Shown here: one piece after another, positions 1 to 46,008 of the stretch
Layout: each line of letters begins with the position of its first letter
How positions within the stretch are numbered: position 1 is the first letter of the stretch
Assembly (NCBI GenBank): GCA_944325945.1
Contig: CALVBW010000028.1
Location: 1-46,008, forward strand
DNA length: 46,008 bases
Reading direction: 5' to 3'
From: Candidatus Gastranaerophilales bacterium
GTDB taxonomy: Bacteria; Cyanobacteriota; Vampirovibrionia; Gastranaerophilales; Gastranaerophilaceae
The notes under the pieces: model-generated
What the model saw: only the letters and a program-made list of their open reading frames with translations
What the model was told of the DNA's origin: nothing
The model's database searches: none
Made by a program: the position numbers and the translations under genes

Positions 1-689
1 AGCAGGCAGTATTAAAAAATCAATTTAAAAAATTTTACAGTACATTCTGGCAGGCAGTAATAGGTATACAAACAAAAGAAGGGCGACCAATACAATGTTA
101 TTATTGGGATGAAAATAATCCTTATACGGGCAAATGTACTGTTATATGTGATGAAGATGATAAAAATCAATACGGAAACTGCAAAAGTGGAACTTATTAT
201 TGTAAAGAAACCGGCGAGAGTCCTCCGACTGATATAAATGGTCACATGTCAGAGTGCAGCGACTTTTATGAAGAATTGTTTTTAAAAACATTAAAGACAA
301 CAAAAATATGTAAAGATCATGCTTATGAACAAGGGTGCTTGCCTGAAGATTTCAGAGGTGTGGATGTTGTAAAATCAGAACAAAATCCTGATAAGGAACA
401 AGATCCTAACGGAATGTTTTCCGATGCTTCTGTAAAAAACAATTATCCGGTTTTTGTGCTTTCTGACGGTACATATATTATAGAATATAATCGTTACTTC
501 GCGGGTGCACCTGTTTTTGCGGCAGACATAAACGGTACCAAAGGTCCGAATAAATGGGGGTATGATATATTTGCATTTAAGATTTATGGTAATAAGAAAA
601 ACGGTATAACGCGACTTCAAGAAACTAATTATGCCATAGAATCAGGCGGGAAAAGATTTCAACAAATGTATGATGAATGTTTTAAATAG
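1..689 (+). CDS. Prepilin-like protein, 3' part (5' end outside window)
   Basis: The frame is open from the left edge (first full codon at 3) to TAA at 687-689, so the gene starts outside the window; the internal ATG at 246 is not the start. The visible 228 residues begin with a helical QFKKFYSTFWQAV stretch like the post-N-terminal helix of the other prepilin-like proteins here. They end with a C-terminal half containing DINGTKGPNKWGYDIFAF, a motif shared with the genes at 3264-3953, 7640-8494, 25187-26143 and 36557-37309 (D-I/V-N-G-x-K/S-x-P-N-x-x-G-x-D-x-F). Several Cys residues in the middle could form disulfides, suggesting an exported domain. The conserved FTLAE N-terminus is not visible, so the assignment rests on the C-terminal motif. 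The last 8 bp overlap the convergent rsmD. Confidence 0.75.
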   Translation, partial: QAVLKNQFKKFYSTFWQAVIGIQTKEGRPIQCYYWDENNPYTGKCTVICDEDDKNQYGNCKSGTYYCKETGESPPTDINGHMSECSDFYEELFLKTLKTTKICKDHAYEQGCLPEDFRGVDVVKSEQNPDKEQDPNGMFSDASVKNNYPVFVLSDGTYIIEYNRYFAGAPVFAADINGTKGPNKWGYDIFAFKIYGNKKNGITRLQETNYAIESGGKRFQQMYDECFK

Positions 690-1200
690 TTGATAAAAAC
701 GTTATGAATTTATCGCTGTATTTTTTCTGTTTGATGAGTTTATAACCGTAAAAATCAACATCGTCAACATGTTCCAGAATTATTATATAAGAGGCAATAT
801 TCTTTATTGCCTCTAAACTTTTTTCGTAAATCCCTGAAAAGTATGGCGGATCGATATAGATTACGTCAAATTTTCGGTCAAATTTGGGGCAGATTTTCAG
901 GCTGTCGCCTATGGATAATTCAGGCGCAATATCAAATTTTTTAAAATTATTTTTAATTATGGCGGCAGCTTTGGGATTTTTTTCTATGGCAGCTGCATAT
1001 TTAAATCCTCTTGAAATTGCCTCCAGTCCCATAATACCTGAACCTGCATACATATCAAGAAAAATTTTCCCTTCAAAATCAATCATCGCCTGCAGAGTAT
1101 TAAAAACACTCATTCTCACCTTGGACAGCGTCGGACGGGTAATATTTTCATCCGGTGCGGTAATTTTTTGACCCTTATATTTTCCTGCTGTTATAATCAT
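682..1200 (-). CDS. rsmD: 16S rRNA (guanine(966)-N2)-methyltransferase RsmD
   Basis: RsmD methylates G966 of 16S rRNA using S-adenosylmethionine during 30S assembly. The 172-residue protein has the family's MIITAGKYKGQKI start, the SAM-binding motif FLDMYAGSGIMGLEAISRG (about residues 47-65) and the catalytic DPPY tetrad in VIYIDPPYFSG. Length is slightly under the usual 180-190. The ATG at 1200 has no Shine-Dalgarno; a TAAAAT box sits 7 nt upstream (1213-1208), so the mRNA is probably leaderless. It is divergent from fixC and overlaps the preceding prepilin-like gene tail-to-tail by 8 bp. Confidence 0.93.
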   Translation of the reverse strand: MIITAGKYKGQKITAPDENITRPTLSKVRMSVFNTLQAMIDFEGKIFLDMYAGSGIMGLEAISRGFKYAAAIEKNPKAAAIIKNNFKKFDIAPELSIGDSLKICPKFDRKFDVIYIDPPYFSGIYEKSLEAIKNIASYIIILEHVDDVDFYGYKLIKQKKYSDKFITFLSTI

Positions 1201-1207
1201 ATTAACT

Positions 1208-1238
1208 ATTTTACAACGAATAAAATTTAGTGTATAAT
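1208..1238. promoter_or_regulatory. Divergent promoters of rsmD and fixC
   Basis: On the plus strand TTTACA (1210-1215), a 17-nt spacer and TATAAT (1233-1238) precede fixC, giving a short leader with a GGAGAGG Shine-Dalgarno. On the minus strand TAAAAT (1213-1208) lies 7 nt from the rsmD ATG. The two elements overlap, so the genes may compete for polymerase. Confidence 0.6.
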
Positions 1239-1256
1239 TAATATTACGGAGAGGAA

Positions 1257-2564
1257 ATGACGGAAAACAAAAAAACAGATGTAATAGTCGTTGGTGCAGG
1301 TCCCGGTGGTATTTCGTGTGCGATTACGATTGCAAGAGCCGGCAAAAAAGTTGTTTTGATTGAGCGCGGAAGTTTTGCTGGCAGTAAAAATGTTTTTGGC
1401 GGCGCAATTTATACACAGCCGACAAAAGAAATTTTTCCGGATTTTGAAACGTCAGCACCGCTTGAAAGGCGTAATGTTGAACATAAATTCGCGATTTTAG
1501 GTGAAGATGACAGCACTGTTGTTTCTTATAAAAATAAAACAGAAACTGCCGGAAGTTATACGGTAATTCGCGCGAAATTTGACCGTTGGATGGCGGAAGA
1601 AGCCAAAAAAAACGGGGTTTATCTTGTTGAAAAGACCGTTGTAAAAGAGCTTTTGACTGAAAACGGCAAGGTTATAGGCGTTAAGACGGAGCTTGAAGAT
1701 TATTACGCGGATATTGTTGTTCTGGCAGACGGTGTCAATTCACTTCTTGCAAAACAAATCGGTTTGCGTGAAGATATTCAGCCAAAAGATGTTGCTCTGA
1801 GCGTTAAAGAGGTTATTAAGCTTGATAAAAACATAATTAACGACAGGTTTAATATATCTGATGACGAGGGGTGCATTTATGAAATTTTTGGCGGCCCGAT
1901 GCTCGGGATGTTAGGTCTGGGCTTTATGTATACAAACCAAAATTCAGTAACTATCGGTCTGGGGATTACGTTAAGCGAGCTTGTTGAGCGCGGAATACGT
2001 CCTTATGATATGTTGGAAGAATTAAAAAAACATCCGACAATTGCACCTTTAATTAAAGATGGCGAATTGCAGGAATATTCTGCACATTTGATTCCGGAGG
2101 GCGGTTATAATAAGGTTCCGAAACTCTCTGCTGACGGTGTCATGGTCGTTGGTGATGCGGCAATGCTTGTTAATAATCTCCACTGGGAAGGCACAAACCT
2201 TGCTATGATTAGCGGCAAACTTGCAGGCGAAACAGCGATTGAAGCATTAAATAAAAATGATTTTTCCGCCAAAACTTTGCAGCTTTATGAAGAAAAACTT
2301 AAAAATTCCTTTGTTATGAAGGATTTGAAGACATATAAAGATTTGATGGATATTGCTCATAAAAAAAGTGATGCGTTTTTGGATTATTATTTGAGAACAG
2401 TGAACGCGTTTTTCAAAATGTTTACATCTGTTGACAGTGTTCCGAAACGTCAGAAATATTATAATTTTATCGGAACTTTCTTTAAAGAACGGAAGTTTAT
2501 GAATATAATAAGTGATATCCTGCATGGAATTAGGCTTTTGTGGAGCATCTTAAAATGGTACTAG
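1257..2564 (+). CDS. fixC: FixC-type electron transfer flavoprotein-quinone oxidoreductase
   Basis: This is an FAD-dependent oxidoreductase of the FixC/ETF-QO family, which passes electrons between an electron transfer flavoprotein and a quinone or ferredoxin. The 435-residue protein opens with the dinucleotide-binding motif VIVVGAGPGGISCAI (about residues 9-23) followed by ERGSFAGSKNVFGG, and has the second FAD motif DGVMVVGDAAMLVNNLHWEGTNLAM (about residues 293-317). The length matches FixC rather than the longer mitochondrial ETF-QO, which carries its own FeS domain; here that part is the separate FixX encoded next. The start is the ATG with GGAGAGG just upstream. FixA and FixB are not in the window, so the electron donor is unknown. 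Geranylgeranyl reductases share the fold but would not be coupled to a FixX gene. Confidence 0.88.
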   Translation: MTENKKTDVIVVGAGPGGISCAITIARAGKKVVLIERGSFAGSKNVFGGAIYTQPTKEIFPDFETSAPLERRNVEHKFAILGEDDSTVVSYKNKTETAGSYTVIRAKFDRWMAEEAKKNGVYLVEKTVVKELLTENGKVIGVKTELEDYYADIVVLADGVNSLLAKQIGLREDIQPKDVALSVKEVIKLDKNIINDRFNISDDEGCIYEIFGGPMLGMLGLGFMYTNQNSVTIGLGITLSELVERGIRPYDMLEELKKHPTIAPLIKDGELQEYSAHLIPEGGYNKVPKLSADGVMVVGDAAMLVNNLHWEGTNLAMISGKLAGETAIEALNKNDFSAKTLQLYEEKLKNSFVMKDLKTYKDLMDIAHKKSDAFLDYYLRTVNAFFKMFTSVDSVPKRQKYYNFIGTFFKERKFMNIISDILHGIRLLWSILKWY

Positions 2565-2830
2565 AAGATAAATTGTTTACAGTTAAATATACGCCTGATA
2601 CGGTTTCTCATTTGACACCCGATAATGAAATGTGTAAAATTTGTACGAACAGGATTTGTACAAAGATTTGTCCTGCTAATGTTTATGAGTGGGATGAAAC
2701 GCACCAAAAACTTATCGTAAATTTTGAAAACTGTCTGGAATGCGGCGCATGCAGAATTGCCTGTGCAAAACAGAGTTTAAAGTGGGAATACCCCAAAGGC
2801 ACAAAAGGAGTTACTTTTAAATTAGGATAA
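2555..2830 (+). CDS. fixX: FixX ferredoxin-like protein
   Basis: This small ferredoxin-like protein provides the FeS centre that works with FixC. It contains CKICTNRICTKICPANVY and a second cluster motif CLECGACRIACAKQSLKWEYP, the typical FixX pattern, with KGVTFKLG at the end as in the family. I prefer the ATG at 2555 (MVLEDKLFTV, 91 residues) because GGAG lies about 9 nt upstream; a GTG at 2540 would add five residues. The gene starts inside the end of fixC, so the two are translationally coupled and probably act as one complex. Confidence 0.9.
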   Translation: MVLEDKLFTVKYTPDTVSHLTPDNEMCKICTNRICTKICPANVYEWDETHQKLIVNFENCLECGACRIACAKQSLKWEYPKGTKGVTFKLG

Positions 2831-2845
2831 AAAGGAGACGGAAAG

Positions 2846-3223
2846 ATGAAAGAAGAGTATAGCAATCACCAAAGACGCTGGTATGACAAAGATCCTGTAT
2901 TATCACAGGCAGTTAGCACACTTGAGCATAGTGACGATCAAACTCAAATCAGAATTGCTTTGAATTTGATTAAAATTATTATTGAACACAACATTGAAGA
3001 TGAAAAGTTTGAAGCTGTCGAGGATATTATTAATGCTGTCGGGTCAGGTTTGGACGACAACAGAAAAGGCCGCTGGTACGATATAGATACCACACTCAGA
3101 ACAGCCATGAATATGCTTCAGAATTGCCCTGAAGCAACTCAACATGTTATTGCAAAAGAAATGGCTAAAATGGTTGTTGATAAAATTAAAACAGATGATG
3201 ATTCCGAAGAGGAAGAAAATTAA
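2846..3223 (+). CDS. Hypothetical protein with two RWYDxD repeats
   Basis: I do not recognise a named family. The 125-residue protein is a tandem repeat: RRWYDKDPVLSQAVSTLE (about residues 10-27) and GRWYDIDTTLRTAMNMLQ (about 75-92), each followed by a roughly 35-residue helical stretch with regularly spaced Ile/Leu/Ala. The C-terminus is acidic (DDDSEEEEN). There is no signal peptide or membrane segment, so it is probably a cytosolic all-helical protein. AAAAGGAGACGG provides a strong Shine-Dalgarno 15 nt after fixX, making it the third gene of the fixC-fixX transcript. A paralogue with the same two-repeat design is at 27561-27900, between murA and mfd, so the family is not tied to FixCX. 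Confidence 0.8.
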   Translation: MKEEYSNHQRRWYDKDPVLSQAVSTLEHSDDQTQIRIALNLIKIIIEHNIEDEKFEAVEDIINAVGSGLDDNRKGRWYDIDTTLRTAMNMLQNCPEATQHVIAKEMAKMVVDKIKTDDDSEEEEN

Positions 3224-3248
3224 AAGGTGAGCTTTGGCTCACCTTTTT
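3222..3248. terminator. Bidirectional Rho-independent terminator
   Basis: A 9-bp stem AAGGTGAGC/GCTCACCTT with a TTTG loop is followed by T5 on the plus strand; on the minus strand the mirror form also ends in a T-run. It ends the fixCX-RWYD operon and the convergent prepilin gene. Confidence 0.85.
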
Positions 3249-3263
3249 GAAATTTGATTTATA

Positions 3264-3953
3264 TTAGTAATCCATTTTCCAGCCGTCTTGAACGATTTTA
3301 TTGTAACAGCCGAGCCCGTAAAATTGACTATTTCCATCAGCATTACCGCATTGATCGGGGCTGTGAGCTTCTATGCCTGCTATCGGATCTTTAGAAAAGC
3401 TTTCTGCAATTGCCCCACTATAGTTTAAAGAAAGATGAAAAAAATCTCGTCCTAATATATTAGGTTTTGATTTACCATTAATATCTATGTCTATCTCCAT
3501 TGGGTCATATTCATCAAATGGATAACAACATATTGTTGCTCCATTGTTTAGAACAGCGCAATACCCCCAAGGACCATCACCAACAGTACCATTTAATGAT
3601 TTATAATTTTCAGCAATACATTCATTTATATTATCATCAAAAACATTACACGTTTTGACAGTTTTAAAATAAGTTTTCAAAAATTTTCCAACAGAATTTT
3701 CATAAGCTTCTTTAGAATATTCTTCATTATACAAATAAGTCTGATTTAAATTAAAAGTTTGTTCTTGAGCCATAAGAAGTTTAGCAGCATTAGAGATAGT
3801 CGCAACGGTTTTTTGTAATTGAGAAACATAAACTTTTTTCTGATAATTCGCGACAAGAGTCGGAATAGTCATAGCTGCGACAACGCCGATAATACCAAGA
3901 GTAATTAAAACTTCTGCCAGTGTAAAAGCACATTTCAAATGTTTATCATTCAT
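3264..3953 (-). CDS. Prepilin-type N-terminal cleavage/methylation domain protein
   Basis: This 229-residue type II secretion/type IV pilin-like subunit has a 9-residue leader MNDKHLKCA followed by FTLAEVLITLGIIGVVAAM, the class III signal and membrane helix cut by PilD-type peptidase. The residue before the cut is Ala instead of the usual Gly; Glu+5 of the mature protein is present. A helical spine (NYQKKVYVSQLQKTVATISNAAKLLMA) leads to a Cys-rich globular part and the family motif DINGKSKPNILGRDFF. There is no pilin assembly gene nearby, so the protein must use machinery encoded elsewhere. AGGAG lies 8 nt before the ATG and a consensus promoter lies upstream. It is divergent from a small XRE regulator. 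Confidence 0.9.
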   Translation of the reverse strand: MNDKHLKCAFTLAEVLITLGIIGVVAAMTIPTLVANYQKKVYVSQLQKTVATISNAAKLLMAQEQTFNLNQTYLYNEEYSKEAYENSVGKFLKTYFKTVKTCNVFDDNINECIAENYKSLNGTVGDGPWGYCAVLNNGATICCYPFDEYDPMEIDIDINGKSKPNILGRDFFHLSLNYSGAIAESFSKDPIAGIEAHSPDQCGNADGNSQFYGLGCYNKIVQDGWKMDY

Positions 3954-3970
3954 AATTTTACTCCTATGAT

Positions 3971-4024
3971 AACTTATATATTCTCATTTATAGATATTAT
4001 AAGTTACCAGAATAAATATGTCAA
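3971..4024 (-). promoter_or_regulatory. Consensus sigma70 promoter of the prepilin gene with inverted repeat
   Basis: TTGACA (4024-4019), a 17-nt spacer and TATAAT (4001-3996) form a perfect consensus promoter reading toward the prepilin gene. An 8-bp inverted repeat, AACTTATA (3971-3978) and TATAAGTT (3998-4005), overlaps the -10 and initial transcribed region. It is a candidate operator for the XRE regulator starting at 4045, which is an inference from position only. Confidence 0.7.
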
Positions 4025-4044
4025 TATAGTAAAATAGAGTTAAT

Positions 4045-4263
4045 ATGTATGATGGCAAAGAATTGTTAAAACAATTAGGCAGAAATATCAAGGCAGAACG
4101 TGTACGAAAAGGTTACACACAGGAATCTTTTGCGGAAAAAGCCGGTGTTTCTCGTGAATATATAAGCCGAATTGAGCGCGGTCAGGAAAATATGTCTATC
4201 TTAAAAATTTTAAATTTATCCGAGATATTGGATACTGATATTAAAAATTTGTTATTATTTTAA
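4045..4263 (+). CDS. XRE-family helix-turn-helix regulator
   Basis: The 72-residue protein is almost entirely one HTH_3 (Cro/CI-like) domain: LGRNIKAERVRKGYTQESFAEKAGVSREYISRIERGQENMSILKILNLSEILD, with the recognition helix in SREYISRIERG. No second domain is present. It is divergently placed 91 bp from the prepilin gene whose promoter overlaps the shared intergenic region, suggesting that it controls that gene and itself. A TAAAAT box lies 9 nt before the ATG and there is no Shine-Dalgarno, so the leader is very short or absent. Confidence 0.9.
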   Translation: MYDGKELLKQLGRNIKAERVRKGYTQESFAEKAGVSREYISRIERGQENMSILKILNLSEILDTDIKNLLLF

Positions 4264-4267
4264 TTAT

Positions 4268-4831
4268 TTATAGTCCAACCGTTCTGAATATCATATAGTA
4301 TCTGTGAGCACCCCAGTATACAACAAGCGACAGGAAGTTGTTATCCAGATCGGTTGCTTCAAGGTAAGTTTGCGGTGCGGGTTTTCGTTTCGCACTCGGA
4401 AACACTCTGCCTACCCAGTCAAGAGTTTTGATATGAACTTTTTGCGACCAGGTCATTTGGGGTTTTGGAAGGTTTTCGTCATAGAAAAATTCCGGCGTTA
4501 TATCTCTTTCATAGACAGGGATTATATATTTAATTTTGCCCTGAACTTTAAAAAGCATATACCATTTGCCTTCGTGTTCTCTCGGGGTCAGAAGGTAGTA
4601 GCCCGGTTCTATGGTGATTGTTTTGAAAAATAATGGACCTGTAAGGCGGAATAAAGGATAAGGCGACCATGAAGTGTCTTTCATGTCATAATATTCTCCG
4701 GGGTCAATATCGTGGACATATTTGTGTTCCGGAACGGGTAAATCTCTGTAGATTTGTTCGTAATCCACCTCTTGTGCCGTTGCACACAACGCAAACATCA
4801 TTAAAAATAAGGTTACAAGAATTTTTCTCAT
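4268..4831 (-). CDS. Secreted hypothetical protein
   Basis: I do not recognise the family. The 187-residue protein has a Sec signal peptide, MRKILVTLFLMMFALCATA followed by QEVDY, with a probable signal peptidase I cut after ATA. The remainder is rich in aromatic residues and predicted beta strands (LFFKTITIEPGYYLLTP, WYMLFKVQGKIKYIIPVYERD, FLSLVVYWGAHRYYMIFRTVG), consistent with a small periplasmic or surface beta-sandwich. No lipobox or membrane anchor is seen. It is convergent with the XRE gene (4-bp gap) and 47 bp downstream of gatA on the same strand. Confidence 0.8.
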   Translation of the reverse strand: MRKILVTLFLMMFALCATAQEVDYEQIYRDLPVPEHKYVHDIDPGEYYDMKDTSWSPYPLFRLTGPLFFKTITIEPGYYLLTPREHEGKWYMLFKVQGKIKYIIPVYERDITPEFFYDENLPKPQMTWSQKVHIKTLDWVGRVFPSAKRKPAPQTYLEATDLDNNFLSLVVYWGAHRYYMIFRTVGL

Positions 4832-4878
4832 AACCTTATTTTAATAAATTTTTCTCTAAAATCAATCATTTTAATAGA

Positions 4879-6342
4879 TTAAATGTTTGCAAGCTTTGTA
4901 TAGTAATCGTTTGCACGTTCAAATTTGTGCGCTGCATTGAACAATTTAGCTTCCTGCAATTGCGGTGCAAGGATTTGCAAGCCTATCGGCATGCCGTCTC
5001 TGTCAAATCCTGCAGGAACACTCAATCCCGGAATACCTGCAAGGTTTGCGCTGATTGTTGCAATATCTGTCAAATACATTGCTAACGGATCATTTGATTT
5101 TGCACCGAGTTCAAATGCAGTGTTCGGGCATGTCGGTGAAATTAATACATCAGCTTTTTTGAACGCTTCAACAAAATCCTGCGTTACTAATGCTCTCATC
5201 TGCTGGGCTTTTTTATAATAAGCATCATAGTAGCCGGAGCTTAGAGCATAAGTTCCGAGCATTATACGGCGTTTGACTTCCGGACCAAAACCTTCTGCAC
5301 GGGTTTTGGTGTACATTTCAAGAAGATTTTTAGCATCAGGTGTTCTGTAACCGTATCTTACGCCGTCAAAACGTGCAAGGTTTGATGAGCATTCAGCTGT
5401 TGCAAGAATATAATAAATTCCGATTGAATGTTTCAAATTCGGCAGAGAAATTTCAACAATTTCGGCGCCGAGTTTTTTGTAGCATTCAATTGCATTTTCA
5501 ACAGCTTTCTGGACATCTTCCGATAATCCTTCCGACATCAATTCTTTTATAACACCGACTCTCAGTCCTTTAATGTCATTATTAAGATTTGCCGCATAGT
5601 GTTCTACGGGAAGGTTTAAAGAAGTTGAATCTTTCGGGTCATGACCTGAGATAACTTCTAAAAGATTTGCCGCATCTTCAACCGTTCTTGCAAAAGGTCC
5701 GATCTGATCAAGTGATGATGCAAATGCTATAAGTCCGTATCTTGAAACACGTCCGTAGGTCGGTTTCATACCTACAATCCCGCAGAATGATGCCGGTAAT
5801 CTTATTGATCCGCCCGTATCGGAACCCAGTGACAACGTGACTTCGCATGATGCAACACTTGCTGCTGATCCGCCTGAGGAGCCTCCGGGAACTTTGTTTA
5901 AATCCCACGGGTTATGAACTTTTTTGAAGGCGGAGTTTTCGTTTGAAGAACCCATTGCAAATTCGTCTAAATTAGCTTTCCCTAAAATAGGAACGAGATT
6001 ATCAAGTAATTTTTGTGAAATAGTTGCGTTGAAAGGTGATACAAAATTTTCTAAAATTTTGCTGGAAGCTGTTGTTTTTGAACCAACTAAATTCATGTTA
6101 TCTTTCAAAGCAAGCGGAATACCTGCAAGAAGCGGTAATTCTTCCCCGCGTGCAATTTTTTCGTCAACTTTTTTTGCTGTTTCCAGTGCTGTTTCTTCAG
6201 TTAAAGAATTAAACGCACCTAATTTTTCGTCAATTTCTTTTATTCTGTTCAAAGCTGCCTGTGTGAGTTCTACAGCTGAAATTTCTTTATTTTTCAAGGC
6301 TTTGGCTTGTTCTGTCGCCGGTTTTCTTAAAAGCTCGTTCAT
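4879..6342 (-). CDS. gatA: Asp-tRNA(Asn)/Glu-tRNA(Gln) amidotransferase subunit A
   Basis: GatA is the amidase subunit of GatCAB; it releases ammonia from glutamine and feeds it to GatB to convert Glu-tRNA(Gln) to Gln-tRNA(Gln). The 487-residue sequence has the amidase signature with the Ser-cisSer-Lys triad: Lys in LALKDNMNLVGSKTTASS, then GGSSGGSAASVA and GSDTGGSIRLPASFCGIVGMKPTYGRVSRYGL. Length fits the family. AAGGAG lies 6 nt before the ATG. gatB and gatC are not adjacent in this window, so the subunits are dispersed, as in cyanobacteria and relatives. Confidence 0.95.
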   Translation of the reverse strand: MNELLRKPATEQAKALKNKEISAVELTQAALNRIKEIDEKLGAFNSLTEETALETAKKVDEKIARGEELPLLAGIPLALKDNMNLVGSKTTASSKILENFVSPFNATISQKLLDNLVPILGKANLDEFAMGSSNENSAFKKVHNPWDLNKVPGGSSGGSAASVASCEVTLSLGSDTGGSIRLPASFCGIVGMKPTYGRVSRYGLIAFASSLDQIGPFARTVEDAANLLEVISGHDPKDSTSLNLPVEHYAANLNNDIKGLRVGVIKELMSEGLSEDVQKAVENAIECYKKLGAEIVEISLPNLKHSIGIYYILATAECSSNLARFDGVRYGYRTPDAKNLLEMYTKTRAEGFGPEVKRRIMLGTYALSSGYYDAYYKKAQQMRALVTQDFVEAFKKADVLISPTCPNTAFELGAKSNDPLAMYLTDIATISANLAGIPGLSVPAGFDRDGMPIGLQILAPQLQEAKLFNAAHKFERANDYYTKLANI

Positions 6343-6454
6343 ATTTTCTCCTTAAAAGCTATCTTATGAAAAAATTGTATGACAAAAATAAGTTGTTGTA
6401 AATGATTATGATATTTTAAGTGATTTTGTGTTAAGATTACATCGGGGAATTTAT

Positions 6455-7630
6455 ATGAAAGCATTGAAATCAATGAGATTACATATAGGAATTTTCGGCA
6501 AAACAAATGTCGGGAAATCTTCGCTTTTGAATAAAATTTCAAATCAGAGTGTTTCTATTGTATCAGATGTCGCGGGAACGACTACCGATGTTGTTGAAAA
6601 ATCAATGGAGCTTTTGCCGGTGGGGCCAGTAACTTTTTTGGATACGGCAGGACTTGATGATAAAACAGATTTGGCTGAAAAGCGTATTGAAAAAACAATG
6701 AAAATTGTCAACCGCTGTGATGTGGCGGTTGTTGTCTGTGATTATAACGGTATTGATGATTATGAAAAAAATCTCATTGAAAAATTTGAAGAACTTAAAA
6801 TACCTTATCTTATTGTAGTCAATAAGAGTGACGTAAAAGAAATTAAACTTTCGGGGTATGAAAATATCCTGTACACATCAACCGTAAGTGATAAAGATAT
6901 TGTGTTTAAGTTTAAAGAAGCTCTTGTAAGGCTTTTGCCTGATGATTTCATAAATACTCCGAAAATTGCAGGGGATCTTGTGCCGGAAAAAAGTACGGTA
7001 ATCCTTGTTGTACCCATTGATAAAGAAGCCCCGAAAGGCAGGCTTATCTTGCCGCAAGTCCAAGCAATACGCGATTTGCTGGATAGTAATTGTATGCCTT
7101 ATGTCGTGAAAGAAACCGAATTAAAAGATGCGCTGGATAATTTAAAAACGCCGCCGGCTCTTGTTATCACTGACTCGCAGGCGTTTAAAAAAGTTGCGGA
7201 AATTGTCCCCGAAAATATTCCTCTCACGTCTTTTTCAATACTTTTTGCAAGATTAAAGGGTGATTTGAAAGAATTTGTAAACGGCGCAGAGGCAATTGCA
7301 AATTTAAACGACGGCGACAGAGTTCTTATACTTGAAAGCTGTTCTCATCACGCAATTGACGACGATATCGGAAGGGTTAAAATCCCGAATCTTTTAAGAC
7401 AAAAAACAGGTAAGGATTTGAAAATAGAACACTATTCGGGACACGATTTTCCGGATATAACCCCATACAAACTTATAATACATTGCGGGGCATGCATGAC
7501 AAACCGCCGCGAGGTTTTATCAAGAATCCTAATCGCAAACAACAAAAATATTCCTATAACCAATTACGGCATCGTTATATCGTATTGTCTGGGCATTTTG
7601 CCAAGAGCAATAAAGGTGTTTAGTAAATAA
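6455..7630 (+). CDS. hydF: [FeFe]-hydrogenase H-cluster maturation GTPase HydF
   Basis: HydF is the scaffold GTPase that assembles the 2Fe subcluster with HydE and HydG and transfers it to [FeFe]-hydrogenase. The 391-residue protein has an Era/TrmE-like G domain (GKTNVGKSS at about 15-23, DVAGTTTD, DTAGLDD, NKSD) and a C-terminal FeS domain with CSHH (about residue 296) and HCGAC (about 343), close to the CxH...HCxxC arrangement reported for HydF. The ATG at 6455 is preferred because CGGGGA lies upstream; a GTG at 6428 would add nine residues. hydE, hydG and the hydrogenase are not in this window, so this is an orphan maturation gene that implies fermentative H2 metabolism elsewhere in the genome. 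Confidence 0.93.
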   Translation: MKALKSMRLHIGIFGKTNVGKSSLLNKISNQSVSIVSDVAGTTTDVVEKSMELLPVGPVTFLDTAGLDDKTDLAEKRIEKTMKIVNRCDVAVVVCDYNGIDDYEKNLIEKFEELKIPYLIVVNKSDVKEIKLSGYENILYTSTVSDKDIVFKFKEALVRLLPDDFINTPKIAGDLVPEKSTVILVVPIDKEAPKGRLILPQVQAIRDLLDSNCMPYVVKETELKDALDNLKTPPALVITDSQAFKKVAEIVPENIPLTSFSILFARLKGDLKEFVNGAEAIANLNDGDRVLILESCSHHAIDDDIGRVKIPNLLRQKTGKDLKIEHYSGHDFPDITPYKLIIHCGACMTNRREVLSRILIANNKNIPITNYGIVISYCLGILPRAIKVFSK

Positions 7631-7639
7631 CATATAAGT

Positions 7640-8494
7640 TTAATACGGTAAGGATTCCCAGTAACCTTTAGTTTCATCATCGGGATTTATATTCATATGT
7701 GCGTAGTATGCGCATCCGACTCCGTTTCCGGTCTGTTTAGATTTTACCGAACAGGGTACTCCCCTTATAATTGTGTGAAGTCCTTGATTTGCAGCTTCTT
7801 CAAGCTCTTCTTCCGTATAAAGTTTTGACATTTTTTCCGGCAGTAAAACGTCATTATTATCTATATAAAAGTAAAAAATATCAAATCCGAGACGGTTTGG
7901 TTTTTTAATGCCGTTTGTATCAATTGCAAGTGTTATTTGAGCGGCATTGACCAGTATATTAACGCACATTCCGTTTGCCATGGCATTTTCAATAACTTCT
8001 TTACCTCCTGCCGTTAATGAAGTATAGGCGTCCTGCGTGTTGTTATAGTTTCTGATTTTAGCCGGATATTCGCATTTACCTATCACTTTTATATGGGATG
8101 AATTATTAAAAAGGTTGTATAATTCTTCCTTCCTATAATAATAGTTATCATCACCTAAATTACCGTGTGCTGTATAATATGTTTTTAATCCCGGTCCATG
8201 TTCCTGTTGAAGATAAAGAACGGACTGGCTGAGAAGTGAGTAAGCTGTTTTGAAACCGACTTGCAATTGCTTTGATTCAATTTTATGCATCAAAGTCGGA
8301 ATAGTCATAGCGGCGACAACGCCGATTATGCCGAGGGTGATTAAAACCTCAGCGAGGGTAAACGCAGCACGACGAATATTGTCAAACATGTCTACGTGCG
8401 TAGCACCTTCCGCCAGAGTAAACGCGGCTTTTTTAGAAGTGAATAAGTAAATAAGGGAATAAGTAAATAAGTTTTTTCTGTGAGCTACGCTCAC
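7640..8494 (-). CDS. Prepilin-like protein with poly-G upstream, frame open to the tract
   Basis: The frame encodes a prepilin-like protein with FTLAEVLITLGIIGVVAAM starting at residue 45 of the GTG-initiated form, then a helical spine and a C-terminal part with DTNGIKKPNRLGFDIFYF. The leader holds a duplicated cleavage-like motif: KKAAFTLAEGATHVD followed by RRAAFTLAEV. The GTG at 8494 has no Shine-Dalgarno. The frame stays open upstream through a REP palindrome pair to a run of ten G, beyond which a well-formed ATG at 8627 is one base out of frame; removing one G would give a 328-residue protein. An ATG at 8389 would give a normal 8-residue leader and is a real alternative, although its Shine-Dalgarno is poor. 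The gene is convergent with hydF and divergent from a winged-helix gene. Confidence 0.75.
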   Translation of the reverse strand: MSVAHRKNLFTYSLIYLFTSKKAAFTLAEGATHVDMFDNIRRAAFTLAEVLITLGIIGVVAAMTIPTLMHKIESKQLQVGFKTAYSLLSQSVLYLQQEHGPGLKTYYTAHGNLGDDNYYYRKEELYNLFNNSSHIKVIGKCEYPAKIRNYNNTQDAYTSLTAGGKEVIENAMANGMCVNILVNAAQITLAIDTNGIKKPNRLGFDIFYFYIDNNDVLLPEKMSKLYTEEELEEAANQGLHTIIRGVPCSVKSKQTGNGVGCAYYAHMNINPDDETKGYWESLPY

Positions 8495-8500
8495 ATATTT

Positions 8501-8562
8501 GTCATTCCGAACTAGTTTCGGAATCTCTTTATTATGAGATGCTGAAACTAGTTCAGCATGAC
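8501..8562. repeat. REP-like palindrome pair (two inverted 27-mers)
   Basis: Two copies of one 27-bp imperfect palindrome, 8501-8527 (GTCATTCCGAACTAG...) and 8536-8562 (reverse complement of GTCATGCTGAACTAG...), face each other across 8 bp. The same family occurs at 25175-25201, 25307-25333, 40993-41019 and 41323-41349. Here it is read through as codons in the extended prepilin frame (HAELVSASHNKEIPKLVRND on the minus strand). Confidence 0.85.
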
Positions 8563-8573
8563 CGGAGGTTAAG

Positions 8574-8627
8574 CTACTGCCCCCCCCCCTTGCGTGAAAA
8601 GTAGTCGTGATGCGTATTTGCGTCCAT
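8574..8627 (-). other. Short start segment ending just after poly-G (out of frame)
   Basis: GGAGG lies 6 nt before the ATG at 8627. The frame reads MDANTHHDYFSRKGGGQ and stops at TAG (8576-8574) immediately after the G-run. With nine G instead of ten (or twelve) the same start would continue into the prepilin frame without a stop. I interpret it as the initiation end of the prepilin gene in an off state. Confidence 0.6.
8580..8589 (-). repeat. G10 homopolymer tract (C10 on plus strand)
   Basis: Ten consecutive C on the plus strand form one of only two such long G/C runs in this AT-rich window; the other is at 24972-24980. Both lie about 30-45 bp inside a short start segment upstream of a prepilin frame, a position suited to slipped-strand mispairing. 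Confidence 0.9.
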
Positions 8628-8658
8628 CTATAACCTCCAAAATAGTTATTACTTTTTC

Positions 8659-8687
8659 ATTATACCAATTAAGCGGTATTTATGCAA
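8659..8687 (-). promoter_or_regulatory. Promoter for the poly-G prepilin start segment
   Basis: TTGCAT (8687-8682), a 17-nt spacer and TATAAT (8664-8659) lie about 32 nt before the ATG at 8627. It is the only good promoter-Shine-Dalgarno-ATG combination upstream of this prepilin gene. Confidence 0.6.
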
Positions 8688-8734
8688 CTTTATATTTCCA
8701 TCATAAATATGATAAAAAATTTTATTCCTTTGAG

Positions 8735-8740
8735 TAAAAT
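8735..8740 (+). promoter_or_regulatory. -10 box of a leaderless winged-helix gene
   Basis: TAAAAT is followed by exactly 6 nt and then the ATG at 8747; no Shine-Dalgarno is present, so transcription probably starts at or next to the start codon. Confidence 0.55.
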
Positions 8741-8746
8741 AGCTTT

Positions 8747-9070
8747 ATGTACGAGTACGAATTGGAATATGAAGACAAAGAGCTTAAAAAAGTCGGGCTT
8801 GAATTGATGTTTATGACGCCCGAAAAATGCGAGAAATCGGAAGGCATTACGGCCGTTGAGCTTGCAAAGCTTGTCGATTTGCCTGTCGAAGTTGTTAAAA
8901 AAAAGCTCAATATCTTAAAAGATGCAGGGATTGTACGTGTCAAGGGGATTAATCCGAAATTCTGGAAATTTGATGAATATAATTTTCAGCGCATGGATGA
9001 ACATGATGATATTTTTAAGCTGTTGTGCAGCTTTGATGATGTTGATTTTGACAGATATTTTACTTACTAA
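8747..9070 (+). CDS. Hypothetical winged-helix DNA-binding protein
   Basis: The 107-residue protein has an apparent winged helix-turn-helix in the middle: GITAVELAKLVDLPVEVVKKKLNILKDAGIVRVKGINPKFWKFDEYNF (about residues 42-90), with the pattern of helix 2, recognition helix and wing seen in ArsR/MarR-like regulators. The N-terminus is acidic (YEYELEYEDKELKK) and the C-terminus short and acidic. I cannot assign a named family. It starts 120 bp from the divergent poly-G prepilin gene and could regulate it, which is inferred only from position. It ends directly against mnmE (convergent, no gap). Confidence 0.75.
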   Translation: MYEYELEYEDKELKKVGLELMFMTPEKCEKSEGITAVELAKLVDLPVEVVKKKLNILKDAGIVRVKGINPKFWKFDEYNFQRMDEHDDIFKLLCSFDDVDFDRYFTY

Positions 9071-10408
9071 TTATTTTCCGATACAAAAATGGTCAAAAAT
9101 ATTATTCAAAATCTCATCGGTTATGACTTCGCCCGTGAGTTCATTTAAGAATAACAGAGCTGATTTTAAATCAATACTTATCAAGTCCTGCAGTTCGTGA
9201 TTTTTAGCTGCGTCGAGCGCTTTTGTTAAACTGTCGCGGCATTTTATAAGACAATCTGTTTGACGTTTGTTTGTTATGAATTCAGTTTCTTCCGCGGAAA
9301 AATTACATACAATACTTTTAATTTTTTCGCGCAAATCGTCCAGCCCTTCATTTGTTAAAGTTGAGATGTAAATTGCATTCTTATCTGTCCTGTTGTCGGT
9401 CAAATCACATTTGTTGGCGATAACAAGATGTTTTTTGTCTTTGATAAGATTATAGATTTCTTCATCTTCTTTATTAAGACCGTTTTTAGCATCATAGACA
9501 AACAGTATCAAATCAGCTTCTTCTGCTGATTGTTTAGAAAATTCAATTCCTATTCCTTCAACCTGTCCCACGTCATCGGTATTTCTTATGCCGGCTGTAT
9601 CAATTAGGGTTACCGCAACATCCATATCAAGCGTTTCTTTTAAAACATCTCTTGTGGTTCCTGCAATATCCGTTACAATTGCACGTTTTGCATTTAATAA
9701 TTTATTGAAAAGTGATGATTTGCCGACATTTGGTTTGCCTACGATTGCTACTTTTATGCCCTGTCTTAAAATATCCGATGATTTTGCACAGGCAAGAACG
9801 CTGTCAACTTCTTTTATGGTTTCCTCAAATTGACCGGCTAATAAATCATAAGACGGTTCATGGACATCTTCAGGAAAATCTATTGCCGCAATAATAATTG
9901 ATAAGCTGTTAAAAATTTTGCTCCGGATATCATTTATTTTTCTATATAACACACCGGATAGATTTTTTGCGGATTGTATTGCAAAATTTTGGGTTTTGGC
10001 GTGAATTAAATCTGCTACTGCTTCTGCCCGTGACAAATCCATTTTTTTATTTAAAAAGGCTCGTTTTGTAAATTCACCGCGTTCAGCCATTCTTGCTCCG
10101 TTTTTTAAAACAAGATCAAGAATATTCCTCACAACGTTTACACCGCCGTGGCATTGAATTTCTATGACGTCTTCACCTGTATAGCTATTGGGGTTTCTAA
10201 ATGACAGTATAATAACTTCATCTATTTTTATTCCGTTATCTTCAATCCAGCCATGTGAAATGTGACCCGGAATTAGCGGCTGGCCTTTAAAAATTTTTTC
10301 TGCGATATTAAAGCTTTCATTGCCGGAAATTCTTATAACACCTACTCCTCCTGTCCCGAGAGGTGTTGCTATTGCGGCTATTGTGTCAAATTCTTGAATT
10401 ATATTCAT
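9071..10408 (-). CDS. mnmE: tRNA uridine-5-carboxymethylaminomethyl modification GTPase MnmE
   Basis: MnmE, with MnmG, forms the 5-carboxymethylaminomethyl modification at U34 of certain tRNAs. The protein of 445 residues has the N-terminal tetrahydrofolate-binding domain (TIAAIATPLGTGGVGVIRISG), a helical domain interrupted by the G domain (GKPNVGKSSLFNKLL, GTTRDV, DTAGIR, NKCDL) and the invariant C-terminus FCIGK carrying the catalytic Cys. I chose the ATG at 10408 (MNIIQEFDTI) because it lies exactly 6 nt after TATAAT (10420-10415), so the transcript is probably leaderless; an ATG at 10423 would overlap that -10 box. Confidence 0.95.
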   Translation of the reverse strand: MNIIQEFDTIAAIATPLGTGGVGVIRISGNESFNIAEKIFKGQPLIPGHISHGWIEDNGIKIDEVIILSFRNPNSYTGEDVIEIQCHGGVNVVRNILDLVLKNGARMAERGEFTKRAFLNKKMDLSRAEAVADLIHAKTQNFAIQSAKNLSGVLYRKINDIRSKIFNSLSIIIAAIDFPEDVHEPSYDLLAGQFEETIKEVDSVLACAKSSDILRQGIKVAIVGKPNVGKSSLFNKLLNAKRAIVTDIAGTTRDVLKETLDMDVAVTLIDTAGIRNTDDVGQVEGIGIEFSKQSAEEADLILFVYDAKNGLNKEDEEIYNLIKDKKHLVIANKCDLTDNRTDKNAIYISTLTNEGLDDLREKIKSIVCNFSAEETEFITNKRQTDCLIKCRDSLTKALDAAKNHELQDLISIDLKSALLFLNELTGEVITDEILNNIFDHFCIGK

Positions 10409-10414
10409 AACTAA

Positions 10415-10445
10415 ATTATACATGAAAACTTTTTTAATGTATAAT
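10415..10445. promoter_or_regulatory. Symmetric divergent promoter of mnmE and TPR gene
   Basis: A perfect 9-bp inverted repeat, ATTATACAT (10415-10423) and ATGTATAAT (10437-10445), is separated by 13 bp. Each arm carries a TATAAT for one direction and, 17 nt away, a TATACA that can serve as -35 for the other. The ATGs start 6 nt (mnmE) and 7 nt (TPR gene) after their -10 boxes, so both messages look leaderless. Confidence 0.7.
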
Positions 10446-10452
10446 AAATGTT

Positions 10453-12204
10453 ATGGAAGAAATAAATGAGCTTATTGCTGATAATAAATTTACAGAAGCA
10501 CAGAAAAAGTTAGAAGAACTTTTGAAAACAGATAAAAAAAATGTTGAAGCCTTAAAGCTTTTGGGGCTTTGTTATGTCAATCTGGAAAAATACAAAGAGG
10601 GGCAAAGTGTTTTTGAAACTGTAGTAAAATATTTGCCTGAGGACGCCTCCAGCTGGTTTTATCTCGCAAATTGCTATGATAATCTTGATGATTTTTTACA
10701 TGCCAAAACCGCTTATCAGGAAGTTTTGAAGCTCAGACCTGAATATCTTGACGCATATAAAAATCTTTGTGTTGTATATGTGAAATCTAAAGAGGCCGAA
10801 AAAGCTGTTGATCTTGGTAAAGAGGCTCTCAAACTTGTAGAACAGGATTATACGTTATTTTATATAATCGGAACTGCGAGTATGTCATTAAAAAGATTTG
10901 AAGAAAGTGTTTATTATCTCGAAAAAGCTCTTGCTTTAAATCCGACTCATTCCCAGCTTTATAATAATTTGGGCACATGTTATGTTACAATAGGCAACCT
11001 CGATAAGGCTTATGAAAATTATTTGAAGGCTAGTGAGTATGATCCTGATAATCCTTTGACATATTTTAATATCGGATCTGTCCTTCAAATTCAAAATAAA
11101 CATAAAGAAGCTTGTGAATATTTTAAAAAAGCTTATGAAAAGGAGCCCGCAGACAGTTATCTTGTTGCGTTAGCTCTGTCGGAGGTTAAATCCGGCGATA
11201 TACATGCCGCTATTGAACATTATAAACATCTGATTGTTCAGTTTCCTGCAAAACATAATTTTCAATACAATCTTGTTTGCTGCTATGAGTTGATTGGTGA
11301 GTATCAGCTTGCCGTAAATATTTTGCAAAATCTTGTTATGCTCAACCCTAAATCTGTTAATATGGCGCATAAGCTTGCAAATTTGTATTTGAAAATAAAT
11401 CAGCCGCAATATGCTAAGCAAATTTTTGAGAAAATTTTGATACAAGGGAATGTGTCTTTTCAAATATATTATGAGTTTGCTTATGTTTGTATTATGACGA
11501 ATGATTTTGACAAAGCTGAGAAAATTTTGAAAAAAGTTATTGAATTGAATCCTGAATATGCGCCTGCGCACAAGGATCTCGGAGTTATTTATCTTACAAA
11601 ACGTTTGTTTGATTATGCTAAAGATGAGTTTGAAAAAGCTTATAAATTGGCGCCCGAGAATTATTCAATAATTTTTGAATATGCAAATTATCTTCATGCT
11701 ACAACTGATTTTAAGATGGCTGATGAAATGTATCAAAAAGCCCTAGCCCTTGAACCGGATAACCCGAATGCATTGGGTTTTTCCGCATTGAATAAAATCC
11801 AACTTAAAGATTTTGATAAAGCTAAAGAACAGATTGATAAAGCATTAAAATTCGCAAATGATCAACCGTTTCTGCTGTTTATTGCCGGTAAAATAAGATT
11901 TTTGCTGAAGGATTATGAGAATGCAAAAAGTTTTTTGATTAAATCTTACGAAAGTGATAAAACACACGATTGTGAAAATCTTCTCGGGCTTTGTTATTAC
12001 GAGCTGGGCAATTATGAACAGGCAAATTCCATTTTTAAAAATTTGCTTGAAAAAAATTCGATGAATATTAATATTCTTCTAAACAGTGCAAAGTGCTATG
12101 CAAAGCTTAATAATAATGATGCAGCCTTAGAACAACTTGAAAAAGCTGTTGAAATTTTCCCTGATTGTGAAGAAGCTCAGGAACTTATTCGAGAATTGTC
12201 TTAA
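10453..12204 (+). CDS. Cytosolic tetratricopeptide repeat protein
   Basis: The 583-residue protein consists almost wholly of about 15-16 tandem 34-residue TPR units (for example AWFYLANCYDNLDDFLHAKTAYQEVLKLRPEY-like repeats; A/G at position 8, A at 20, P at 32). There is no signal peptide, so it is a cytosolic scaffold or adaptor. No catalytic domain is appended and no specific partner can be named. The start codon follows a TATAAT by 7 nt without a Shine-Dalgarno. It is transcribed alone and followed by a terminator. Confidence 0.88.
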   Translation: MEEINELIADNKFTEAQKKLEELLKTDKKNVEALKLLGLCYVNLEKYKEGQSVFETVVKYLPEDASSWFYLANCYDNLDDFLHAKTAYQEVLKLRPEYLDAYKNLCVVYVKSKEAEKAVDLGKEALKLVEQDYTLFYIIGTASMSLKRFEESVYYLEKALALNPTHSQLYNNLGTCYVTIGNLDKAYENYLKASEYDPDNPLTYFNIGSVLQIQNKHKEACEYFKKAYEKEPADSYLVALALSEVKSGDIHAAIEHYKHLIVQFPAKHNFQYNLVCCYELIGEYQLAVNILQNLVMLNPKSVNMAHKLANLYLKINQPQYAKQIFEKILIQGNVSFQIYYEFAYVCIMTNDFDKAEKILKKVIELNPEYAPAHKDLGVIYLTKRLFDYAKDEFEKAYKLAPENYSIIFEYANYLHATTDFKMADEMYQKALALEPDNPNALGFSALNKIQLKDFDKAKEQIDKALKFANDQPFLLFIAGKIRFLLKDYENAKSFLIKSYESDKTHDCENLLGLCYYELGNYEQANSIFKNLLEKNSMNINILLNSAKCYAKLNNNDAALEQLEKAVEIFPDCEEAQELIRELS

Positions 12205-12208
12205 TACT

Positions 12209-12241
12209 AAAAAATCGGCTTTCGATGACAGCCGATTTTTA
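12209..12241. terminator. Bidirectional Rho-independent terminator
   Basis: An 11-bp stem AAAAATCGGCT/AGCCGATTTTT with a 9-nt loop ends the TPR gene on the plus strand; read on the minus strand it can also end the small ORF at 12262-12420. Confidence 0.88.
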
Positions 12242-12261
12242 ATAATTCTATTTAGTTTTGT

Positions 12262-12420
12262 TTAAGCGAGTCCCAAAACTTTTTTGTACCATGAGAATGT
12301 TTCTAATTCTAAACCATTAAAAGTTGTCTTCAGGCATTGTGCTTTTAAATAGTCTTCGAACTCGTCGTTGAATTTTGATTTGACCTTTTTGTCTTCGGTC
12401 TTTGTTACGAGTGTTGCCAT
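12262..12420 (-). CDS. Small hypothetical protein (52 aa)
   Basis: The minus-strand ATG at 12420 is preceded by AAGGAG with 9-nt spacing, and a TATAAT box lies at 12475-12470. The frame runs 52 codons to TAA. The product starts MATLVTKTEDKKVKSKF and ends LETFSWYKKVLGLA; it is charged and probably helical with no signal peptide or membrane segment. The promoter, Shine-Dalgarno and shared terminator make a real gene likely. I do not recognise the family. Confidence 0.7.
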   Translation of the reverse strand: MATLVTKTEDKKVKSKFNDEFEDYLKAQCLKTTFNGLELETFSWYKKVLGLA

Positions 12421-12731
12421 AGAATCCTACTCCTTTTCCTTCGTTATATTTTCCAATAACTTTGTGTATATTATAGCACGTTATTCGGAAATTTTCTAGT
12501 AGTATAAAAGTCGAAAATATAAAAACTTGCGCTGTATGCGGAATTTAATTGTAAATTTTTGTTAAGAATTTGCCAAAGAATTATAGAGTTAAATATTAAT
12601 AATTCTGTAGAATTAATTTTACAGTAGTAAAATTTTTATTTTATTTTCCGGTAAATTATCAGATATTTGAAGTCAGCTTTACATGGAATGAATTTTTTGC
12701 TAAAATATAAATTAATTGAGGAGCAGGGAAA
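12421..12731. other. Intergenic region with divergent promoters
   Basis: This 311-bp stretch has no credible gene. It holds the minus-strand promoter of the 52-aa ORF (TATAAT at 12475-12470) and the plus-strand promoter of the exported TPR gene (12678-12706). The rest is AT-rich with no obvious repeat or RNA. Confidence 0.6.
12678..12706 (+). promoter_or_regulatory. Promoter of the exported TPR protein gene
   Basis: TTTACA (12678-12683), a 17-nt spacer and TAAAAT (12701-12706) precede an AGGAG Shine-Dalgarno at 12719-12723. The expected transcript start near 12713 places the ATT codon at 12732 within a normal leader. Confidence 0.6.
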
Positions 12732-14759
12732 ATTAGAAAGCATCTTTTAATATCAACAATTATTACTTTGAGTCTAACGGGAATTGCTGCATATGCTGCA
12801 ATGACGCCGGAAGTTAATATGTTATACCAGCAGGCATGTTCTGCTGAATATCAGAATAATTTGCCTGATGCTATCGAAAAATTAAAAAAAGCATTATCGT
12901 TAGCTCCTAATGACAGTATGCTTTATACAAAACTTGCCGGTATATATTCCGATTTGGGGGAATATGATCTGGCTTTGCAGGCTTATTCAAAAGTTTTGGA
13001 ATTAAAACCGGATGATGCTTTTGTGTATATAAGTGTTGGCAGTATTTATGAAACTCAGGGAAAATATAAGGATGCTCTGGCTGCTTATAATAAGTCAATG
13101 CAGATTTTTCCGGAATATAAATATAATTATTTAAATATTGCAAATGTTCAATACAAAATGCAGGACTATAAAGCTGCCGTACAAAGTTACGGAAAATTTT
13201 TGGAAATATATCCGCAGCACAGAGAAGCCCGTGAAAATCTTGCATCAGCCTATCTTGTTCTTGATATGCCGGAAAAAGCGGTTAAAGAATATACAACGCT
13301 TTACAATAAGAATTCATCAACTTTTAAGGATTATGCAAATTATGGTATTGCTCTTGTAAAGACAGGCGACTTTTCTAAAGGTTCTGAAATTTTGGAAAAA
13401 GCTGTTGAGCTGGATCCGGAAAATACTTCATGCCATGTAAGTCTTGCGCTTGCATATCAGGAACTTGATAATAATGATTTAGCTCTCGAACAATACGGTA
13501 TTGTGTTCAAACAACTGCCAAATCTGCATTCAATAAGATTGGATTATGCAAATCTTCTTGCCGATATGAAGAAAAATACAGAGGCTATAGAGCAATATAA
13601 GATTTATGCACAAAATTATCCTGCAGATGCCAGAGCATATAAAAATATGGCAATAGTTTACAAACGTATGAATGACCTTGATTCTGCTATTGCAAATTTT
13701 GAAAAGACACTTGCCCTAAAATCAGATGACATTAATGTTAAAAAAGATCTGGCAGAATGTTATCATGCCAAAAAGGATTATATATCCGCGTTAAAGTATT
13801 ATGATGAGGTTTTGAAGGTTAAGCCGGATGATCTGGAAGCAAAAACAAATAAGGCTTTTGCTCTGCATGCATTGGAACAGTATGATGAAGCGATTGCGTT
13901 GTATCAACAGGTTTTGAACGTAAAAAGCAATCCGACAGTAGAGTCTAACCTTACTAAAGCAATTACTGCGCAGGGATTTGTATCGTTGAATGCTAAGAAT
14001 TATTCAAAAGCCGCTGAATATTTTCAAAAAGCTGTAACGCGTAATTCGGCTGATGATTATGCATATTACGGGCTTGCTAAGTCATATAGAGGTCTGAATT
14101 TGAATGATAAAGCAGCTGAAATGTATGAAAAGGCAATTGCGTTAAATCCTGAAAAATCATTATACAGTACTGAATATGGTGAATTTATTTCCGCTTTATA
14201 CAGTCAGCAGTCTGTCGATGCGGCAGCCGGAGATACTGAATTACCTGAAATTTCTCTTAATTCTGACGGTGATATTCAGCAGCAGCCTGTGGATATGGCA
14301 AAAAATAAAGATTTGATTACGCTCGGTGATGAAAATTATAGGAAAAAAGAATTCGATTTGGCAGTAAAAAATTATCAGGATGCACTGGCAATAAAACCTG
14401 ATGATGAAGTTACATTGCTTAAAATAGGAAATATATACGGTCTTAAAAATGACAACAAAACTGCTGCTGAATTTTATAAACGGGCAATTGTTGTTAAACC
14501 GGATTATGCCGACGGATGGTTTAACCTCGGGCTGGCTTATGCTAATGAAAAAAATTACTCTGAATCCAAAAAGTCATTCAATAAAGTAATTGAATTGAAA
14601 CCTGATTATGCATATGCTTATTATGCTCTGGCAATAGCTTATGAGACTGAAGACAACAAGTCTGAGGCATTAAAGTATTACAAATTATTCCTGCAATATA
14701 ACAAAGATGCAAATAATGTTGCGCAGGTTCAAGATAAAATAAGAAGTCTCGAAAAATGA
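12732..14759 (+). CDS. Exported tetratricopeptide repeat protein, apparent ATT start
   Basis: The long frame codes for about 17 TPR units in 675 residues. It has no ATG before the repeats; a TTG at 12768 would cut into a signal peptide. The ATT codon at 12732 lies 8 nt after AGGAG and would give (M)RKHLLISTIITLSLTGIAAYA followed by AMTPEVN, a well-formed Sec signal peptide. I therefore infer AUU initiation, which is rare but known for infC. The mature protein would be periplasmic or surface-exposed; TPR motifs such as DAFVYISVGSIYETQGKYKDAL and DGWFNLGLAYANEKNYSESK are clear. A low-complexity linker (about residues 485-525) separates the last three repeats. The next gene starts in an ATGA overlap, so the two are coupled. 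Confidence 0.85.
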   Translation: MRKHLLISTIITLSLTGIAAYAAMTPEVNMLYQQACSAEYQNNLPDAIEKLKKALSLAPNDSMLYTKLAGIYSDLGEYDLALQAYSKVLELKPDDAFVYISVGSIYETQGKYKDALAAYNKSMQIFPEYKYNYLNIANVQYKMQDYKAAVQSYGKFLEIYPQHREARENLASAYLVLDMPEKAVKEYTTLYNKNSSTFKDYANYGIALVKTGDFSKGSEILEKAVELDPENTSCHVSLALAYQELDNNDLALEQYGIVFKQLPNLHSIRLDYANLLADMKKNTEAIEQYKIYAQNYPADARAYKNMAIVYKRMNDLDSAIANFEKTLALKSDDINVKKDLAECYHAKKDYISALKYYDEVLKVKPDDLEAKTNKAFALHALEQYDEAIALYQQVLNVKSNPTVESNLTKAITAQGFVSLNAKNYSKAAEYFQKAVTRNSADDYAYYGLAKSYRGLNLNDKAAEMYEKAIALNPEKSLYSTEYGEFISALYSQQSVDAAAGDTELPEISLNSDGDIQQQPVDMAKNKDLITLGDENYRKKEFDLAVKNYQDALAIKPDDEVTLLKIGNIYGLKNDNKTAAEFYKRAIVVKPDYADGWFNLGLAYANEKNYSESKKSFNKVIELKPDYAYAYYALAIAYETEDNKSEALKYYKLFLQYNKDANNVAQVQDKIRSLEK

Positions 14760-15166
14760 AGAAATTAATTCTTTGTTTTACGATGTTTTTAATGATTTTT
14801 TGTTGTTGCGGCTGTAATCGTGACAAAGCCGCTATACTTTTTAATCGTGAAAAAATAACTGCTGCCAATGTAATGAATTACAGTACGGCATTTAGACCGA
14901 ATGAGAGGATATACTACCTTGTTATAATTCCTAAAAAAATTAAAACTCGTGCGATAAATATTCAAGTTATAAAACAAGACAATAATTATATGACACTGGG
15001 TTATAAGCTTTATTGGAGTTATTCAGCAGTGTTGAAGGATGATCAGATGTATTATTATGATGATTATGTTGTAATATCCGAGCCGGGATTGTATATTATG
15101 AAGGTATTTTCTAAAGATAGACCCCAAAAGACGCTTTGTATGGCTCAATTTGTAGTGCAGAAGTAA
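14756..15166 (+). CDS. Small putative lipoprotein
   Basis: The 136-residue protein begins MKKLILCFTMFLMIFCCCGCNRDKAA: a basic start, hydrophobic core and a Cys cluster ending CCGC, which can act as a lipobox with Cys20 as the lipidated residue. The rest is beta-rich (YYLVIIPKKIKTRAINIQVIKQDNN, YYYDDYVVISEPGLYIMKVFSKDRPQKTLCMAQFVVQ). No family is recognised. The start codon overlaps the stop of the exported TPR gene (ATGA), so the two products probably act together in the envelope. Confidence 0.78.
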   Translation: MKKLILCFTMFLMIFCCCGCNRDKAAILFNREKITAANVMNYSTAFRPNERIYYLVIIPKKIKTRAINIQVIKQDNNYMTLGYKLYWSYSAVLKDDQMYYYDDYVVISEPGLYIMKVFSKDRPQKTLCMAQFVVQK

Positions 15167-15256
15167 AAATTTTATTTTCGTTGTGAATAATCAGCCGAAT
15201 AAAGTTTGAAATTTATTGAATAAAAAATAAAGATATTTTAAGAAAAAGTCATAAAC

Positions 15257-15649
15257 TGGAGACGGTGGGACTCGAACCCACGTCCAAAATGGACCAACAT
15301 AAACCTCTACGTGTGTAGATACCAATTTTCTCGACTAATTCAGGAAAGTATCACGACCCTTAAATCAGCCAGAGTATTTTTTCCGGAAATACATAACCTT
15401 TAATGGTTATCTTGATACGTCTACCATCATCAACGTACTGCGTCTTGCATAAGTGGACCCCAACAGCCGGCAAGCTGGGCTATTGAAGTGGCTGACTGCG
15501 TCTTACGCAGCAAGAGCGTATGCTCTTGAAAAATCAGCTTTAATTACGTTGTCTTTAGCATTTAATTTGCTATGCTCGTTGATAACCGAGAACAGCGCTC
15601 GGACACGCAGCTTATATCAATCATCATCCTGTCAAATCCGGACGTCCCC
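15257..15649 (-). ncRNA. ssrA: Transfer-messenger RNA (tmRNA)
   Basis: On the minus strand the 5' end GGGGACG pairs with the 3' end CGTCTCC over seven pairs (one G-U) to form the tRNA-like acceptor stem; the discriminator is A at 15257 and CCA is not encoded. The T-arm reads GGGTTCGAGTCCC. The open tag frame runs from GCT at 15559 to TAA at 15505-15503 and gives AKDNVIKADFSRAYALAA, ending in the expected ALAA degradation signal. The 393-nt one-piece form and several downstream hairpins (such as AACCATTAAAGGTT and the stem around TACACACGTAGA) fit the pseudoknot-rich tmRNA body. It rescues stalled ribosomes with SmpB. Confidence 0.96.
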
Positions 15650-15672
15650 ATATTTCAAAGTTCAGTATTTAC

Positions 15673-15700
15673 ATTATAAACGTAATTTTTTAAATTTCAA
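15673..15700 (-). promoter_or_regulatory. ssrA promoter
   Basis: TTGAAA (15700-15695), a 16-nt spacer and TATAAT (15678-15673) lie about 24 nt before the mature tmRNA 5' end at 15649, leaving a short leader to be removed by RNase P. Confidence 0.7.
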
Positions 15701-15854
15701 GTCCTTTAATTCATGTTACGGAATGTAAATGTAAATTTAAAATATGCTGAATATCTTTCCTGCAGGTTATTTAAGGCAAATTTTTATGATGATTTTTCAA
15801 AATTTATATTAAAGAAAATAATAAAATATGCCGTCATTAGGGTATATAGAAGGT

Positions 15855-15860
15855 TATAAT
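15855..15860 (+). promoter_or_regulatory. -10 box upstream of the 594-aa hypothetical
   Basis: TATAAT lies 25 nt before the ATG at 15886, with AAAGGAG at 15873-15879 in between. No clear -35 is seen. Confidence 0.5.
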
Positions 15861-15885
15861 GTGTAAATACGAAAGGAGAAAACTC

Positions 15886-17670
15886 ATGGCGGGTCCTGAT
15901 AACTTTGATTTTACTAATTGGTATGGTAAAAAGGATGTACAGCAGCCAAAAAATTATGTGGAGATAACGCCTGAACAGCAGGCAGAAATTGATAAGGTCA
16001 AAGCAGCTAAAGATAATGAAGCTTTAGCTAAAGGTTTGAGCGGCGATAATGCTAAGGATTTATCTAAAGGTGTTTCTATACAGAGATTTAATGTTCCGTC
16101 TCAAGAGGAAATCATTGCAAGTCAGGGGGAAATCAGACCTGCGGATCCTTGGATTGTACGTACTTTTAATAATGGTGCATATCATGTTAAAAATTTTGTA
16201 AAAGAGTTAGGAACGTCTATTGTTGGAGGCGCTTTGCTTGTTGGAAAAGGTGCGTTGATGTCTCTTGGGGTTTTACAGTCTTGTTCAAAAGAGGACTTTA
16301 CTCCTGATGTTCCGGGCGCTAATGCAGGAGTTTCAATTCTTAACAAAGATATGGCTGATTATATTGTTAATTATTTGAACAATCCTGATAATGAACAAGG
16401 GTTTGGTCTTACAACCGGTGATGGTGTTGATTTTAAATATGGTTATGATTATGATCCTGTTAATGATATTGCGTCACCTTTTATTACACTGGGTGAAGGT
16501 GAAAATAGCATAAAACTTCCTATAAACATTTCCCCATTACAAGATTTAACTGCTGAAAATATAATAGACTATATTAATATTATCGGCGATGAATTTGGCA
16601 CTGCGGATAATATAGATTATAACTTCCGTCTTAATAACGGTAAAGCTGAAGTTGTGTTTGGCAATGGCGATAAGACTATATCGCTTCCGTTAGATCCAAA
16701 AGGCAATATTAATGATAAAAATGTTGTAGATTATATCAATATTATTGGTGATGAATTGTCTACAGCAGACGGTATAAATTATAATTTCCAAATTGCGGGT
16801 GAAAAAGCTCAAGTGGTATTTGATAACGGTTTGACACACACTGTCGGTGATGATGTCAGATTGAACCCGAACGGTACAACTTATCAATTATCTTCAATGT
16901 TGTCAAGCGTAGGTTTGACACAACCTGAGCAAAATTCGACTAAGATTTCTATGGGGCTTGAAACAGCGCTTGTTGGCTCTTATGACGGAAAAGATATTCC
17001 TACATTTAGTATGAATATTGTTACACCGGCAGATCTTAAAGATATTACCGCAGGCAATCCTACAGTTAAAGGTAATTTCGCTCATAAAAATCCCAATGGC
17101 AGTGGTGAAGTTGTCAACTATGAATTTGAAGGTAAAACAGAACAAGCTGCTGCCGGTACATTACAACTTGAAGTAAACGGTAAGACTATATCTAATGCAC
17201 AAAACGGTATCATTATCAAAAATGCCAACGGCGATGAAATTTATATGCAAAAGGAACAAAAATTTGATTTGCAGTCTCAATGGGATGAACCCGGTGCAGA
17301 TTACAATTTATATGACGGTGTTGTAGTTTATGTCAAAGAAGCCGGATCTGCTGTCTTTAAAGAAAAATATATAATGTCTAACTTCATGGGTATGAATACT
17401 GATATAGGCTTTATTGACAGAGAAAACGGTACAACTTTGCAAAATTATGCAAGCACCATGACAACATTTGATACGCAGGGTGCAATAGATGCGGATAATT
17501 ACTTCAATGAAAAAGAAGGTAATCTTGATAATTCCTATAACGATGCTAATAATTACTACAATGAAAAAGAAGGTAATTTGAAGGACGCATATACTACGGC
17601 AGATGGCAATTTCAGATACATGAACCAATGGGAAGCCGGAGCAGATGCGGATGCAAATATAGATTACTAA
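15886..17670 (+). CDS. Hypothetical protein with internal hydrophobic-Cys segment
   Basis: The 594-residue product is unrecognised. I start it at the ATG at 15886, which has AAAGGAG 6 nt upstream. Residues 1-95 look cytosolic and charged; about 95-128 form a hydrophobic stretch (FVKELGTSIVGGALLVGKGA then LMSLGVLQSCSKEDF) ending in a lipobox-like LQSC. The region after it resembles an exported beta-rich protein, including two similar blocks: ENIIDYINIIGDEFGTADN and KNVVDYINIIGDELSTADG (about 70 residues apart). The C-terminus has two imperfect copies of NYFNEKEGNLDNSY / NYYNEKEGNLKDAY. The gene at 18154-19041 has a comparable hydrophobic-Cys segment, so the two may belong to one class of surface proteins with an unusually long N-terminal extension. 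Confidence 0.82.
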   Translation: MAGPDNFDFTNWYGKKDVQQPKNYVEITPEQQAEIDKVKAAKDNEALAKGLSGDNAKDLSKGVSIQRFNVPSQEEIIASQGEIRPADPWIVRTFNNGAYHVKNFVKELGTSIVGGALLVGKGALMSLGVLQSCSKEDFTPDVPGANAGVSILNKDMADYIVNYLNNPDNEQGFGLTTGDGVDFKYGYDYDPVNDIASPFITLGEGENSIKLPINISPLQDLTAENIIDYINIIGDEFGTADNIDYNFRLNNGKAEVVFGNGDKTISLPLDPKGNINDKNVVDYINIIGDELSTADGINYNFQIAGEKAQVVFDNGLTHTVGDDVRLNPNGTTYQLSSMLSSVGLTQPEQNSTKISMGLETALVGSYDGKDIPTFSMNIVTPADLKDITAGNPTVKGNFAHKNPNGSGEVVNYEFEGKTEQAAAGTLQLEVNGKTISNAQNGIIIKNANGDEIYMQKEQKFDLQSQWDEPGADYNLYDGVVVYVKEAGSAVFKEKYIMSNFMGMNTDIGFIDRENGTTLQNYASTMTTFDTQGAIDADNYFNEKEGNLDNSYNDANNYYNEKEGNLKDAYTTADGNFRYMNQWEAGADADANIDY

Positions 17671-17702
17671 AAAAAGAGCCTCCGTTTAAGGAGGCTTTTT
17701 TT
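17669..17702 (+). terminator. Rho-independent terminator
   Basis: A stem AGCCTCC/GGAGGCT with a GTTTAA-type loop and T7 immediately follows the stop codon of the 594-aa hypothetical. Confidence 0.9.
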
Positions 17703-17706
17703 ATGT

Positions 17707-17712
17707 TATAAT
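17707..17712 (+). promoter_or_regulatory. -10 box of a leaderless XRE/zinc-ribbon gene
   Basis: TATAAT is followed by 6 nt (TTCGTT) and the ATG at 17719; no Shine-Dalgarno. The box sits just after the T-run of the preceding terminator. Confidence 0.6.
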
Positions 17713-17718
17713 TTCGTT

Positions 17719-18123
17719 ATGAAAAAAACTTTAGCACAATTTGTTCAGGAAAAAAGAGATAATTTAGGGCTTTCATCAAAGGGTTTGGCTGCAAGGTCAA
17801 ATTTAGATTTGGCATTGATTGAAGATATTGAAGCGGGGAAAGAATTATTTTTGTCAGTCACCGTAAGACAAAATCTTGCAAAAGGCCTTAAATGTCATCC
17901 GGAAGAAATAAGGAGACTGGAAAAGGATTTCAGAAATGATTTTGTGTCACTGCAGATTATCGAAAGCCTTAAAGATTTGATTTTAAACGGTGCAGGCGGA
18001 CTTAAATGTCCTAAATGCGGCGCGCCTCTGGTTACAAAAATTGAGCGGATGTACGATTTGGAAGATAATCTTGTCCTGCATCCTAAAGCTCATTGTACAA
18101 AATGTGTTTTTCAAATTCATTAA
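17719..18123 (+). CDS. XRE-type HTH protein with C-terminal zinc ribbon
   Basis: The 134-residue protein has an N-terminal Cro/CI-like HTH (LAQFVQEKRDNLGLSSKGLAARSNLDLALIEDIEAGKE, about residues 5-42) and a C-terminal zinc-ribbon with CPKCGAP (about 94-100) and CTKC (about 126-129). The combination suggests a small transcription regulator whose second domain binds zinc or contacts another protein; no target can be named from the sequence. It is transcribed alone, between two terminators. Confidence 0.85.
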   Translation: MKKTLAQFVQEKRDNLGLSSKGLAARSNLDLALIEDIEAGKELFLSVTVRQNLAKGLKCHPEEIRRLEKDFRNDFVSLQIIESLKDLILNGAGGLKCPKCGAPLVTKIERMYDLEDNLVLHPKAHCTKCVFQIH

Positions 18124-18151
18124 AAAAGCACCTTGTACAAGGTGCTTTTTA
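18122..18151. terminator. Bidirectional Rho-independent terminator
   Basis: A 12-bp stem AAAAAGCACCTT/AAGGTGCTTTTT with a 4-nt loop lies between the convergent XRE/zinc-ribbon gene and the 295-aa hypothetical and can serve both. Confidence 0.88.
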
Positions 18152-18153
18152 TT

Positions 18154-19041
18154 TTATTCATCTTCTTCAGATTTTGTTGCGGCGTCGTTGTTTAGAGAAT
18201 CGGCTATTTCCTCTTTAGTAATTGCTTCGCCGGCAACTTCTATATAGTGGTCTTCCGTCGGAGGGTTATTTTCATCTGCAGGAGATAAGAATCCGACTAA
18301 AAGAACATTATCACCGTATTCATCTTTATATAAGTAACCTCTGCCTACCGTACCTCTATAAACATATTTGCCTTCATTATCGCCTGACATTGCTTTTGGA
18401 TATACATAAATTGAATCTCTGCCGTTTGAATGTGCAAATGTTTTTACACCGTCTTCGTTAAACATCAAGCCGCTTATATCATCTGTCATTGTACCGTCTT
18501 GTTTTACAATAGTCAGTTCTCCGGGAGCTACTTTTGTTATACGTATGTCATTTTTAATATCATCACCAATAATGTGATCATAGCGTGTTTCGTATGCATT
18601 TGACATAGGAATATTTAATTCTATAGATTCCGGACGGTTAAAATCCCATTGTCTTTTGCCTTCGGCATATCGTAATGCTTTGTTTGTTTTATCTCCGTAA
18701 AGACCTTCTATAGGGATGGCAAGATAATCATTTCCCCAGGTTAAAAGTGAATCCTGAACAGACCAGTCTAAGTTTACATCGTCGTCTTGCGGCGGGCATG
18801 GAGGATAAATCGGAACTTCAATTCCAGCACTCGCACTTACTTCAATTTTATCGCATGATGTCGGAAGTGTTGCTGCAGGTACTAAAAATAATGCTGCGGC
18901 TACAGGTCCTGATAATTTGCTCATAAAGCGATTATTTGACGGTTGTGCCTGTTGAATTTCAGAATTCTTCTTTTCTGCTTTTTTGGCTTTTCTGCCTTCA
19001 AAATTTACGTTACTAAAAGAATTTATAGCATTTACTTGCAT
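18154..19041 (-). CDS. Hypothetical protein with NFEGR tag and internal hydrophobic-Cys segment
   Basis: The 295-residue protein has three visible parts. The N-terminus MQVNAINSFSNVNFEGRKAK resembles a short VNF-G-R motif that I recall from Gastranaerophilales proteins (recollection, unchecked). Residues about 39-64 form a hydrophobic segment ending in a Cys (VAAALFLVPAATLPTSCDK). The remainder is acidic and beta-rich with Trp-Gly and Tyr-Gly motifs, ending DSLNNDAATKSEEDE. AGGAGG is 8 nt upstream of the ATG. If the hydrophobic stretch is an export signal it is displaced about 40 residues from the N-terminus. The family is not recognised. Confidence 0.78.
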   Translation of the reverse strand: MQVNAINSFSNVNFEGRKAKKAEKKNSEIQQAQPSNNRFMSKLSGPVAAALFLVPAATLPTSCDKIEVSASAGIEVPIYPPCPPQDDDVNLDWSVQDSLLTWGNDYLAIPIEGLYGDKTNKALRYAEGKRQWDFNRPESIELNIPMSNAYETRYDHIIGDDIKNDIRITKVAPGELTIVKQDGTMTDDISGLMFNEDGVKTFAHSNGRDSIYVYPKAMSGDNEGKYVYRGTVGRGYLYKDEYGDNVLLVGFLSPADENNPPTEDHYIEVAGEAITKEEIADSLNNDAATKSEEDE

Positions 19042-19135
19042 GTCAGATGCCTCCTGTAATTATGATTATACTAAAAACAAACACAAAAATACTTGCTAGT
19101 TTAATATATCAGCCTTTACATTTGTTTACAATGTA

Positions 19136-20152
19136 TTATTGTTGTGAAAGCTTTTCTCTGACAAGTTTTTCAATTTCTGCTAATATGTCAGGGTTAGCGG
19201 CAAGAAATTCTTTTGCCTTATCTCTGCCTTGCCCGAGTTTTTCGTCATTATAGCTGAACCATGCGCCTGCTTTTTTAACAATATCAAGATTTACTGCTAC
19301 ATCAAGAATGTTTCCGATTTTGCAAATACCTTTGCCAAAAATGATATCAAATTCGGCAGTTCTGAAAGGCGGTGCAACTTTATTTTTTACGACTCTTACT
19401 CTTACGTGGTTGCCTACGTCTCCGTCTTCGCCTTTCAAGCCTTCAACACGTTTGATTTCCATACGAACGCTTGCATAGTATTTCAAAGCATTACCGCCTG
19501 TTGTTGTTTCAGGATTGCCGTACATAACACCGATTTTCATACGCAACTGGTTTATGAATATAACGGTTGTATTTGTTTTGCCGATAATACCTGTCAATTT
19601 TCTTAATGCTTTAGACATCAAACGAGCCTGTAAGCCCATTTGCTGGTCTTCCATAGAGCCTTCAATTTCAGCTTTCGGAACAAGCGCCGCAACAGAATCC
19701 ACAACTACAACATCAACTGCGCCGGATCTTACAAGTTCTTCCGTAATATCAAGAGCCTGTTCACCTGTATCAGGCTGTGAAATCAATAAATCGTCAATTT
19801 GAACGCCTAAATTTTTAGCGTATTCAGGATCAAGTGCGTGTTCTGCGTCAACAAATGCCGCAATACCGCCGCGTTTTTGACATTCCGCAACAATATGCTG
19901 TGCAAGAGTTGTTTTACCTGAACTTTCAGGTCCGTAAATTTCTATAATACGACCGCGGGGAATTCCGCCGATGCCAAGTGCAATATCAAGTGCAAGTGCG
20001 CCTGTCGGGATTGCATCGACATTTACGGTTGCTTTATCTCCAAGCTTCATTATTGAGCCTTTACCAAAATCTTTTTCAATTTTTTCGATGGCTAGCTTCA
20101 GTGCTTTATTTCTTTCTTCTGTATTTGTTGTTAATTCTTCTTTTACGGCCAT
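19136..20152 (-). CDS. recA: Recombinase RecA
   Basis: RecA forms nucleoprotein filaments on single-stranded DNA for homologous recombination and triggers LexA cleavage. The 338-residue protein has the Walker A motif GPESSGKTT, the [10 protein letters not shown] stretch, the [18 protein letters not shown] Walker B region, MLK-type [11 protein letters not shown], and the L2 region [17 protein letters not shown]. Length is normal. GAGG lies before the ATG. It is 11-29 bp downstream of a coiled-coil gene on the same strand, probably co-transcribed. No LexA box was recognised upstream. Confidence 0.98.
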
Positions 20153-20163
20153 TTTCTATTCCT

Positions 20164-20640
20164 CTATTCCCATACGTGGCGTTCTTTTTTCTTATACAAG
20201 CCTAAACCTATAGGTTTGTAGCTGTTTAAGTCATTTTTTAACTGATAAACTTCTTTATTTAAATCAATGATTTTTTGTTTTAATGTTTCGTTATCGGTTT
20301 TGCAGCGGATAAGTTCCACGACAACTTCATCCATGCCTTCAAGTTTTTCATCAATAACTTTTGCAATTTTGTCGCTGAGGGTTGTTTCCATGTTGCGTAT
20401 TGATGTTAAAATATTTGCGACTGCAGAGGTACTTTTTTCTACGGGATATGACATTGTTTTTTGAGCTTGAATTTCTCTTAAATGTTTGACTTCGTCATAA
20501 GAAAAATATGTTTGACCTTTGGCATTTTTTTTAGGCAAAATAGATGCGCGCTTGCAAAGATCAACAATTTCTTTATTATCAGCATTAAGAATGTTTCTCA
20601 CTTGCTGTGGTGATAAAATTTTAGCTCCTGTGTCTTCCAT
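20164..20640 (-). CDS. MerR-like HTH and coiled-coil protein
   Basis: The 158-residue protein has an N-terminal segment resembling a MerR/excisionase-type winged helix (ILSPQQVRNILNADNKEIVDLCKRASILPKK...YFSYDEVKHLREIQ, about residues 8-57), then a long coiled coil (about 70-140, METTLSDKIAKVIDEKL...ELIRCKTDNETLKQKIIDLNKEVYQLKNDL), and a basic tail. It is probably a DNA-binding oligomer; the function is unknown. The ATG at 20640 is 11 nt after GAGGG; a TTG at 20658 after GGGGA is an equally possible start adding six residues. It lies directly upstream of recA on the same strand. Confidence 0.75.
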   Translation of the reverse strand: MEDTGAKILSPQQVRNILNADNKEIVDLCKRASILPKKNAKGQTYFSYDEVKHLREIQAQKTMSYPVEKSTSAVANILTSIRNMETTLSDKIAKVIDEKLEGMDEVVVELIRCKTDNETLKQKIIDLNKEVYQLKNDLNSYKPIGLGLYKKKERHVWE

Positions 20641-20763
20641 TTTTTTAATATCCCTCAAATTTTCCCCAATTATATTTTATTAAATTTGTTTAAAAAAGAC
20701 AAATAATTAAGTATTTTCTTGTTACATCACTTAATATAATATTAAATCTCAATATCTTTATGT

Positions 20764-20793
20764 AAAAAAGCTCCCTATAAGGAAGCTTTTTTA
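20764..20793 (-). terminator. rpmB terminator
   Basis: A stem AAAAAAGCT/AGCTTTTTT with an internal mismatch and a CCT/AGG top lies 26 bp beyond the rpmB stop codon, with T6 on the minus strand. Confidence 0.8.
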
Positions 20794-20818
20794 GAATTTT
20801 TCACATTAATACTCAAAA

Positions 20819-21010
20819 CTATATAGCTTTTTGTACTTTTCCTGCTCTGAGGCATGATGTACAAACTTTGATTCTTTTAGTTTGACCGTTTACAATGGCT
20901 TTTACTGTTTGAAGGTTAGGTTCTTGAGTATGTACAATTTGTTTATGCGAAAATGTTAATTTCGCTGCTTTAATCGGTTTTTTACCGCAAATTTCACATT
21001 GTTTTGACAT
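20819..21010 (-). CDS. rpmB: Large ribosomal subunit protein bL28
   Basis: The 63-residue protein matches bL28: MSKQCEICGKKP at the start and KRIKVCTSCLRAGKVQKA at the end, with the CxxC...CxxC zinc-binding form (Cys5, Cys8 and the CTSC pair). AAAGGAAT precedes the ATG by about 6 nt. It is transcribed alone and has its own terminator. Confidence 0.95.
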   Translation of the reverse strand: MSKQCEICGKKPIKAAKLTFSHKQIVHTQEPNLQTVKAIVNGQTKRIKVCTSCLRAGKVQKAI

Positions 21011-21091
21011 AATTTTATTCCTTTTCTAGCTAGTTGTGTAATTTAATAATATATTAAAAATTTAAATAATCAAGTCTCATGTTAAATTCGC

Positions 21092-21661
21092 TTAACGTAT
21101 TTTCCTTCCGACGGATAAACCTGCCGGTAAATTTATTACTACGTTTTCATAATCTGGATGTCCGGTTATAGCATCAATAAATTCTTTTGTTTTTTCTTTA
21201 TGTGAAAGAACATTGTCGCAGCATATAAATCCACCGGTTTTTAAATGGGTATGTATAAGATTAAAATAATCAATATACTCTCTTTTATTTGCATCAACAA
21301 ATGCAAAATCTATTTTGAAACTTTCCGGCAAATCCTTTAAAATGTCGCAGGCTGATCCTTGTACAATTGATATTACGTCGTTAATCCCGCAGGCTTCAAA
21401 ATTTTGACGTGCTATGGAAAACCTTTTTTCCCAGAATTCTATTGTTGTTAAATGTCCGCCGGTCTCTTTTAAGGCTTTTCCGAGCCAAATTCCAGAATAG
21501 CCGTTTGATGTCCCAATTTCCAGAGCATTCTGGCAATTGGCAGCTTTTATCAGTGTATATAAAAACTCTCCGGTTACTCTTGAAATATTCCAAAAGTTTT
21601 TTTGTGTTTTTTCAAGTTCAGACAGAATATTTTCAGTTGTATTATCAAAATATTTTATCAT
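21092..21661 (-). CDS. O-methyltransferase family 3 protein
   Basis: The 189-residue protein has the class I SAM-binding core of the caffeoyl-CoA O-methyltransferase-like family: ALEIGTSNGYSGIWLGKAL (motif I), TTIEFWEKRFSIARQNF, and DFAFVDANKREYIDYFNLI followed by GGFICCDNVL. Bacterial members include TrmR, which methylates 5-hydroxyuridine in tRNA; other members act on small catechols. Nothing in the sequence separates these options. The ATG overlaps the end of the beta-propeller gene by 4 bp, so it is the last gene of the grpE-dnaJ operon. Confidence 0.85.
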   Translation of the reverse strand: MIKYFDNTTENILSELEKTQKNFWNISRVTGEFLYTLIKAANCQNALEIGTSNGYSGIWLGKALKETGGHLTTIEFWEKRFSIARQNFEACGINDVISIVQGSACDILKDLPESFKIDFAFVDANKREYIDYFNLIHTHLKTGGFICCDNVLSHKEKTKEFIDAITGHPDYENVVINLPAGLSVGRKIR

Positions 21662-23088
21662 TTATTAATTTTTGGCACCTTATCTGTTACGACAATAGTC
21701 CTTATAGGAACTTCTATAGGGCTGACTTTTATTATTTGTTTTTTAGTCATATCCAAAACGCAGTATATTGAAGCACGTGTGTCGGAAATTATTGCCAGAT
21801 TTGTTTTGTCAACAGGATTAATGTTTGTTGCAAATCCGTTCGTATTTAAATAAATTGTATCCGTAAGCTCATCGGTCTGGGTATTTATAACCTGAATTAC
21901 ATTACCTTCTGCACCAAGAATAAACAGGTTGTTATCATAGGCGGTCATATCAACAGGTTTTGCGGTGATTTCCAGCTCGGCTATAAGACCGTTTGTGTCA
22001 TAATCTATTATTGCAAGGTGGTTTTTTGTACGGCTTGTTATGTACAATTTGTTATTATTAAATGCGATTCTTGATACATTGGGAAATTTTCCGATATCTT
22101 TTAAAAGATAATTGTTATCAAGTTCAATTGCCCATATTTCATTTGTTTTTTTGTCGGCGTAGAATATTTTTGTCCCGTCGTCGCTAAGGGTTAATCTTTC
22201 GCACATACCGTTTATTTTTATTTGTTTTGATAGTGTCATTGTTTCCAGATTAACTATATAGATGCTTGAATTCCCGGGACTTGAGATGTATGCGATTTTT
22301 CTGTCATTGTCTATCAGAATTTCGTCAGGAATTGTCGTAAAAAGTATTTCTTTTATAGCAGCTTCATCCGCCAGTGAAATAACATTTAAAGACGTACTGT
22401 TAAAAGATGTGACAAGCAAAAATTGATTATTAAATGCTTTCATATTATTCGGAACATAATTTTGTGAAAGTGCATAAGCCGGTGTTTTGCTTTCGGAATT
22501 TACTACCTGAATATTTTTTGAGTATCCTGTCGCAATATAAAAAGTTTTGTTTTTAAGCGCCGGTACCGGTGTTACGGTTGTTTGAACATTTGTGTGTTTA
22601 ATTTGAGGCACAGAAACTTTTAATACAGGGTTTGCATCAAGTGATATATTCAGGTTGCCTATAATACCTTTGAGATTTTCAGGAATGATTAATCCTCTCG
22701 GAACAAGCATATCCTGCGGCAAAAGTCCGTTTCTTATTTCTTCGGGAACATCTGTCGGGGATATAACTGTTTTTTTACCGTTTTTATCTTCAATTACTTT
22801 TAATAAAACATAATTATTGTTAAAAATTACGGCTTCCGGCTTATCTTTTAAAGTTTTGTTTGCGGGAATTGTGGATTTAATGGAAATATTATCCATATCT
22901 AAAGGCTTTGCCGGAAATAACGGCAGATAAAGAGTTGAATCCGGTAAAATTATTATTCCGTCAAAGCGAAATTCAGTTTTAGGAAAGGTTGAATTAATGT
23001 AATTTTGCATATTGGCAGGAATTTTTGCGGCAAAACTTATGTTTGCGCTCATAAATATTAATAAAAGTAATAATATAAATCTACGCAT
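21658..23088 (-). CDS. Secreted YncE-like (YVTN) beta-propeller protein
   Basis: The 476-residue protein starts MRRFILLLLLIFMSANISFA, a Sec signal peptide, then a 170-residue Pro-rich region, then about six to seven beta-propeller blades in the C-terminal 300 residues (for example IAYISSPGNSSIYIVNLETM and KLYITSRTKNHLAIIDYDTN). These are YVTN/YncE-type repeats, often found in surface or periplasmic binding proteins. No catalytic residues are apparent. It overlaps dnaJ by 8 bp and the methyltransferase by 4 bp, so its expression is tied to the chaperone operon. Confidence 0.85.
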   Translation of the reverse strand: MRRFILLLLLIFMSANISFAAKIPANMQNYINSTFPKTEFRFDGIIILPDSTLYLPLFPAKPLDMDNISIKSTIPANKTLKDKPEAVIFNNNYVLLKVIEDKNGKKTVISPTDVPEEIRNGLLPQDMLVPRGLIIPENLKGIIGNLNISLDANPVLKVSVPQIKHTNVQTTVTPVPALKNKTFYIATGYSKNIQVVNSESKTPAYALSQNYVPNNMKAFNNQFLLVTSFNSTSLNVISLADEAAIKEILFTTIPDEILIDNDRKIAYISSPGNSSIYIVNLETMTLSKQIKINGMCERLTLSDDGTKIFYADKKTNEIWAIELDNNYLLKDIGKFPNVSRIAFNNNKLYITSRTKNHLAIIDYDTNGLIAELEITAKPVDMTAYDNNLFILGAEGNVIQVINTQTDELTDTIYLNTNGFATNINPVDKTNLAIISDTRASIYCVLDMTKKQIIKVSPIEVPIRTIVVTDKVPKINK

Positions 23089-24211
23089 TGTTAAAAACTC
23101 CTTTAACTTTAGACATTAAAGATTCCTGCGGTTTTTTACTGGTATTTAATTCAAATAATCTTTTGTAAAGATTTTTTTCTTCTTCAGAAAGTTGTGTTGG
23201 TGTTTTAACCGTTACAACGACGATGTGGTCTCCTCGTTGGGAAGGTCGTGAAATAACAGGAACACCTGCGCCTTTAATTTTTATAGTATTGCCGCTTTGA
23301 ATTCCTGCCTGAATTTGTATTTTTTGTTCACCGTCAAGAGTTTTTATGGTAATTTCATCTCCAAGCACGGCTTGTGCTGGCGAAATTTCAAGCATGCTGT
23401 ATACATTTAGTCCGTCGCGCTGGAAGTATTCAGACGGTTTTACGTGCAAAACAACAAATAAATCTCCGGCATGACCGCCGTTTATACCGGCATCACCTTC
23501 GCGGGATACACGGATTTTAGACATATTGTCAACACCTGCCGGAATTTTGATTTCAATTTTTTTCTCTTTTTCAATTCGTCCATGACCTTTGCAAGCGGGG
23601 CATGGATTTTCAATTTTTTGACCTGTTCCGTGGCAGTCAGGGCATACACTTATTTGAGTAAAGGCACCGAGATGGGTTCTGGCGACGGTTTGAACTTGTC
23701 CTGAGCCGCCGCATGTTTTACATGTTACGGGTTTTGAACCTTTTGCGGCACCTGTTCCTCCGCATTCTGTGCAGGTTTCCAGATGATCAAATTTTATTTC
23801 TTTATTGGTTCCGAAAATTGCCTCTTCAAATTCTATTTCAACATCAAGTCTCAGGTCATCACCTGGTTGAGGCGCGTTTGGATCATGATATCCTCCGCCA
23901 AAACCAAATCCCATTCCTCCGAAGAATGAATTGAAAATATCATTTAAATCGCCAAATCCGCCGGCAAAAGGTCCTCCGGTGTCAAATCCGGCATTTTTCA
24001 AGCCGGCTTCGCCAAAGCGGTCATATGTGGCGCGTTTATTATCGTCCATTAAGGTTTCGTACGCTTTGCCAAGCTCCTTAAATTTTTCTTCCGCATCAGG
24101 CGCTTTGTTTACATCAGGGTGGTATTTCCTCGCCATTTTCCTGAAAGCTGATTTTATTTCATCTTTTGTTGCGTTTTTAGATACTCCGAGTATTTCGTAA
24201 TAATCTGCCAT
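23081..24211 (-). CDS. dnaJ: Chaperone protein DnaJ
   Basis: DnaJ delivers substrates to DnaK and stimulates its ATPase. The 376-residue type I protein has the J domain with the HPD tripeptide (RKYHPDVNKAP), a Gly/Phe region (GGPFAGGFGDLNDIFNSFFGG), four CxxCxGxG zinc repeats (CTECGGTG, CKTCGGSG, CPDCHGTG, CPACKGHG) and the C-terminal substrate-binding domain. It follows grpE by 17 bp. dnaK lies about 21 kb away at the right edge of the window. Confidence 0.97.
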   Translation of the reverse strand: MADYYEILGVSKNATKDEIKSAFRKMARKYHPDVNKAPDAEEKFKELGKAYETLMDDNKRATYDRFGEAGLKNAGFDTGGPFAGGFGDLNDIFNSFFGGMGFGFGGGYHDPNAPQPGDDLRLDVEIEFEEAIFGTNKEIKFDHLETCTECGGTGAAKGSKPVTCKTCGGSGQVQTVARTHLGAFTQISVCPDCHGTGQKIENPCPACKGHGRIEKEKKIEIKIPAGVDNMSKIRVSREGDAGINGGHAGDLFVVLHVKPSEYFQRDGLNVYSMLEISPAQAVLGDEITIKTLDGEQKIQIQAGIQSGNTIKIKGAGVPVISRPSQRGDHIVVVTVKTPTQLSEEEKNLYKRLFELNTSKKPQESLMSKVKGVFNNA

Positions 24212-24228
24212 TCTTCCTCAAATCAATT

Positions 24229-24798
24229 TTATTCGGCTGTTGCTACATTTACTAATGACGGGCGGAGAACTTTATCTCCCATTTTATAACCTTTTTGCAG
24301 AACATTTATTATGGTATGTTCAGGGTGTTCATTTGTCGGGGTTTGCATAACCGCCTCATGAAAATTCGGATCAAATTGTTTACCTTCGGCTTCAATTTCT
24401 TCCAGACCAAGTTTTTGCAATGTTTCTATAACTTGTTTATGGATAAGATTAAAGCTGTCTTTTACCTGTTTACAGTCCTCAACATTTTCCAGTGCTTTTT
24501 CTCCGCGTTCAAAGTTGTCAAGGATTTCCGCCATTTTTTTGAGTGCATTTTCAGCACCGTATTTTAAAAGACTTTCGCGTTCCTGTTCCTGTCTTTTGCG
24601 GTAGTTGTCAAAATCTGCGGCAAGTCTTATATATTGCTGGTTTAGTTTATCGTATTCTTCCTGAAGTTTGTTATCCTCTGTATCAGGAGTTTTTTCTTCT
24701 TGTATATCTTGTTCTTCAGAATTTTTAAGTTGTTCATCCGGTTTAATTTCCGGTTCTGCATCTTTTTTAAACGGATTGTTGCTATGTTTATGACTCAT
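24229..24798 (-). CDS. grpE: Nucleotide exchange factor GrpE
   Basis: GrpE releases ADP from DnaK. The 189-residue protein has a charged, disordered N-terminus, the long coiled coil (YDKLNQQYIRLAADFDNYRKRQEQERE) and the C-terminal beta domain with GLEEIEAEGKQFDPNFHEAVMQ and GYKMGDKVLRPSLVNVA, all family signatures. TTGTTT (24849-24844), a 16-nt spacer and TATAAT (24827-24822) form a plausible promoter; no CIRCE (TTAGCACTC) element is seen, so HrcA control is not evident here. Confidence 0.96.
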   Translation of the reverse strand: MSHKHSNNPFKKDAEPEIKPDEQLKNSEEQDIQEEKTPDTEDNKLQEEYDKLNQQYIRLAADFDNYRKRQEQERESLLKYGAENALKKMAEILDNFERGEKALENVEDCKQVKDSFNLIHKQVIETLQKLGLEEIEAEGKQFDPNFHEAVMQTPTNEHPEHTIINVLQKGYKMGDKVLRPSLVNVATAE

Positions 24799-24821
24799 AA
24801 TTTTTCCCCTCGTTTATCTAT

Positions 24822-24849
24822 ATTATAAGTTATCAAAAGTAATAAACAA
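24822..24849 (-). promoter_or_regulatory. Promoter of grpE-dnaJ operon
   Basis: TTGTTT, 16-nt spacer and TATAAT; the Shine-Dalgarno is GAGGGG before the grpE ATG. No CIRCE inverted repeat is visible. Confidence 0.55.
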
Positions 24850-24889
24850 GTTAAATTTATTATTTTTTAATATTTTGTGAACAGACTTG

Positions 24890-24918
24890 TTGACCGGATT
24901 GGTAAAAATTGTTATAAT
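24890..24918 (+). promoter_or_regulatory. Promoter for the second poly-G prepilin start segment
   Basis: TTGACC (24890-24895), a 17-nt spacer and TATAAT (24913-24918) are followed by AAGGAG (24933-24938) 6 nt before the ATG at 24945. This is a near-consensus expression signal driving a frame that stops after 15 codons in the sequence as given. Confidence 0.75.
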
Positions 24919-24944
24919 TATTTAACAAAAAGAAGGAGAAAGCT

Positions 24945-24992
24945 ATGGAAAACAAAAAGTTTAAAAACATCGGGGGGGGGCGACTCTCCTAG
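24945..24992 (+). other. Short start segment ending just after poly-G (out of frame)
   Basis: The ATG at 24945 with a strong Shine-Dalgarno reads MENKKFKNIGGGRLS and stops at TAG (24990-24992). With ten G instead of nine the frame would pass into the prepilin frame and run without a stop to 26143 (399 residues). It is interpreted as the true initiation end of the prepilin gene in an off state. Confidence 0.65.
24972..24980 (+). repeat. G9 homopolymer tract
   Basis: Nine consecutive G in an AT-rich region, inside the tenth to twelfth codons of the start segment at 24945. It has the same placement as the G10 tract at 8580-8589. Confidence 0.9.
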
Positions 24993-25174
24993 CCAGCGTA
25001 GCCGCTGGACCCAACCAACAGGAAGTTGGAGAAAATTTAACGGGTCATGAAATTAACAAGGGTTTTGGCGGTATTGGTTGTGTAAAGTTACTAAGATACT
25101 ATGGCACTAAGGCACTAAGAAGGAATATTTGTATTAGTAATGCCGACCAACACAGTTGTGGTCGAAGGGAGTCT

Positions 25175-25333
25175 GTCATTCTGAACTTGTTTCAGAATCT
25201 CAATAAAAATTTCAAGAGATTCTTCGCTGTTGCTCAGAATGACAAAAATACTATTTCTCGCCCTACGGGAGAGGGATTAAGGGAGATGGGGCTATCAGCT
25301 CATGATGAGATCCTGAAACGAGTTCAGGATGAC
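25175..25333. repeat. REP-like palindrome cluster
   Basis: Copies of the 27-bp palindrome family lie at 25175-25201 (GTCATTCTGAACTTG...) and, reversed, at 25307-25333 (ending GTTCAGGATGAC), with a degenerate reversed copy at 25216-25243. Between them, 25262-25292 has a different motif (CCCTACGGGAGAGGG followed by GGGAGATGGGG) resembling part of the insert in mfd. All are in frame with the prepilin coding sequence, giving peptide fragments such as VILNLFQNLNKN and DEILKRVQDDK. Confidence 0.82.
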
Positions 25334-26143
25334 AAAAAACCTCACTTCACTCACGTTAAAAAAGTCGCCTTCACACTCGCCGAAGTCCTTATAACCCTTG
25401 GCATCATCGGTATAGTTGCGGCAATCACAATTCCGACATTGATTGCGAATTATCAGGAAAAACAGACTGTGACAAAGCTGCAAAAAACCTATGCAACTTT
25501 AAAAAATGCATTTGAAATGGCAAAAATTGAGTATGGAGATTATGACACCTGGTCATGGAACCAGATTCCAACAACTAATGCTGAAAGAACACAGTACTTT
25601 TGGGAAACATATATTTTTCCGCATTTAAAGATTGCTAAAAAATGCTTTCCGATAACAACGGAATGTGTGGCAGATGATATTACAAGATTGAATGGTACGG
25701 CTGAATCAGTTGTAACATCTACACATGGTGCGTTTGTTTTGTATGACGGAACATCTGTTTATACGTGGGCAGGAGGTGATACATTTTATCCGCATATCTG
25801 GGTATTTGCGGATATTAATGGTAAAGCAAAGCCAAATGTGGTAGGTAAAGATATATTTACGATGTTCTTTTCCCCAAAAAATCCCGGGAATAGAATTGGC
25901 TCGTTTGATGACGATGATAATTTTGTTGATTCAGGAAAATTATTAACCCCTGCTTACGGATTAAGTTTGTATGGAGATGTAAACGGAGTTACCGTTGAAG
26001 ATCTTATGGACTCGAATTTTGTTCTGGAAATTGACACAGGTGCCAAACAAAAACACAGTTGTACTACTGACGGTTGGGGGTATATGTGCGGTGCGGCAAT
26101 AAAATTAAACGGCTGGAAATTCCCCGACGGCTATCCGAGATAA
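25187..26143 (+). CDS. Prepilin-like protein with poly-G upstream and REP-derived leader
   Basis: The frame encodes FTLAEVLITLGIIGIVAAI from residue 62 of the TTG-initiated form, a helical spine (NYQEKQTVTKLQKTYATLKNAFEMA), paired Cys residues and the family motif DINGKAKPNVVGKDIF. The TTG at 25187 has no Shine-Dalgarno and lies inside a REP palindrome, so it is unlikely to be the natural start. The frame is open back to 24965, through the G9 tract; the only well-formed start (24945) is one base out of frame. A one-G gain would give a leader of about 135 residues, far longer than normal prepilin leaders, so either the long leader is tolerated or the gene is silenced by insertions. A terminator follows. 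Confidence 0.75.
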   Translation: MFQNLNKNFKRFFAVAQNDKNTISRPTGEGLREMGLSAHDEILKRVQDDKKPHFTHVKKVAFTLAEVLITLGIIGIVAAITIPTLIANYQEKQTVTKLQKTYATLKNAFEMAKIEYGDYDTWSWNQIPTTNAERTQYFWETYIFPHLKIAKKCFPITTECVADDITRLNGTAESVVTSTHGAFVLYDGTSVYTWAGGDTFYPHIWVFADINGKAKPNVVGKDIFTMFFSPKNPGNRIGSFDDDDNFVDSGKLLTPAYGLSLYGDVNGVTVEDLMDSNFVLEIDTGAKQKHSCTTDGWGYMCGAAIKLNGWKFPDGYPR

Positions 26144-26168
26144 AAAAACTCCCCTAAGGGAGTTTTTT
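26143..26168 (+). terminator. Rho-independent terminator
   Basis: An 11-bp stem AAAAAACTCCC/GGGAGTTTTTT with a 4-nt loop directly follows the prepilin stop codon. Confidence 0.92.
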
Positions 26169-26255
26169 GTTTACATATTTTAAAATATTTACACCATAAT
26201 GTTGTCGTTGTATTATTATTTTATTAGATAATAACAGACTTTGAGGAATTAAAAA

Positions 26256-27578
26256 TTGGTTGAAAAATTTTATATAAAAGGCGGAACTCCGCTCAGAGGT
26301 GAGGTTTTGATAGGCGGCGCAAAAAATTCCGTCCTGAAATTAATGGCTGCGGCACTTCTGGCAAAAGGTGAATCAAAAATTTATAATGTGCCTGATTTGA
26401 CTGATGTTGAAATTATGCTTCAGGTTATTAACAGTTTAGGTGTTAAAACTTCATATAACAAAGAAGAAAAATCTTTAACAATTGATGCAACAGAGATTAC
26501 GAATATTACCGCGAAATATGAACTGGTAAGTAAAATGAGGGCATCATTTAACGTTTTAGGTGCTCTTGTTTCCCGCTGCAGAGAAGCTATTGTTGCACTT
26601 CCCGGAGGATGTGCAATAGGTGAACGCAGGGTTGATTTTCACATAAAAGGGCTTGAGGCACTCGGTGCAAAATTAAAAATAGAAAACGGTTATGTTCATG
26701 CAAAAGCAAGCAAACTTGTGGGAGCTGAAATTTGTTTAGATTTGCCGTCCGTAGGTGCAACGGAAAACTTAATGCTTGCGGGCGTTTTTGCGGAAGGCTC
26801 CACAAGAATTCAAAACGCAGCTCAGGAGCCTGAAATCGTTGATCTGGCAAACTTTTTGAATGCAATGGGTGCGGATATTATTGGTGCAGGAACATCAGAA
26901 ATTGTTATTAACGGCGTAAAACCAGAGGATATGCACCCGATTGAATACACAACAATCCCTGACAGAATTGAGGCAGGAACCTATATGGCGGCTATTGTAG
27001 GCACCAGAGGTAAGGCTGTTATAAGAAATATTTATCCTGCGCATTTGTCGTTCTTTACGGATAAATTATTGAAAATGGGCGCAAATATTAAGCTCGTTGA
27101 TCCGACATCAATAGAAGTTTCAAATAAAAACAGATTAAATTCAATAAATTTCGTAACCCAGCCTTATCCGGGTTTTCCGACTGATTTGCAGTCAATGGCA
27201 ATGACGCTTTTGACAACTGCAAACGGTGTGGGAATTATTACGGAAAGTTTGTATGAAAACAGATTTATGCAGGTGCCTGAATTAAGACGTATGGGGGCTG
27301 ATATTCATCAGGACAGAAACCATGCAATTATAAAAGGCGTTAAAAAATTAACAGGTGCAACTCTTACGGCAAGTGACCTGAGAGCCGGTGCGGCACTCGT
27401 TGTTGCGGCATTAATGGCTGAGGGAAATTCCGTTATTGAAAAATTACATCATATAGATAGAGGATACGAAAATTTTGAAAATAAGATAAGATTGTTAGGA
27501 GGCAAAATAGAGAGAAAAGATGATGTAATATCTCCTGTTGAGCTTACGGAGGAAATACGAAATGAGTCCTACATATAA
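26256..27578 (+). CDS. murA: UDP-N-acetylglucosamine 1-carboxyvinyltransferase MurA
   Basis: MurA transfers enolpyruvate from PEP to UDP-GlcNAc, the first committed step of peptidoglycan synthesis. The 440-residue protein starts with a TTG (GAGGA about 7 nt upstream): VEKFYIKGGTPLRGEVLIGGAKNSVLKLMAAALLA. It has the active-site Cys loop ALPGGCAIGERRVDFHIKGLEALGA (fosfomycin-target Cys) and the DRIEAGTYMAA and YPGFPTDLQSMAM motifs. Length is slightly longer than the E. coli enzyme because of a C-terminal extension. Its end overlaps the next gene by 18 bp. Confidence 0.97.
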   Translation: MVEKFYIKGGTPLRGEVLIGGAKNSVLKLMAAALLAKGESKIYNVPDLTDVEIMLQVINSLGVKTSYNKEEKSLTIDATEITNITAKYELVSKMRASFNVLGALVSRCREAIVALPGGCAIGERRVDFHIKGLEALGAKLKIENGYVHAKASKLVGAEICLDLPSVGATENLMLAGVFAEGSTRIQNAAQEPEIVDLANFLNAMGADIIGAGTSEIVINGVKPEDMHPIEYTTIPDRIEAGTYMAAIVGTRGKAVIRNIYPAHLSFFTDKLLKMGANIKLVDPTSIEVSNKNRLNSINFVTQPYPGFPTDLQSMAMTLLTTANGVGIITESLYENRFMQVPELRRMGADIHQDRNHAIIKGVKKLTGATLTASDLRAGAALVVAALMAEGNSVIEKLHHIDRGYENFENKIRLLGGKIERKDDVISPVELTEEIRNESYI

Positions 27579-27900
27579 ACGCTGGTATGATCATGACCCG
27601 TTACTTTTGGAAGTAATTGAGCTTTTACGCAATTATCAAACTGAATTGCATGCTCAGGCTGAAATTTTCTTGCAAAAAATCGAAGAAAAAGTTTCCAAAG
27701 AAACGGTTGACAAATTTTATGCCATGGTCAAACCCGTTAATGCCAATAATCGCTGGTATGATAAGGACCCCGTGATTTCCAGAACAGTTGAAATTTTAAG
27801 AATTGTGCCGCCGGAAGCTCAAAAGATTTGTGCCCAGAATTTTATTAAAACACTTAAAGAAATGGGTATTGATTATAAAAGCCCCAATGCTCAGCAATAA
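27561..27900 (+). CDS. Hypothetical protein with two RWYDxDP repeats
   Basis: This is a paralogue of the gene at 2846-3223. In 112 residues it has KRWYDHDPLLLEVIELLR (about 6-23) and NRWYDKDPVISRTVEILR (about 63-80), each followed by a helical stretch containing Q/A/I-rich positions (AQAEIFLQKIEEKV; AQKICAQNFIKTLKEM). No signal peptide, no membrane segment, no known family. The start is the ATG at 27561, preceded by GGAGGAAA; it lies inside murA, so the two are coupled, and mfd begins 2 bp after its stop. Its conserved place in a murA-mfd operon suggests a housekeeping rather than accessory role. Confidence 0.82.
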
Positions 27901-27902
27901 TA

Positions 27903-30900
27903 ATGTTAAATATTGATTGTTTATCCGGTGAAAAGTTTTTGGAATTCAGGGACTACGTAAAAAAATCGTGGTCTTTTGCGGTTACGGGATTAACTTCGCT
28001 TTTAAGGCTTTTGTTAGTCAAAAATGCCCGTGACTATTCCAAAAAGAAAATTTTACTTGTTACATCAACCGAGCAGAATGCATTAAAGTTTCAAAACGAT
28101 TTTAAAAGAGGTTTTGATATTGATGCCGCGTTAATTCCTTTTCAAAATATTTCAATGTACGAGGCAATTTCGCCAAATTTGTATGAATATTCAGAGCAGA
28201 TAAAAATTTTGCGGCAAAAACCTGATTTGGTTATTTGTCCCGTTAAAACCTTGCTTGAAAAGTTTCCGGATGAAGAATTTTTTGAGAAAAATTCTTTAAA
28301 AATAAAAGTAGGCGACGAGGTTAATTTAAAAGAATTAAGTCAAAAGCTTGTTAATCTCGGATACAAACGCGCTACAATGGTGAGTGATGTCGGTGAATTC
28401 AGTATAAGAGGCGATATTGCGGATATTTTTTCACTGGACGATAACCCTGTAAGGATTGAATTATGGGGGGATGAAGTTGTAGACATCAGGTATTTTAACA
28501 ATGAAACTCAAAAATCAGTCGAAAAGGCAAAAGAGATTGAGATTTTACCTGTATATAAATTTGTGCTTGATGAAAACAGTCCGAAACTCAACGAAGAAGA
28601 CGAAGGGTATTTTGAAGGAATTGAAGTTTATCAGAATTATTTTAATGACAACCTTGTCGGGGGTTTGGATTATTTAAAAGATTATATAATTGTTTTTGAC
28701 GAAACGTCCGAAATTTACTCAAAGTATGAATTTGTTGCGCAGAATTTGGAAAAACAGCTTGAAGAAAATTTAAAACTTGAGCTTTTAAAACCGTTAAAGG
28801 GCAAAAATCATTTTACTTTTGAAGAATTTTTGCGAAAAACGTCTTATTTTGTAAAAATAGGTCTTAATAATTTTATAGACGGCGAAATGGATGATATTAT
28901 TGAATTTAACGCCATGCCGCTTCAAAATTTTGAGGCGAATTTAGATGCAATAGCCGATTTTATAAAAGAACATAGCCCTCTGGGAGAGGGAAGAATTTCA
29001 ACGCAAGGAACGAGCGTTAGAAATTCAGGTGAGGGTGGATACAAAATAATTGTTGCAACGGATTACCCTGAACGTGTCAAGCAAATTTTGAGTGAGCGGG
29101 AAATATTTGACGTTGAATATACTGAAAGCCTTGCAAGCGCCGGATGTATTCTTGAGGATTGCAAAACAATTGTAATGACCGATAGAGAGCTGTTTAATAA
29201 ACGTTCCAAAGAAATTACCGCGGCAAAACGTTCATATTACAAGGAAAAACCTGAATTTATTGAAAATATAAATGATATTCAAGAGGGAGAATACGTTGTA
29301 CATACAATTCACGGGGTCGGGATTTACAGAGGGCTTACCCAGCAGGAGATTGACGGGCAGCTGAAAGATTACCTGACAATCGAATATGCTGCAAAAGACA
29401 GGCTGCACATTCCTGCAGAACAAATTAACATGCTTGTCAGATATCGCGGCTCCGGAAATATTAAGCCGAAACTTTCCAGAATGGGCGGTAAAGATTGGGA
29501 AAACACCAAGGCAAGGGTTAAAAAAGAAGTTGAAGCTGTTGCGTATGACCTTTTGAGGCTTTATGCAAGACGAAAAATGCAAAAAGGATTTCAGTTTTTG
29601 CCTGATACCACATGGCAGGTGGAAATGGAAGAAGCTTTTGAATTTGTTGAAACTCCAGATCAAATGCGTGCAATAAACGAAGTCAAGGCGGATATGGAAA
29701 GCGATGAGCCTATGGACAGACTAATTTGCGGGGATGTGGGTTTTGGTAAAACTGAAGTTGCAATGAGGGCAATTTTTAAAGCCGTAACTTCCGGCAAGCA
29801 GGTGGCCGTTGTCGTTCCGACGACTATTCTTGCACTTCAGCATTTTCAAACAATGTCTGAAAGGTTTAAACCTTTTGGTGTTCATGTTGAATTGCTTTCA
29901 AGGTTCAGGAGTAAAAAGGAGCAGAAAGACACCGTAAAAAATCTTGCAACCGGCGCTTGTGACGTAGTAATCGGAACCCACAGGCTTTTGCAGGACGGAA
30001 TTGTATTCAAAGATTTGGGGCTTCTGGTAATTGATGAAGAACACAGATTCGGCGTTCGGCATAAAGAAAAACTTAAACAACTGCGTGAAAATATTGATAT
30101 TATAACCATGTCGGCAACGCCTATTCCGAGAACTCTTTATATGTCGTTATCGGGAATTAAAGATATGTCGGTTATTAATACTCCTCCCAAAAACAGGCTT
30201 CCTATAAAAACCTTTGTCGGCGAGTGGAATGAAAATATGGTTAAAAATGCCATTATCCATGAGCTTGACCGCGAAGGACAGGTTTTTTATCTCTATAATC
30301 GTGTTGAAACTATTGAAGAATTTAAATTCCATCTGCAAAAACTTGTTCCCAATGCCCGAATAGCCGTAGGACACGGACAGATGGACGAAAAACAGCTTGA
30401 AGAAGTGATAGTCGATTTTGCAAATCATGAATATGATATTCTTCTTGCAACAACGATTATTGAAAACGGAATTGATATTCCTAATGCAAATACAATGATT
30501 ATCCATGATGCCGACAGGTTCGGACTTGCGCAGTTGTATCAATTAAGAGGTCGTGTGGGCCGCTCTCAAAGACAGGCTTATTGCTATTGTTTTTACAGAA
30601 AAAGTAAAGAGATTACAAAAGACGCAGTACACAGATTAAAAGCCATAAAAGAATTCACAACACTCGGAAGCGGTTATCAAATCGCATTAAGGGATGTCGA
30701 GATAAGAGGGGTCGGGAATATTCTCGGCACCAAGCAGCACGGTCACATGATAAATGTCGGTTTTGATACATATTGCCAGCTTCTTGAAGAAACTGTTCAG
30801 GAGCTGCAGGGGCATTATGTTGAAAAATCCGAACCCACTATTGTTGATATAAATGTGACGGCATTTATTCCGGATGAATGGGTCGGCTCTGCCGAACAAA

Positions 30901-31307
30901 AGATGATAGAATACAAACGTCTGGCGGATGTAAAATCCCAGCTTGAATTGGATTATATAACCGAGGAGTGGAAAGACAGGTTCGCCAAACCTCCCGAAAG
31001 CGTTGAAAATTTAATAAAATTAATCAAAATAAGGCTAGCCGCAACTGATGTAAAAATTTCACTTATACGGGAAACTAATGAAAATATCAGAATTTATACT
31101 CCGTTTTTACAGCCCGAGTGGAATATAATTCAAAAAACACTTCCCGGCAATATTTTAAAATGTATAAAGTTTACGCTTGCGCCGAAATCTTGTGAAGAAG
31201 GCAATTCAATTATTTTGTTAAACAATTCATATATGAATTTTGATGAAGTATTTAACATTTTAACGGATTTGTTTTATTATATTTATAAAGTCAGTCATGA
31301 ATATTAA
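27903..31307 (+). CDS. mfd: Transcription-repair coupling factor Mfd
   Basis: Mfd removes RNA polymerase stalled at lesions and recruits UvrA. The 1134-residue protein has the N-terminal UvrB-like region, the CarD-type RNA polymerase interaction domain (EGEYVVHTIHGVGIYRGL), the translocase with Walker A GDVGFGKTEVAMRA, DEEHRFGVRHKEKL and SATPIPRTLYMSLSGIKDMS, QLRGRVGRS, and the C-terminal TRCF domain. A 22-codon insert, SPLGEGRISTQGTSV followed by RNSGEGG, at 28972-29037 is a palindromic repeat read in frame, placed in the linker before the polymerase-binding domain. No Shine-Dalgarno; translation is probably coupled to the preceding gene. Confidence 0.97.
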   Translation: MLNIDCLSGEKFLEFRDYVKKSWSFAVTGLTSLLRLLLVKNARDYSKKKILLVTSTEQNALKFQNDFKRGFDIDAALIPFQNISMYEAISPNLYEYSEQIKILRQKPDLVICPVKTLLEKFPDEEFFEKNSLKIKVGDEVNLKELSQKLVNLGYKRATMVSDVGEFSIRGDIADIFSLDDNPVRIELWGDEVVDIRYFNNETQKSVEKAKEIEILPVYKFVLDENSPKLNEEDEGYFEGIEVYQNYFNDNLVGGLDYLKDYIIVFDETSEIYSKYEFVAQNLEKQLEENLKLELLKPLKGKNHFTFEEFLRKTSYFVKIGLNNFIDGEMDDIIEFNAMPLQNFEANLDAIADFIKEHSPLGEGRISTQGTSVRNSGEGGYKIIVATDYPERVKQILSEREIFDVEYTESLASAGCILEDCKTIVMTDRELFNKRSKEITAAKRSYYKEKPEFIENINDIQEGEYVVHTIHGVGIYRGLTQQEIDGQLKDYLTIEYAAKDRLHIPAEQINMLVRYRGSGNIKPKLSRMGGKDWENTKARVKKEVEAVAYDLLRLYARRKMQKGFQFLPDTTWQVEMEEAFEFVETPDQMRAINEVKADMESDEPMDRLICGDVGFGKTEVAMRAIFKAVTSGKQVAVVVPTTILALQHFQTMSERFKPFGVHVELLSRFRSKKEQKDTVKNLATGACDVVIGTHRLLQDGIVFKDLGLLVIDEEHRFGVRHKEKLKQLRENIDIITMSATPIPRTLYMSLSGIKDMSVINTPPKNRLPIKTFVGEWNENMVKNAIIHELDREGQVFYLYNRVETIEEFKFHLQKLVPNARIAVGHGQMDEKQLEEVIVDFANHEYDILLATTIIENGIDIPNANTMIIHDADRFGLAQLYQLRGRVGRSQRQAYCYCFYRKSKEITKDAVHRLKAIKEFTTLGSGYQIALRDVEIRGVGNILGTKQHGHMINVGFDTYCQLLEETVQELQGHYVEKSEPTIVDINVTAFIPDEWVGSAEQKMIEYKRLADVKSQLELDYITEEWKDRFAKPPESVENLIKLIKIRLAATDVKISLIRETNENIRIYTPFLQPEWNIIQKTLPGNILKCIKFTLAPKSCEEGNSIILLNNSYMNFDEVFNILTDLFYYIYKVSHEY
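28972..29040 (+). repeat. In-frame palindromic insertion in mfd
   Basis: GAATTTC-AACGC (28993-29004), a 9-nt loop and GCGTT-A-GAAATTC (29014-29026) form a 12-bp stem with one bulge, flanked on the left by CCCTC-TGGGA-GAGGG (28976-28990). Together they occupy about 66 bp, a multiple of three, with no stop in the mfd frame. The layout resembles the Rickettsia palindromic elements found inside coding genes. Confidence 0.75.
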
Positions 31308-31323
31308 ATAAGGAGACATTTAT

Positions 31324-32451
31324 ATGAAGGGAAAAAAATTACTTGCAACACTTGCGGTATCAGCAGTATTGTTTGCAGGCTGCGGTCTTAAATCTCATGA
31401 GGCCGTAATTAAGGTTAATGACAAAGTAATTACTCAGGCTCAGTTTGACAAAGCTTTTGACAAACAGGCAGATAATTCAGTGTTCGCAAGAATGGGTATA
31501 AAAATCAAAGAAAATCCTAACGGATTTATGTATTTGATGATTAAAGAAAGAGTTACAAATGAATTAATTATTAAGGCTTTGCTGGACGAAGAATTTGCTA
31601 AACGCAATATTAAAGTTACCGGTGAGGACGTTGATCAGGCTGTAAAAGAAATTATTGATAAAGTAGGTTCAAAAGAACAGCTTAATTTGATATTAAAACA
31701 AAATGGTATTTCTTCTTCTCAATTCAGAAAAGACCTGAAAGAAGAAGTTAAAATGAAAAAACTTGCTTTGCAATTGGGCGATAGCAGCGTTTCTGATGCC
31801 GAAGCAAAAAAATTCTATGATCAAAATGTTGCAAAATTCAAATATCCTGAAAAAGTAAGAGCATCACACATTTTGGTTTCCGCAAATCCTGTTGAAATTG
31901 AAGAAGTTATTACATCAGATCCTAAAAATAAAGATTTGAAGGCTGAAGAGATTAAAGCTAAAGTTAATGAAGAATTAAATGCCAGAAAAGCTAAAGCTGA
32001 CAAATTGTATAACGAAGCAAAAGCTAACGTTGATAATTTTGCAAAACTTGCAAAAGATAACTCAGACGATACAACATCAGCAGTGAAAGGCGGCGATTTA
32101 GGTTTCTTTGCTAAGGAAGAAATGGTTCCTGAATTTTCAAACGCCGCATTCTCTCAGCGTCCTAATACAGTATCTCCTGTGGTTAAATCACAATACGGTT
32201 ATCACATAATTCTTGTTACAGATAGAATGGAAGCAGGTCAGGAACCTTTTGAAAAAGCCAAAACAGAAATTAAAAGTTATTTGACTAATCAAAAGCAACT
32301 TAAACTTCTTGATGATTTGACTGAATCTTTGAAGAAAAATGCAAAAATTGAATTTGTAAATCAAGAGTATGATCCTAAATACATTCAGGATAAACTTCAA
32401 AAAGAAGTTAAGCAGCAGGTTGAAAATGCAAAACCGAAAGCTGAGAAATAA
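31324..32451 (+). CDS. PpiC-type peptidyl-prolyl isomerase lipoprotein (SurA/PrsA-like)
   Basis: The 375-residue protein starts MKGKKLLATLAVSAVLFAGCGL, a lipoprotein signal with lipobox FAGC (Cys20). A SurA-like N-terminal helical region (about 25-165) precedes a parvulin/PpiC domain: EKVRASHILVSANP (about 177-190), then AKDNSDDTTSAVKGGDLGFFAKEEMVPEFSNAAF and SPVVKSQYGYHIILV. A 40-residue charged insert splits the parvulin domain. It would assist folding of exported proteins from the membrane surface. AAGGAG precedes the ATG; the gene follows mfd by 16 bp and ends at a terminator. Confidence 0.92.
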   Translation: MKGKKLLATLAVSAVLFAGCGLKSHEAVIKVNDKVITQAQFDKAFDKQADNSVFARMGIKIKENPNGFMYLMIKERVTNELIIKALLDEEFAKRNIKVTGEDVDQAVKEIIDKVGSKEQLNLILKQNGISSSQFRKDLKEEVKMKKLALQLGDSSVSDAEAKKFYDQNVAKFKYPEKVRASHILVSANPVEIEEVITSDPKNKDLKAEEIKAKVNEELNARKAKADKLYNEAKANVDNFAKLAKDNSDDTTSAVKGGDLGFFAKEEMVPEFSNAAFSQRPNTVSPVVKSQYGYHIILVTDRMEAGQEPFEKAKTEIKSYLTNQKQLKLLDDLTESLKKNAKIEFVNQEYDPKYIQDKLQKEVKQQVENAKPKAEK

Positions 32452-32456
32452 TTAGT

Positions 32457-32487
32457 AAAAAGCACCTCGAAAGAGGTGCTTTTTTAT
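32457..32487 (+). terminator. Rho-independent terminator
   Basis: A stem AAAAAGCACCTC/GAGGTGCTTTTT with a GAAA loop follows the PPIase lipoprotein gene. Confidence 0.92.
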
Positions 32488-32506
32488 TAAGTATTCTTAA
32501 ACTATT

Positions 32507-32534
32507 TTTACGGGCTGTTATTATATGGTACAAT
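32507..32534 (+). promoter_or_regulatory. Candidate glyA promoter
   Basis: TTTACG (32507-32512), a 16-nt spacer and TACAAT (32529-32534) precede glyA, with AGGGGGAG as Shine-Dalgarno. Confidence 0.45.
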
Positions 32535-32556
32535 TAGTCTAAAAAGGGGGAGCGTA

Positions 32557-33795
32557 ATGAATTTAGAACATATAAAAAAGGTGGATCCGGTTGTTGCAGA
32601 GCAGATTGAATTGGAGCTTAAACGCCAGCAGGAAACAATAGAACTTATTGCGAGTGAAAATATAACATCTTTGGCTGTAATGGAGGCTGCAGGCAGCGTT
32701 TTGACGAATAAATATGCGGAAGGCAAGCCGCACAAAAGATTTTATAACGGCTGTGAGCATGTTGATGTGATTGAAGAAATTGCACAAAAAAGAGCTTGTG
32801 AACTTTTTAAAATGGATCATGCAAATGTTCAGCCGCACAGCGGAGCACAGGCTAATATGGCGGTATTTATGTATTGTTTAAAGCCAGGAGATAAAGTTTT
32901 AGGCATGGATTTGTCAAACGGCGGACATCTTTCTCATGGCTCTCCGGTTAATTTTTCGGGCTTATATTTTGATGTGGCAAGTTATGGTGTGGATGAAGAC
33001 GGCAATATTGATTACGACGATGTTCTTAGAAAGGCAAAAGAACATAAACCGAAACTTATCATCTGCGGTGCAAGCAACTACTCAAAAATAATTGATTTTA
33101 AAAAGTTCAGAGAAATTGCCGATGAAGTTGGCGCATATTTGTTGGCGGATATTGCGCATATTGCAGGGCTTGTTGTGACAGGTTTGCACCCGTCACCGGC
33201 ACCTTATGCTGATTTTGTAACAACAACTACACACAAATCTTTAAGGGGACCACGAGGCGGGATTACAATGTGCCGCGAAGAGCATGCTGCAGGGATTGAT
33301 AAAGCAATATTCCCGGGAATGCAGGGCGGACCTCTGGAGCATATTATTGCGGCAAAAGCCGTTGCTTTACACGAAGCTATGCAGCCGGAATTTAAAACTT
33401 ATGCGGAACAGATTATTAAAAATGCCAAAGCACTTGCGCAAGGGCTTATGGACGAAGGCATGGATATTGTGGGCGGCATGACGGAAAATCATCTTATGAC
33501 GCTTGATTTAAGACGAACAGGCAAAACCGGAAAAGATATGGCGAATGTGCTTGAACGTGTAGGAATTACGGCTAATAAAAATACCGTTCCGAACGATCCG
33601 CAAAGTCCTTTTGTAACGTCAGGCATAAGACTGGGTACGCCTGCTGTTACAACCAGAGGGTTCAAAGAAGACGATATGACAGAAGTTGCAAAAATTATTG
33701 CATCTGCAATTTTTGCATCTGATAATGAACAGGGTCTGAAGAATTTGCGTGAACGCTCTTTGAAACTTTGTAAAAAATATCCGTTATATCAATAG
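32557..33795 (+). CDS. glyA: Serine hydroxymethyltransferase
   Basis: GlyA interconverts serine and glycine with tetrahydrofolate, supplying one-carbon units. The 412-residue PLP enzyme has [39 protein letters not shown], the PLP-lysine motif [17 protein letters not shown] and the C-terminal [24 protein letters not shown]. Length is normal for bacteria. GGGGGAG precedes the ATG. It is followed closely by an independently transcribed M14 peptidase gene. Confidence 0.98.
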
Positions 33796-33802
33796 ATTTA
33801 CT

Positions 33803-33808
33803 TATAAT
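33803..33808 (+). promoter_or_regulatory. -10 box of a leaderless M14 peptidase gene
   Basis: TATAAT is followed by T6 and the ATG at 33815; there is no Shine-Dalgarno. Confidence 0.6.
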
Positions 33809-33814
33809 TTTTTT

Positions 33815-34438
33815 ATGGCAAGGGTTTTAAAAACAGCAAAAACAAAATTAAATAATACGATTGAACTTTTAGGAAATGACAATTACAAAAATATCCTTGT
33901 AATAGGCGTTTTTCACGGGGATGAGCCGCAGGGAAAATTTTTGATTGACGAATATTTAAAAATACATCCTAAGTCGCAGCTGTTATTTATACCCTGTCTT
34001 AATCCCGATGGTATGGCGGTTAAAACCAGAACAAATTCAAACAGTGTGGATTTAAACAGGAATTTCCCGACAAAAAATTGGGAACTGTCCGAAACGAACG
34101 AATTTTTTGGCGGTACGGAGTCTGCAAGTGAAATTGAAACGAGATTTTTAATTGGTGTTATTGAAGAATATAAGCCGGAATTGATATTGACGCTGCATGC
34201 GCCTTTTATGGTCGTAAATTATGACGGACCTGCAAAAGAAATTGCAGAGAAAATCAGCGAGATAATTTGTTATCCTGTAGAGGCAAGCATAGGCTATCCA
34301 ACACCCGGAAGTTTCGGCACATATTCAGGTGTGGAGCGTAATATTCCAACGATTACTCTTGAATTGGATGAAAAATGCCCGGTTCAGAATTTAATTGAAC
34401 CGGTGCATAGAATTTTCAATCTTCTGGAAAAAATTTGA
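33815..34438 (+). CDS. M14-family zinc peptidase, MpaA-like murein peptide amidase
   Basis: The 207-residue protein has the M14 zinc site HGDEPQG (His and Glu ligands), NPDGMAVKTRTNSNSVDLNRNFP, a later His in LTLHAPF and the catalytic Glu in TITLELDE. This set and the short length fit MpaA, which cuts the gamma-D-Glu-diaminopimelate bond of murein peptides during recycling. No signal peptide is seen, consistent with a cytosolic recycling enzyme. The substrate is inferred from the family, and succinylglutamate desuccinylase/aspartoacylase relatives are the alternative. The gene ends directly against the convergent hypothetical. Confidence 0.82.
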   Translation: MARVLKTAKTKLNNTIELLGNDNYKNILVIGVFHGDEPQGKFLIDEYLKIHPKSQLLFIPCLNPDGMAVKTRTNSNSVDLNRNFPTKNWELSETNEFFGGTESASEIETRFLIGVIEEYKPELILTLHAPFMVVNYDGPAKEIAEKISEIICYPVEASIGYPTPGSFGTYSGVERNIPTITLELDEKCPVQNLIEPVHRIFNLLEKI

Positions 34439-35014
34439 TTACCAGAATTTCCACCAGGGTTTTCTTTGTTGTTCAAAGTATTTTTCGGCTTCTTCTTTCC
34501 TGCGTTGTTCTTCAGCTAATTGTTCTTCCGTACGTATATCTATTGTAATACTGCCGGTTTCCTCTTTATCATTAATTACATCCGCCCAAATTACTCCGCC
34601 TTCTGTAGCGTCGGCTGCAGGTATGGTTTCTTTACCCCCGTTGATGGTAATTGTATCAAGTTTATATTCGGATTGTGCATTCTGAAGTTCTTTTTTGGCA
34701 AAATCTGCATAGATTCCGCCATTTAAATCCCATTGATCGAGTACGTGCTCATTTCCATCAGCTTTTGCTGCTGCTTTGATTAATGCAGCCTGATATCTGG
34801 TTACTTCCAGTATATTATCTTCAATTGTCTTTCCGTATTTATCATAAACTTTTCCGTCTTTGATTGTCCATTCGGCTTCATTCCCTTTTATTCTCGCGTC
34901 TTTAAATTGAATAACAAATGTTTCACCGCTATTTTTATTTTTTACCGTGACCGATGTGTAATCACCAGGAGTGCTTGTTGAAATGTTATTAACATTTATT
35001 TGTGGTTCGCTCAT
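34439..35014 (-). CDS. Hypothetical protein
   Basis: The 191-residue product is not recognised. It begins MSEPQINVNNISTSTPGDYTSV with no signal peptide, has a beta-rich N-terminal half (SVTVKNKNSGETFVIQFKDARIKGNEAEWTIKDGKVYD), then a helical stretch and a highly charged coiled-coil tail (EEQLAEEQRRKEEAEKYFEQQRK) ending in PWWKFW, an aromatic tail that could contact a membrane or partner. GAGGAG lies before the ATG. It is transcribed from its own region and is convergent with the M14 peptidase. Confidence 0.75.
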   Translation of the reverse strand: MSEPQINVNNISTSTPGDYTSVTVKNKNSGETFVIQFKDARIKGNEAEWTIKDGKVYDKYGKTIEDNILEVTRYQAALIKAAAKADGNEHVLDQWDLNGGIYADFAKKELQNAQSEYKLDTITINGGKETIPAADATEGGVIWADVINDKEETGSITIDIRTEEQLAEEQRRKEEAEKYFEQQRKPWWKFW

Positions 35015-35141
35015 AAATATTCTCCTCGTTATGTGCTATATTTTATTTAAAAATTTTTTAGGATTTTAATTGCTTAAATTTAAAAAAAATTTACAAAAGG
35101 TATTTTTTTTGTTGTAAAATCAAAAAAGAGAGGATTTACAA

Positions 35142-36515
35142 ATGAAATTACACAATTCTTATACCAATACTGTTGAGGAATTCAAACCTATTGAAGAAAA
35201 TAAAGTAAAAATGTACGTCTGCGGCCCGACGGTTTACGATTATGCGCATCTGGGACATGCAAGATGTTATATTACGTGGGATGTTTTATACAGATATTTG
35301 AAATTTAAAGGCTATGAGGTCACATATTGCCGGAATGTTACGGATGTTGACGACAAAATTCTTAAAAAAGCCGAAAAAGAAAATAAAACTCCCGAGGAAG
35401 TTTCACAATTCTGGTATAAGCAGTTTGAAAATTCCATGAAAGCTTTGAATACTTTAAAGCCTGATATTGAGCCTTTTGCCACAAAAACTCTCGGCGAAAT
35501 GATATCAATTATAAAAGACTTAATCAAAAACGGTTATGCTTATGAAGCAAACGGAGATGTGTATTTCAGGGTTAAAAAATTCCCGCGGTACGGTTATCTT
35601 TCAAAACAGCCGATTGATAAGCTTGAAAGCGGTGCGAGAATTGAGGTTGGAGAACATAAAGAAGATCCTCTTGATTTTGCATTGTGGAAAAAAGACGAAA
35701 AATTCGGCTACAATTCACCTTGGGGTGTGGGACGTCCCGGATGGCATATAGAGTGTTCCGCAATGAGCCGTAAATATTTGGGCAAAACAATTGATATTCA
35801 CGCCGGCGGTGCTGATTTGATTTTCCCTCACCATGAAAATGAAATCGCACAATCCGAATGCGCAAACGGCTGCAAGTTTGTAAATTACTGGCTCCATAAC
35901 GGTTTTGTGACTATTAATAAAGAAAAAATGTCAAAATCTCTCGGAAATTTCCTGACTATTGACGATTTGTTGAAAAAATATGACTCAAATACAATAAGAT
36001 TTTTCATTTTAACAAACCACTACAGAATGCCCGTCGAGTTTTCGGATGAAGCGTTAGCGTCAGCTCAGGCAGGTGTTAAACGCCTTTTGAATGCAAAACG
36101 TACAAAGATTAACGAGGATTTGGATATTACCAAAACAGATGAATACAAAGAATTTGTCGACGCTATGGATGATGATTTGAACACATCCAAAGCTCTTGCT
36201 GTTCTGTTTGAACTTGCGAACAAAGCCAATAAAGACGACAAAGATGCGTTTACGATTTTGTATAAACTTGCATCAGTTCTCGGTTTCAGTTTTGACAAAG
36301 CTCAGCTTTCCAAAGAAGAACTTGAAAAAGCCGCAGCCCATGCGTCAGAAGTTCTGGGTGAAAAATTTAATTCAATGGATGAACTGATAGAATTTCGCAA
36401 AAAAGCCCGTGAGGAAAAGAATTGGGCTGTTGCTGACAAAATCCGTATAGCGCTTGACGAAGTCGGAATTGTGGTGAAGGATTCCAAAGACGGCACAGTG
36501 CTCGAGGCAAAATAA
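35142..36515 (+). CDS. cysS: Cysteine-tRNA ligase
   Basis: CysS charges tRNA(Cys). The 457-residue class I synthetase has the HIGH-type motif HLGHAR within CGPTVYDYAHLGHAR, zinc ligands in CGPTVYD, WHIECSAMS and HHENE, and KMSKS in INKEKMSKSLGN. The anticodon-binding helical domain and C-terminal part are complete. GAGAGG precedes the ATG. A terminator shared with the convergent prepilin gene follows. Confidence 0.98.
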   Translation: MKLHNSYTNTVEEFKPIEENKVKMYVCGPTVYDYAHLGHARCYITWDVLYRYLKFKGYEVTYCRNVTDVDDKILKKAEKENKTPEEVSQFWYKQFENSMKALNTLKPDIEPFATKTLGEMISIIKDLIKNGYAYEANGDVYFRVKKFPRYGYLSKQPIDKLESGARIEVGEHKEDPLDFALWKKDEKFGYNSPWGVGRPGWHIECSAMSRKYLGKTIDIHAGGADLIFPHHENEIAQSECANGCKFVNYWLHNGFVTINKEKMSKSLGNFLTIDDLLKKYDSNTIRFFILTNHYRMPVEFSDEALASAQAGVKRLLNAKRTKINEDLDITKTDEYKEFVDAMDDDLNTSKALAVLFELANKANKDDKDAFTILYKLASVLGFSFDKAQLSKEELEKAAAHASEVLGEKFNSMDELIEFRKKAREEKNWAVADKIRIALDEVGIVVKDSKDGTVLEAK

Positions 36516-36524
36516 ATTTTGAAA

Positions 36525-36558
36525 AAATAAGGTTGGGCAATAAAACCCAGCCTTATTT
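36525..36558. terminator. Bidirectional Rho-independent terminator
   Basis: A 13-bp stem AAATAAGGTTGGG/CCCAGCCTTATTT (one G-U pair) with an 8-nt loop lies between cysS and the convergent prepilin gene, overlapping the last codon of the latter. Confidence 0.85.
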
Positions 36559-37309
36559 AATAATCCATTTTCCAGCCTTCTTCATAGATTCTTCCGGCAC
36601 AATTGAATCCATAATCAAAGTCTGTACCACTACAATTACCCTCATTTTCCCAATTTCTACTTTTACCATATGCCGCTGTTGCTCCGAATAAATAAACTTT
36701 TCCATAAGCGTCTACGTCGAGACGAAACAAATCACGTCCTTGTTTATTTGGACCTTTGCTGCCATTAACATCTATGCTTATCGTACCAATATCTGAACAC
36801 ATGCTTCCCCCATCGGCTTTTATGCGATCGCAATCGGCTTGATTACGAAAATATGCTGTTTTGTCCATTTCAGTAAAATAATAAATCATGCCGTCAGATG
36901 TAAAGATTTGTATATCTCCGCCTCTATTGAAAGGAACGGTATCTGTATCACTTAGATCCGTATATTGAATATCATGGCAGCCGTTAGAAAAATCCATCCT
37001 ATTACATGCTTTTTGTATTTTTATATATTCACCAAGTTTGGAAATAAACGCATTCTGATCATTATTGGATATTATACCTGGGCCATTGATACTCTGTATC
37101 AATTCGGTATTTTGGAGTAAATCCACAGCGTCTTGAGCCATAGCGAGTTTAAATACCTGTTGAATTTGAGCATAAGCCCGCTGCAAACCGGTGACGTAAG
37201 TTCTTTTTTGATAGTCACTAATAAGAGTCGGAATAGTCATGGCTGCAACAACGCCGATTATACCTAAAGTAATCAACACTTCCGCTAAAGTAAATCCGTA
37301 TTTTTTCAT
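36557..37309 (-). CDS. Prepilin-type N-terminal cleavage/methylation domain protein
   Basis: The 250-residue protein has a minimal leader MKKYG before FTLAEVLITLGIIGVVAAM; here the cut follows Gly, unlike its paralogues with Ala. A helical spine (DYQKRTYVTGLQRAYAQIQQVFKLAMA) leads to a Cys-containing globular domain and the motif DVNGSKGPNKQGRDLF. GGAGG lies 6 nt before the ATG. It is divergent from a small XRE gene. It is expected to be inserted in the inner membrane and processed by a prepilin peptidase encoded elsewhere. Confidence 0.9.
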   Translation of the reverse strand: MKKYGFTLAEVLITLGIIGVVAAMTIPTLISDYQKRTYVTGLQRAYAQIQQVFKLAMAQDAVDLLQNTELIQSINGPGIISNNDQNAFISKLGEYIKIQKACNRMDFSNGCHDIQYTDLSDTDTVPFNRGGDIQIFTSDGMIYYFTEMDKTAYFRNQADCDRIKADGGSMCSDIGTISIDVNGSKGPNKQGRDLFRLDVDAYGKVYLFGATAAYGKSRNWENEGNCSGTDFDYGFNCAGRIYEEGWKMDY

Positions 37310-37335
37310 ATAACCTCCATATTGATTTATAATTT

Positions 37336-37396
37336 ATTATAACATATCTATAATTCACGAAGCAAACAGATTATTTGTATTATCGCGCACGCGATA
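37336..37396. promoter_or_regulatory. Prepilin promoter and 16-bp palindromic operator candidate
   Basis: On the minus strand TTGCTT (37365-37360), an 18-nt spacer and TATAAT (37341-37336) drive the prepilin gene. TATCGCGCACGCGATA (37381-37396), a 7-bp GC-rich inverted repeat in AT-rich surroundings, lies between this promoter and the divergent XRE gene and could be its operator. Confidence 0.6.
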
Positions 37397-37430
37397 GGAT
37401 ATTTAATATATTACATTCAAAATTAAAATT

Positions 37431-37682
37431 ATGCAAGATGTGAAGAAACAGATTATTTATTCTGCTATTGCCCGAACAGTAAAGCGTTTAAGAGGCTCTA
37501 AAAGTCAATTTATGCTTGGAGCTGAGTATGATATTCCGTCATCTGTTTTGAGTGATTTGGAACGCGGGGTTAAGGATCCTCAGCTTACGACTTTGTTTAA
37601 ACTTGCGGGTGCTTTCGGGCTTTCAATTTCGCAATTTATGAAGGAATTGGAAAAAGGAATTGCCGCAAAATTTTTCGGTTAA
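37431..37682 (+). CDS. XRE-family helix-turn-helix regulator
   Basis: The 83-residue protein is a single Cro/CI-like HTH: IARTVKRLRGSKSQFMLGAEYDIPSSVLSDLERGVKDPQLTTLFKLAGAFGLSISQFMKELE, with recognition helix PSSVLSDLERG. It is divergent from the prepilin gene at 36557-37309, the same arrangement as at 3264-4263. No Shine-Dalgarno is apparent. The GC-rich palindrome upstream is a candidate binding site. Confidence 0.88.
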   Translation: MQDVKKQIIYSAIARTVKRLRGSKSQFMLGAEYDIPSSVLSDLERGVKDPQLTTLFKLAGAFGLSISQFMKELEKGIAAKFFG

Positions 37683-37701
37683 TGAAGAATAATGTTTGTC
37701 A

Positions 37702-37707
37702 TATAAT
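37702..37707 (+). promoter_or_regulatory. -10 box of a leaderless SpoIID-domain gene
   Basis: TATAAT is followed by 6 nt and the ATG at 37714, without a Shine-Dalgarno. Confidence 0.6.
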
Positions 37708-37713
37708 ATTTGT

Positions 37714-39423
37714 ATGAAAAGAGCTTTGCTTTTATTTTTAATATTTTTGATTTGTCCTTTTGTGAATGCGGAATCCGTCGTTCCTGAAGCCACTTTGGGT
37801 ATCGCCCGTGAGGCGGAAATCAGAGCTGCTTATGAAAAGCCTAAATCCGAAATCGTCCGTGTAGGAATCGGCGACAATTCGTTTAACAAATATGATTATG
37901 ATAATGCAGGAATTTTTGCTGAAGCTGAGATGTATGTTTTTGACGGCACGGAATTAGTTGTAAATGTTCCTGCTTATAAAACAGTTAATATAAGGCTTTC
38001 ATCTGATATGTTTGTTTTGACATACGATAACGGTGAAGTTATTGATCAGGTTAAGGGACCTGTAAGATTTGTCTGCACTCAAGGCAGATTAGGTATTAAA
38101 AATCTTAAACGTGTAGGCACTCAGGCTTTTTACAGAGGCGAAATTGAGATTACAAAGTATAATAAAAGGCTCGGACGTTTTCATATTGTGAACGTCATTG
38201 AGGTTGAAGATTATCTGAAAGGGGTTGTGCCGAATGAAATGCCTGTGCATTTCGGCCTTGAAGCACTAAAGGCTCAGAGTGTTGCGGCAAGAAATTATGT
38301 ATTATCCCCGAGAGTAAAGGCTTATGACGCATTTGATGTTGTGGACAGTGTCGCCAGTCAGGTGTATTTCGGCGCAGGGTCTGAAAAAGATTTAGGCACC
38401 CGTGCTGTCGAAGAAACTGAAGGTATTGTCGCGCTTTACAATTGGGATTTAATTCTTGCCCAGTATTCATCAACCGCAGGCGGGTATACTGAGAGTTTTG
38501 CAAATGTTTTTTCCGACCCTAAATCAAAAGCGTTTCCGTCGGTTTCAAAACCGTATTTGATTGCAAAACCTGATATGCTCAGCCAGAAACCTTTATCTAT
38601 TGAAGAAGATGCCGCGGCGTTTTACAAATCAAAACCCGATTCCTATGATATGAAATCACCTTATTTCAGATGGGAAAGAACCTGGACAAAAGATGAACTC
38701 CAAAAAGTTTTGCAGTCAAATCTTGCGGCACAATCCGCAACGGGGTTTGTTCATCCTGAATTCAGAAAAGGCGACAAGCTTGATGATATTGTTAAACTTG
38801 ATGTTAAGCGACGCGGCGAATCAGGTAAAATTATTGAAATGGAAATTGTTACAAAATCCCAAGCCTACAAAGTTTTTAAAGAACTTGTTGTCCGCAGGCT
38901 TTTAACAAATAAAGGCAAAGCGCTCCCGAGTGCGAATGTTGTATTTGAACATACCCTTGATGAGGCCGGGAACCTTATTTCAGTCACGGCTTTCGGCGGT
39001 GGTTTCGGTCATGGCGTGGGTTTGAGTCAATACGGTGCAGGGTTTATGGCAACTGAATTAAAATTGCCTTATGAAAAAATTCTTAAACATTATTACACAG
39101 GAATTACCCTCGGCACAAAACCTTTTGTCCTGTCTGCGGATAAAAATATTTTCTCACAGAATTTTTATACCAAAGATAAACATGCTGAACTTGTTGTTGA
39201 TAATAAGTATCAATTATCTCATTTTTTGGTTAATATAAATGGTAAGGAAAAAGATATCAAGCTTTCAAAAAGTTTCTTTAACAGAGTGGAAAAAATTGAT
39301 ATCTCAAGGTATCTGAAACACGGAAAAAATACGATAGTATTTTATTATCCGGAAGATGAGGATAAAAATAAAGGTTTAAGAATATACGCGGAGTTGACGG
39401 CAAAAGATGACGGATTATTCTGA
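37714..39423 (+). CDS. SpoIID/LytB-domain secreted protein
   Basis: The 569-residue protein begins MKRALLLFLIFLICPFVNA, a Sec signal peptide, and contains a SpoIID/LytB domain in about residues 165-460: NVIEVEDYLKGVVPNEMP, LKAQSVAARNYVL, YSSTAGGYTES, and FGHGVGLSQYGAGFMA. SpoIID is a lytic transglycosylase in sporulators and LytB an amidase enhancer; homologues in cyanobacteria-related lineages probably act in peptidoglycan remodelling. The C-terminal 100 residues form an extra beta domain. I start at the ATG at 37714, 6 nt after TATAAT; an upstream TTG (37696) would overlap the -10 box. It overlaps murJ by 17 bp. Confidence 0.9.
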   Translation: MKRALLLFLIFLICPFVNAESVVPEATLGIAREAEIRAAYEKPKSEIVRVGIGDNSFNKYDYDNAGIFAEAEMYVFDGTELVVNVPAYKTVNIRLSSDMFVLTYDNGEVIDQVKGPVRFVCTQGRLGIKNLKRVGTQAFYRGEIEITKYNKRLGRFHIVNVIEVEDYLKGVVPNEMPVHFGLEALKAQSVAARNYVLSPRVKAYDAFDVVDSVASQVYFGAGSEKDLGTRAVEETEGIVALYNWDLILAQYSSTAGGYTESFANVFSDPKSKAFPSVSKPYLIAKPDMLSQKPLSIEEDAAAFYKSKPDSYDMKSPYFRWERTWTKDELQKVLQSNLAAQSATGFVHPEFRKGDKLDDIVKLDVKRRGESGKIIEMEIVTKSQAYKVFKELVVRRLLTNKGKALPSANVVFEHTLDEAGNLISVTAFGGGFGHGVGLSQYGAGFMATELKLPYEKILKHYYTGITLGTKPFVLSADKNIFSQNFYTKDKHAELVVDNKYQLSHFLVNINGKEKDIKLSKSFFNRVEKIDISRYLKHGKNTIVFYYPEDEDKNKGLRIYAELTAKDDGLF

Positions 39424-41002
39424 TGATAAAACAACAAGTGTATTGAAAGCGGCATGGCTTATTGCTGTGGTTACTGTTTTCAGCAAACTCATAGGCTTTA
39501 TCAGAGATGTTGTAATCGCGAATTATTACGGCACTTCCATGGTATCTGATGCTTATTTTTACGCATATCAAATTCCCGCGCTGGCAATAATTTTATTGGG
39601 CGGGGTAGGAGGACCTTTCCACAGCGCAACAGTTGCGGTATTTTCAAAACTTATACCGAATTTGCGCGAAAAACCTCAGGAAGAAGTCAAAAAGTTGTTT
39701 TCAACTTTTATGACAACAACGATAATTTTCTTCGCGATTCTGGCTTTATTATGCTATTTCTTTGCAACACCGATTATGAATTTGATAGTATCCGGCGGAA
39801 GCCCCGAACTTGTTCAGCTCGCGGCGGAACATTTAAGAATTATGTCGCCTGTATTGATTATAGGCGGAATTGTCGGTATTTATTACGGAATTCTTGTAAC
39901 TTACCGGTATTTTATGCTGCCGAATTTGTCGCCTATTGTTATGAGTCTTGTAATTATCGTTATGGTAATGACTGCAAAAAGCGACAACGCAGGTGTAATT
40001 CTGGCATGGGCAACTACAATAGGTGCGGTTTGTCAGTTTTTATTGCAATATCCGAAAATCAGACAGCTGGGGTTCAAATTTAAACCGAATTTGGATGTTT
40101 TGAATAATGTTCAGTTCAAAAATATTTGTGAATTATTGTTTCCTGCGGTATTAAGCTCGACCGTCGGACAGGTGCATATTTATGTGGATATGTTTTTTGC
40201 ATCGTCATTGAATGAGGGTGTTTGGACGGCAATAGGTTATGCCAACAGAGTTTTCCAATTCCCTGTCGGAATTCTGGTTACTGCTTTTCTGGTTCCGTTA
40301 TTCCCGATTTTTTCAAGACTTGTAGCGGACGGGGATATGCAGGGAATAAAAACATATTTTAATAAAGGCGTGGGGGTGTTATTTTTCGGTGCTATACCTA
40401 TAATTATTGGCATTTTGGTATTGGGTATGGACGGTGTAAGGCTTATATTTGAACGCGGCGCGTTTGATGAGAGGGCAACATTTATGGTGACGGAAGCTTT
40501 ATGGTTTTTGTCATTTTCTATTATTCCGTATGTGTTCCGCGACAGTATAACCCGTGTTTATTATTCGTTTAATGATTCCGCAACCCCTTTTATGATTGCG
40601 TTTTCTTCAATTGTTTTGAAGGTGTTTTTGAATATCCTTTTGATAAATATTTTGCATTTCGGAATAGGCGGGATTACGCTTTCAACTTCACTTGTGACGT
40701 TATTTAACGCTTGTATGCTCGGGATTTTGATGTCTAAAAAAATTAAAATGGACTATGGAGTTTTGTTTAAAAATCTTTTGAAGATGTGTATTGCGGGTTT
40801 GATTACGTTTATTTTGTGTCTTGCGGCAGCTGCTGCGTTTGACAAATTCATTGAGCTACCGAAATATGTATTTGAAATTGTAAAAATAACTATTGTCGGT
40901 GTTATATGCCTTGGAATATACATCTGGCTAAACCTGTTATTCAAAATGGATTATGCAAAAGAATTGTTTGACAGAGTATATAGTAAACTAAGGAGATCCT
41001 GA
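39407..41002 (+). CDS. murJ: Lipid II flippase MurJ
   Basis: MurJ moves lipid II across the cytoplasmic membrane for peptidoglycan synthesis. The 531-residue MOP-superfamily protein has many membrane helices and the family features VVTVFSKLIGFIRDVVIANYYGTS, YAYQIPALAIILLGGVGGPFHSATV, and FQFPVGILVTAFLVPLFPIFSRL. Its last three codons and stop (RRS, TCC-TGA) are supplied by the REP palindrome at 40993-41019, so the original C-terminus may have been trimmed or replaced at insertion. It overlaps the SpoIID-domain gene by 17 bp and is probably co-transcribed with it. Confidence 0.95.
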   Translation: MTDYSDDKTTSVLKAAWLIAVVTVFSKLIGFIRDVVIANYYGTSMVSDAYFYAYQIPALAIILLGGVGGPFHSATVAVFSKLIPNLREKPQEEVKKLFSTFMTTTIIFFAILALLCYFFATPIMNLIVSGGSPELVQLAAEHLRIMSPVLIIGGIVGIYYGILVTYRYFMLPNLSPIVMSLVIIVMVMTAKSDNAGVILAWATTIGAVCQFLLQYPKIRQLGFKFKPNLDVLNNVQFKNICELLFPAVLSSTVGQVHIYVDMFFASSLNEGVWTAIGYANRVFQFPVGILVTAFLVPLFPIFSRLVADGDMQGIKTYFNKGVGVLFFGAIPIIIGILVLGMDGVRLIFERGAFDERATFMVTEALWFLSFSIIPYVFRDSITRVYYSFNDSATPFMIAFSSIVLKVFLNILLINILHFGIGGITLSTSLVTLFNACMLGILMSKKIKMDYGVLFKNLLKMCIAGLITFILCLAAAAAFDKFIELPKYVFEIVKITIVGVICLGIYIWLNLLFKMDYAKELFDRVYSKLRRS

Positions 41003-41020
41003 AACAAGTTCAGGATGACA
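40993..41020 (+). repeat. Left inverted repeat flanking the GIY-YIG gene
   Basis: This 28-bp sequence, GAGATCCTGAA...GGATGACA, is the exact reverse complement of 41322-41349. It is itself a palindrome (ATCCTGAA, ACAAG loop, TTCAGGAT) and belongs to the 27-mer REP family seen elsewhere in the window. It contains the murJ stop codon. Confidence 0.93.
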
Positions 41021-41029
41021 GAGGTCTGG

Positions 41030-41320
41030 ATGCCGAATCAGTATTATGTATACATATTAACAAATAAAATTAATACGTTTTTTTATATAGGTGTGACGTC
41101 AAATCTTATAAAACGTGTATATGAACATAAGCAGAAATTTGTTGAAGGTTTTACAGAAATGTATAATGTTGACAAACTCGTATATTTTGAATGTACAAAT
41201 GATATCGAAAGCGCAATTAAACGTGAAAAACAGTTAAAAAATTGGCATAGAGATTGGAAAATCAATTTAATAAAAGAAAAAAATCCATTATTTAAAGACT
41301 TATATGATGATATAATCTAA
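41030..41320 (+). CDS. GIY-YIG endonuclease-like protein
   Basis: The 96-residue protein is a minimal GIY-YIG domain: YYVYILTNK (GIY strand), FYIGVTSNLIKRVYEHK (YIG strand with the conserved Arg), then IESAIKREKQLKNWHRDWK and NPLFKDLYDD, the signature of the small UPF0213/YhbQ-type group, which includes Glu in IESAIKRE as a likely metal ligand. I use the ATG at 41030 because an upstream ATG (41015) lies within the inverted repeat. The gene fills the space between two perfect 28-bp inverted repeats: the left one ends 9 bp before the start codon and the right one begins 1 bp after the stop codon. Confidence 0.9.
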   Translation: MPNQYYVYILTNKINTFFYIGVTSNLIKRVYEHKQKFVEGFTEMYNVDKLVYFECTNDIESAIKREKQLKNWHRDWKINLIKEKNPLFKDLYDDII

Positions 41321-41321
41321 T

Positions 41322-41349
41322 TGTCATCCTGAACTTGTTTCAGGATCTC
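41322..41349 (-). repeat. Right inverted repeat flanking the GIY-YIG gene
   Basis: TGTCATCCTGAAC...CAGGATCTC is the exact reverse complement of 40993-41020 over 28 bp and begins 1 bp after the GIY-YIG stop codon. Confidence 0.93.
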
Positions 41350-41362
41350 TGGAGAAGTTAAA

Positions 41363-41953
41363 ATGAAATTACGGAATGAAAAAGAAATTATAGAAACACT
41401 TAAAAACGGCGGGGTAATAACCTATGTCACGGATACTGTCTGGGGGCTTGGCTGTTTGCCGGATAATGAAGACGCCGTCAAAAAGATTTATGAAATTAAA
41501 AAACGCGAGATGCAAAAACCTTTAATACTTATGTCAAATGAGGTTTATAATCTTTTGGACTATGTCGAGCCGCTGCCAAAGCTTGCATGCAAACTTATAA
41601 AAAAATATTTCCCCGGTGCCTTGACCCTCGTGGTTAAAAAAAGCAAAAATACTCCCGATTTTATAACCTCCGGCATGGGTACGGTAGGTATAAGAGTTCC
41701 TGATAATGAGGTTTTCAAAAGAATTTGCGAAATTATTCCCGGTCATGTTCTTGCAACAACGAGCGCAAACCTTTCACATCAGCCTTCCGCAAAAAGCTAT
41801 GAACAGGCTTTTGAAAATATGAACGGACTTGCGGATATCGTTATAGAAGATTACGGTTATAAATGCAAAGGTTTGGAATCCACTGTCTGCGGAGTTTTTG
41901 GTGATGATTTGAAAATTTTCAGGCAGGGTGAAATTTACATTTCGTTAGATTAG
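41363..41953 (+). CDS. tsaC: Threonylcarbamoyl-AMP synthase (TsaC/Sua5/YrdC family)
   Basis: This enzyme makes threonylcarbamoyl-AMP for the t6A37 modification of tRNAs reading ANN codons. The 196-residue single-domain YrdC protein has GGVITYVTDTVWGLGC, KIYEIKKREMQKPLILM (the K-R-Q-K-P substrate-binding set), GTVGIRVPDN, ATTSANLSHQPSA and ESTVCGV. There is no Sua5 C-terminal domain, so it is TsaC-type. GGAG lies 8 nt before the ATG, directly outside the right inverted repeat, so the GIY-YIG insertion sits between murJ and this gene. Confidence 0.93.
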   Translation: MKLRNEKEIIETLKNGGVITYVTDTVWGLGCLPDNEDAVKKIYEIKKREMQKPLILMSNEVYNLLDYVEPLPKLACKLIKKYFPGALTLVVKKSKNTPDFITSGMGTVGIRVPDNEVFKRICEIIPGHVLATTSANLSHQPSAKSYEQAFENMNGLADIVIEDYGYKCKGLESTVCGVFGDDLKIFRQGEIYISLD

Positions 41954-42014
41954 GCAATTTTTCCTCTTTAAAATTCTTTATATTATTATAGGGGATTAAT
42001 AAAAGGGGAAAATC

Positions 42015-42989
42015 TTGGCACCTATCGCTAAAATAGGCAGTATTATTTCAACAGCCATAAAATCATCAGGCTCAAGACTCGTTTACTCCACAGGCGGCTG
42101 TAGACCCACATTTTTTGATGCGTTTAAAGCCTTTAATTCAAAACCCCATATGGCAAAAAAATTGGCACTGCGTATTAATGAGGTTTCAAAGGATATAAAA
42201 CCACGTGCGGATGAAATTTTAAGACCTTTATGCGATGATTTGGGTGAATTCGGAAGCAGGATTAAAAAGGTTGATAAAATTACAGGTAAAATCCCGCGTG
42301 CAATGAAAGATTTGTCTTTTGATGATGCGGTTGAGTATATCGCAAACGGCAAAATTACAAATATTTTAGGTGACGGTTACGGGGCAAGGATTATAATTAA
42401 TGATCCGAAAGATGTGCCGGTATTGTTGCGGCGTCTGGCAGACGCTCATAAATCCGGCAAGCTGGAACTTACGCTGGTAGAAAATTACAGAGGCAACGGC
42501 ATAAATCCGTATATTAACGGTAACAATATGCGTATGTTGAATGAAATCGGAGCCGGAGAAAATATTACGTTGAATAAAATTAAAAATGCCGGCTATACAA
42601 GATCTAATATGGATATTTTTATCGACGGATTTAAAATCGAATTCCAGATAGGAGGAAAACGTACAACCCGTTTTGGCGAAGTTGAACATTATTTGCATGA
42701 TATGCGTTTGAACGGGACTCCGGATTTAAGCAAATTAAACGATGCCCAAAAAGAGTTATTCTACAAGATGCAAAAAGAATATACACTATTAAAACAGAAT
42801 AAAAAATTGGATAATTTTTATAACAAATATCTTACGCAGGTTTGGAAATGTTTTAAAGAAGCCGAAGAAAAGAGTCTTCTTTCCGTTGTTTTGCCTGAGC
42901 TGCCGCACGGAATTCCTAAAATTCTTTCTGTTGAAAATTTATTAAAATTGGAAAAAATAAATTGTAAAAAATTGTTGCAGAAGTGTTAA
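42015..42989 (+). CDS. RelA/SpoT-like nucleotidyltransferase-domain protein
   Basis: The 324-residue protein (TTG start, AGGGGA 5-6 nt upstream) has a central domain of about 80-235 matching RelA/SpoT synthetases: SRIKKVDKITGK (R82, K84, K92 in the R-x-K...K pattern; the usual Ser is Lys88), GDGYGARIIIND (D120 and R125 of D-x-x-G-x-R), NAGYTRSNMDIF (Y194), FKIEFQIGG (E209) and GEVEHYLHDM (E224-H225). Flanking regions are helical. The metal- and nucleotide-binding residues look intact, so it may synthesise (p)ppGpp/(p)ppApp or pyrophosphorylate tRNA as toxic small alarmone synthetases do. There is no HD hydrolase, TGS or ACT domain. It is followed within 25 bp by a small gene that could be its partner or antitoxin. 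Confidence 0.68.
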   Translation: MAPIAKIGSIISTAIKSSGSRLVYSTGGCRPTFFDAFKAFNSKPHMAKKLALRINEVSKDIKPRADEILRPLCDDLGEFGSRIKKVDKITGKIPRAMKDLSFDDAVEYIANGKITNILGDGYGARIIINDPKDVPVLLRRLADAHKSGKLELTLVENYRGNGINPYINGNNMRMLNEIGAGENITLNKIKNAGYTRSNMDIFIDGFKIEFQIGGKRTTRFGEVEHYLHDMRLNGTPDLSKLNDAQKELFYKMQKEYTLLKQNKKLDNFYNKYLTQVWKCFKEAEEKSLLSVVLPELPHGIPKILSVENLLKLEKINCKKLLQKC

Positions 42990-43012
42990 AAAAATTTATC
43001 AGGCATTTTAAA

Positions 43013-43387
43013 ATGCTTGGTATGATTATGAATGATATAAAATTACATAATATTAATAATATCAATATTATTAGAAAAGCTTGTGTTGAGCTTAGCAACA
43101 GGATTGGTAAAGATGTGAACCCAAGAGTGTCTTTTGATGTGGCGCATATCAACGGCAAAGCTTTTATGTCCGTACAAAATCTTTTGACAGAAAAGAATAA
43201 AGGTGTGTTTTTGAAATTAACCCGCGGTAATGATAACGCATCAATTCTTCTTGCAAAAGGAAAAGATCAAAAACTCAGAACTTTTGTGCAAAAATCTCCG
43301 AAAATTGTCAGCAAAAAAATTGACGAAATGACTCTTGTTTTAAAAAGAGCAGCAAGAGATGAAGCTAAAAGTCTTACGGATTTTTAA
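43013..43387 (+). CDS. Hypothetical protein downstream of RelA/SpoT-like gene
   Basis: No family is recognised. The protein of 124 residues (MLGMIMNDIKLHN start) is basic in its C-terminal half, with an apparent beta-alpha core (NPRVSFDVAHINGKAFMSVQNLL, GVFLKLTRGNDNASILLAKGK) and a helical tail. The start is uncertain: ATG at 43013, 43022 or 43028, or a GTG at 42983 that would overlap the upstream gene's stop. It follows the RelA/SpoT-like gene in what is probably a two-gene operon and ends 4 bp into the convergent mtnA. Size and position would suit an antitoxin, but no sequence evidence shows this. Confidence 0.62.
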   Translation: MLGMIMNDIKLHNINNINIIRKACVELSNRIGKDVNPRVSFDVAHINGKAFMSVQNLLTEKNKGVFLKLTRGNDNASILLAKGKDQKLRTFVQKSPKIVSKKIDEMTLVLKRAARDEAKSLTDF

Positions 43388-44436
43388 TTTTTAAAAGCTT
43401 CTGCAATTGATTTTTTGTAATCCGGTCTTAGAATTCCTTTTTCGGTAATTATGCCTGAAATAAGCTCATGCGGAGTTACGTCAAAGCCCGGGTTTATTAT
43501 ATTAACACCTTCTGCGCATATTGCTTTTCCGTTAATATGCGTAACTTCATCATGCGAACGTTCTTCAATCGGGATTTCGTCGCCTGATTTTATGTTGATG
43601 TCAATTGTAGAAAGCGGGGCTGCAATATAGAAAGGTATATTGTGGTATTTTGCAGCGATTGCTACTGTATAAGTCCCGATTTTATTTGCGGTGTCACCGT
43701 TTGCGGCAATTCTGTCCGCACCTACGACAACCATATCTATCATGCCTTTTTTCATGAAATATGAACACATGCCGTCTGTTATAAGGGTTGTCGGAATTCC
43801 GTCCATTGTAAGTTCAAGTGTGGTAATTCTTGCCCCCTGCTGGCGCGGACGTGTTTCATCCGCAAAAACTTGAATTGTCGGATCATTTGCAAATGCAGAA
43901 CGCACAACGCCAAGTGCAGTTCCGTAACCGACTGTTGCAAGAGCGCCTGCGTTGCAGTGGGTCAAAATCGTTGCGCCTTTTGGCACAACTTCCGCACCAT
44001 AATCGCCGATTTTTTTGTTGATTTCAATGTCTTCATTTTCAAGCTTTATTGCATTTTGTTTGAGTTCTTCAATTATGCCGTTTACGTCAGAGTTTGAATT
44101 TTTTATAACTTCTTTTTGTTTTTCAACCGCCCACATCAGATTCACGGCTGTCGGGCGGGAAGTTGCCATATAATCCGCTTTTTCAAGAAGTTTTTTTATA
44201 AATTCATCACGCGGCAGATTTTTTAATTCCTGAGCGTATAAAACAACCCCGTGTGCGCCTGCTATACCGATTGCCGGTGCGCCTCTGACAATCATTGTTT
44301 TTATTGCATCAAACATATCATCGCCGGTTTTTATATCAACATATTTGAATTCATATGGAAAAAGTGTCTGATCAACCATTCTGGAAAATGTGTCAACCCA
44401 TTCTATTGTTCTTATTTTTGATTTGAATTCTGTCAT
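43384..44436 (-). CDS. mtnA: S-methyl-5-thioribose-1-phosphate isomerase
   Basis: MtnA converts methylthioribose-1-phosphate to methylthioribulose-1-phosphate in methionine salvage. The 350-residue protein has IRTIEWVDTF, MIVRGAPAIGIAGAHGV, LTHCNAGALATVGYGTALGVVRSA (with the catalytic Cys), DETRPRQQGARITTLEL and VVVGADRIAANGDTANKIGTYTVAI (with the catalytic Asp). These separate it from eIF2B-type subunits. No mtnK or mtnB is nearby in the window. It is the downstream gene of a cluster with the membrane protein and ruvC. Confidence 0.95.
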   Translation of the reverse strand: MTEFKSKIRTIEWVDTFSRMVDQTLFPYEFKYVDIKTGDDMFDAIKTMIVRGAPAIGIAGAHGVVLYAQELKNLPRDEFIKKLLEKADYMATSRPTAVNLMWAVEKQKEVIKNSNSDVNGIIEELKQNAIKLENEDIEINKKIGDYGAEVVPKGATILTHCNAGALATVGYGTALGVVRSAFANDPTIQVFADETRPRQQGARITTLELTMDGIPTTLITDGMCSYFMKKGMIDMVVVGADRIAANGDTANKIGTYTVAIAAKYHNIPFYIAAPLSTIDINIKSGDEIPIEERSHDEVTHINGKAICAEGVNIINPGFDVTPHELISGIITEKGILRPDYKKSIAEAFKN

Positions 44437-44443
44437 TATCTCC

Positions 44444-44917
44444 TCACTTTAATTTAAAATGTTCTTCATCATCTTTTTTATTCAACAATTGGAAAAAATC
44501 TATTCCGTAAAATGTTAAAAATCCCGAAAAAGCGTTAATGGTTGCCGCCAAAACACCCATAAAGATTACAAGAACAATGATTAAGCCCAAACTTGCGTTA
44601 TTCAGCGCCATTGATACTCCGTAATTCGGGTAATACTGGAAAAATCTTGCAAGCACTATTATTATCGGGATATAAAATATTGAAAATCCTATAAATGAAA
44701 TAAAACCTATGATAGCGCCTAAAACTGCACTTTCCTGAACGGTTGTGATTTTGAGCATATCAAGTTTAGTCATAAATAAAATGACGGCGGTCGAAGATAG
44801 GCACATCAAAATCCAGAAAGCAATTTCGCCGATATAAGGAATAATTGTTATAACTCCCAGTGCAGCGCCTAAAAATATACTCAATAGACTAACCTGTTTC
44901 AAGATATTTTTGTTCAT
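44444..44917 (-). CDS. Hypothetical multi-pass membrane protein
   Basis: The 157-residue protein has about four membrane helices: roughly 10-45 (VSLLSIFLGAALGVITIIPYIGE and FWILMCLSSTAVILFMTK), 62-90 (SAVLGAIIGFISFIGFSIFYIPIIIV) and 105-140 (ASLGLIIVLVIFMGVLAATINAFSGF), with a charged C-terminus LLNKKDDEEHFKLK in the cytosol. No family is recognised. Its start codon overlaps the end of ruvC by 4 bp and mtnA follows within 7 bp, indicating an operon. Confidence 0.82.
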   Translation of the reverse strand: MNKNILKQVSLLSIFLGAALGVITIIPYIGEIAFWILMCLSSTAVILFMTKLDMLKITTVQESAVLGAIIGFISFIGFSIFYIPIIIVLARFFQYYPNYGVSMALNNASLGLIIVLVIFMGVLAATINAFSGFLTFYGIDFFQLLNKKDDEEHFKLK

Positions 44918-45384
44918 ATATTACTCCTTGTATGGCAGATTGCAATAGCAATTGAATCCACTGTGTCATCAAGCTTTGGCAATGTTTCAACGCCTAGCGC
45001 AAGTTTTACCATATGGTCAACTTCTTTTTTGTCGGCTCTGCCGTAGCCTGTCAAAACCTGTTTGACTTCCATAGGTGTATATTCAAAAATCGGAATTCCA
45101 AATTGCTCCAGAACGGTCAGGATTACTCCTCTTGCGTGTGATACCGGCATAACTGTTGTCTGGTTTTTGAAGTAGAATAATTTTTCAATAGCAGCTTCAT
45201 CAGGCTGATATTTTTCAACAATAGTTCTCATATCGTTGAAAATTTCCAATAATCTTTTGGATTCCCGATCGTCTTTGGATGTTTGAATTGAACCGGAATG
45301 GAGAAGTTTTACGTTTTCTCCGTCAAAATCCACAATGCTGTAGCCGACAATTGCCATCCCGGGATCTATACCTAAAATTTTCAT
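44914..45384 (-). CDS. ruvC: Crossover junction endodeoxyribonuclease RuvC
   Basis: RuvC resolves Holliday junctions together with RuvAB. The 156-residue protein has the four acidic catalytic residues: Asp in ILGIDPGMAIVGYS, Glu in AAIEKLFYFKN, and the two Asp residues in PKLDDTVDSIAIAICHT; the central Arg-Gly-Val motif HARGVIL and GYGRADKKEV are also typical. The ATG lies 6 nt after TATAAT (45396-45391) without a Shine-Dalgarno, so the message appears leaderless. Confidence 0.95.
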   Translation of the reverse strand: MKILGIDPGMAIVGYSIVDFDGENVKLLHSGSIQTSKDDRESKRLLEIFNDMRTIVEKYQPDEAAIEKLFYFKNQTTVMPVSHARGVILTVLEQFGIPIFEYTPMEVKQVLTGYGRADKKEVDHMVKLALGVETLPKLDDTVDSIAIAICHTRSNI

Positions 45385-45390
45385 ACCTTT

Positions 45391-45396
45391 ATTATA
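45391..45396 (-). promoter_or_regulatory. -10 box of a leaderless ruvC operon
   Basis: TATAAT is followed by AAAGGT (6 nt) and the ruvC ATG. The AGGT is too close to serve as a Shine-Dalgarno. No strong -35 is visible. Confidence 0.6.
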
Positions 45397-45432
45397 GCAT
45401 AGAAAAATTTTGTATATATTTTGGGGACAACA

Positions 45433-45471
45433 ATAAAAGCGGGAAGTTCATTTGAACTCCCCGCTTTTTGG
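45433..45471. terminator. Bidirectional Rho-independent terminator after dnaK
   Basis: A long stem AAAAGCGGG-AAGTTCA with the complementary TGAACT-CCCCGCTTTT lies between the dnaK stop codon and ruvC; T-runs occur on both strands. It ends dnaK on the minus strand. Confidence 0.85.
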
Positions 45472-45484
45472 TGTAAGAATTTAA

Positions 45485-46008
45485 TTATTCTTTAGTATAT
45501 TCAGCGTCGATTACGTCGTCGTCTGAACCTTTGTTTTCTTCTGTAGATGCGCTTTCGCTGTTAGCAGATTGAGCGGCATCTTCTTTTTGTACTGCTTCAT
45601 AGGCTTTTTGAGAAATTCCGAACATTGTCTGCTGCAATTCTTCTGACAATTTTTTCAATTCGTCAGTCGGTTTGTTTTCGTCAATAGCTTTTTGAAGAGC
45701 TTCTTTTTGTTCATTCAATTTGGTTTGATCGGCAGAATCAATTTTGCCTTCAAAATCTTTTACGATTCTTTCGGCGGAGCTGATTAAGCTTGCTGCATTA
45801 TTTTTAATTTCAGCTTCTTCTTTTTTCTTTTTATCTTCAGCAGCGTTGGCTTCTGCTTCTTTAACCATTTTGTCGATATCAGCTTCAGAAAGGTTAGAAG
45901 AATTTGTGATTGTGATTTTTTGTTCTTTGTTAGTAGCTTTATCTTTAGCTGAAACGTTTACGATACCGTTAGCATCAATATCGAATGTAACTTCAATTTG
46001 CGGCAAAC
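45485..46008 (-). CDS. dnaK: Chaperone DnaK, C-terminal part (5' end outside window)
   Basis: The frame is open to the right edge. The visible 174 residues start [32 protein letters not shown], the end of the substrate-binding beta domain, continue through the helical lid ([34 protein letters not shown]), and end with a disordered acidic tail and the signature [12 protein letters not shown]. The nucleotide-binding domain lies outside the window. grpE and dnaJ are in a separate operon about 21 kb away. Confidence 0.96.

Follow-up and report, generated by a model that had tools for sequence, protein, structure and literature searches.

A type IV prepilin one base out of frame behind a G9 tract: one of dozens of starts probably gated by slippage in a family of Gastranaerophilales

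Gastranaerophilales are common, uncultured gut relatives of cyanobacteria, whose surface is little known. In the window considered here (the whole stretch of 46,008 nucleotides that was analysed), a start codon preceded by a promoter and a Shine-Dalgarno sequence leads, through nine Gs, to a stop codon, while a type IV prepilin is encoded downstream in another frame. Are these two parts of a single gene, and if so, how would it be expressed? The features that bear on the question are the following.

24890-24918, plus strand: sigma-70-like promoter, TTGACC (24890-24895), 17 nt, TATAAT (24913-24918), by consensus match only
24933-24938, plus strand: Shine-Dalgarno AAGGAG, 6 nt before ATG 24945, as read from the sequence
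24945-24992, plus strand: zero-frame leader ORF of 15 amino acids, MENKKFKNIGGGRLS, from ATG 24945 to the in-frame TAG 24990-24992
24972-24980, plus strand: G9 tract, a single G short of leader-prepilin fusion
24980-26143, plus strand: shifted frame (GCG ACT CTC CTA ...), 387 codons and a stop, entered via one extra G or a -1 frameshift
25046-25366, plus strand: mosaic of dispersed genomic repeats, with many partial copies genome-wide; the shifted frame runs through it without a stop, as a spacer ahead of the prepilin signal
25367-25384, plus strand: prepilin peptidase-type signal A/FTLAE (class III signal peptide), which matches TIGR02532 at its cut-off
25370-26143, plus strand: mature type IV pilin-like protein, stop included, from a model and weak structural matches
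26149-26170, plus strand: probable terminator ACTCCCCTAAGGGAGTTTTTTG, read from the sequence and absent from the terminator list of the scan
8580-8589, minus strand: second tract, G10, class B (see below), after leader ATG 8627 (MDANTHHDYFSRK); OFF, needing one G fewer
7640-8579, minus strand: prepilin frame behind the second tract, the prepilin ending at 7640

The initial annotation had reported the promoter, the AAGGAG, the ATG, the tract and the TAG, all of which hold base by base, as does its statement that the +1 frame is open through the prepilin to 26143. The promoter scan gives 11 of 12 matches to the consensus, with a TG ahead of the second hexamer, and a comparable arrangement of Shine-Dalgarno and ATG recurs in other tract copies. 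Lengthening G9 to G10 in silico yields a protein of 399 amino acids, MENKKFKNIGGGATLLASVAAG...AFTLAEVLITLGIIGIVAA..., which reads ...GGGATLLASVAAGPNQQEVGENLTGHEINK across the tract and ends at 26143; one extra G thus fuses the start to the prepilin, as had been proposed. That leader and prepilin form one protein is shown directly by L361, the syntenic orthologue of a sister species, which also precedes the murA-like gene; it is 88% identical and in frame through GGGGGGGGAG, and other copies, with G10, are in frame too. The starts within the prepilin frame had been described as lacking a Shine-Dalgarno, one of them inside a repeat, and we agree: the only competing start is TTG 25187 (318 amino acids), upstream of which no good Shine-Dalgarno is seen, and the repeat is the mosaic listed above. 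Internal initiation at this TTG is disfavoured for that reason and because the leader frame is conserved.

Chance does not explain the tract, since 0.02 runs of G9 or C9 are expected in the window from its base composition, and since the only two G/C runs of at least 7 (24972-24980, plus, and 8589-8580, minus) each lie at the start of a prepilin gene. The window prepilin stands alone among housekeeping genes, with grpE and dnaJ (minus strand) on its left and the murA-like gene, of the EPSP synthase family, and mfd on its right. Elsewhere in the window, the prepilin at 7640-8579 (minus) has a duplicated signal motif, AAFTLAEGATHVDMFDNIRRAAFTLAEVLITL, a tmRNA gene with the tag AKDNVIKADFSRAYALAA lies at 15254-15649 (minus), and 21658-23088 (minus), adjoining dnaJ, codes for a 476-residue protein with no Pfam match at 1e-5.

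The product carries a class III signal with a hydrophobic segment after G/A|FTLAE, as expected of a type IV prepilin. The signal is probably cleaved before F, to give a mature protein that starts with FTLAEVLI; the residues F, T, L, A, E, V, L and I are invariant in 40 relatives, in 12 of which PF07963 is found. The AlphaFold2 model of the mature protein (mean pLDDT 89.6) has a long N-terminal helix (4-56) and a beta sheet. Its structural matches to PAK pilin (1oqw) and to pseudopilins are weak, with Z of 3-4 only, and Foldseek returned nothing significant against solved structures. The product presumably forms pili.

The window gene is not alone. There are 83 prepilin-like matches in the genome, and at least 50 tracts of 9-11 G or C that leave a prepilin one base out of frame; for some of those that lie at the end of a contig, the prepilin may be on another contig. 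These tracts form three classes. Class A is that of the window copy: the sequence 3' of its tract recurs many times in the genome, and the class A copies that we read there nearly all have a leader of 27 nt and carry G9 in 32 of 35 cases, with a zero-frame stop three codons on, most of them sharing both the leader length and the stop codon position of the window copy. Class A tracts of this genome are G9, with one G10, and an additional G opens 200-430 codons into the prepilin. Two class A copies in the set are in frame, L089 by a G10 and L066 by an extra A in the leader. Class B has leaders like MGANTHHDYFSL and tracts of G11, A+G10 or AGGA+G8, whose total length is equal in most copies. Class C has C9 after the leader MLKKVVQKAVQIVA, and its seven members (L092, L093, L095, L096, L493, L506 and L511) are all one C short. 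Of the prepilin matches that lack the class A downstream sequence in this set, 20 were read: 15 have tracts, four have no tract or start plainly with MKK-FTLAE, and one (L497) has an interrupted, in-frame leader. In other copies, as in the window, no stop interrupts the shifted frame within the repeats that separate tract and FTLAE, which gives leaders of up to about 200 residues ahead of the signal; several contigs terminate within these repeats.

The relatives that carry names are metagenome assemblies of Candidatus Gastranaerophilales. Of 286 genomes of the order, 107 have a generic pattern (Shine-Dalgarno, ATG, 9-39 nt, at least 8 Gs), with a maximum of 84 copies in one genome. Almost all of the 107 belong to this family, and the pattern is near zero in the rest of the order; the reversed pattern, used as a control, is near zero as well. 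Outside the genus, the exact sequence downstream of class A tracts is almost absent. Prepilins lie downstream of most tracts that we read. According to a reading of the sequence without family search, a few tracts (L277, L279, L280, L278, L286, L168 and L290) precede genes that resemble acyltransferases, FkbM-type methyltransferases or sugar epimerases. In the genus g41, some tracts (L354-L360 in genome G266; L342-L344 and L349 in G123) lie in a short upstream ORF that is followed by a terminator-like hairpin and then by a prepilin with its own Shine-Dalgarno, an arrangement that is possibly a frame-dependent attenuator. The tract module was not found in the viral contigs scanned.

How often are such genes in frame? 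ON or OFF was called only where the prepilin motif sits in one open frame, and each tract length is one consensus value of an assembly, from copies that are related and not independent. With this definition, 42 of 319 copies pooled from 33 genomes are in frame (13%), with tract lengths of 7-15. The direction of the offset depends on length: among the out-of-frame copies of this set, 217 tracts of at most 10 need one base more and 20 one fewer, against 6 and 34, respectively, for tracts of at least 11 (Fisher p about 1e-23, only indicative since the copies are related). The same rule holds within the genome of the window, where G9 and C9 need +1 and G11 needs -1, and between genera. The genus set has 157 copies, one of which comes from another genus; 132 of them lack one G, 21 are in frame and 4 have one G too many. 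The main class of the genus consists of 86% G9 and 11% G10; G8, the other OFF length, is found in 2 of 142 class A copies. The check that the initial annotation called for in related genomes thus gave length variants, in-frame G10 among them, and a shifted frame open to the prepilin motif in the 157 copies of the genus set, where the other two frames are open as far in 7 of 314 cases.

The out-of-frame phase is conserved to an unusual degree. In genera g1 and g7 together, 190 of 222 copies are one base short. In g7 (G207 and two relatives), 61 of 65 copies are one short, versus 25 expected by independence, across three combinations of leader length and downstream frame. The phase is also preserved where substitutions have changed the length of the tract, as in G11, A+G10 and AGGA+G8 of class B in this genome, and in G013. 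In most copies, a zero-frame stop follows 0-4 codons past the tract. On the other hand, near-identical paralogues in other genera can differ in both length and phase (in G058, G009 and G041), and G9, G10, G11 and G12 all occur in G058. A single mutational equilibrium at G9 is ruled out, since class B of the same genome is at G11. Loss of mismatch repair as the cause of the many tracts is also ruled out: MutS is found in 116 of 117 genomes, with or without tracts.

The prepilins that are out of frame are nonetheless maintained. Between the window gene and its orthologue L361, which are discordant (one OFF, the other ON), dS is 0.64 and dN 0.07. Among the tested orthologue pairs with dN above zero, dN/dS is 0.06-0.33, and one further pair shows no amino-acid change at all; most of these pairs are OFF in the assemblies of both species. 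Frame-shifted prepilins are under purifying selection. The ON/OFF state is discordant in 9 of 79 orthologue pairs, and in two close orthologue pairs both members have G10. Orthologous prepilins that are up to 98% identical can carry unrelated leaders (L198/L231, L116/L226 and other pairs): judging from these sequences, 5' ends seem to be exchanged between copies near the tract.

We argue that the explanation with somewhat better than even chances is a default-OFF switch, most likely by replication slippage, that acts on dozens of type IV prepilins. A ribosome that initiates at ATG 24945 would traverse the nine Gs and stop three codons later, and in a tract with one more G the same start would run on into the prepilin. 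The window gate would be one of dozens of equivalents, each on a different prepilin and normally one base from in frame. Replication slippage would most likely add or remove the base, and only a minority of the pilins would be ON at any time (about 13% of the assembly copies), which would amount to a default-OFF, bet-hedging surface repertoire. Slippage may lengthen short tracts and shorten long ones, towards about G10-G11, and lineages that come in frame would usually be lost, ON cells being selected against; the combination of length-biased slippage and loss of in-frame lineages would pin the tracts one step from in frame, on the side from which they started.

Two properties of slipped-strand switches are seen here: a homopolymer of at least 8 in the 5' coding region sets the frame, and both lengths and ON/OFF states vary among related copies and species. 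Replication slippage accounts for the in-frame copies, for the length variation in several genera and for the length-direction rule, and the discordant orthologues, the low dN/dS, the shifted frame open in 157 copies and the precedent of Bifidobacterium breve support it further. In B. breve UCC2003, the sortase-dependent pilus loci bbr_0113 and bbr_1889 have intragenic tracts of G11 and G10 and are annotated one base out of frame; deep sequencing showed that they are turned ON by replication slippage in vivo, with enrichment in mice, where the G11 tract was shortened four or more times as often as it was lengthened (PMC9187656). The likeness is close (a gut commensal, pilus genes split by a G tract one base out of frame), but B. 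breve has two sortase-pilus loci per genome, whereas here dozens of type IV prepilins are concerned, and they are known from assemblies only.

The comparison with Campylobacter is less favourable. Its phasome likewise consists of G9 and G10 tracts in ORFs, dozens per AT-rich genome, in surface genes; 9G makes up 52-53% and 10G 26-30% of the tracts, and the ON fraction is reported to be near the neutral expectation (PMC6321876). Here, in contrast, one gene family dominates, the main class of the genus is 86% G9 and about 13% of copies are ON overall. The initial annotation saw in the window gene a candidate for phase variation: the fusion frame is real and paralogues do differ in length, but this is a family-wide system and not one gene, and its lengths are narrower and more biased towards OFF than those of Campylobacter. 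This narrowness and the two close orthologue pairs that are both G10 count against the slippage switch, and the presence of MutS, which should slow mononucleotide slippage, weakens the idea that switching is fast. The conservation of phase in g7, its persistence through substitutions, the rarity of G8 and the nearby zero-frame stop fit with selection on the out-of-frame phase itself.

These last observations also lend weight to a serious rival, programmed slippage at the RNA level, which we consider possible, if less likely: the tract (G9, C9 or G10-G13) would be kept out of frame on purpose, and slippage of RNA polymerase or ribosomal frameshifting would provide every cell with a little prepilin at a fixed level. 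A uniform phase (190 of 222 one short in g1 and g7) that survives changes of leader, frame and tract sequence, the stop shortly past the tract, the scarcity of G8, the strength of purifying selection where both species are OFF and the presence of MutS all speak for it. However, the direction needed differs within one genome, the G9, C9 and G10 classes having a -1 offset and the G11-G13 classes a +1 offset, so that one -1 ribosomal mechanism cannot serve all tracts. The downstream RNA structure that usually, if not universally, stimulates programmed -1 frameshifting was not conserved over the 157 copies (mean z -0.04), and the local hairpin that pairs the G run with CUCUCC in the window copy does not stand out from shuffled sequences (z -1.1). 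In addition, in-frame and interrupted in-frame copies exist, and long, unstable tracts of G12-G13 make a poor device for a steady low output. The strong form of this proposal, that the whole family deliberately keeps dozens of prepilins per genome one base off and relies for their expression on programmed slippage, transcriptional or ribosomal, and not on DNA switching, appears to us nearly as likely as the rival itself; it would be, to our knowledge, the largest set of recoded genes in any bacterium, and the first on G/C runs. Programmed slippage is known from the A9 run of Thermus dnaX, a case of transcriptional slippage, and from IS elements (PMC1088944), which resemble our loci in having a homopolymer of some nine bases, a conserved ORF that lies downstream in another frame, and a zero-frame stop close by. 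Transcriptional slippage is, however, documented mainly on A/T runs (PMC1088944), whereas the runs here are of G or C, with offsets in both directions and no stimulatory structure found.

A silent archive, in which the out-of-frame prepilins would serve as donors for recombination with a small number of expressed, in-frame loci, is improbable. It resembles what occurs in Neisseria, with its large repertoire of pilin copies of which few are expressed, and the exchange of 5' ends suggested by prepilins up to 98% identical with unrelated leaders, together with the minority of copies in frame, speaks for it. But the silent cassettes of Neisseria have no promoters and usually no Shine-Dalgarno, start codon or leader of their own, and act by recombination, while here a Shine-Dalgarno, a start codon and a leader belong to each copy that we examined, and a promoter to the window copy as well; nor does an archive need a precise offset of one base. 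Decaying pseudogenes or a sequencing error at G9, already disfavoured, are very improbable since, a few truly broken copies aside (L079, L082, L201 and L204), the same offset is found in dozens of genes and genomes, the frames are open over 10-200 codons with dN/dS well below 1, and the random stops that decay requires in the shifted frames are not seen.

The default-OFF slippage switch thus remains our preferred reading. For Gastranaerophilales, the open literature yielded no paper on either phase variation or slippage, most subscription journals being outside this coverage. With up to 84 gated starts per genome, this frame-gated surface repertoire would be among the largest on record, and most of its genes would be overlooked or cut short by automated annotation. 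The hundreds of tracts found in these genomes provide a natural test bed for separating replication slippage from programmed slippage.
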